Made by a program: the position numbers and the translations under genes. The notes beneath the pieces were generated by a model. The model had not been told where the DNA came from and did no database searches. It saw only the letters and a program-made list of their open reading frames with translations. A stretch of 36,193 nt of DNA from a bacterium (GTDB taxonomy: Bacteria > Vulcanimicrobiota > Vulcanimicrobiia > Vulcanimicrobiales > Vulcanimicrobiaceae): NCBI GenBank assembly GCA_028869385.1, contig JAGWSR010000059.1:1-36193 (forward strand). The letters run 5' to 3'. Shown here piece by piece: positions 1 through 36,193 of the stretch (position 1 is its first letter; each line of letters begins with the position of its first letter).

Positions 1-942
1 CCCGAGCACTTGCTGGAGATAGCCGAGGAACTTGCCGACGCGGTTGGTGGCGAAGAACCCGGGAAAGGCGCTGTAGAGCATGATGAGCGCGACGGTGCGC
101 CCCGAGGCATCCACGAGCGGTACGCCCGCGGCGGCTCGATAGCCAAGCTCCTCGCCGAGCTGGCGCCACGGAATGCCCTCGGTGCCCTGCATCCAGGCGT
201 TCGCGCTCACGATCTCTCCGCGCCGCCACGCGCGGCCGCCGGGCCCCTGACCTGCCGGCAACTCGGGATCCAGGTTGATCTTCGGTATGCGCCCCGCTTC
301 CATCGCGTGGTGATAGCGCTCTCCGGATCCGAAGCTCGCCTCGACTTGTAACTCGCCGTGCGCGTCGGCGCGGAGAAAGAGCCCCGCGAGGATGCCGTCG
401 AGCCGCTCGATGGCCTCGAACGTGCCGCGAATCAGGTCGGCGAGGTTCGCCGCGCTCGCCAACTGCGCGTCGATGTGCGTGATGGCGGTCGTGATGCTGC
501 GGCTGATCTCACCGAAGGTTGCGGTCTGCGCGCGCAGATCGAGGAGGATGCGCACGTCGAGCACGTGCGAGAGGCGCGCCGCGATCTCGGGCGGTCGCCC
601 GTCTTCGAAGTCGTGAAAACGCTGCTGCAGGCGCACGTAGGCATCGGTGAGCCACTGCGGCCCGACGCCCACGAGCGCATGCACGCGACCCGTGTCGTGA
701 GCCGCCGCGCGATGTTCGTCTTCGGTGATCTCGGGGGAGAAGATGCGTACGAGGTAGGCCCACTCTCGCTCGATCAGGTGTGTGAACTGCTCCGGCGTGA
801 GACGCGCGATGATCTCGACGAGCGGTGATTCGGCGGGGAGGTCGCGGTAGAAATCCTCGATGAAGCGGCGCAGCAGCTCGGGGAGATCGTCCCCCCATGC
901 GCGCAGCAACTCGGCGGCCTCGCCTCCGTACACGCTCCTCAC
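1..942 (-). CDS. Globin-coupled sensor, protoglobin + GAF domains (3' end outside window)
   Basis: My minus-strand translation is open from about 942 to the window edge, so the C-terminus is missing. Residues ~10-115 look like a protoglobin (heme sensor) domain. The stretch around GRVHALVGVGPQW matches the conserved helix of globin-coupled sensors such as DosC/HemAT, which places H88 as the likely proximal heme ligand. Residues ~165-314 resemble a GAF domain (PLVDASGRTVALIMLYS). Family members sense O2 and usually end in a diguanylate cyclase, EAL or kinase output, which is not visible here. The start is uncertain: GTG at 942 or GTG at 933, neither with a well-spaced ribosome site, and the frame stays open upstream. 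It is transcribed away from the split tRNA gene. Confidence 0.7.
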   Translation of the reverse strand, partial: MRSVYGGEAAELLRAWGDDLPELLRRFIEDFYRDLPAESPLVEIIARLTPEQFTHLIEREWAYLVRIFSPEITEDEHRAAAHDTGRVHALVGVGPQWLTDAYVRLQQRFHDFEDGRPPEIAARLSHVLDVRILLDLRAQTATFGEISRSITTAITHIDAQLASAANLADLIRGTFEAIERLDGILAGLFLRADAHGELQVEASFGSGERYHHAMEAGRIPKINLDPELPAGQGPGGRAWRRGEIVSANAWMQGTEGIPWRQLGEELGYRAAAGVPLVDASGRTVALIMLYSAFPGFFATNRVGKFLGYLQQVLG

Positions 943-1136
943 GCGGCGCGCATCCGATCTCGGCGCAATGGTCGCATGCGCTCGGCGGTCGACCCGATGA
1001 CCGCGGGGAGCGAGTGCCCAAACCCCATACCGGAGACTTTGCGTTTGAGGACCTGGGTTCCCGGGTTCGTGGCTGCTCGGTGTAGGTGCTTTCGCGCCCC
1101 ACGACCAATCCGGATTCGCCGGCACGACGGCCACGC

Positions 1137-1175
1137 GGAGAGGTGGCAGAGTGGTTTAATGCAGCGGTCTTGAAA
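1137..1175 (+). repeat. Left attachment site: 5' half of tRNA-Ser(UGA)
   Basis: This 39-bp block matches bases 7988-8026, the 5' half of the intact tRNA-Ser, with one mismatch (T at 1152, C at 8003). It starts at the acceptor strand (GGAGAGG) and stops at the anticodon loop (CTTGAAA), after which the sequences diverge. No 3' tRNA half follows, so this copy cannot give a tRNA. The block is best read as attL: the original 5' half left behind when an element integrated in the anticodon arm. Confidence 0.88.
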
Positions 1176-1271
1176 TGCACAACGCTTGCCTCGATAAGAC
1201 TCGCTTAGTGCCGGGAGGTGCGTGGATGGTTAACGTCCGCACCCTACGGCGGCCGCGTCTGGGCTAGTCAC

Positions 1272-1307
1272 GTGAGCAAAACGTGAGCAAAGCATTCAGT
1301 TGCTCAC
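1272..1307. repeat. Left GTGAGCAA repeats, likely integrase arm sites
   Basis: Two direct copies of GTGAGCAAA lie at 1272-1280 and 1283-1291, exactly 11 bp apart, and an inverted copy (TTGCTCAC) lies at 1300-1307. The same unit with the same 11-bp step recurs just inside the right island end. Paired repeats near att cores are typical arm-type binding sites of tyrosine integrases. The binding role is inferred. Confidence 0.6.
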
Positions 1308-1338
1308 ACGCGAAGCTAAGGGCAGACGCGAGCGTTAG

Positions 1339-1821
1339 TTGTGGAGTAAACGAGAAGCAGTGGAATCTGACCTCGAGGTTGGGGATCGCAATAGCCTCTG
1401 TGGCCTTATTTATACGATCCGCGACTTCGCCGATACGGAGTACCAGCAGCGGGTCTGGGTCCGAGGAGAAGGCCCCGAGGTCTCGGGCTTGGTTGAAGCA
1501 TTGTCTGAGCTCGATCGAATTGATGAATTTGCCGGACCGATAGGGGCCCGCTATGGTCTGCCGCTCAACGCGATAACCGCGTTGCGGGAGTTTGCAGCCA
1601 AAATCAAGGCGTTCGATGCCGGCATCACCTCCTACTATGAGTCGTCCGACGAAGAGATTATCGCCAAGGAAGGTTGGAAGGGCGTTGTCGACACCGCCGC
1701 TCACGCGTTGGACGCGACTCTTCCTTGGTTTGAAGATAACTGCCGAGAGTATCCGACGTTCCGATTTACTTGGCGCGGAAAAGAATACGGAGGCGGGTCG
1801 CCACGGGGACCTTCGGAATGA
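1339..1821 (+). CDS. Island protein resembling the SCO4402 family
   Basis: A 160-aa soluble protein of unknown function. The segment DFADTEYQQRVWV near residue 30 and the later SSDEEII...WKGVVDTAAHAL segment recall SCO4402-type proteins known from Streptomyces, a family whose biochemical role I do not know. No signal peptide or membrane segment is visible. I used the TTG at 1339; GTG at 1360 is an in-frame alternative and neither has a strong ribosome site. The stop overlaps the next gene's start by four bases (ATGA), which implies translational coupling. It is the first gene after the left island end and less GC-rich than chromosomal neighbours. The family link is from memory of the motif pattern only. 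Confidence 0.6.
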   Translation: MWSKREAVESDLEVGDRNSLCGLIYTIRDFADTEYQQRVWVRGEGPEVSGLVEALSELDRIDEFAGPIGARYGLPLNAITALREFAAKIKAFDAGITSYYESSDEEIIAKEGWKGVVDTAAHALDATLPWFEDNCREYPTFRFTWRGKEYGGGSPRGPSE

Positions 1822-2321
1822 GTGCCAATTCGGTCCACGCTTTCGCTGGTGAAGCATTTCTCGCTTTGGCCCAGCGTTACATGAGCTGGCTCCAAATTAG
1901 AGCGGCTACGAGTGTAGGGTCGCTTTCCGACCTGCACGCATGTCTCTCCGATTTGCAAGGCGCTGCGATACGATTACCGCAGATCGGCGGCGACGACGAT
2001 AGCGATGACCAAGACGTTCCTCGTGACGCCCAAACGGGGTGGACACTGGCAAAACAAGCCGCCGCGACATTACCGCTTTGCGAGTATGCCCTGGTGTTCG
2101 ATCCTCTTGATGAAGCGGACAGAAATGCGATCGTTAATGCAATTGAGGATGATCTTGGCGACATTTACAACGATCTCGCCGAAGGCGCTTCGTTAATGGC
2201 GAACGCTCGAATCGAAGACGCCATTTGGCAATGGCGTTTCTCGTATCTCAGCCATTGGGGCAGGCACGCTGTCCATGCGCAAACTGCACTTTGGCAGGCG
2301 TTAGCGAACGCGCTCGAATAG
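1818..2321 (+). CDS. DUF5063 domain protein
   Basis: A 167-aa protein. Residues ~95-165 carry the DUF5063 pattern: a FDPLDEADRN segment, an acidic DDLGDIYNDLAEG helix and the C-terminal WQWRFSYLSHWGRHAVHA block. The function of this family is unknown to me. The ATG at 1818 overlaps the upstream stop (ATGA), and the next gene follows 12 bases downstream, so three genes form a cassette. There are no membrane segments. I chose ATG 1818 over an upstream in-frame codon at 1770 because the coupled overlap makes sense and the protein then starts at a natural N-terminus. Confidence 0.75.
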   Translation: MSANSVHAFAGEAFLALAQRYMSWLQIRAATSVGSLSDLHACLSDLQGAAIRLPQIGGDDDSDDQDVPRDAQTGWTLAKQAAATLPLCEYALVFDPLDEADRNAIVNAIEDDLGDIYNDLAEGASLMANARIEDAIWQWRFSYLSHWGRHAVHAQTALWQALANALE

Positions 2322-2333
2322 GAACTGTCTACA

Positions 2334-2615
2334 ATGTCGAAGGCCGACCGCTTGGCGAAGCGCGAGCAAGAAGTATCTGGAATGATGGCGCTGTTTGAAA
2401 AGCGGCTGCGCGAAAAACTGCAGGCTTGCGCAAGCGGTCGCTGGGTGTTGTTTGGTCAAAACGATGCGGTCAGCGGAAATCTTTTGGCGGGCACCGACTC
2501 GGGTCGAAAATTGCTCACTCTCGCAGGCGATATCGACGACGCGCGCCGAGAACTGGGATATTCCGAACCCTTCACGCTTGCCGAGCGCTTTCGCGCATAT
2601 CGGGGTAGAGAGTAG
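2334..2615 (+). CDS. Hypothetical 93-aa protein of the DUF5063 cassette
   Basis: A small charged protein with an N-terminal helix (KREQEVSGMMALFEKRLREK), then GRWVLFGQNDAVSG, a helical GDIDDARRELGY segment and a basic end. The start is ATG with an AGGAA-type ribosome site about ten bases upstream. It lies 12 bp after the DUF5063 gene in the same direction, so it is probably co-transcribed and may be its partner. I do not recognise a characterised family. A toxin-antitoxin or immunity-like small partner is conceivable, but no catalytic motif is visible. Confidence 0.6.
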   Translation: MSKADRLAKREQEVSGMMALFEKRLREKLQACASGRWVLFGQNDAVSGNLLAGTDSGRKLLTLAGDIDDARRELGYSEPFTLAERFRAYRGRE

Positions 2616-2697
2616 CGCGGCGGACCGTATAGGTATTAAGTCCCGCCTCCAAGGGGCGCTGCCGCGGTGGTTTAACTTGGAGCAAGCGGAGGCGGAT

Positions 2698-2757
2698 ATG
2701 CACGTAATTCTTGCGTTTTTGAACTGCTCGCGGGTGATCGCCGCACCGTCGGCTTGA
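2698..2757 (+). CDS. Possible 19-aa leader ORF coupled to the 630-aa gene
   Basis: An ATG at 2698 follows a GGAGG ribosome site spaced five bases away, stronger than any site directly before the large gene. The 19-codon frame ends at TGA 2755-2757, overlapping the TTG start of the next gene at 2754 (TTGA). Such an arrangement would feed ribosomes into the large gene by translational coupling. The peptide itself (MHVILAFLNC...) has no recognisable role. Its translation is inference. Confidence 0.35.
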   Translation: MHVILAFLNCSRVIAAPSA

Positions 2758-4646
2758 CGGAATGCATTACGGTGACGCCCGAATCTCTTGAGCAAATACG
2801 GAACCAGCTCTTAGAGGCCTCCGAAAGCGAATTTGTAGGGGCGGTGAATGACGCTTTGACGGCGTTTTACGGCCCGATCGCTTTTGCTTCGAAAACGATC
2901 GAGGACTCAGCCGGCGCAACGGTGTCGCTGGAGTCCGTTGCTTACCCGGCTGAGACCGAACCCTTAGCGAGCGGTGCGATTCCAGCAGATGCTGTAGCGA
3001 TTGCTAACATCGTCTGCGATTCACTTGATTTGCCCTCTCTGCGGCTCGCCTTTGGAAAGCTTCGCCAAGTTAAGCGCCTCGCAAAAACACCCTCCTCAAA
3101 TACCGCCAAGACCGTGGAAACCCTGACTGCGGTAATCGCTAAGTCATCAGCAGTTACGCTGGATGCCGTTGCTCAGGAGATTCGGGCTTTGAATCGTACG
3201 GCCCCGGACAGTGAGCGCCTTGATATGGTTGTCGTGCTCTCGCAAGGCGTGGTCGACTACAAGATGCGATTCTTCGGCGATGATCAAGTAAACATGATGT
3301 TGCCGCCGTCTCGAGTTCGCGAAGACGTTGTTCCGGTGCTTGTGTACCTTGCCGTCGACGGCAATCCATCCAATAGTGTGAAAAGCCTCGCTTTTGTTTC
3401 CGCGGCACAGTGTCGGTGCTTCTACCCTGAGATTGCTTTTCCGGACGTTCGAGGCATCGTCCCCAGTGGTCATGTTGCCCTTATCGCCACGTACCAATAC
3501 GACCTCAGCAATGTGTTGCGAGAAGTCGATGCAATAGCCCCGCCGCTGTCACCTTTTAGCGTTGTTGCCAATGACGGGACTCAGCTTCTCGAACTTTGGC
3601 TTCAGCCTTGGCAGCAGGGGAGCGTGATTGTTGCGAAAGGTCAGATGCCTTTACTTGGACTGCTCGTACCTTCTGGTCTCAATATCTCAAAGCGGGTATT
3701 TCAGACGTCCAATGGGTTTCAACTGTCGAGTGCGACGCCACTCGATGCTGCGGGGTTCTCACAAGCCATGGTTCGTGTCGCTAAGCGCAGCCGCGGGATA
3801 TCGATACGTAAATCGCAGCAGAGCTTTACCCTCGCGAAGCTTCTCGACGAGGGCACTACGACGCCGTTTGTTGCACGAATTTCTATGACGCCGCTAACGA
3901 TTCGCGATATCGTACTGAACGATAAAGGGCTCGTAAAAAAATTTGACGACCGATTTCAGCCCATACTGAATGGTCTCATACGCGCGCGATCCAACGCGAA
4001 GGAGATCGAAGCGCTTTGGAACGAGCATGAAGCCGCCGTTGCAAGTGGACGCATCGCACACGTCGATAATGCGATTCACGTGGACGTCGCATTTGACGGT
4101 AACTTCAACGATAAGGTTGACGGTCTTATCGCGGAACTCGCACGCACGTTGAAAAAGTTCCAGAAGGTAGCGAAGATCTTTGGGATCGACATTGGGTTCT
4201 TTTTCCAGAATGAGCCCCAGTTTCAGAAGGGCCTTGCGGCTTTGCGTTCAGTTGACCCTGAACTCGCGGATTATCTGCAAGCCGCGCGCCCTTGGGCGCA
4301 AGACCTTCGGCTTTTTAGGGACGACCTTGAGCACGGAACGTACGTTCACCCTATGATCCAGTACAGCCGCACTGCTTCGAACGGCGTTGAGGCACACGAG
4401 CCACTTATTCTAGGGGTGCCAGTGCGTCAATATTTCGCAACTACCGTCAGCCGTGTCAATCGCTTCATTGAGGAAATCTTAATGTGGTGTTACCAGAGGT
4501 CGATGCCAACCCCAATGATGTTGACTGAGATTCCCCGGGCGAGCCGCGACCCGAATAAACTTGAACGATTCAAAATCGGAGTTGAGGGTCAAGGCGAGAC
4601 GCGCTGGATTATCACTTACTCGGAGGCGCCATTCGACGAAGTGTAA
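2754..4646 (+). CDS. Large island protein, C-terminal HEPN-like motif
   Basis: A 630-aa protein with no family I can name. The N-terminal ~130 residues are helical and acidic. The middle (~150-290) has a beta-rich section (DMVVVLSQGVVDYKMRF; VPVLVYLAVDG). The C-terminal third is helical and contains LRLFRDDLEHG, where R522 and H527 form the R-polar-x3-H motif of HEPN ribonucleases. No signal peptide or transmembrane segment is visible, so it is likely cytosolic. The TTG start at 2754 overlaps the stop of a mini-ORF with a good ribosome site; GTG at 2772 is an alternative. It shares direction with a 682-aa protein that has the same motif. A role in phage defence is inference. A structural HEPN-like fold without RNase activity is also possible. 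Confidence 0.72.
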   Translation: MTECITVTPESLEQIRNQLLEASESEFVGAVNDALTAFYGPIAFASKTIEDSAGATVSLESVAYPAETEPLASGAIPADAVAIANIVCDSLDLPSLRLAFGKLRQVKRLAKTPSSNTAKTVETLTAVIAKSSAVTLDAVAQEIRALNRTAPDSERLDMVVVLSQGVVDYKMRFFGDDQVNMMLPPSRVREDVVPVLVYLAVDGNPSNSVKSLAFVSAAQCRCFYPEIAFPDVRGIVPSGHVALIATYQYDLSNVLREVDAIAPPLSPFSVVANDGTQLLELWLQPWQQGSVIVAKGQMPLLGLLVPSGLNISKRVFQTSNGFQLSSATPLDAAGFSQAMVRVAKRSRGISIRKSQQSFTLAKLLDEGTTTPFVARISMTPLTIRDIVLNDKGLVKKFDDRFQPILNGLIRARSNAKEIEALWNEHEAAVASGRIAHVDNAIHVDVAFDGNFNDKVDGLIAELARTLKKFQKVAKIFGIDIGFFFQNEPQFQKGLAALRSVDPELADYLQAARPWAQDLRLFRDDLEHGTYVHPMIQYSRTASNGVEAHEPLILGVPVRQYFATTVSRVNRFIEEILMWCYQRSMPTPMMLTEIPRASRDPNKLERFKIGVEGQGETRWIITYSEAPFDEV

Positions 4647-4790
4647 TCCATTGGGCTCAGGGAGTTTCGCCCGTCCGTAGTAAACGGTTTGTGGATTGCT
4701 TCGCGGTGTCGTGGTTTTGTTGGACGTCAATCGCTTCCCGGGCGCCTCGACAACTGAAACTGTTCGCGGTCATTTAGTAAAGGCGATACT

Positions 4791-6839
4791 ATGGACGATT
4801 CCGCCAAAACTCTTGAGATTAATGGCCATCGCATCGCACCAGGCGAACTCGCGTTCATGTATCGGCCGGAACATGGTGATTTTCTATTTGGAAATATTGA
4901 GGACGTTGTTGGCGGCAACGCAGTGGTTTCGTTTGAAAAGGATTCCTGGGAGCGTCGAGACCCGGCGATTTTCGTTTCGCTAGCAGACGTTCACGTTGCC
5001 CAAGATGTCAATGCGCGAGTTCCGGGAGCGGGTTACCGATACACGGCGAAGGAGTGGGTGTTTAAGCGCACTGGTGTTATGACCGCCGAACCGTTGGTGG
5101 TTCTTGCATCACAAGAGGCAGTGGGCGATCCACTGCTCGTCGTTCCAGTGCGGTTCGCCAATGATAAGTGGGTGGTCGCGGGCGATGCCTGCGCGGTTGC
5201 TACGGGCGACATCTTCCATCCGATGACGCTCTGCGTAATACAGCGCTATAGATTCTGTTCCCCGGTCCATCCGCTCTTTGACATTGTACGTCAGCCCGTT
5301 GGCTTATCAATGGATGCGGAATTGCCATGTGTTCTGCATTTGGACGGCATCGACATCCCGGTAAGGAATCAAATGGTCGTCCGTGGCCATGAGATTTCGT
5401 ATCACCTAACCGCGCATTATACGCTCGTTTCGCTCTTGGGAAACCTTGCGGGGAGGAGGCTACTTGAGGAGCGCCTCGCTCCGATCGGTGAGGTAACGCC
5501 TCGCTGGTCGGCGACCGTTGCTTCTACCGGTGTATCGACAAATTTTTCTGGCGGGGACTTCAATGGTAGTATTTCCGTCATCCCCCGTTCTCTTGAGGCA
5601 ACGTTTGCCGACGAACCCGTCGTAGCAACGGCGGAGATTTATACGGGTGCTCCGATGGAGGCCTGGTCTTCGCGCGTGTCATATCGCGAGGAGCCAATAA
5701 ATATGGCTCTCATTGCGATAAACTACGGGCCCATTCCGAACGCGACCCAGTTTGAGTGCTTTGGAAAACATGTGATCATTACAAAAGCGCATAGGCACGG
5801 GGGAGTGGACGTCGATTACCTTTCCGTCATTAGGATAGGGGAGCCGCTGAGCAAGAACGACCATGCGGTGCTGAGCGCATTCATCGGATATATTACCGGA
5901 GGCCGCGCTGCGAATGTCCTTACCGAGACATACGCGCACAACAGGAAGCTTCGAACGGTAATTCATGATAGGGCCGAGCCCACGGTGCGTAAGCAGCCGC
6001 CCGTTCCAATCGTGAGGCCTTGGTTGTATTCACGGCTCATCACTAACAGCTTTGCGAAAGTACTCGACAGCTTCAAAAGCTGGCGTGAGACTGATGAGCG
6101 GTCGTTCGAAGCCTTGTTCCATCACTATTCTGAAGGTGCGGAGTCAAGCTACCCGGTCACAAAAACGCTAAAGCTTGCTGTTGCGTTCGAGGCTTTCGTA
6201 AACCTGGTGACCTTGGATAATGCGGTAAACGAGAAGATTGTAGATAATAATGACGACTACAATGCGTTGAAAGCCGAGCTTAGTGAGACCCTTAGAGAGT
6301 ATGCCTCCAATCATAGACGGGCTATATCCGAAACGGCGGAGGAACGCTTTCATCAAAAATTTGACGAAGGTTTCAATCTTGGGTCCAATACTAAGCGAAT
6401 TAATAAATTTTGGGAATTGGTTCCAATTGTCGTCTCGAAAAAAGATAAGAAACGCATTCACAACCTTCGGAACGATGTCGTCCACCGCGGGTTCATCGGA
6501 AAGGCGAATGAAGAACAGGACGTATTGAAGGAGCTGAAGGCGGCAAATCGTTTGTGCGATATTTTGAATCGCGCAATCCTTCACTATGCGGGTTATACGG
6601 GGCCAGTGCTTTCTGCGGAGACGGGACAGTGGATTGAGGCTGTCAGCGGAGAGCTGTATCACGTTCCGGTGATACCGAAAGGACCAACCCTTGAGATAAA
6701 ACAGGAGACTAGCCTTCCTCCGTTTTCATCCGAAGAACAGGCGGCCGTCGATGCACTCAGGGCACTGAACGGGGAATCTGCGAAAATCGAACTTTACATC
6801 GAGGACCCGGAAGCCCAATTTCCGGCCGACGTGCCATAA
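4791..6839 (+). CDS. Large island protein with C-terminal HEPN-like domain
   Basis: A 682-aa protein of unknown function. Residues ~1-410 appear beta-rich and resemble no family I know. Residues ~420-600 are helical (TKTLKLAVAFEAFVNLVTL) and contain IHNLRNDVVHRG, with R560-N-x3-H565 matching the HEPN active-site motif seen in ApeA-type and other defence RNases. The C-terminal ~60 residues are low-complexity and acidic. There is no signal peptide. The ATG at 4791 follows an AAAGG site eight bases away. It is separated by 144 bp from the upstream 630-aa gene and ends directly in a 19-bp perfect terminator. ApeA-like Apea_HEPN is the closest idea, but N-terminal similarity was not established. 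Confidence 0.75.
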   Translation: MDDSAKTLEINGHRIAPGELAFMYRPEHGDFLFGNIEDVVGGNAVVSFEKDSWERRDPAIFVSLADVHVAQDVNARVPGAGYRYTAKEWVFKRTGVMTAEPLVVLASQEAVGDPLLVVPVRFANDKWVVAGDACAVATGDIFHPMTLCVIQRYRFCSPVHPLFDIVRQPVGLSMDAELPCVLHLDGIDIPVRNQMVVRGHEISYHLTAHYTLVSLLGNLAGRRLLEERLAPIGEVTPRWSATVASTGVSTNFSGGDFNGSISVIPRSLEATFADEPVVATAEIYTGAPMEAWSSRVSYREEPINMALIAINYGPIPNATQFECFGKHVIITKAHRHGGVDVDYLSVIRIGEPLSKNDHAVLSAFIGYITGGRAANVLTETYAHNRKLRTVIHDRAEPTVRKQPPVPIVRPWLYSRLITNSFAKVLDSFKSWRETDERSFEALFHHYSEGAESSYPVTKTLKLAVAFEAFVNLVTLDNAVNEKIVDNNDDYNALKAELSETLREYASNHRRAISETAEERFHQKFDEGFNLGSNTKRINKFWELVPIVVSKKDKKRIHNLRNDVVHRGFIGKANEEQDVLKELKAANRLCDILNRAILHYAGYTGPVLSAETGQWIEAVSGELYHVPVIPKGPTLEIKQETSLPPFSSEEQAAVDALRALNGESAKIELYIEDPEAQFPADVP

Positions 6840-6882
6840 GAGAAAGAGCGCCTGGGCAAACTCGCCCAGGCGCTCTTTCTCT
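6839..6882 (+). terminator. 19-bp perfect intrinsic terminator of the island cargo
   Basis: Arms 6839-6857 and 6864-6882 are perfectly complementary over 19 bp with a 6-base loop (AAACTC). The descending arm ends in CTTTCTCT, giving a pyrimidine tail, while the ascending arm gives the matching purines on the other strand. The hairpin therefore may work in both directions. It starts at the last base of the 682-aa gene's stop codon. Confidence 0.85.
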
Positions 6883-7002
6883 ACTCCCTTGATTCTTTTT
6901 GGACTGCCGCCCCAAGCGGCGGTCGTGGTGGGACCATCGGGCCTCCGTCTGGTGCGAGCATGATCGAAAATTTATACCTTGTCGGCCTGACTAACTCTAT
7001 AG

Positions 7003-7898
7003 ATACATCATATTCGACCGCGTACTCAAGTTCGTCTGACCAGGGGACCAGGGTTACATATTGCCTTGGCGCGGCTGTCCCCTCACGATATCGTTGAAGC
7101 GTACAGGCTGATCCGAGAGAAGGGTCTTTCGGCTCGAACGTGCCTCCACGTTCACCGGGCGGTCCATACGGCTCTTCAATGCGGCGTGAGAACGCTCAGG
7201 TGGCTAAGAGAGAACCCGGCCGCCGGCGTTAAGGCACCGAAGGTCCCGAAGCGGGTTTGTCACATCGACGCCGCGGTAATCTCGGCTGTAATCGAACTGA
7301 GTGTCGGAACACGGCTTGAAGTGCCCGTTTCAGTGACGGCAACGTCCGGCGTTCGCCGAGGTGAACTTCTGGCTTTGCGTTGGTCGACGAGCGTGGATTT
7401 CGAGAGAAGAAGCGCCTCGTTATCTCCGAGTCGCTGGAGGAAACTGTTTTATTTGGCTTGCGTTTCAAGGCGCCGAAGTCTGGCCAGGTGCGCGTTATCC
7501 CGATCGCTGACTCCGTGATTCCGTTGCTACGCGATCATCAAGCGCGCCAGAAGCTCAAACGAAACGCGCTCGGAGCTGGCTACCAAGACAACGATCTGGT
7601 TTTTTGCAACCCCGATGGAACGCCGTGGGCTCCGAATACATTTACCAAAGACTTTGCGAGTCTCGTGAAGCAGGTAGGTGCCAAGGGGTTTCGATTCCAC
7701 GACCTGCGTCACGGATTTGCAACACTTACGCTGAACAACGGTACGCCCGTGAAGGAGGTCTCTACTCTTCTCGGCCACTCGACCGAAACGGTTACACTCT
7801 CTACTTATGCTCACTTGGTCGAGGGAGTAGCCCGCGATGCCATTAACGGGCTAGCTGGCCAACTGCTTCCGGCCAAAAAAGGGACCTCAGTCGCGTGA
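7003..7898 (+). pseudogene. int: Tyrosine integrase, 5'-truncated and frameshifted
   Basis: The first frame (7003-~7405) gives the end of the core-binding domain (LARLSPHDIVEAYRLIREKG) and the start of the catalytic domain, with the first Arg in SGVRRGELLALRW. Near 7405, in a GAGAGAAGAAG run, the sense passes to another frame that continues KKRLVISESLEE... This fits loss of one base. It then carries HDLRHG (H-x-x-R), LLGHST and the tyrosine in STYAHL, so all catalytic residues survive across the two frames. An in-frame TAG at 7000 precedes the homology, and the arm-binding N-terminus is missing. The gene abuts the right arm repeats and tRNA-Ser, the normal place for such an integrase. A sequencing error could explain the frameshift but not the missing N-terminus. 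Confidence 0.82.
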
Positions 7899-7943
7899 GC
7901 AAACTGTGAGCAGCGGCCTCGACCTCACCGCAATGTGAGCAAG
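7895..7943. repeat. Right GTGAGCAA repeats, likely integrase arm sites
   Basis: GTGAGCAAA lies at 7895-7903, GTGAGCA at 7906-7912 (again 11 bp apart) and GTGAGCAAG at 7935-7943. The first copy overlaps the integrase stop codon. The unit and the 11-bp step match those at the left end (1272-1291), as expected when the two att sites of one element carry equivalent arm sites. A CGCTAG/CTAGCG inverted repeat (7962-7981) lies between this block and the tRNA. Confidence 0.6.
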
Positions 7944-7987
7944 GGCCGTTATCCAAAACACCGCTAGAACTGGCACTAGCGAGTCTT

Positions 7988-8077
7988 GGAGAGGTGGCAG
8001 AGCGGTTTAATGCAGCGGTCTTGAAAACCGCAGAACCTTTGCGGGTTCCGTGGGTTCGAATCCCACCCTCTCCTCCA
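7988..8077 (+). tRNA. tRNA-Ser(UGA)
   Basis: Acceptor GGAGAGG pairs with CCTCTCC. The anticodon stem GCGGT/ACCGC encloses CTTGAAA with anticodon TGA. A long class II variable arm (GAACC/GGTTC) and a T arm (GTGGG TTCGAAT CCCAC) follow, and CCA is encoded at 8075-8077. The discriminator base is T, where G is common for bacterial tRNA-Ser. The 5' half, as well as any promoter just upstream, comes from the inserted element, whereas the 3' half is the original chromosomal part. A 39-bp copy of the 5' half remains at 1137-1175. Confidence 0.95.
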
Positions 8078-8100
8078 GATGATTCGGCGCCAATGCGGCG

Positions 8101-8937
8101 CTACGGATTGCAGTACGAGCAGTCGCCGGGCGATGCGTAGGCGTCGTTGCGGCGGCGTTCCTCGCGGGCGCCGCATCCATCGCAGCGCACCACGTCCGAT
8201 GCGATGCGTTCGGTCGGCTCGCCGCAGTCGCCGCACGGCAGGCCCGGCAGGCGTTCGACGATGCCATAGCCCGGACGCTCGCACGACGGGCAGCACGCGA
8301 GCGCGCGGTTTACCGCGTCTTGCGCGGCGGCGGCAATCAGCTCCATTCGCGTTGGATGCATGTGTGCGCGCAGATCGGATTCGATGCGTGGTTGCGTGCC
8401 GTGCGCCCACGCCGCGCGTGCGAGCGCCGCGATCGCTTCACGATCGTGCAGCCCTTTGTGGTACCGTTCGCCGTCGACGAGGATCGCGCCGTGGCGCGGC
8501 ACGTCTAAGCACGCGAGCGCGTCGTCGAGTTCGCGTTCGTCGCCGACCGTGAACGATCCAACGTTTCGCGCGGATGCGATGGCGACGCCCACGATCTCGA
8601 TGTCACGAAGCGGATCGTAGATCGCTACGAGTTCGCGGTCGAGCGTCACCGCTGGAAAGGCGGGGTCGGGGAAGAAGCTGCCTTCGCTCGCGACGACGAG
8701 CGCGTCGCGAGGCGCTGCGTCGGCGGCGGCGCGCAGCTTTGCGCGGAGCGCATCATGTTGCGAGCCGGCGCGTGGAATCTCGCCGGTGAACGTGCCGAAG
8801 CGATCGGTGTCGAGCGGCAGCACGTCGAGTTCGATCGCGAATGCGTCGCGCAATGGTCCGGCGATCGCGCGCTCTTTGCCGTGCAGGGTCGCGATCGCGG
8901 CTCGTCGCCACAAGAACGGATGCGGTGGCGTCGCCAT
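8101..8937 (-). CDS. DUF6671 family protein with C-terminal zinc ribbon
   Basis: A 278-aa protein. The N-terminal part (ATLHGKERAIAGPL, then LDTDRFGTFTGEIPR and VVASEGSFFPDP) matches DUF6671, a conserved family without a known activity. The last ~65 residues hold four CxxC-type pairs (CPSC, CGDC, CDGC, CSYC), fitting one or two zinc ribbons. ATG at 8937 was chosen; longer frames run into the upstream gene. It lies 26 bp after icd on the same strand, so the two are probably co-transcribed. It is cytosolic, with no signal or membrane segment. Confidence 0.78.
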   Translation of the reverse strand: MATPPHPFLWRRAAIATLHGKERAIAGPLRDAFAIELDVLPLDTDRFGTFTGEIPRAGSQHDALRAKLRAAADAAPRDALVVASEGSFFPDPAFPAVTLDRELVAIYDPLRDIEIVGVAIASARNVGSFTVGDERELDDALACLDVPRHGAILVDGERYHKGLHDREAIAALARAAWAHGTQPRIESDLRAHMHPTRMELIAAAAQDAVNRALACCPSCERPGYGIVERLPGLPCGDCGEPTERIASDVVRCDGCGAREERRRNDAYASPGDCSYCNP

Positions 8938-8963
8938 CGCGACGCCACCGCGCCGTTCCGAGA

Positions 8964-10433
8964 TCACTGTCCTTGGCCGAGCGAGTAGCCCGCGTTGCCG
9001 TCGAACGTGTAGAGGCCCTCGGTCTTGATCGTTTCGAGTCCCGCGCGCGCGATCGCGCCGAGGAGATCGGCAACGGTCTCGCCGCTCACCGCGCCCTCGC
9101 CCATGAAGCGGCAGCGCCAGTGATCCACGCAGCGCGTCATTTCGCTCGCACGCGGCCACACTTGCGTGCCGCGATTGGTGATCATCTTGAGCGTCAGGCC
9201 GCTCGAAGCGCTCGCGGCGATCAGTTGCTCGGCGAGTTCGTGCGTCGGGCCCGGCGTCCAGTCCACGAACACGTCCACGCCGACGCGCTCCTTATGCGGC
9301 GCGGGAGTGGTCGGCGCGTTCGCGATGCGCGCGGTTTCGACGGCGTTGCCGATCGCGGGCGCGGCGAGGCGCTGCGGCGATTGGCCCAAGCGCGCGATCA
9401 CCGCGTCGGCGAACTCGCTCGTCGAGAGGCAGCGTGCGCTCTGCGCGCCGTAGATGTCGCGCGTGTGCAGGCCCTCTTCGATCGTGCGCAGCCACGCGTG
9501 CTGCACGCGCTGCGCGATCTCGCCCTGGCCGATGTGCGCGAGCATCATCACCGCGGCGTTGAGCAGACCCGAGGGATTCGCGATGCCCATGCCCGCGATG
9601 TCGGGTGCCGAACCGTGAATCGCTTCGAACATCGCGATCTCGTCGCCGATGTTCGCCGATCCGGCCATGCCGACCGAGCCGCAGAGCTCGGCCGCGACGT
9701 CGGAGAGGATGTCGCCGTAGAGATTCGGCAGCACGATCACGTCGAAGCGCTCGGGATTCACGGCGAGCTTGGCCGCGCCGATATCCACGATCATGTGCTC
9801 TTTCTCGATCTCGGGATACTCGGCGGCGATCTCTTCGAAGACTTTATGGAAGAGACCGTCGGTGATCTTCATGATGTTGTCTTTGGAGAAGCACGTGACG
9901 CGCTTGCGGCCGTTGGCGCGGGCGTACTCGAACGCATAGCGCACGATGCGCTCGGTGCCGGTGCGGGTGATGAGCTTGAGGCACTGCGTCACGTCGGCGG
10001 TCTGGCGATGCTCGATGCCGCCGTACACGTCCTCTTCGTTCTCGCGCACGATCACGAGGTTCATCTCGGGGTGCAGCGTCGGCACGTACGGCGCGAGCGC
10101 GCGGCACGGGCGAACGTTCGCGTAGAGCCCGAACATCTTGCGGATCGTCACGTTGAGGCTCTTGTAGCCGCCGCCTTGCGGGGTGGTGATCGGCGCCTTC
10201 AGCAACACGCGCGTCTGCGCGAGCGTCTCGAGGGCGGCGTCGTCGATGCCGCTCGAGATGCCCGATCGATAGACCCGCTCGCCAACCTCGATCGGCCGCG
10301 CCTCGATCCGCGCGCCGGCGGCCTCGAGGATCCGCAGCACCGCTCCCATGATCTCGGGTCCGATGCCGTCTCCGTGAGCGACGGCCACGGGCACGGTGGT
10401 GGAGGGGGCGGTGAGCTGATCGGCTGCGAGCAT
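8964..10433 (-). CDS. icd: NADP-dependent isocitrate dehydrogenase, long Thermus/Rickettsia type
   Basis: This enzyme oxidatively decarboxylates isocitrate to 2-oxoglutarate in the TCA cycle. Motifs run in order: HGDGIGPEI (N-terminus), RENEEDVYGGIEH, the family signature NLYGDILSDVAAELCGSVG, and FEAIHGSAPDIAG. The length (489 aa) and the ~140-residue C-terminal extension after the catalytic core match the Thermus/alphaproteobacterial subgroup rather than the ~415-aa E. coli type. I chose ATG at 10433, preceded by AGGAG eleven bases away; ATG at 10454 would add seven residues but overlaps the operator region. It is divergent from a small winged-helix regulator, with a perfect palindrome between them. 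A DUF6671 gene follows. Confidence 0.93.
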   Translation of the reverse strand: MLAADQLTAPSTTVPVAVAHGDGIGPEIMGAVLRILEAAGARIEARPIEVGERVYRSGISSGIDDAALETLAQTRVLLKAPITTPQGGGYKSLNVTIRKMFGLYANVRPCRALAPYVPTLHPEMNLVIVRENEEDVYGGIEHRQTADVTQCLKLITRTGTERIVRYAFEYARANGRKRVTCFSKDNIMKITDGLFHKVFEEIAAEYPEIEKEHMIVDIGAAKLAVNPERFDVIVLPNLYGDILSDVAAELCGSVGMAGSANIGDEIAMFEAIHGSAPDIAGMGIANPSGLLNAAVMMLAHIGQGEIAQRVQHAWLRTIEEGLHTRDIYGAQSARCLSTSEFADAVIARLGQSPQRLAAPAIGNAVETARIANAPTTPAPHKERVGVDVFVDWTPGPTHELAEQLIAASASSGLTLKMITNRGTQVWPRASEMTRCVDHWRCRFMGEGAVSGETVADLLGAIARAGLETIKTEGLYTFDGNAGYSLGQGQ

Positions 10434-10462
10434 GACGCGTGCGTCTCCTAACATGAATGAAG

Positions 10463-10486
10463 ATACATGAAATCTAATTCATGTAT
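10463..10486. promoter_or_regulatory. Palindromic operator between icd and a winged-helix regulator
   Basis: ATACATGAA (10463-10471) and TTCATGTAT (10478-10486) form a perfect 9-bp inverted repeat with a 6-base spacer, in an AT-rich patch between the divergent genes. A further CATGAA copy lies at 10452-10457. TATGAT at 10485-10490 could be the -10 of the rightward gene. The adjacent regulator is the likely ligand, so control of itself and icd is inferred. Confidence 0.6.
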
Positions 10487-10536
10487 GATATAACTACGGG
10501 AAAGACCGTCCGTCAACGGTCCAAGCGAGGGGAGTC

Positions 10537-10830
10537 ATGGAGCCAAGATCTGGGTGGACCTTCTTAAGCAACCACGCGCACGTCCTCATTGCGCTGGCGG
10601 CCGATCCGTCCATGCGCCTGCGCGACCTCGCGGATCGGGTCGGCATTACCGAGCGCGCGGTGGTCCAGATCATCGTTGACCTCGAGGCCGCGGGGGCGCT
10701 CGCGCATGAGCGCGACGGCCGCCGGAACCTCTACCGCGTCCACGGGGACGTCGCGCTGCGCCATCCGGTCGAGGCGCATCGCACCGTCGGCGACCTGGTG
10801 ACCGCCGTCATCGGTGAGTTGCGCCGCTGA
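10537..10830 (+). CDS. Small winged-helix transcriptional regulator
   Basis: A 97-aa protein made almost wholly of one winged helix-turn-helix, of the MarR/ArsR-like type. Residues ~5-65 hold the pattern MRLRDLADRVGITERAVVQI (helix-turn-helix) followed by the wing AHERDGRRNLYRVHG. There is no visible effector domain or cysteine sensor. The ATG at 10537 follows a GGGGAG site. Its stop overlaps the aminotransferase start (TGATG), so the two form an operon. The perfect palindrome just upstream, shared with the divergent icd, is the obvious candidate operator. The signal it responds to cannot be told from sequence. Confidence 0.82.
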   Translation: MEPRSGWTFLSNHAHVLIALAADPSMRLRDLADRVGITERAVVQIIVDLEAAGALAHERDGRRNLYRVHGDVALRHPVEAHRTVGDLVTAVIGELRR

Positions 10831-11963
10831 TGCAGCTCCCGGAGTTCCGGCTCGAAGCCTACTTCACGAAATGGGAATTTCGCGCGCGCCATCATATGAC
10901 GGCGAGCGACGCGGAGACGATGCCGCTCGGTGCGTTGCTCGCCCTCGCCGACGACGCCGAGCGCGCGGCGTGGGACGCGCTGCACCTCGGCTACACACCG
11001 ACGTGGGGCGATCCGGCGTTGCGCGATGCGATCGCCGCAACCTACGACGGTCTCACCCGGGACGAAGTCATCTGCTTCGCGGGCGCGCAGGAGGGCATCT
11101 TCTGCGCGATGCACGCCGTGCTCGACGCGGGCGATCACGCCATCGTCGTGGTGCCGAACTATCAGTCGCTCGAATCACTGCCGCGCGCGATCTGCGGCGA
11201 CGCGGTCACGGGTATCGCGCTGCGCGCCGACGACGGCTGGCGACTCGATCTCGACGAACTCGCACGAGCGTTTCGCCCGAATACGAAACTCGTCGCGGTC
11301 AACGTGCCGCACAATCCCACGGGCGCGGTGCCGACGCACGACGAGTTCGCGCGCCTGATCGCGCTCTGTGCCGAACGCGGCGTCGTGCTGCTGTGCGATG
11401 AAGTCTATCGCGGCATCGAACGCGATCCGCAGCGCACGCTCCCGCAGGCCGCCGAGCGCTACGAGCGCGCGCTCTCGCTCAACGTGCTCTCGAAGGCCTA
11501 CGGGCTGCCGGGGCTGCGCGTCGGCTGGATCGCCTCGCGCGACCGCGCGCTGCTCGCGCGCATGGAGAAGATGAAGCACTATCTCTCCATCTGCAACGCG
11601 GGGCCGAGCGAGATGCTCGCGCGCATCGCGCTACGCAATCGCGAGACGCTGCTCGCGCGCACGCGCGAGCGCTGCCGCGACAATCTCGGCGCGCTCGGTG
11701 CGTTCTTCGCCGCGTTCGCCGACCGGTATGACTGGAGCGAGCCCGTCGGCGGCGCCACCGGCTATCCGCGCTACCTCGGGAGCGACGGCGTCGAGGAGCA
11801 TTGCCGACGCCTGATCGAGGAGGCCGGCGTGCTCCTCTTGCCCGCGAGCCTCTTTCGCTCCGAACTCGCGCCCGCGCCGACGGATCGCTTTCGCGTCGGC
11901 TACGGACGCGCCGGCATCGAGCGCGGCCTCGAGGCCTGGCGCGCGTTTCTAGCGCGCGGCTGA
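10830..11963 (+). CDS. PLP-dependent class I/II aminotransferase
   Basis: A 377-aa fold-type I aminotransferase. It has NVPHNPTGAVP (PLP/substrate region), LLCDEVYRGIE with the Asp that holds the pyridine nitrogen, and LSKAYGLPGLRVGW with the Schiff-base lysine K222. The GYTPTWGDPALRDAIA segment is typical of class I enzymes. The substrate cannot be fixed; the sequence is not a clear AspC, HisC or AlaT. It starts at ATG 10830, overlapping the regulator's stop, which suggests that the regulator controls it. The 3' end overlaps the convergent glutathione-reductase-family gene by 15 bp. Confidence 0.85.
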   Translation: MQLPEFRLEAYFTKWEFRARHHMTASDAETMPLGALLALADDAERAAWDALHLGYTPTWGDPALRDAIAATYDGLTRDEVICFAGAQEGIFCAMHAVLDAGDHAIVVVPNYQSLESLPRAICGDAVTGIALRADDGWRLDLDELARAFRPNTKLVAVNVPHNPTGAVPTHDEFARLIALCAERGVVLLCDEVYRGIERDPQRTLPQAAERYERALSLNVLSKAYGLPGLRVGWIASRDRALLARMEKMKHYLSICNAGPSEMLARIALRNRETLLARTRERCRDNLGALGAFFAAFADRYDWSEPVGGATGYPRYLGSDGVEEHCRRLIEEAGVLLLPASLFRSELAPAPTDRFRVGYGRAGIERGLEAWRAFLARG

Positions 11964-12875
11964 GAGCCGCTCGCGCCCATGCGGCGCGTCGAGCAGTTGC
12001 AGCGGACCGATGGGGACGATGCGCGTGGGATTGATGTCGTCGTGCGTGACGTAATAGTGGAGCTTGATGTGGTCGAAGTTCACCGTCGGCGCGATGCCCG
12101 GGATCTGATAGAGGTCGCGTAGGTATCCCGAGAGATTCGGGTAGTCGGCGATGCGGCGCAGGTTGCACTTGAAATGCCCCACGTAGACCGGATCGAAGCG
12201 GATCAGCGTCACGAAGAGGCGCCAATCGGTCTCGACGGGGCGATCGCCGAAGAGATAGCGTCGCGTCGCGAGCCGCTCGTCCAGGCGATCGAGCATGGCG
12301 AAGAGCGCGTACGCCGCCTCTTCGTACGCCTGCTGCGAGGTGGCGAAGCCCGCCTGGTACACGCCGTCGTTGACGCTCCGGAAGATCTCCTCGTTGAGCG
12401 CGTCGATCTCGGCGCGCAGCGGCGCCGGATAGAGGTCGAGGCTCGCGTCGCCGAGCGCGTTGAACTCCGTTTCGAACATACGCATGATGTCGTCGTCGGA
12501 GTTGCTCACGATGGCGTTCGTGTGCGTGTCCCACAGCACGGGAACGGTCACGCGTCCCCGGTAGGCCGGGTCGCTCGCGAGATAGAGCTCGCTCAAGAAT
12601 CGGTCGCCGAAGTGCCAGCCCCGATCGTCGCGGATGGGGTCCACGACCGTCATCGGAATCGCGGCTTCGAGGTGCTTGAGCGCGCGCACGATGATCGTGC
12701 GATGCGCCCACGGGCACGCGAGCGAGACGTAGAGGTGGTAGCGCCCCGCCGTCGCCGGGTAGGCCGAGCTGCCGTCGGCGCGCACCCACGCGCGGAAGGC
12801 ATCCTCTTGCCGCACGAAGCGGCCGTCCTCGCTCTGTTCGTCCGGAAATTGGGCTTTCGCGCGCGTTTCGTTCAT
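11949..12875 (-). CDS. Glutathionyl-hydroquinone reductase (ECM4/YqjG/PcpF family)
   Basis: A 308-aa omega-like glutathione transferase that reduces glutathionyl-hydroquinones. The thioredoxin-fold domain contains SLACPWAHRT with catalytic C54 in the CPWA motif and VPVLWD (cis-Pro) further on. VSNSDDDIMRMF and the C-terminal helical domain with the TLIRFDPVYVGHFKCN pattern are characteristic of the family. The length is normal (~310-330). ATG at 12875 was chosen since the conserved N-terminus begins soon after. It is divergent from the cytochrome c operon. Its presence argues for a glutathione-using or related redox metabolism. Confidence 0.92.
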   Translation of the reverse strand: MNETRAKAQFPDEQSEDGRFVRQEDAFRAWVRADGSSAYPATAGRYHLYVSLACPWAHRTIIVRALKHLEAAIPMTVVDPIRDDRGWHFGDRFLSELYLASDPAYRGRVTVPVLWDTHTNAIVSNSDDDIMRMFETEFNALGDASLDLYPAPLRAEIDALNEEIFRSVNDGVYQAGFATSQQAYEEAAYALFAMLDRLDERLATRRYLFGDRPVETDWRLFVTLIRFDPVYVGHFKCNLRRIADYPNLSGYLRDLYQIPGIAPTVNFDHIKLHYYVTHDDINPTRIVPIGPLQLLDAPHGRERLSAAR

Positions 12876-12906
12876 GCCTGATTGAAGTACGACACGATGC
12901 GGGAAG

Positions 12907-12947
12907 GTTGCTCTTGCTTGGGAATAACTAGTTTTCATTGTAGCAAC
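12907..12947. promoter_or_regulatory. Divergent promoter region with a GTTGCT/AGCAAC inverted repeat
   Basis: The 87-bp gap between the divergent reductase and cytochrome c genes is AT-rich for this genome. GTTGCT at 12907-12912 and AGCAAC at 12942-12947 form a 6-bp inverted repeat around it. It must hold promoters for both directions, but I see no consensus -35/-10 pair that I would defend. Confidence 0.3.
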
Positions 12948-12962
12948 GTTAGGGAGGATTGC

Positions 12963-13529
12963 GTGCTCAAAGGTTTCTTCGCGGGCATCATCGTGACGCT
13001 CGCGGTTGCGCTGCTGGTCGGATACGTCGGCATCACACAGGGGCTGCTGATTCCGGCGAACGCCGATGCGTCGCCGCCGAGCCTCGAACGATGGGCGGCA
13101 TCCCGCTCGCTCCACGCGACGCTTCGTCGCGAGGCGCCGAAGGAGGCGAATCCGGTCGCGTTGACCGACGCCAACCTGATGTCCGGCATCAAACTCTACG
13201 GCGAGAATTGCGCGGCCTGCCACGGCGTGGCGAACGGCGCGCCCTCGACGATCGCCATCGGCCTCTATCAACACGCGCCGCAGCTCGGGAAACACGGCGT
13301 CGAAGATGATCCCGAAGGCGTGACCTTTTGGAAGGTCAAGCACGGCATCCGCCTGACCGGCATGCCGGCCTACACGACGACCCTCAGCGACCAGCAAATC
13401 TGGACGGTCGCGCTCTTCTTAAAGCATATGGACAGCCTGCCGCCCGGGCCCGACCGCGCGTGGCGCGCGCTCAAGAACCCCGTAGCGATCGCGCCGCCGG
13501 CGGCGGTCCCTCGAGATGGCGGGGAGTAA
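12963..13529 (+). CDS. Membrane-anchored mono-heme c-type cytochrome
   Basis: A 188-aa protein. Residues ~4-26 form an uncleaved signal anchor or signal peptide (FFAGIIVTLAVALLVGYVG), placing the domain outside the membrane. The heme site is ENCAACHG (C83, C86, H87), and the likely axial methionine is in LTGMPAY, ~50 residues on. The last helix is SDQQIWTVALFLKHM. This is a class I cytochrome c. GTG at 12963 follows GGGAGG five bases upstream, a strong site; an upstream in-frame ATG (12882) is rejected for that reason. It is followed four bases later by a Crp/Fnr-type gene and then a fatty-acid hydroxylase, probably one operon. Confidence 0.9.
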   Translation: MLKGFFAGIIVTLAVALLVGYVGITQGLLIPANADASPPSLERWAASRSLHATLRREAPKEANPVALTDANLMSGIKLYGENCAACHGVANGAPSTIAIGLYQHAPQLGKHGVEDDPEGVTFWKVKHGIRLTGMPAYTTTLSDQQIWTVALFLKHMDSLPPGPDRAWRALKNPVAIAPPAAVPRDGGE

Positions 13530-13533
13530 AACT

Positions 13534-14493
13534 TTGAGAACGACAGAATCAATTTTCGTTATGAATGGTCAGCGGGTTGACTTGCGGGGTGTGCCGGTCT
13601 TCGAGCGGCCGAGCCGCGTCTTCGAGGTCTTAGATCGCCTCCCCGACGGAGAGCCGCTGACCTTCGTCACCGACCTCGAGCCCCGCGGCCTGATGAGCCG
13701 CATCGAACTGAGCCGCAAGCACGAGATCGTGCTCGACGGCCGTCGCATCGGCGAGCGGGAGTGGCACGTCACCCTGCGTCGCATCGAACCCGAAGTGGAC
13801 GCGCCCTCGCCGGTTGGCGTCCTGCGCCGGTCGGCGGCCTTTGCCGAACTCGACGACGCAACGCGCGCGCGCATCGCCGCGAGCGCCTCCATGCACACCG
13901 TACGGCGCGGGCAAGCACTCGTGACCGAGAACAGCGAGTGGCCCTTCGTCGGCGTGGTCTTCGAAGGCGTCGTCGCCATGTCGAGCGGGGTCGGATCCTC
14001 GCGCAACCGCATTTTTTATGAAATCTTTCCGTACGAGGTCTTTGGCGAGGCCGAGTTCTTCGATCACTCGCTTAGCGTCGGGCGCGTGGTCGCCATCTCC
14101 AAAGTCGCGCGGGTGTTGCGCATTCCTCGCGACGCGCTGAGCGCGGTCGCGAGCGACGCACCGCAGACGCTCGTCGCGCTCGGACGGATCGCGGCGCAAC
14201 GCGTGCGGGGGCTCATGCACGCGCTTTCGGCGCAGGCGACGCTGCCGATCGTCGCCCGTATCGCAAGCGTGTTGCTCCCGTACGCGATGCCCGAGGACGG
14301 TCTCTCGCAAGCGGTCTCGCCGCTCCCGACCATGACCCAGGCGCAGATCGCCGCGGCCGCCGGAACGGTGAAAGAAGTGGCCGCCCGCGCCATCGCCGAA
14401 CTCGAGAACCATGCGGTGCTCAAGCGCGAACGCGGCCATATTCGCTACCTCGACCGGCAGAAGCTGGTCGATCTGATTCGCGAGCATTCGTGA
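13534..14493 (+). CDS. DUF2249 - Crp/Fnr fusion transcriptional regulator
   Basis: A 319-aa two-part protein. Residues ~10-85 are a DUF2249 (TusA-like fold) domain: VDLRGVPVFERPSRVFEVLD, then PLTFVTDLEPRGL and WHVTLRRIE. Residues ~95-215 are a cyclic-nucleotide-binding-type beta barrel, with YEVFGEAEFFD as the usual core motif. Residues ~225-315 are a Crp-type HTH (TQAQIAAAAGTVKEVAARAI). There is no N-terminal Fnr cysteine cluster. TTG at 13534 sits seven bases after GGGGAG, better than ATG at 13516 or 13561. The stop overlaps the next start (GTGA). DUF2249 proteins elsewhere accompany NO and anaerobic respiration genes, so redox or NO sensing is a reasonable but unproven idea. Confidence 0.85.
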   Translation: MRTTESIFVMNGQRVDLRGVPVFERPSRVFEVLDRLPDGEPLTFVTDLEPRGLMSRIELSRKHEIVLDGRRIGEREWHVTLRRIEPEVDAPSPVGVLRRSAAFAELDDATRARIAASASMHTVRRGQALVTENSEWPFVGVVFEGVVAMSSGVGSSRNRIFYEIFPYEVFGEAEFFDHSLSVGRVVAISKVARVLRIPRDALSAVASDAPQTLVALGRIAAQRVRGLMHALSAQATLPIVARIASVLLPYAMPEDGLSQAVSPLPTMTQAQIAAAAGTVKEVAARAIAELENHAVLKRERGHIRYLDRQKLVDLIREHS

Positions 14494-15095
14494 TCGCGAC
14501 GTTTTTGAAGCACGGCAGCAATGCCGTGCTCGCCATCGGGATCCTCGTCGCGGTCGGGCTCTTTGCGCTCGGCCGCGTTCCGTTGGTGTGGTTCGCCGTG
14601 CCGATCGGCGCGGCGGCGTTCTTCGCCTCGGAGTACACGACGCACCGGTTTCTCTTTCACGCGCGTCCCGCGAAGATCGGGTGGCTGCTCGCGCTGCAGC
14701 ACCGCCTGCATTACGATCACCATATCGATCCCCCCAAGCTCGAACTACTCTTTCTGCCGCTCTGGTTCGTCGTGCCGACCGTCGCGCTCTATTTCGCGGT
14801 CTATTACGCCATCGTGCGCGATCCCGTGCTCGCGTTCTCGCTGCTCGTCGGCAGCATCTGCGCGCTCTTTTACTACGAGTGGGTGCATTACGTCGCGCAC
14901 GTGCCGTTCGTGCCGCGTACGCCGTACGGACGGTACATCAAAAAGTACCACCTGTGGCATCACTTCAAGAACGAGCACTTTTGGTTCGGCGTCACCAATC
15001 CCACGATGGACTACGTCGGCGCGACGGCCCCGAACGTGGAAGCGGTCGAGCGCAGCACCACCGTTCGCGAGATTTGGAAGGGCATGGAGGTCTAG
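14490..15095 (+). CDS. Fatty acid hydroxylase / sterol desaturase family membrane protein
   Basis: A 201-aa integral membrane di-iron enzyme. Four hydrophobic segments flank the histidine boxes HRFLFH (~52-57), HRLHYDHH (~71-78), HYVAH (~131-135) and HLWHH (~153-157), the pattern of the fatty-acid hydroxylase superfamily. The likely substrate is a lipid acyl chain or carotenoid; sequence alone does not decide. GTG 14490 overlaps the upstream regulator's stop, so it is coupled to the DUF2249-Crp gene and may be its target. The 3' end shares the tetramer CTAG with the convergent gene. Confidence 0.87.
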   Translation: MIATFLKHGSNAVLAIGILVAVGLFALGRVPLVWFAVPIGAAAFFASEYTTHRFLFHARPAKIGWLLALQHRLHYDHHIDPPKLELLFLPLWFVVPTVALYFAVYYAIVRDPVLAFSLLVGSICALFYYEWVHYVAHVPFVPRTPYGRYIKKYHLWHHFKNEHFWFGVTNPTMDYVGATAPNVEAVERSTTVREIWKGMEV

Positions 15096-15838
15096 CGCGA
15101 CTGCGCTAGACCCTCCCAAAAGCCGGCCACCGCGTCGAGCATCGCGGTGCCGGCGCGAAGAAATCGCTCGCTCGAAAATCCCGGTTTGGCAAACGCCTGC
15201 GCGAGTTCGTCGTCGGTATGCGCGGCGTGCTGCTCTTCGAGCGCGTCGTGCCACGTCCAGAATCCGAGCGGCAAATCGGGATGGCGCGCCGCTTTGATCG
15301 CGCGCAGGCCCGCGATCAGTTCTTTCCAAAAGCCCGCCGCCGCCCAGTGCTCGATGGCGAACGAGGCGCCCGCGGCGGTGGACTCGTCGTCTGAGCCGTA
15401 CCACTCCACCAGCGCGTCGCAGAAGGCGAGCGTCGCGGGCAGTCCGTGCGCGCGCTTGCCGATCTCGTGCCACGTCAAGCCGAGTGCGGAAGCGAACTCC
15501 GCGAGCCACTCGAAGTGCCCCGCGCGAAAGCGAAACGTGCCGCCCTCCACCGAGCCCTCGCGCGTGAACGAGACGCCGAGTTCGTTCAGCAGAATCTCCT
15601 TGCTCGCGCGGTAGCTCGCTACGTCGGGTGCGTTGATGCACTTACGCATCTGGGCCTCGAGAAACAGGTGGCTGAAGACCGAGAACTGCACGGTGAAGCG
15701 GCGCAACGCGTCGTCGGAGACGTCGCCGCGCGCGAACCACGCCGTATAGGAGTTCGCGCGCACGATGGGGTGCGCGCCGACCGCGTCGGCGACGTGGGCG
15801 CGAAATTCGTCGAGGGCGGATACGGGAGATGCGATCAT
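15092..15838 (-). CDS. Heme-oxygenase-like di-iron oxidase (TenA/PqqC/CADD-type fold)
   Basis: A 248-aa all-helical protein of the iron-containing redox (Haem_oxygenas_2) kind. Candidate metal ligands follow the HDO pattern: the Glu in LLNELGVSF, the His in RAGHFEWL, the Glu in FAIEHWAA, and HDALEEQH, i.e. H-x3-E-x2-H, equivalent to the HxxxDxxH of chlamydial CADD. CADD makes p-aminobenzoate from its own tyrosine, while other members cleave fatty acids or modify peptides; the reaction here is unknown. ATG 15838 follows GGAG with good spacing. Upstream on the same strand lie an intrinsic terminator and a 22-codon ORF with three tandem Tyr codons, suggesting attenuation or a peptide substrate. 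The stop shares CTAG with the convergent gene. Confidence 0.8.
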   Translation of the reverse strand: MIASPVSALDEFRAHVADAVGAHPIVRANSYTAWFARGDVSDDALRRFTVQFSVFSHLFLEAQMRKCINAPDVASYRASKEILLNELGVSFTREGSVEGGTFRFRAGHFEWLAEFASALGLTWHEIGKRAHGLPATLAFCDALVEWYGSDDESTAAGASFAIEHWAAAGFWKELIAGLRAIKAARHPDLPLGFWTWHDALEEQHAAHTDDELAQAFAKPGFSSERFLRAGTAMLDAVAGFWEGLAQSR

Positions 15839-15867
15839 GGGGTGCTCCGTCTGCGGGTGTCGGGGAG

Positions 15868-15908
15868 AAAAAAAGAACGCCGCCTCGCTGGTCGGCGAGG
15901 CGGCGTTC
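15868..15908 (-). terminator. Intrinsic terminator in the leader of the di-iron oxidase gene
   Basis: A perfect 14-bp stem (15875-15888 with 15895-15908) and a 6-base loop are followed, on the minus strand, by seven T residues (complement of 15868-15874). It stands 35 bp downstream of the short Tyr-rich ORF and 29 bp upstream of the oxidase ATG. It would therefore stop or limit read-through into that gene. No T tract follows on the plus strand, so the direction is clear. Confidence 0.88.
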
Positions 15909-15942
15909 GTATCTTGCGTTGGTTCGCGTTAGGACACGTGCA

Positions 15943-16011
15943 CTACCGGGGCCGACTCCGATCGAAGCGGCCGTAATAATAGGACGTGCTGGCGAGGTGC
16001 GACGCGAACAT
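15943..16011 (-). CDS. 22-aa leader peptide or precursor with Tyr-Tyr-Tyr
   Basis: ATG at 16011 opens a 22-codon frame ending at TAG 15943. Residues 11-13 are Tyr (TAT TAT TAC), followed by GRFDRSRPR. It lies about ten bases after a promoter-like TAGACT and 35 bases before a U-tract terminator that precedes a di-iron oxidase gene on the same strand. This is the layout of an amino-acid attenuation leader. It is also a possible layout for a short peptide substrate of the enzyme. No ribosome site is visible, so translation would be leaderless or nearly so. GTTCGCGT at the ORF start (16002-16009) is complementary to bases 15922-15929 after the stop, giving a possible long-range stem. Confidence 0.5.
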   Translation of the reverse strand: MFASHLASTSYYYGRFDRSRPR

Positions 16012-16021
16012 GTTAGCGCCG

Positions 16022-16051
16022 AGTCTAGCACGAAGACCCGAGGCGATGCAA
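16022..16051 (-). promoter_or_regulatory. Promoter for the Tyr-rich leader and di-iron oxidase
   Basis: On the minus strand, TTGCAT (complement of 16046-16051) and TAGACT (complement of 16022-16027) stand 18 bp apart, with TG one base before the -10 (TGCTAGACT). Transcription would begin near 16015, just before the ATG of the 22-aa ORF. The -35 overlaps the start codon of the divergent MgtC-family gene. Confidence 0.5.
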
Positions 16052-17281
16052 TACGCCGTCCTGGTCGGGCTCGCGCTCTTTTTCGGCTTCGCGTTCGAGG
16101 CGTTCTACGGCTCGGAGCTTCCCAAGCGTCCGGGCGGCATCCGCACCTTCCCGCTGCTCACCTTCGCCGGCACCGCGCTCTACCTGATCGAACCGCACTA
16201 CGGCCTCGCCTTCGTCGCGGGCATCCTCGTCGTGGGGTCGTGGCTCTACTCGTACGTGCGCGCGACGCTCGAGATCAACGGGCAATCGGTCGAGGCGCAC
16301 TTCGTCGTGCCGACGAGCGTGCTGCTGGCCTACGTGCTCGGACCGATCGCGCTCACGCAACCGCTCTGGGTCTCGGTCGCGCTCGTCGTCGGCGCGGTGC
16401 TGCTCATCGGCAGCCGCGCGACGCTCCACGCCTTCACCGAGCGCGTTCCGGTTGAAGAAGTGCTCACGCTCGGGCAGTTCCTCTTGCTCGTCGGCGTCGT
16501 GCTGCCGTTGCTCTACGACGCGCCGAAGATTCCGTTCACCGACATCACGCCGTTCAAGGTGTGGCTCGCGGTCGTCGCGGTCTCCACGCTCTCGTACGCA
16601 AGCTATCTCGTTTCGCGCTACGCGCTGCCGCGCGGCGGCATCTTCGTGACCGCGCTGCTCGGCGGACTCTACTCGTCGACGGCGACGACCGTCGTGCTCG
16701 CGCGGCGCGCGCGAGAGACGGGGCTCACGCGTGAGATCACCGCGTCGATCGTCGGCGCGACCGCGATGATGTATCTGCGCATCGTGGTCGTGTGCGGCAT
16801 CTTCAATCTCGCCCTCGGGCGCGCGATCGCGCCCGCGCTCGTGGGGCTTGGGCTCCTCTCGTTGCTCGTGGCGTACGTGCTCGCGCGCTCCGAGCCCACG
16901 ACCGCGCGCGACGACTTCGTGCCGAGCAATCCGCTGCAGATCGGCACGGCGATCGTCTTTGCCGTGCTGCTGGTCGGTATCTCGCTGCTCTCGACGTGGA
17001 TCGAATCGCATCTCGGCACGAGCGGCGTGCTCGCCCTTGCGGCGGTCGTCGGCGTGACCGATATCGATCCGTTCGTGCTCTCGATCGCGCAGAGCGGCGT
17101 GCACGCGATCGGCCTCGCGACGGCGGCGGTCGCGGTGGTGATTGCGAGTTCGTCGAACAATCTGCTGAAGGCCGTTTATACGGTCGCGTTCTCCCGCGCG
17201 CGCGGGAGCTGGGTGCCCGCGGGCGGCCTGCTCGCGATGTCGGTGCTCGGTCTCGTCCTCGCGAGGTTTATGGGGCGATGA
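16046..17281 (+). CDS. MgtC/SapB - DUF4010 family membrane protein
   Basis: A 411-aa polytopic membrane protein with about twelve hydrophobic segments. The N-terminal third is MgtC/SapB-like (ELPKRPGGIRTFPLLTFAGTAL and the following Y-V-R-A-T-L). The remainder is DUF4010, with TALLGGLYSSTATTVVLARRAR, GVTDIDPFVLSIAQ and ASSSNNLLKAVYTVAF as typical blocks. Transport of a cation or regulation of Mg2+ homeostasis is usually proposed for the family; the function is not established. ATG 16046 was used; ATG 16010 or 15986 upstream would place start signals inside the opposing leader ORF. The stop overlaps the next gene by four bases (ATGA). Confidence 0.87.
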   Translation: MQYAVLVGLALFFGFAFEAFYGSELPKRPGGIRTFPLLTFAGTALYLIEPHYGLAFVAGILVVGSWLYSYVRATLEINGQSVEAHFVVPTSVLLAYVLGPIALTQPLWVSVALVVGAVLLIGSRATLHAFTERVPVEEVLTLGQFLLLVGVVLPLLYDAPKIPFTDITPFKVWLAVVAVSTLSYASYLVSRYALPRGGIFVTALLGGLYSSTATTVVLARRARETGLTREITASIVGATAMMYLRIVVVCGIFNLALGRAIAPALVGLGLLSLLVAYVLARSEPTTARDDFVPSNPLQIGTAIVFAVLLVGISLLSTWIESHLGTSGVLALAAVVGVTDIDPFVLSIAQSGVHAIGLATAAVAVVIASSSNNLLKAVYTVAFSRARGSWVPAGGLLAMSVLGLVLARFMGR

Positions 17282-17628
17282 GTTTTATTCGCAAATGGCT
17301 CAAGCCGGAGACGTCGGCGCGCATCGGCCTGCGCCCGCATCGCACCGTCGAGGTGCCGCTCGCCTACGACGCCGCGTATCGGCGCGTGCTCGAAGCGATC
17401 GAAATCACGCTCGGTGCGAACGTGACCATCGACGATCGTGCCGGGCGCATGATCGAGGCCGGGTTCGGCCTCGTGCGCAGCGAGCGCATACGCGTGAGCT
17501 TCGATATCGTTGATGCCGAGCGCACGAGCGTGCGCATCGAGGCATTCTTTGCGGCGGGGATGACCGTGCCGGAGAGATCGCTCGCGGTCGACGCGCTCGC
17601 TCAGGCGATCGTGTCGAATCCCGTGTAG
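17278..17628 (+). CDS. Hypothetical 116-aa protein
   Basis: A small soluble protein with two alternating beta-alpha units ([41 protein letters not shown]). It resembles the small single-domain proteins with a Bet v1-like or DUF1499-like fold, but I cannot assign a family. It starts at ATG overlapping the MgtC-family stop, so it is translationally coupled and may assist that membrane protein. Its last 28 bp overlap the convergent serS. Confidence 0.65.
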
Positions 17629-18884
17629 CGGCGCAAGACCTCGGGCACGACGATGGTGCCGTCGGCTTGTTGGTAGTTCTCCATGACCGCGAGCAGCGTG
17701 CGTCCGAGCGCGAGGCCCGAGCCGTTCAACGTGTGTACGAGCTCGGGCTTGGCTTTGGGATCGCGCCGAAAGCGAATACCCGCCCGGCGCGCCTGGAAGT
17801 CGGTGCAATTCGAGCAGCTGCTGATCTCGCGATAGCTCTGCGCGCTCGGCAGCCACACCTCGAGATCGTAGGTTTTGGACGAGTTGAAGCTGGTGTCGCC
17901 CGCGCAGAGCGACATCACGCGGTACGGTAGCCCGAGATCCTGCAGCAATGTCTCGGCGTCGCGCGTGAGCGCTTCGAGCGCCTCGAACGAGGATTCGGGA
18001 AGCGCGAGCCACACGAGCTCGACCTTCTCGAACTGGTGCTGACGAATCAGGCCGCGCGTGTCTTTGCCCGCGGCGCCCGCCTCTTTGCGAAAGCACGGCG
18101 TGTACGCGGCCATCTTGCGCGGGAGCGTGTCGCCCGCGAGAATTTCGTCGCCGTGCAGCGCGGTGAGCGGCACCTCGGCGGTCGGAATCATGAAGAGATC
18201 CGCATCGGTATCTTGGAACATCGCATCGGCGAACTTGGTGAGCTGGCCCGTGTTCCACATCGTCGCGCGCGTCACGAGCAGCGGGGGAATCACTTCGAGA
18301 TAGCCGCGTTCGTTCGCGCGATCCAAGAAGAACTGCACGAGTGCGCGCGAGAGGCGCGCGCCTTTGCCGGTGAGGACGGCGAAACGGCTGCCCGAGAGTT
18401 TCGCGGCGCGCTCGAAATCGAGGATGCCGAGCGCTTCGCCGAGTTCCCAGTGCGGCTTCGGCGTGAAGTCGAACGCGCGCGGCGTTCCCCACGCGCGCAC
18501 GGTCACGTTCTGCTCCGAGTCGCTTCCGTCGGGTACGCTCTCGTCGAGCAGGTTCGGCGTATTGGTGAGCAATTCGCGCAGCGGCGAGCCCTCGGTGTCG
18601 GGCGCGAGCGCGCGCGCACGCTCTTCGTCGGCGGCGATGCGCGTGCCGAGTTCGTCGAGCTTGGGGCGCAAGTCGCGCGCGGCGGCGGCTTTGTCGGCCG
18701 CTTTGCCGATCTCGGCGGAGAGCCGGTTCTTTTCGGCTTTCGCACTTTCGACCGACGCGAGCGCGGAGCGGTACTCCGCATCCAAACGCAGAATCTCATC
18801 AACGAACGAGGGCGCGATGCCACGACGTTTCGCCGAATGGCGAACGCGGTTGGGATCGCGACGAACGAGCACGATATCGAGCAT
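17601..18884 (-). CDS. serS: Seryl-tRNA synthetase
   Basis: A 427-aa class II synthetase that charges tRNA-Ser. The N-terminal coiled-coil tRNA arm spans ~30-105 ([20 protein letters not shown] and following). Motif 2 is seen in [28 protein letters not shown] and motif 3 in [31 protein letters not shown] is also standard. The N-terminus [15 protein letters not shown] fixes the ATG at 18884. Its start codon overlaps the divergent moeA start by two bases (CATG). No ribosome site precedes it, so the transcript may be leaderless. The length is normal. Confidence 0.96.
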
Positions 18885-20109
18885 GGAACAGCGCGGCTTC
18901 GTCTTTCAGGAAGAAAATCTTTTGTCGCCCGCGGACGCGGTTGCGACCTTTCTCGCGCGCGTCCCGCTCGCTCCGAGCGGCGTCGAACGGGTCGCGCTCG
19001 ACGACGCGCTCGGGCGCACGCTCGCGCAGACGCTCGCGGCCGACGACGACTATCCGAACGCCCCACGCTCGGCGATGGACGGTTTCGCGCTGCGCGCCGA
19101 CGAGATGCCCGGAAGCGCGCGCGTGCTTGGAGAGATCGCGATGGGTTCGGCGTGGGCCGGTACGCTCGGTCCGGGTGAGGCGCTGCGCATTCCGACCGGC
19201 GGCGTGCTGCCCGACGGGGCCGATGCGGTCGTGCCCATCGAGGACGCGCGCTTGGAGCAGGGGCGCGTGCACGTCGTCGAGGCCGTTGCGCCGGGCGCCA
19301 ACGTCAACCCGCGAGCCGGCGACATGCGCAAAGGCGAGCCGATTCTGCATCCCGGTACGCGCATCGGTGCGCCGCAGCTCGGCGTCCTCGCGACGCTCGG
19401 CGTGACGCAGGTCCCCGTCTTTCGCCGCCCGCGCATCGCGGTGATCTCGAGCGGCGACGAGCTGATCGCGCCCGACGCGATCCCGGCGCCGGGTGAGATT
19501 CGCGACTCGAATCGCTATGCGATCGCGGGCTCGCTGCGCGCCGCGGGGGCCGAGGTGCTCCACGTACCGACGGTTCGCGACGAGCCGGGTGCGCTCGAAG
19601 CGGCGCTGCGCGGCGCGCTCGCGGCGGCCGACGCCGCGATCCTGACCGGCGGCTCGTCGGTGGGCGAGCGCGATCACACCCCGTCGGCCATCGCCGCGCT
19701 CGGCGAGCCCGGAGTCGTGGTCCACGGCTTGCGGGTCAAGCCCGGTAAGCCGACCGTCATCGGCGCGGTCGGCGGCAAGCCGATCATCGGCCTTCCCGGC
19801 AACCCGACGTCGGCGCTCTTGATTCTGGAGGCGGTGATGCTTCCGATCCTCTCGGCCATGCTCGGCTCCACGCTCGTCGCGCACACCGCGCACGCGCGCC
19901 TGGCCGGCGAGGCGCGCAGCCGTCGGGGCTGGACCTGGTTCGTTCCGGTCGCGCTCCGGCATGAGGGCGGCGACCTGACGGCGCATCCCCTACCCCTGCG
20001 CTCGTCGGCGGTCAGCCTCACGGCTCGGGCCGACGGCTATCTGACGATCCCCGCGGCAACGGAGACGCTCGCGGTGGGAACGATGGTGGAGGTCCATCGT
20101 TTCATCTAG
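18883..20109 (+). CDS. moeA: Molybdopterin molybdenumtransferase
   Basis: A 408-aa enzyme that inserts molybdate into adenylated molybdopterin. It shows [18 protein letters not shown] and RSAMDGFAL (domain I), [53 protein letters not shown] (the MPT-binding GG-S-x-G motif), [23 protein letters not shown] and a C-terminal domain IV. ATG 18883 overlaps the serS start on the other strand. TTG 18922, preceded by AGGAAG eight bases away and nearer the usual family N-terminus, is a credible alternative. It heads a long plus-strand run of genes. No other Mo-cofactor gene is in the window. Confidence 0.95.
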
Positions 20110-20131
20110 ATATGGAGAAGGCTGAGCTTTC

Positions 20132-21229
20132 GTGATTCGACCCGCGCCCGCGATCGCCGCGATTCCCCCGACCACGCCGTTCATCGGACCCGAGCAGCTC
20201 ATGCGCGAGCACGGGCTCGAGTCGCTCGTGCGCCTCGGCGCGAACGAGAGCGCCTTCGGCCCCTCGCCGCGGGCCGTGGAGGCGATGCGCGCCGAGCTGG
20301 AGCGCCTCTCCTGGTACGGCGATCCCGAGTCGTTCGCGCTGCGCACGGCGCTGGCGCGCAAGCACGGGTGCCGGATCGAGCAACTCGTCGTCGGCTCGGG
20401 CATCGACGAACTCATGGGGCTCGTCGTGCGCGCCTTCGTGGCGCCCGGCGGCGCCGCGCTCACCACGCGCGGCTCGTATCCGACCTTCAACTATCACGTG
20501 AGCGGCTACGGCGGACGCCTGGTCACGGCGGATTATCGCGCCGACGGCCGGCTCGATCTCGACGCGCTGATCGCGGTCGCGCGCGCCGAACGGCCGACGG
20601 TCGTCTATCTGGCAAATCCCGATAATCCGAGCGGCACGTTCGTCGAACGCGACGAACTCGCGCGTTTCGTCGACGCGCTCCCCGACGACGCGCTCGTGCT
20701 GCTCGATGAAGCCTACGCCGATTTCGTGGATGCCGGGCGCCTGATCGCGCCGGAGATCGACGACCGCATCGTGCGCACGCGTACCTTTTCCAAGGCCTAC
20801 GGCCTGGCGGGGGCGCGCATCGGCTACGCGATTGCGAGCGACGCGCACGTCGCCACGCTGCAGAAGATCCGCCTGCACTACGGCGTCAACCGCAACGCGC
20901 AGATCGGCGCGCTCGCGTCGCTCGAAGACGAGGCGTTTCACGCGCACGTCGTGCGCGAGGTCGAAGCCTCGCGTGAGGCCTACTACGCGCTCGCGCGCGA
21001 ACTCGGCCTCGGGTATCTCGAGTCATACACGAACTTCGTCTGCATCGACCTCGGGAGCGCCAGCCGGGCGACGCGCGTGATGAACGAATTGCTCGAGCGC
21101 GGCGTCTGGATTCGCAAACCCGGCGCGCCTCCGCTCGACCGCTACGTGCGCGTGAGCGCGGGAACGGCGCCGATGCGCGAAGCCTTTGCCGCGGCGCTGC
21201 GCGCCGTGCTCGACGAGGTGCCCGCGTGA
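20132..21229 (+). CDS. hisC: Histidinol-phosphate aminotransferase-like enzyme
   Basis: A 365-aa fold-type I PLP aminotransferase of the HisC branch. It shows VRLGANESAFGPSPRAVEAM, GSGIDELMGLV, YLANPDNPSGT, LLDEAYADF and TFSKAYGLAGARIGY with the PLP lysine, then GVWIRKPG and RVSAGT near the end. HisC acts in histidine synthesis, but paralogues use phenylalanine or tyrosine precursors. No other his genes are nearby, so the substrate is less sure than the family. GTG 20132 was used. The stop overlaps the next gene (GTGA). Confidence 0.87.
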   Translation: MIRPAPAIAAIPPTTPFIGPEQLMREHGLESLVRLGANESAFGPSPRAVEAMRAELERLSWYGDPESFALRTALARKHGCRIEQLVVGSGIDELMGLVVRAFVAPGGAALTTRGSYPTFNYHVSGYGGRLVTADYRADGRLDLDALIAVARAERPTVVYLANPDNPSGTFVERDELARFVDALPDDALVLLDEAYADFVDAGRLIAPEIDDRIVRTRTFSKAYGLAGARIGYAIASDAHVATLQKIRLHYGVNRNAQIGALASLEDEAFHAHVVREVEASREAYYALARELGLGYLESYTNFVCIDLGSASRATRVMNELLERGVWIRKPGAPPLDRYVRVSAGTAPMREAFAAALRAVLDEVPA

Positions 21230-21951
21230 GATACGCCATCGTCTCCGACGTGCACGGCAACCTCGAATCGCTGCGCCACGCATTCGACCGCATCGCCGAC
21301 GACGATCACCTGCTCTGCCTCGGCGACATCGTCGGCTACGGCCCCAATCCCAACGAGTGCGTCGAGATGATCCGGCAGCGCTCCAAGGGCACGGTGCTCG
21401 GCAATCACGATCTCGCCGCGCTCGAGAATTTCGGCGTCGAGTACTTCAACGACGCCGCGCGCGCCGCGATCGCGTGGACGCAGGGCGTGTTGACCGAGGA
21501 GAATCGCGCCTGGCTCAACGGCCTCTCGTACGAGCTGCGCTTTCCCGACTTTCTCCTCGTACACGGCGCGCCGGTCGAGTACTTCGAGTACGTACTCGAC
21601 AAACGGGCCGCCGCGAACGCGTTCGCGCGCACCGACGCACCGTTGGTCTTTATCGGGCACACGCACATCGCGGAGTATTGGGTGCAAGAGCCCGATGGTA
21701 CGATCGGACACAAACACCTGCAGCAGGGCGGCGAACTCGTTCTCGAAGAGGGACGGCGCTACATCGTGGACGTGGGCAGCGTGGGTCAGCCGCGCGACCT
21801 GAATCCCGAAGCGTCGTTCGTGCTCTACGAACCGCAAAAGCGCCGCGTCGAGTGGGTTCGCTACACCTATCCCGTGGAGGCGGTGCAGAAGAAGATTCAC
21901 GACGTGCATCTGCCGGAGTATCTCGCGCTGCGCCTGGAGACGGGACGTTGA
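21226..21951 (+). CDS. Calcineurin-like metallophosphoesterase
   Basis: A 241-aa cytosolic di-metal phosphoesterase. All family blocks are present: SDVHGNLESL (DxH), GDIVGYGPNPNECVEMI (GDxxxxG), LGNHDLAAL (GNHD), FLLVHGAP and GHTHIAEYW (GHTH). The set matches the YfcE/phosphodiesterase MJ0936-like subgroup. The substrate, whether a nucleotide or a protein phosphate, is unknown. GTG 21226 overlaps the hisC-like stop, and its own stop overlaps the thioesterase start (TTGA). Confidence 0.9.
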   Translation: MRYAIVSDVHGNLESLRHAFDRIADDDHLLCLGDIVGYGPNPNECVEMIRQRSKGTVLGNHDLAALENFGVEYFNDAARAAIAWTQGVLTEENRAWLNGLSYELRFPDFLLVHGAPVEYFEYVLDKRAAANAFARTDAPLVFIGHTHIAEYWVQEPDGTIGHKHLQQGGELVLEEGRRYIVDVGSVGQPRDLNPEASFVLYEPQKRRVEWVRYTYPVEAVQKKIHDVHLPEYLALRLETGR

Positions 21952-22379
21952 GCGTGCCGATCGACGACGGCAAGTGCTTCGCGTGCGGCCCCGAGAACCC
22001 GATCGGATTGCATCTGCACTTTCGCGCGGGCGAGGAGGGCGTGCTCGCCGACGTGACGCTCGCTCCCGAATTTCAAGGCTGGAAGAACATCGCCCACGGC
22101 GGCATCGTGATGTCGCTGCTCGACGAGGCGATGGCGCACGCGGCTGGCAACGCGGGGCACCGCGGCGTCACCGCGAGCATCAACGTGCGCTTTCGTAAGC
22201 CCGTTCCGCTCGGCGAACGGCTCGAACTCGCGGGCCGCGTGCTCTGGCAGCGGCGCAACGTGCTCGGACTCGAAGCGGTGCTGCGCGATCTCGCTGGAAC
22301 GACGCTCGCGCAGGGCGAGGGCCACTTCGTTTCGATGGGATCGCTCGAGGCGGCGCGCGATCGCCGCAATCCGGAGTAG
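21948..22379 (+). CDS. PaaI-like hotdog thioesterase
   Basis: A 143-aa single hotdog-fold protein. It carries CFACGPENPIGLHL at the N-terminus, NIAHGGIVMSLLDEAMAHAA (the HGG/...D active-site helix) and RFRKPVPLGERLELAGRV. Such enzymes hydrolyse acyl-CoA thioesters; the substrate is unknown. TTG 21948 overlaps the upstream stop and has GGAG eight bases upstream; GTG 21954 is an alternative. It is followed seven bases later by smpB. Confidence 0.87.
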   Translation: MSVPIDDGKCFACGPENPIGLHLHFRAGEEGVLADVTLAPEFQGWKNIAHGGIVMSLLDEAMAHAAGNAGHRGVTASINVRFRKPVPLGERLELAGRVLWQRRNVLGLEAVLRDLAGTTLAQGEGHFVSMGSLEAARDRRNPE

Positions 22380-22385
22380 GCGCAC

Positions 22386-22880
22386 GTGGCAAAGATGAAG
22401 CAGCAGCGCGCGAAGGCTGCTGAAGAGGCGAAGAAACGCAACGAACCGAGCGTCGACAATCGTCGCGCGCGGCACGAATTTCAAATCCTCGATTCGCTCG
22501 AGGCGGGGATCGCGCTCACCGGCACCGAGGTCAAGTCGATCCGTCAGGGCGGCGTGAGCCTCGGCGAGGCCTACGCGCGCTTTCGCGACGGCGAGGCGTG
22601 GCTGCTCGGCATGCACGTGCCGCCGTACAAGCAGGGCAGCTTTTCGAACGTGGATCCGAACCGTCCGCGCAAGCTGCTGCTGCACAAAGAACAGATCGCC
22701 GATCTGCAGTCGCGCATCAAGGAGAAGGGGCTCACGCTCGTGCCGTTGCGGATGTACTTCACGCGCGGCCGCGTGAAGCTGCAACTCGGCGTCGCGCGCG
22801 GAAAGAAGCTCTGGGACAAGCGCGAGGACATCGCCAAACGCGACGTGGAGCGGGAGATGGCGCGCCATGTGCGTCGCTGA
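22386..22880 (+). CDS. smpB: SsrA-binding protein
   Basis: A 164-aa protein that partners tmRNA in trans-translation and rescues stalled ribosomes. It has NRRARHEFQILDSLEAGIALTGTEVKSIR (residues ~25-53, OB-fold start), then VPPYKQGSF, RPRKLLLHKEQI, LVPLRMYF and the basic C-terminal tail with KLWDKREDIAKRD. The lysine/alanine-rich N-terminal 20 residues are longer than in most. The start is GTG 22386. No tmRNA gene is seen in the window. Confidence 0.96.
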   Translation: MAKMKQQRAKAAEEAKKRNEPSVDNRRARHEFQILDSLEAGIALTGTEVKSIRQGGVSLGEAYARFRDGEAWLLGMHVPPYKQGSFSNVDPNRPRKLLLHKEQIADLQSRIKEKGLTLVPLRMYFTRGRVKLQLGVARGKKLWDKREDIAKRDVEREMARHVRR

Positions 22881-22889
22881 CGGGTGTTG

Positions 22890-23777
22890 ATGCGCGGCGC
22901 CAAACCCCATGCGGATATCGAGGGCGCGATCGCGCGTGACGGCATCGTGCGCGCGGGCGATCGCGTCGCGATCGCGTGCAGCGGCGGGGCCGATTCGATC
23001 GCGCTCGCGGGACTGCTCGCGGCGGTGCGCGCGACGCTCGACCTGCAGCTCACCCTCGCCTACGTGCATCACGGCACGCGCGATTCCGCGTGGCAAGACG
23101 AATGCGTCGTGCTGCGCGCCGGTGCCACCTTCGGCATCCCCGTGCGCGTCGTGCAACTCGAACCGGACGCGTGCGACGAATCCACGCTGCGTACCGCGCG
23201 CTACGAGGCGCTCGCGCGCGTCGCGCGCGAGGTCGGTGCGAATGCGGTCGCGACCGCGCACCATCGTGAGGATCAATGCGAGACGGTGCTGCTCGCGCTC
23301 TTTCGCGGCGCCGGCCCCGACGGCATCGCGGGCATGCCGCCGCGCCGCGAGCTGGTGCCCGGGATCGACCTCGTACGCCCGTTGCTGCAACGCGGCGTGG
23401 AGGAACTGCGCGCCTACTGTCACGCCCAAGCGCTGCCGTACGCGGTCGATCCGACAAATGCCGACCTCGGACTGCGCCGCAACGCCGTTCGCGCCGCGCT
23501 CGAGGCCTTGCGACCGCTCTTTCCGGGGCTGGACGCCGCGGTCGCGCGCAGCGCCGAGATCGTGGGCTCGGAACTGGTCCGAAGCGACCGGGCGACGCTG
23601 CGTCGGCAGGTGCGGGAGGCGCTCGACGCTCAAGAGGGATTGCGCGACGTGGACTTCGTGCACGTCGAGGCCGTGGTCCGCGCGCTCGAGCGCGGGGCCT
23701 CCGGTCGCTTCCACGTTCGCACCGGGGTCGAGATCGTGGTCGAACGCGGCGAGATCGCACGCATCGATAGGGAGTAA
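22890..23777 (+). CDS. tilS: tRNA(Ile)-lysidine synthase
   Basis: A 295-aa N-type ATP pyrophosphatase that makes lysidine at C34 of tRNA-Ile(CAU). The PP-loop is ACSGGADSIAL (~residues 29-39). AYVHHGTRD, ATAHHREDQCETVLLALFRGAG, RPLL and VDPTNAD are all typical. It is shorter than many TilS proteins (~430 aa): the C-terminal TilS_C domain is missing, as in some phyla. ATG 22890 is used; GTG 22884 is possible. It ends immediately before hpt, giving the classic tilS-hpt-ftsH order. Confidence 0.93.
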   Translation: MRGAKPHADIEGAIARDGIVRAGDRVAIACSGGADSIALAGLLAAVRATLDLQLTLAYVHHGTRDSAWQDECVVLRAGATFGIPVRVVQLEPDACDESTLRTARYEALARVAREVGANAVATAHHREDQCETVLLALFRGAGPDGIAGMPPRRELVPGIDLVRPLLQRGVEELRAYCHAQALPYAVDPTNADLGLRRNAVRAALEALRPLFPGLDAAVARSAEIVGSELVRSDRATLRRQVREALDAQEGLRDVDFVHVEAVVRALERGASGRFHVRTGVEIVVERGEIARIDRE

Positions 23778-24389
23778 ATGGACGTAACGCAGAGCTACGA
23801 AGGGACGATCGCGCGCACGCTCTACACGCGTGAAGCGATCGCGCAAGCGATCGCGCGCCTCGGCCGGGAGATCGCCGCCGACCATCGCGGGCAACCGCTG
23901 ATGCTGCTCGGCGTGTTGAAGGGAGCGCTCTTCGTCGTCTCCGACCTCGCGCGCGCGATTGCCGCGGTGCCGGACGGCCCGAGCGAGATCATCGTGGACT
24001 ACTTATGCGTCAGCAGCTACGGCAACGCAACCCGCTCCTCGGGCGAGGTGCGGATGCTCAAGGATGCAAGCGAGCCCGTCACCGGTCGCAACGTCGTGAT
24101 CGTCGAGGACATCGTCGATAACGGCCTCACGTTGCAGTACCTCCATGCGTTGCTCGGAGAGCGGCGGCCGGCGCGGCTGCGCTCCTGCGTGCTCTTCGAC
24201 AAGCCCTACCATCGCCGGGTGGACGTGCCCGTCGAGTACGTGGGCTTACAATCTCCGGACGAATTCGTCGTAGGTTACGGTTTGGACTACCAGGAATTAT
24301 TCCGGAATCTACCCTACTTGGCGCAACTCAACGACGCCGTCTTCAGCGAGCCCGAAAGCCCCGCGACGGCACAGAAAGTCAATTCGTGA
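23778..24389 (+). CDS. hpt: Hypoxanthine phosphoribosyltransferase
   Basis: A 203-aa purine salvage enzyme that converts hypoxanthine and guanine with PRPP to IMP and GMP. It shows MLLGVLKGALFVVSDLAR, VDYLCVSSYGN, the PRPP-binding motif VVIVEDIVDNGLTLQYL and PDEFVVGYGLDYQELFRNLPY. ATG follows the tilS stop with no gap, and a GGGAG site lies inside the tilS end. The stop overlaps ftsH's GTG by four bases. The last ~15 residues are an extension beyond the usual end. Confidence 0.95.
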   Translation: MDVTQSYEGTIARTLYTREAIAQAIARLGREIAADHRGQPLMLLGVLKGALFVVSDLARAIAAVPDGPSEIIVDYLCVSSYGNATRSSGEVRMLKDASEPVTGRNVVIVEDIVDNGLTLQYLHALLGERRPARLRSCVLFDKPYHRRVDVPVEYVGLQSPDEFVVGYGLDYQELFRNLPYLAQLNDAVFSEPESPATAQKVNS

Positions 24390-26305
24390 GCAAACATCTC
24401 CGTTCGATTATCCTGATCGTTTTCGTCGTGGTCGGCGTGCTGTTCTTCGTCGAACGGCTCACGCAGCAGGGCGAGACGGCTTCGCGCCTCGATTACGGTG
24501 CCTTCTACCAAAAGCTCGAGGCGGGTCAGGTGACCTCGTTCCACGCGGTCGGCACGCAAGCGTCGGGTGACCTGCGCGACGGCACCAAGTACACGGTCTC
24601 GCTGCCGAACACCGATCAGACCTTCGTCAACGACGTGCAGTCGCACGTCAAGAGCGGGGCCGTGAGCTTCGAGCAGCCGACCAGTACCGGCTTCGTTCAG
24701 GGCCTCTTCTCGATCGCTCCGCTCGCGGTGACGGTGCTCTTCCTGTTCCTCATCCTGCGCCAAGCGCAGAGCGGCGGCAATCAGGCGCTTTCGTTCGGAC
24801 GCTCCCGCGCGAAGATGCTCTCGGAGAATCGTCCGAAGGTCACCTTTGCCGACGTCGCCGGCGTGGACGAGGCGAAGGAGGAGCTCGGCGAGATCGTCGA
24901 CTTCTTAAAGTATCCGAAGAAGTACCAGGCGCTCGGCGCGCGCATTCCCAAAGGCGTGCTGCTGCTCGGTCCGCCGGGCTCGGGTAAGACGTTGCTCGCG
25001 CGCGCGATTGCGGGCGAGGCGGGCGTGCCGTTCTTCTCGATCTCGGGCTCGGATTTCGTCGAGATGTTCGTCGGCGTCGGTGCGTCGCGCGTGCGCGATC
25101 TCTTCGACCAAGCCAAGAAATCGGCGCCCTGCATCATCTTCATCGACGAGATCGACGCGGTCGGTCGTCAGCGCGGTGCCGGACTCGGCGGCGGCCACGA
25201 CGAGCGCGAACAGACGCTCAACCAACTGCTCGTGGAGATGGACGGCTTCGATCAGAACACGGGCGTGATCCTGATCGCCGCGACCAATCGTCCCGACGTG
25301 CTCGACCCGGCGTTGCTGCGCCCGGGCCGCTTCGACCGTCAGATCGTGGTGGATCGTTCGGACTTCCGCGGACGCGAGAAGATCCTCGAAGTGCACGCGC
25401 GCAACAAACCGCTCTCGAAAGAAGTCTCGCTCGAGACGCTCGCCAAGCGCACGCCCGGGTTCTCGGGCGCGGATCTCGAGAATCTGCTCAACGAAGCCGC
25501 GCTGCTCGCCGCGCGCAAGAACAAGAACATCATCGAGATGAGCGATTGCGACGAAGCGATCGACCGCGTCATGGTCGGTCCCGAGCGCAAATCGACGGTG
25601 ATGTCGGCGAAAGAGAAAGAGAATACGGCGTATCACGAATCGGGACACGCGATCATCGGCGGCCTGCTCGATAAGGCCGATCCGGTGCACAAGGTGACGA
25701 TCATTCCGCGCGGGATGGCGCTCGGCATCACCTGGTCGCTGCCCGAAGACGACCGTCATCAACTCACGAAAGAAGAGATTCTCGCGCAGATCACGATGGC
25801 GCTCGGCGGGCGCCTCGCCGAAGAGATCCAGTTCGGCGACGTGACGACCGGTGCGAGTAACGACTTCCAAAAAGCGACCGAACTCGCGCGCCGCATGGTC
25901 ACGCAGTACGGCATGAGCGAACTCGGCCCGATTCAGTTCGGACGCGGAAGCCACCAGGTGTTCTTGGGTCGCGATTTCGGCGAGGAGCGTAACTACTCCG
26001 AAGAGGTCGCGAGCAAGATCGACGGCGAGGTGCGACGCATCATCGAGTCGTGCTACGAGCGCGGCCGCTCGATTCTCCAAGATAATTGGGAGAAGGTCGA
26101 GCGCATGGTGAAATCGCTGCTCGAATTCGAAACGGTTGACGCCGACGAAGTGCGGGCTATTCTCGAGGGCAAGCCGTACGACCGCAACTCGGGCGGAACG
26201 CCCGAGCCGATCGCGCAGGCCGACGCGCCCGCGGCGCCCGTCGAGGAACCGCAACGCGAACTCCCGACCCGCATTCCGCCGACGATTCGTCCGGAACCCG
26301 CGTGA
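24386..26305 (+). CDS. ftsH: ATP-dependent zinc metalloprotease FtsH
   Basis: A 639-aa membrane AAA+ protease that removes misassembled membrane and regulatory proteins. Transmembrane segment 1 spans ~6-22, followed by an extracytoplasmic domain and transmembrane segment 2 at ~110-127. Walker A is GPPGSGKT, Walker B is CIIFIDEID, the SRH includes [20 protein letters not shown], and the zinc site is HESGH with a downstream Asp/Glu. The C-terminal ~35 residues are rich in Pro and Ala. GTG 24386 overlaps hpt. The next gene overlaps its stop. Confidence 0.97.
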
Positions 26306-27609
26306 TGCGGCGCTCTGCCGCGCTCGGTGCGGTGGCGCTCGTCTGCGCGCTGCTCGCGCCGGCGCGCGTGCCGGCCGCCGCCGAGCTGCCGACGACCGGT
26401 GCGCTGCCGCACGGCGGCACCTACGTGCTCTATCGCGACCCCACGCTCGCGACGGCGGCGATCGACCTGTGGTTTCGCGCGCCCGGCGCGGGCTACGACG
26501 GCGCGAATCCCGGCATCGCACGGCTCGCGGCGACCGCTGTGGCCGCGGCGCCGCTCGCGAGCGGCACCACCCTTGTCGCGCTCGTGCGCTCGCTCGGCGG
26601 GCACCTCGCGATTCAAGCCTTTCCCGACATGATCGGGGTGAGCGTCGTCGTGCCGAGCGATGCGGCGCGACGCGTCGTCGCCGCGATGAGCGCGGCGTAT
26701 TTCGACCCGGCCCTCGACGCCGACGCGCTGAAGATCGCGCAGAGCGACGTGACGGTGCTCGCGGCGCAGCGCCGCTATCTCGCCGACTCGCTCGCGCACG
26801 ACGCCCTCTTCGCGCAGATCTTCTCCGCCGGTCCGGCGCACGAACCGCCGCTGCCCGATACCGCCGGTGCGCTCGCGCGCTTGCCGCTCGCCGACGTCGA
26901 AGCGTTCGCCCGTCGCGCCTTCCGCTCCGCGAACGCCACGCTCTCGCTCGCCGGCGACGTCGCGCCGACCGCGCTCGACGCGGTGACGGCGGGCACGCCG
27001 GGCGCGCCCGACGCGCCGCTCGACTCCACGCTCGCCGCCGATCCGCACGCGAACGCGACGCTCGCGGCGAACGTACCGGGAGCGGGACTCGCGTGGGTCG
27101 GACCGCCGATTCGTGACGAACGCGCCGCGACGGCGCTCGACTTCGTCGCCGATTATCTCTTTCGCGACGGGAGCGGCGTGGTGGCGAAAGCGCTCGATGC
27201 GAGCGACGATCCCGCGTACGTGAGCGGCCAATTCATCACGCTGCACGACCCGGGCGTCTTTCTCGTGACGCTCTCGGGCGACGACGTGAGCGTCGCGCGC
27301 ACGCGCGTGCTCGAAGCGATCCGCGCGCTGCAGCATCCGCTCGACGCGGCGACGTTCGCCCGTGCGCGTGAAGCGTTTCTCTTTCACCTGGCATCGGATA
27401 CGCAGTACGCGAGCGAGCAGGCCGACAATCTCGGCTGGTACGCCACCGAAGGCAACGCGGCGTACGCCCCGAGCGCCATGCAGAGCACCTACTGGCAGAC
27501 GGCACGCGGGCTCGATCCCGCCTTCGTCGCCTCCGTCGTCCAGCGCTACCTCGCGCACCCTGTTGCCGTGCAGTTGACCACGGCGACAGCCAAGGAGTCC
27601 ACCACGTGA
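26305..27609 (+). CDS. Secreted M16-fold (insulinase-like) protein lacking the zinc motif
   Basis: A 434-aa protein with a signal peptide (residues 1-~25, ending PARVPAAAE). The layout is that of a bacterial M16 peptidase: an N-terminal domain with AAIDLWFRAPGAGYDGANPGIARLAA, then YFDPALDADALKIAQSDV..., and a second domain starting after ~215 (GLAWVGPPIRDERAATALDF). The HxxEH zinc-binding motif expected at the GIARLAA helix is absent, so it is not an active zinc peptidase. It probably pairs with the next gene as an M16 heterodimer subunit. The ATG overlaps the ftsH stop (TGATG). Confidence 0.75.
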   Translation: MRRSAALGAVALVCALLAPARVPAAAELPTTGALPHGGTYVLYRDPTLATAAIDLWFRAPGAGYDGANPGIARLAATAVAAAPLASGTTLVALVRSLGGHLAIQAFPDMIGVSVVVPSDAARRVVAAMSAAYFDPALDADALKIAQSDVTVLAAQRRYLADSLAHDALFAQIFSAGPAHEPPLPDTAGALARLPLADVEAFARRAFRSANATLSLAGDVAPTALDAVTAGTPGAPDAPLDSTLAADPHANATLAANVPGAGLAWVGPPIRDERAATALDFVADYLFRDGSGVVAKALDASDDPAYVSGQFITLHDPGVFLVTLSGDDVSVARTRVLEAIRALQHPLDAATFARAREAFLFHLASDTQYASEQADNLGWYATEGNAAYAPSAMQSTYWQTARGLDPAFVASVVQRYLAHPVAVQLTTATAKESTT

Positions 27610-28901
27610 AGTTGCCCCTCGCCCCCATCGCTCTCGCGGCGCTCTGCGCGCTCTGCCCGCATGCGGCGTCGGCGGCGATGGCGCCGACGATGACGCAGGT
27701 CGCGGGCGTTTCGGTGATCACGCAGCCCGACGCGGTCGCGCCGCTCGTCGATATCACGCTCGTCGTGCGCGCCGGTCTCGACCGGCAGTCCATGGCGCAG
27801 AGCGGGCTCGCGGCGCTCGCGGCCGAGACTGTGCTGCGCACCCCGGTCGACGGCACGGCCGCCGAAGATGCGATCGCGGGATCGGGCGGCGCCTTCACGT
27901 TCGCCGTCGATCCGTCGGACGTCCGCTTCTCGATTCAGGCGCTTCCGAGCGATGCGAACGCGGTGCTCGACATCGCGCGCCGCGCGCTCGCGCAGCCGCG
28001 TTTCGACGCGCTCACCGTGGGTGAGGCGCGCAACGCGCTCTTCGCGCGCATCGCCGACGATCAGCAGCGCGCGCTGCAGGTCGGCCTCGACATGCTGAGC
28101 GGCACGCTCGCGTCGTCGGCCAACCAAGGACTGCCGCCCAACGGCATTCCCGGATCGCTCGCGCAGTTCGACCCCGCGCAGGTCGCGGCGTTTTACCACA
28201 CCTACTACCGTCGCGGCGGTGCGACCGTCAGCGCCGTGGGGCCGCTCGATGAGTTGAAATCCGACGCGCTCGCGACCCTCGCGCAGAGCCTACCGGATGG
28301 TGCGACGCACGCGGTCGCGGTGCACGTGCCGAAGCTCGACGGCACCTCGCGCCAGCTCGTGGCGCACCGCAACGTATCGGCCCCTTGGCTGATCGCGCAG
28401 TATCCGGCACCGGCCATCGGCAGCAAGGATTTCGGCGCGATGCTCGTACTCGCGGCGTTCATGCAGCGCACGCTTGCCGATATCGCGCAGGTGCCGGGCG
28501 TCGTCAATCCCACGCTCGCGTCGAACGCGGTCGGCGCGATCTATCAGTACGATCGCGCGCAGCCGAGCCTGACGCTCTACGTCAACGGCGGCATCGGCGA
28601 TCCGAACCGCACGTTCTCGACCGTGCTCTCGGTTGCGAATGTGCTCGCGTCGACGAAGCTGCAGGGCTCGATCGACGAATTCAAGGCGATGGCGAAGGGC
28701 GATTTCGTCAACGGCGCGAGTTCGGTGCAGTCGCGCGCGTGGCTCGCGGTCGTCTTCGCGCAGTCGGGCGCCTCGCCCGATTACGTCGGGCGCTCGCTCG
28801 CGGCGATCGATGCCACGACGGCTGCCGATCTTCAGCGCGTCGCCAAAAGCTATCTCGGAAATCCGGCGATCGCCCTCGTGCTCCCGCGCGCAAGGGGCTA
28901 G
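27606..28901 (+). CDS. Second secreted M16-fold protein lacking the zinc motif
   Basis: A 431-aa protein with a signal peptide (KLPLAPIALAALCALCPHAASA). It repeats the M16 layout: DITLVVRAGLDRQSMAQSGLAALAAETVLRTPV, where HxxEH should stand, then FTFAVDPSDVRFSIQALPSD, and a second half from ~250 with the PAPAIGSKDFGAMLVLAAFM block. M16 pairs normally have one active and one inactive partner; here neither half has the zinc site. GTG 27606 overlaps the upstream stop and follows AAGGAG eight bases away. Confidence 0.75.
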   Translation: MKLPLAPIALAALCALCPHAASAAMAPTMTQVAGVSVITQPDAVAPLVDITLVVRAGLDRQSMAQSGLAALAAETVLRTPVDGTAAEDAIAGSGGAFTFAVDPSDVRFSIQALPSDANAVLDIARRALAQPRFDALTVGEARNALFARIADDQQRALQVGLDMLSGTLASSANQGLPPNGIPGSLAQFDPAQVAAFYHTYYRRGGATVSAVGPLDELKSDALATLAQSLPDGATHAVAVHVPKLDGTSRQLVAHRNVSAPWLIAQYPAPAIGSKDFGAMLVLAAFMQRTLADIAQVPGVVNPTLASNAVGAIYQYDRAQPSLTLYVNGGIGDPNRTFSTVLSVANVLASTKLQGSIDEFKAMAKGDFVNGASSVQSRAWLAVVFAQSGASPDYVGRSLAAIDATTAADLQRVAKSYLGNPAIALVLPRARG

Positions 28902-28904
28902 CCG

Positions 28905-29978
28905 CTGCGCGTAGCGCTCGTTCACGATTACCTCAATCAGCGCGGCGGCGCCGAGCGCGTCTTCGCGCACTTCGCCTGCGCGTGGGATGATGCGCCGATC
29001 TACACGGCGCTCTACGACGAGGCGGCGGTCGGCGATCTGATCCCGCGCGAGCGCGTCCGCACGTCGTTTCTCGCCCGCATACCCGGCGCCAACCGGCGCT
29101 TTCGCTACTTGGCGCCGCTCTATCCGCGCGCGTTCGAATCATTCGATCTCTCGGCGTACGACACGATAGTGAGTTCGACGAGCGCGTGGGCGAAGGGCGT
29201 GCGTTTTCGCGACGATGCCGTGCACGTGTGCTTCATCCATACGGTGAGCCGCTTTCTGTTCGATTACGAGCGCTACGTCGGCGGTTTCGGGATGGCGTCG
29301 CTCGCGCGACCCCTCGTGCGCGGCCTCGTCGCCTGGGATCTGCGTGCCGCGGCGCGCCCGACGCTCTACGTCGCCAACTCGCACACGGTCGCCGAGCGCG
29401 TGCGCCGCTTCTACCATCGCGACGCGCTCGTGCTGCACTCGCCGGCCGACGTGCATCGCTTCTCGATCGGTGCGGGGCGCGGCGAGTACTTCTTTATCGC
29501 GTCTCGCCTGTTGCCGTACAAACGCATCGATCTCGCAATCGAGGCCGCGCGGCTCGCGCGCGTACCGCTGCTCGTGGCGGGAACCGGGCCCGCGGAGGCG
29601 GCGTTGCGCGAACGCGCGCGCGGAACGACGACGACGCTGCTCGGGTACGTGGACGACGCGCGCGTGAACGAGCTGCTGGGCGACGCGCGTGCGGCGATTC
29701 TCCCGGGCGAAGAAGATCTCGGCCTGGTGCCGATCGAGGCGGCCGCGGCGGGGCGCCCGACCATCGCCTATCGCGGCGGCGGCGCGCGCGAAACGGTGAT
29801 CGAGGGCGAGACGGGGGCGTTCTTCGACGACGCCACGCCGGAGTCGCTCGCCGCGGTGCTGCGAACGTTCGATGGCTCGCGCTTCGATGCGCGGCGCTTA
29901 CGGACGCATGCCGAGCAGTTCTCGCCGGAGCGTTTCATTGCGCGGCTGCGCGCGATCGTGGACGAGGCGCGCCGCTAG
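28905..29978 (+). CDS. Glycosyltransferase family 4, probable CTG start
   Basis: A 357-aa GT-B glycosyltransferase that likely adds a sugar to an envelope polysaccharide or lipid. The N-terminus LRVALVHDYLNQRGGAERVF matches the usual MRVALVHDWL... family start, and the codon in the Met position is CTG (28905), seven bases after AAGGGG. No ATG, GTG or TTG lies between the upstream stop at 28899 and this point. A start at TTG 29109 would lose the first 68 residues including the conserved GGAER motif. Further blocks are FIASRLLPYKRIDLAIEAA, LVAGTGP, LGYVDDARVNELL and PGEEDLGLVPIEAAAAGRPTIAY (donor site). The stop shares CTAG with the convergent protease gene. Confidence 0.85.
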   Translation: MRVALVHDYLNQRGGAERVFAHFACAWDDAPIYTALYDEAAVGDLIPRERVRTSFLARIPGANRRFRYLAPLYPRAFESFDLSAYDTIVSSTSAWAKGVRFRDDAVHVCFIHTVSRFLFDYERYVGGFGMASLARPLVRGLVAWDLRAAARPTLYVANSHTVAERVRRFYHRDALVLHSPADVHRFSIGAGRGEYFFIASRLLPYKRIDLAIEAARLARVPLLVAGTGPAEAALRERARGTTTTLLGYVDDARVNELLGDARAAILPGEEDLGLVPIEAAAAGRPTIAYRGGGARETVIEGETGAFFDDATPESLAAVLRTFDGSRFDARRLRTHAEQFSPERFIARLRAIVDEARR

Positions 29979-30727
29979 CTCGCGAGCTTCGGCGCGAAGA
30001 GCAGTGCGAGCACCGTCACCGTGTTGAAGCACGCGTGGGTGATCATCGAAGCGTACGCGTTCCGCGAGTAGTAGTACACGCCGCAGAGGATCGCGCCGCC
30101 GAGCGCGAGCGGCACGAAGACGAACGCATCGCCGTGCGCGAGCCCGAAGAGCACGCCGCTCACGAGCGCGCCGAGCGGAAAGCCGCCGTAGCGCAGTCCG
30201 AGATTGAAGAGGAAGACGCGAAAGATCGTCTCTTCGGCAACGGGCGCGAGGACGGTCGCGAAGACGACGAAGAGCGCGCTTGTCGCGGGATTGTGGATCG
30301 CGCGAAACATCTCGACGACGCTCTGCTCGTGTTTGGTGTGCGTCAGCGCCTCGACGAGCGAGGCACCGCCCTCGACGACGGCGATCATCAGTATCGCACC
30401 GAGCAGCGCGATGCCGATCTGACCGAGCGTGATGCGTCGAAAGCCGAGCTCGCGTAGCGAGAATCCGGAGACGCGCGGCATCGCGATGAGAATCGCGACG
30501 ACGATCAGCACTTCGAGAACGAGTTGCGAGACGATCGCGGGGACGAGCGGTACGTGCTGCGTCGCGACGATCGTCGCGCGGAGCGCGACGGCCGCCGCCG
30601 TCAATACGACGACGGCGACGACGATGATGATGCCGACGAGCGCGAGCGTCGGCAGCGCGCGAAAGCTACCGTTCGGCCAGCGCGTCGGCCAAGCGGCAGA
30701 AATCGTTGAGGTCGAGTTGTTCTCCAC
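29975..30727 (-). CDS. CPBP family intramembrane metalloprotease
   Basis: About 250 aa with seven or so transmembrane segments. The family motifs are LAPVAEETIFRVFLFN (EExxxR), GVLFGLAHGDA (FxxxH) and ITHACFNTV (HxxxN). These are Rce1/CAAX-protease-like proteins, often involved in peptide processing or immunity. The start is unsettled: GTG 30727, after a GGAGG, overlaps rsmA by 62 bp. A start closer to the rsmA stop would need a rare codon such as CTG before LPTLALVG. It follows rsmA on the same strand. Confidence 0.85.
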   Translation of the reverse strand: MENNSTSTISAAWPTRWPNGSFRALPTLALVGIIIVVAVVVLTAAAVALRATIVATQHVPLVPAIVSQLVLEVLIVVAILIAMPRVSGFSLRELGFRRITLGQIGIALLGAILMIAVVEGGASLVEALTHTKHEQSVVEMFRAIHNPATSALFVVFATVLAPVAEETIFRVFLFNLGLRYGGFPLGALVSGVLFGLAHGDAFVFVPLALGGAILCGVYYYSRNAYASMITHACFNTVTVLALLFAPKLAS

Positions 30728-31517
30728 GGGCCTCCGGAGCGAGCCCGCTCGCGGCGATTGCGGCGGCGACGGCCGCGCGATCTTCGCCGAGCGCGAGCGC
30801 GAGACTATTCGCAAGCGTCTTGCGGCGGTACGCGAACGCGCCGCGCACGACCTTCCGAAAGAGCGCGACGTCGCGCGGTGCGACGGCGGGTTGCGCGCGC
30901 CGTACGAGGCGCACGACGGTCGAATCCACCTTCGGCGCGGGATAGAACGCCCGCGGACCCAGCGTGAACGCGCGTTCGACCGTCATCGCGTACTGCACGG
31001 CGATCGAGAGACTGCCGTAGGCGGGCGTACCGGGCTTCGCGGCGAGACGATCGGCGACGTCTTTCTGGATCATCGCCACGATGACGTCGGGACCGCTCTC
31101 CATCTCGATGAGATTCACGATGATCGGCGTGCCGACGTTGTAGGGAAGATTGCCCGCGACGCGCCACGCGCCGCGCGCGGCGTAGGCCGCGTAATCGTAG
31201 GCCATCGCGTCGGCGAGCACGATCGCCGCTTCGCGCAGATCGTCGCGGTTGCCGAGCACGGAGACGAGTTCGGGATCGATCTCGAGTGCGGTGACGCTCG
31301 CGCCTTCGGCGAGCAACGCGTGCGTGAGCGCGCCGGTTCCGGCGCCGATCTCGAGCACGCGCGCGTGCGGCGGCGCGTCCTCGAGGGCGAGGCGCGCGAT
31401 GCGGCGCGCGGAGCCGCCGTCCATCAGGAAGTTCTGTCCGAATTTTTTCTTCGGGCGCAGCCCCCACGCATCCAAGAGCGCGCGCGGGTGCTGCGTCGTG
31501 CGTTCGTCGCCGTCCAC
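30666..31517 (-). CDS. rsmA: 16S rRNA dimethyladenosine transferase
   Basis: A 283-aa enzyme that dimethylates A1518 and A1519 of 16S rRNA. It has PKKKFGQNFLMD at the N-terminus, the SAM-binding VLEIGAGTGALTHAL, VTALEIDPELV, WRVAGNLPYNVGTPI (the NLPY catalytic motif) and FYPAPKVDSTVVRLVRR. The start is GTG 31517, ten bases after the upstream gene. Its position behind a 3D/G5-domain gene recalls the Bacillus yabE-rnmV-ksgA order. Confidence 0.96.
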   Translation of the reverse strand: MDGDERTTQHPRALLDAWGLRPKKKFGQNFLMDGGSARRIARLALEDAPPHARVLEIGAGTGALTHALLAEGASVTALEIDPELVSVLGNRDDLREAAIVLADAMAYDYAAYAARGAWRVAGNLPYNVGTPIIVNLIEMESGPDVIVAMIQKDVADRLAAKPGTPAYGSLSIAVQYAMTVERAFTLGPRAFYPAPKVDSTVVRLVRRAQPAVAPRDVALFRKVVRGAFAYRRKTLANSLALALGEDRAAVAAAIAASGLAPEARGEQLDLNDFCRLADALAER

Positions 31518-31527
31518 GCTGGACGGC

Positions 31528-32574
31528 TTACTTCAAGCGATAGACGGTCACCTCGCGCCGTCCGAAACGCAGCGCGTCGCCGAGCGAGTTGAAGCCGAGA
31601 TCGATGCGGTTACCGCGGATCGCGCCGCCGGTGTCGCCCGCGATCGCGAATCCGTATCCGGGGATGTAGAGGCGCGTGCCGAGCGGGATGACGCGCGGAT
31701 CGACCGCGACGATGCCGTGTCCGGCCGGGCGTCCGCTCGCGGTGATGCCGCTGCAGCCCGCGCAACCGGCGGTATAGGCCGTCGCGATCATGCTCATCGC
31801 GCTCGCCGCGATGTACGACGTGCGGTCGATGCCGCGTTTCGCGAAGCGTTCGAATGCGGCGTATTCGCCGATGCCTTCGGCGACGATGCGCGGATGCGGC
31901 TTCGCAAGGACGTTCGAGTGCAGCACGGTCGCGCGCACGTCGCCGCCGTCGCGTTGCACGAAGCTCACCATCACGACGCGTTCGCCGGCGCGTCCCTTCG
32001 ACACGACCTTCCTCGTGCCGGGCGCCATCGAGAAATCGAGACGATGAATCGTCTGCACCGGAATGACGCGATGCTCTTCGCGTTCCCACGTAAGCACGCG
32101 CGTGATTTTGATCGTTCCGTTCGCGGGAACCGGTGCCGCGAGCGCGGGCGTTACTTCGTCGGTGCGCGCGAGGCGAATGTTCTGCGCTTCGAGCAGCGCG
32201 CCGACGTCGGGAGCGGAACTCACGAGCGTCAGGCGACGATGCGACGTGAGGATGGTGACGGGAACGGCCGCGCGATACGTGATCGTCATGCGGTCCGAAA
32301 GCGGGGTGTCGAGTGCCGGCTCGACGTAGTCGCGCGCGCCGATCGTGACGCCGCGCTCGCGAAGAAAGGCGCCGACCGTCTGAGCGGTGGTCGCGTGCTG
32401 CGTGAGGCTTCCTTGCGAATCGAAAGCGATCACGTGCGAGAGGGTCTGCTGCACCGTGGCGCTCCCCGCATATGCGGGCGAGGGCTGGGTGAGGAAGCCG
32501 GCACAGACCAAGCCGGCGGTCAAGACGCTGACAGCGAGCACGTGGCTACGCCGCAGGGGGCCGCGTCCTATCAA
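31528..32574 (-). CDS. Secreted DUF348-G5-3D domain cell-wall protein (YabE/RpfB-like)
   Basis: A 348-aa exported protein. A signal peptide spans ~1-37 (VLAVSVLTAGLVCAGF...YAG). Two DUF348-like repeats follow (~45-150: TTAQTVGAFLRERGVTI; APDVGALLEAQNIRL), then a G5 domain (~155-235) and a C-terminal 3D domain with TAYTAGCAG...GITASGRP, GIVAVDPRVIPLGTRLYIPGYG and IAGDTGGAIRGNRIDLGF, holding the three conserved Asp residues. The 3D fold is the MltA-like lytic transglycosylase core, so peptidoglycan cleavage or spore/resuscitation roles are likely. TTG 32574 follows AAAGGA seven bases upstream. A ~210-nt structured leader precedes it. Confidence 0.9.
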   Translation of the reverse strand: MIGRGPLRRSHVLAVSVLTAGLVCAGFLTQPSPAYAGSATVQQTLSHVIAFDSQGSLTQHATTAQTVGAFLRERGVTIGARDYVEPALDTPLSDRMTITYRAAVPVTILTSHRRLTLVSSAPDVGALLEAQNIRLARTDEVTPALAAPVPANGTIKITRVLTWEREEHRVIPVQTIHRLDFSMAPGTRKVVSKGRAGERVVMVSFVQRDGGDVRATVLHSNVLAKPHPRIVAEGIGEYAAFERFAKRGIDRTSYIAASAMSMIATAYTAGCAGCSGITASGRPAGHGIVAVDPRVIPLGTRLYIPGYGFAIAGDTGGAIRGNRIDLGFNSLGDALRFGRREVTVYRLK

Positions 32575-32790
32575 CCCGGTATCCTTTCCTGTCCCAATTC
32601 CCGCCTAGGTGTGCCGCACAACCCGTCAGGTGGCGCACGAATGCCGCGGAATTGAACCAACAGTGAGGTTTGGTTGACGGATCCAGAGGAAACGTCAGTC
32701 CTAAGGCGCGGGACCGATCTGACAGCCGCATGTTGAGGCGGCGACGGACCCGCTGGTCGCGAAAATCTCCGAGCGACCGTGTCTAACCCG
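32575..32790 (-). promoter_or_regulatory. Long hairpin-rich 5' leader of the 3D-domain gene
   Basis: Between a TGCTATAGT promoter and the TTG start lie about 210 bases with a chain of perfect or near-perfect stems on the minus strand: GGTCGC/GCGACC, GCCGC/GCGGC, CGGTCC/GGACTG, TGACG/CGTCA and AACCAA/TTGGTT. A cis-acting RNA is likely. ydaO-type c-di-AMP riboswitches often precede such genes, but I cannot fit that consensus here, so the class is unassigned. Confidence 0.4.
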
Positions 32791-32793
32791 GGC

Positions 32794-32802
32794 ACTATAG
32801 CA
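32794..32802 (-). promoter_or_regulatory. Extended -10 promoter of the 3D-domain gene
   Basis: On the minus strand TGCTATAGT (complement of 32794-32802) is a good extended -10 element, and no convincing -35 is seen. Transcription would start near 32787. The same 310-bp gap also serves the rightward glycosyltransferase gene, for which I see only GC-rich hairpins near 32842-32855 (CGGCC-GACA-GGCCG) and no clear promoter. Confidence 0.5.
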
Positions 32803-32885
32803 CGGCGTCTTCGCGGCGGGAATATGCCGAAAGTCATAGACGTCCGGCCGACAGGCCGCGGGCGGCCGAGCCGGAAAAACCGGGG

Positions 32886-34049
32886 GTGCGAATCGGGTTT
32901 TTTACCGAGGTGTACCGTCCGGTCGTCAACGGCGTTGTCGAATCAATCGACGCGCTCGCCGAAGGTTTGCGCGAGCGCGGGCACTCGGTGTACTGCTTCG
33001 CGCCGCGCATGCCCGGAGCGGCGAGCAACGAACGCGGCGACGTGCCGATTTACGAGATGCCGTCGCTTCCGCTCCCGACGAACACGCCGTATCGTCTTAC
33101 GCTTCCGCTCGTGAGCCGGCGCAACGTCAACAACGTCATCAAGCGTCTCTCGCTCGTGCACGCGCATTCGATGTTCGTCACCGGATGGATGGCGCTGCGA
33201 TACGCGCGACGTTACGGCATGCCGATCGTGTACACGTATCACACGCAACTCGAAGCGTACGCACATTACGTTCCGTTCGAACCGAACGCCACGCGCTTTG
33301 CCGCGTCGCAACTCACGCGCACGTTCGGAAATCTCGTCGACGCGGTCGTCGTGCCGACGCCCGCGATGGCGCGCCACTTGCGCGATATCGGTGTGGAGGC
33401 GCGCATCGAGATCGTGCCGAGCGGCATCGACGTCGAGCGCTTCGCATCGGGACGCCGCGACGAGCGCGTGCGTTCGCGACTACGCGTGCGCGACGACCAG
33501 CGCTTGGTGCTCTTCGTCTCGCGCCTGGCCCGCGAGAAGAACGTGGATCTGCTCCTGGAAGCGTTCGCTGATGCGAACGATCCGTCGCTGCGCTTGGCGA
33601 TCGCGGGCGACGGCCCCGCGCGCGACGAGCTCGAGGCGCGCGCGATCGAACTCGGCGTGCGCGAGAGCGTCGTCTTTCTCGGCGCCGTTCCGCGCGAAGC
33701 GCTGCCCGATCTCTACGCGAGCGCCGATGCATTCGTCTTCCCGAGCACGACCGACACGCAGGGTTTGGTGCAGGCCGAAGCGCTCGCGGCGGGCGCGCGG
33801 GTGATCGCTGCGGACGCTCCGCAGAATCGCGAAGTGTTGGGCGGCGCGGGCGTACTCGTGGAGCCGACGCGGGCGGCCTTCGCGCGCGCCCTGCGCGACG
33901 TGCCGGGCAAACCCGACGCCGCGCTCGCCGGGCGCGCTAAAGCCGCGGCCGCGCGCTTTTCGATCTCGAGCCAAACGGAGCGGATGCTCGATCTCTACGC
34001 GAGCCTGCTCGATCCGCAGCCGCAAGGGCGCGGACAGCGCTCGGCTTGA
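32886..34049 (+). CDS. Glycosyltransferase family 4 (PimB/MgtA-like)
   Basis: A 387-aa GT-B glycosyltransferase. The N-terminal domain begins RIGFFTEVYRPVVNGVVESI, the pattern of GDP-mannose or UDP-glucose dependent GT4 enzymes of glycolipid synthesis. VHAHSMFVTGWMALRYAR and YTYHTQLEAYAHYVP follow. The C-terminal domain has VPSGIDVERF, LFVSRLAREKNVDLLLEAF, LAIAGDGP and FPSTTDTQGLVQAEALAAG with the donor-binding E-x7-E. It probably makes a membrane glycolipid or teichoic/mannosyl-type product. GTG 32886 was chosen because the family N-terminus starts there. It is divergent from the 3D-domain gene. Confidence 0.9.
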   Translation: MRIGFFTEVYRPVVNGVVESIDALAEGLRERGHSVYCFAPRMPGAASNERGDVPIYEMPSLPLPTNTPYRLTLPLVSRRNVNNVIKRLSLVHAHSMFVTGWMALRYARRYGMPIVYTYHTQLEAYAHYVPFEPNATRFAASQLTRTFGNLVDAVVVPTPAMARHLRDIGVEARIEIVPSGIDVERFASGRRDERVRSRLRVRDDQRLVLFVSRLAREKNVDLLLEAFADANDPSLRLAIAGDGPARDELEARAIELGVRESVVFLGAVPREALPDLYASADAFVFPSTTDTQGLVQAEALAAGARVIAADAPQNREVLGGAGVLVEPTRAAFARALRDVPGKPDAALAGRAKAAAARFSISSQTERMLDLYASLLDPQPQGRGQRSA

Positions 34050-34081
34050 CGATACGAACACCTGTTCGCTATAATGATCCC
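34046..34081 (+). promoter_or_regulatory. SOS (LexA) box inside a consensus promoter, leaderless start
   Basis: TTGACG (34046-34051) and TATAAT (34070-34075) are 18 bp apart. The spacer contains CGAAC-ACCT-GTTCG (34055-34068), a perfect palindrome of the GAAC-N4-GTTC LexA type known from Firmicutes and Actinobacteria. Only six bases separate the -10 from the ATG at 34082, so transcription would begin at or beside the start codon. Confidence 0.82.
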
Positions 34082-34480
34082 ATGGTTCAGGCACATCTCG
34101 GCTACGCAGCCGATCGGTACGGACAGGGAGTCGCGTACGCCCGCCTGACGTCGCGGGCGGGAGAGCGGCTTGTGCGAGCTGCCTTCCGCATCACGCGCTT
34201 TCCCGGACTCGATGGACGCGAAGTTGCCTACGGGGCGCTCACCGCGGTCGCGACGATGCTCGCCGAACGCGGCGTCGAGCGCGTGACCTTCGTCCTGCCC
34301 GACGAGTCGCTGCTCGCCGATCGACGCGAGCATCGGCCGCTCCCGCCGCCCATCGAGCTGCCCTACGTGCGCCTTGGTTGCGCGCTCAACCGCCTCAAGG
34401 ATGCCGTGCTCGCACCGGGCGAGGATCGCGACCTCATGCAGCGCGCCGTCACCGAGGTCGAGCTTCACAGCGCTGCCTGA
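34082..34480 (+). CDS. Unknown LexA-controlled 132-aa protein, RNase H-like pattern
   Basis: I do not recognise a named family. The order of secondary structure suggests an RNase H-like fold: strand-rich GVAYARLTSRAGERLVRAAFRIT, helix EVAYGALTAVATMLAERG, strand RVTFVLPDESLLADR, then a C-terminal helix. D90 or E91 might be an acidic site, but no full catalytic set is evident. ATG 34082 lies six bases after a perfect TATAAT with a LexA box upstream, so it is probably leaderless and induced by DNA damage. The DNA glycosylase gene follows directly, which supports a repair role. Confidence 0.7.
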   Translation: MVQAHLGYAADRYGQGVAYARLTSRAGERLVRAAFRITRFPGLDGREVAYGALTAVATMLAERGVERVTFVLPDESLLADRREHRPLPPPIELPYVRLGCALNRLKDAVLAPGEDRDLMQRAVTEVELHSAA

Positions 34481-34505
34481 CCATCGTGGCGCTCCGTTCG
34501 AGCGG

Positions 34506-35087
34506 GTGCTCGCGGGAGAACTCCCGACCGAGACGAGAGCGCTCGCGCGAGCGCTGATCGGCTGCACGCTCGTTCGTTGCGATGATGACGGCCTCGTGGC
34601 CGGCCGAATCGTCGAGACCGAAGCCTATCCACCGGGCGATCCGGCATCGCACGCCTACATCGGCGAGCGCCCGCGTACGGCGGCGATGTTCGGACCTCCG
34701 CTCCACGCGTACATCTACCGCATCTACGGCATGTACTGGTGCTTCAACGTTTCGAGCGAGCCTTCGGGGATCGGTGCGGGGGTACTCGTACGCGCGCTCG
34801 AGCCCCTCATCGGCATCGAGCTCATGCGCAGCCGCGCCCGCGGAGCGGCGCTGCGCGATCTGTGCCGCGGTCCCGGCCGGCTCGCGCGCGCACTCGCGCT
34901 CGACGGGAGCCTCGACGGACGCGCATTGCTCGCCGACGGCGAGCTGCTGCTCGCCCGTCCCACGGCTCCGCCGCCCCGCATCGGAACGAGTCCCCGCATC
35001 GGCATTCGGCACGCGCCGGAGCGGCGCTTGCGCTATTACGCGCGCGGTTGCGCGTACGTGAGCGGGCCGCGGAGCTTGTCACAGTAG
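34506..35087 (+). CDS. mpg: DNA-3-methyladenine glycosylase (AAG/MPG family)
   Basis: A 193-aa alkylpurine DNA glycosylase that removes 3-methyladenine, 7-methylguanine and hypoxanthine. It shows [13 protein letters not shown], the catalytic [21 protein letters not shown] with the Glu/Tyr pair, [32 protein letters not shown] and [14 protein letters not shown]. The start is uncertain: GTG 34506 is the first usual codon. The family N-terminus seems to begin a little earlier ([12 protein letters not shown]), and CTG 34473, overlapping the upstream stop, is possible. The gap from the upstream gene is 25 bp or less, so it shares the LexA-controlled promoter. Confidence 0.93.
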
Positions 35088-35104
35088 CCGACGGGTGATA
35101 TCAT
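35076..35104 (+). promoter_or_regulatory. Promoter of rho
   Basis: TTGTCA (35076-35081) and TATCAT (35099-35104) stand 17 bp apart, with the -35 inside the last codons of mpg. This would give a leader of about 55 bases before the first possible rho start. Rho is commonly autoregulated through its leader, but no hairpin here shows it. Confidence 0.55.
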
Positions 35105-35163
35105 CCGATTCGACAACTCCCCCACGCTCACGTGAATCGAAAGCGCATGCGGCAGCCTCGCCC

Positions 35164-36193
35164 GTGACAGCTTCGTCCTCTTTGCGTGTGCGACTCTACG
35201 AGAGAGACACTCCCCTGCAAACGGAACATCGCTCCAACGAGAATGGTCGGCCGCAAGGAGGCGGTGGTCGCCGCCGCCGTTCGCGTCGCCGCCATCCATT
35301 CAATCCACAATTCCAGCGCGAAGATTTCCCGCAGATCGAGAACGGCCCGCCGCTTTTGACGGCCGCCGATCTCGAAGGCAAGAAGAAAGCCGAACTGGTC
35401 GAGATTGCGAAATCGCAAGAACTCGAACTCGGCAACACGGTCGCGATGAAGAAGGACGAGATCGTCGCCGCGATCCTCGCAGCGCAGCAACAGCGCTCGG
35501 GTCTCGAAATGGCGAGCGGCATCCTCGACGTCCTGCCCGAAGGTTACGGCTTCTTGCGCCGCCTCGGATACGTGATCGGTCCCGAAGATATCTACGTCAG
35601 TCAGTCGCAGATCCGTCGCTTCGAACTGCGCCGCGGCGACCTGGTCGAAGGCCAGACGCGCCGCCCGAAAGAGGGCGAAAAGTACTTCGGCCTGATCCGC
35701 GTCGATAAGGTCAACGGCTTCGACCCCGAGCAGATCAAAGGTCGCGCGGTCTTCGAAAAAGGCACGCCGATCTTCCCCGAAGAGCGCTTCAAACTCGAGA
35801 ACCGCTCGACGCAGCTCTCGACGCGCGTTATCGATCTCTTCTGCCCCATCGGCAAAGGCCAGCGCGCGCTGATCGTTTCGCCGCCGAAAGCCGGTAAGAC
35901 GACGCTTCTCAAGAACATCGCGCAGGGCATCTCGATCAATCATCCGGAAGCGCACATCATCGCGCTGCTCGTCGACGAGCGCCCGGAAGAAGTCACCGAC
36001 ATGCAGCGCACGGTGAACGGCGAAGTAATCTCGTCCACCTTCGACGAGCCCGCCACCCGCCACGTCCAGGTGGCGGAAATGGTGATTGAGAAAGCCAAGC
36101 GCCTGGTCGAGCACAAGCGCGACGTGGTGATCCTGCTCGATTCCATCACCCGGCTGGGCCGCGCCTACAACCTGGCCGCCCCGGCCAGCAGCC
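35164..36193 (+). CDS. rho: Transcription termination factor Rho (3' end outside window)
   Basis: The first ~343 codons of Rho, the RNA helicase that ends transcription, are visible. The N-terminal ~55 residues are a basic Arg/Gly-rich insert ([13 protein letters not shown]). The Rho_N SAP-like domain follows (~60-95: [18 protein letters not shown]), then the cold-shock RNA-binding domain ([16 protein letters not shown]), Walker [23 protein letters not shown] (Q-loop/secondary RNA site) and [16 protein letters not shown] with Walker B. GTG 35164, TTG 35182 and GTG 35188 are possible starts, none with a good ribosome site. The frame runs to the window end. Confidence 0.96.

Follow-up and report, generated by a model that had tools for sequence, protein, structure and literature searches.

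A tRNA-Ser-integrated island of an Eremiobacterota genome carries a candidate HEPN-type effector and a second, possibly HEPN-type, protein

Two large neighbouring genes on a small genomic island, encoding proteins hereafter called P1 and P2, raise the question of whether their products are HEPN-type RNases and whether they act together as a new defence system, as a first-pass annotation had proposed from an R-polar-x3-H motif found near each C-terminus. The window, i.e. the whole stretch of DNA analysed (36,193 nucleotides), is one contig of a 3.1-Mb genome of Eremiobacterota, a small phylum. Both ORFs are present as described, and their coordinates are collected with those of the other features of the island in Table 1.

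The claim that the island had been inserted at a tRNA gene is borne out by an intact tRNA-Ser(TGA), a pair of 39-bp repeats and a drop in GC content. The repeats, 97% identical with one mismatch (0 such pairs expected), bound an island of 6.8 kb, within which GC content is 54.4% vs 67.4% outside. Their position indicates that the insertion point is the anticodon loop and that the element lies 5' of the tRNA, to which it seems to bring a substitute 5' half, differing by one base from the half that it displaced. All likely genes between the repeats are on the forward strand, and the last is a decayed tyrosine integrase, whose matches to phrog_1 are split between two frames (positions 207-312 and 321-449). 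Because this integrase is frameshifted and truncated at its N-terminus, the island has probably lost its own mobility and is stranded at the tRNA gene.

Table 1. Features of the island and its integration site, in positions of the window.
Feature	Position	Strand	Evidence
attL-like repeat, tRNA-Ser 5' half copied as far as the anticodon loop	1137..1175	+	38/39 identity to 7988-8026
Cargo ORF, 160 aa, weakly SCO4402-like	1339..1821	+	NCBIfam NF047838 E=5e-8, 33.1 bits, under 50-bit cut-off
DUF5063 ORF, 183 aa as listed	1770..2321	+	PF16702 E=6e-19, above cut-off, residues 28-178
Cargo ORF, 93 aa, function unassigned	2334..2615	+	ORF list
P1, 630 aa, possible HEPN-type C-terminal domain, TTG start uncertain	2754..4646	+	ORF list, homologue, profiles
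P1 R522-H527 (RDDLEH) codons	4317..4334	+	sequence; L009 homologue has RNSLEH
P2, 682 aa, ATG start, HEPN-type C-terminal domain (about 400-610)	4791..6839	+	family alignment, profiles
P2 R560-H565 (RNDVVH) codons	6468..6485	+	R/H invariant in 11/11 family members
Hairpin directly 3' of P2, probably intrinsic terminator	6839..6882	+	perfect 19-bp stem, -40.7 kcal/mol, z = -8.7
Decayed tyrosine integrase, without N-terminal part, frameshift near 7375-7400	7066..7898	+	phrog_1, PF00589, three-frame reading
attR-like repeat, 5' half of tRNA-Ser	7988..8026	+	38/39 identity to 1137-1175
tRNA-Ser(TGA), intact, integration target	7988..8077	+	ARAGORN

The cargo comprises five ORFs: the SCO4402-like and DUF5063 ORFs, the 93-aa ORF, P1 and P2. 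The DUF5063 ORF probably starts at the ATG at 1818, overlapping the stop of the preceding ORF, and the 93-aa ORF has no family above cut-off in Pfam, PADLOC, NCBIfam or PHROGs. The same four collections hold no model that matches P1 or P2 above cut-off, in agreement with the earlier statement that their N-terminal domains are not recognisable; in P2 the region left unrecognised by family models spans about 400 aa. By eye only, a degenerate restriction-endonuclease-like domain was considered for P1 residues about 40-110, and it is not claimed here. The strong terminator said to close the pair corresponds to the hairpin in Table 1, for which a terminator role is probable; a T-run terminator scan did not include it among its listed sites.

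The published HEPN signature is Rx4-6H with a polar residue after the arginine, located at the end of helix 3 of the domain (PMC3710099). The motifs lie where the first-pass annotation had placed them (R522-DDLE-H527 in P1, R560-NDVV-H565 in P2), and each is the single match to R[NDH]x3H in its protein. The bare motif decides nothing by itself in either protein, since composition-shuffled sequences contain such a motif in 4.4% (P1) and 17% (P2) of cases; among the proteins encoded near P2 relatives, pooled together with the relatives themselves, it occurs about 0.3 times per 650 aa.

In P2 the motif becomes strong evidence because it is invariant throughout a divergent family. Protein and profile searches within the phylum, covering up to 148 genomes, yielded ten relatives (L002 to L006, L017 to L020 and L094), mostly 16-25% identical to P2, with L020 being a C-terminal fragment only. 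In the alignment of these with P2, R560, H565 and G567 are the same in 11/11 proteins, the residue following the arginine is N, D or H, and between positions 526 and 613 full invariance extends to just one more residue, G604; R560-N-x3-H565 thus agrees with the HEPN signature. A further match, to P2 153-238 (L007, genome G095), was discarded, being antisense to a glycyl-tRNA-synthetase-like ORF.

Profile comparison points in the same direction. The one Pfam hint for P2, HEPN_RiboL-PSP, falls below cut-off (E=0.037), and a profile of the P2 domain, compared by hhalign with a HEPN_RiboL-PSP profile built from four proteins of the same phylum, scored 25.2, with a maximum of 19.7 among 300 column shuffles and 14.0 for the reversed-profile control; the alignment pairs RN-x3-H with RN-x3-H. 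Accepted HEPN families compared likewise gave 21.1, 34.8 and 23.7; the last, for Abi_C vs DUF4145, is close to the score of the P2 domain. The similarity of the P2 profile to Abi_C and DUF4145 is weak, being reached by 1/100 and 5/100 shuffles. Profile searches against PDB sequences found no HEPN, and an AlphaFold model of the P2 domain from single-sequence input is of low confidence (mean pLDDT 42), with the motif at a helix end. On family conservation and profile similarity, the HEPN nature of P2 is well supported, and P2 is a good candidate for a HEPN RNase effector.

The first-pass annotation had made the HEPN claim for both proteins. It is well supported for P2, with R-[NDH]-x3-H-x-G invariant in 11 divergent members and a significant HEPN_RiboL-PSP profile match, whereas for P1 the evidence is no more than suggestive. 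P1 has one full-length homologue (L009/L011), 38% identical and encoded in a genome of the same family as that of the window, which keeps R522, L525, E526 and H527 and has a polar residue after the arginine, as P1 does. A pattern-based scan of GTDB contigs, which reaches near relatives only, recovered no relative of P1 beyond this one. In genome G096 the P1 C-terminus is present as a remnant of 40 aa, ~0.25 kb behind tRNA-Leu(CAG), and it is followed there by another HEPN-like ORF (ELRNSFAHLP; L010, 1170-2320). The scores of the P1 profile against HEPN families are marginal, being reached by 6/300, 3/100 and 15/100 shuffles; the first two comparisons align motif to motif. P1 and P2 profiles show no similarity to each other beyond that of shuffles (54/300 reach the score). 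An AlphaFold model of P1 385-630 is of low confidence (mean pLDDT 53), and its best PDB match does not improve on E 0.33; the Foldseek matches of this model were discarded as meaningless. In the profile searches against PDB sequences, the C-terminus of P1 matched Alba proteins weakly, which was judged to be due to chance.

These results leave a substantial, if lesser, probability that P2 is a HEPN effector and P1 is not, RDDLEH being a chance occurrence or an unrelated conserved motif. The frequency of the motif in P1 shuffles, the single full-length homologue, the marginal profile support and the lack of a fold match would all fit such a reading. It accounts less well for the retention of R, LE and H at 38% identity, for the two HEPN families that align motif to motif with P1, and for the place of the motif before the last long helix of the weak model, in agreement with the published position at the end of helix 3 (PMC3710099). 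A second HEPN protein in P1 is best described as plausible.

Whether the two genes form one system is a separate matter, on which gene distribution bears directly. An obligatory two-protein defence system, e.g. of two HEPN subunits or of a sensor and an effector, would be in keeping with the arrangement of P1 and P2 on the same strand, with a 144-bp gap and a hairpin only behind P2. Full-length P1 is found, however, in 2/149 genomes, with the remnant in a third, and P2-family genes occur in nine genomes, none adjoining a P1 outside the window. On the 4-kb contig L009, the P1 homologue stands instead directly behind a gene for a 243-aa protein. The first-pass annotation had suggested looking for homologues that co-occur in other islands; within the phylum none was found, the one homologue of P1 and the ten relatives of P2 never occurring together, and the idea of a new two-protein system is not upheld. 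A joint system is unsupported because relatives of P1 and P2 are never together outside the window, and we regard an obligatory pair as improbable; their presence on the same island is a single observation, such as would be expected of independent cargo. Equally improbable is the broader proposal that P1 and P2 represent two new, unrelated HEPN sensor-effector families with undescribed N-terminal sensors, which act jointly or as mutual back-up in a new Eremiobacterota anti-phage system.

The defence-type setting that had been suggested for the island finds support, for the P2 family, in the neighbours of several relatives. Genome G087 has two P2-family loci. At L043, genes for a DUF4062 protein and a ThsA-like STALD/SIR2 protein lie near the P2 relative; at L044 (9051-15186), a 142-aa C-terminal fragment of the family stands next to a gene for a helical-REase protein and Thoeris genes for ThsA and two ThsB. 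STALD was found in just 3/148 genomes; of its four genes, two are ~3 kb from P2-family genes. At L109 (G020, 2552-5356), a 469-aa relative lies immediately downstream of a Cas1 gene, at a distance of 36 bp (match to Cas1 structures with E 3.5e-19), and the 16 kb read there contain no CRISPR array. The contig of another relative (L041, G005) also carries an integrase gene and a DNA methylase fused to a Mrr-type restriction endonuclease (1185-2942). In G093 an Abi_C protein is encoded 2.4 kb upstream of the relative and tRNA-Glu/Gln lies 0.5 kb downstream, and in G092 tRNA-Val lies 0.4 kb downstream; tRNA genes are within 0.5 kb of P2 relatives at L038 and L039. Pooled neighbours of P2 relatives (78 proteins) matched 102 PADLOC models, compared with 36 for 75 proteins elsewhere in the same genomes, a rough control because a single protein can match many models. 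Four relatives (L040, L042, L045 and L046) have no obvious defence neighbour. A defence setting of the P2 family, with Thoeris, cas1, restriction-modification, Abi_C, integrases and tRNA genes, is thus supported. Searches with P1, P2 and their relatives in plasmid, phage and IMG/VR sequences returned nothing convincing.

HEPN domains are found in toxin-antitoxin pairs too, and on a small tRNA-borne element the proteins might serve the element itself, by addiction or by competing with other elements, and not in defence against phages. We consider this unlikely: no small antitoxin-like partner lies beside P2, sizeable N-terminal regions are more typical of sensor-effectors, and several P2 relatives are near anti-phage genes, with one (L045) alone between high-GC genes.

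Overall, the explanation that we consider probable, with some reserve, is a stranded tRNA-Ser element whose cargo includes two independent genes of HEPN-effector type, with P2 as a single-protein sensor-effector and P1 probably of similar design. On the model of ApeA and other HEPN effectors, the N-terminal region of P2 would sense infection and switch on the C-terminal HEPN domain, in which R560 and H565 would cut RNA without a metal. Such cleavage would be expected to stop phage production by making the infected cell dormant or killing it, following an ApeA-like logic. P1 may work likewise, with a HEPN domain that is more diverged or modified. P2 would accordingly belong to an unannotated family of candidate HEPN-type defence proteins whose general kind is already known. 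No Pfam, PADLOC, NCBIfam or PHROGs model recognises this family, although several Eremiobacterota genomes carry it. It would provide a HEPN effector family open to testing in a phylum about whose immunity little has been described, and the N-terminal region of P2 would offer a novel candidate for phage sensing.

Among known systems, Abi_C (PF14355) and DUF4145 (PF13643) are HEPN-type domains, and an Abi_C gene accompanies one P2 relative, but their profile similarity to P2 and P1 is weak or absent. HEPN_RiboL-PSP (PF18735) is closer to P2, as its best Pfam hint and through the significant profile match centred on RNxxxH; its members in the phylum, however, are short proteins of 157-226 aa beside DUF262-like genes, while P2 is a protein of 682 aa that lacks a neighbour of this kind. 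In four Eremiobacterota genomes (L022, L023, L024 and L025), HEPN_RiboL-PSP proteins are encoded directly behind the DUF262-like genes. ApeA has an N-terminal domain of about 300 aa that is mostly beta and poorly conserved (PMC3710099). P2 is not filed as ApeA, because neither P2 nor its relatives match the HEPN_Apea model (PF18739; ApeA-NTD1) or a PADLOC ApeA model; in plan, nevertheless, the two are alike, each being a large single protein with a long unrecognised N-terminus and a C-terminal HEPN domain, in P2 a putative one, bearing Rx4H.
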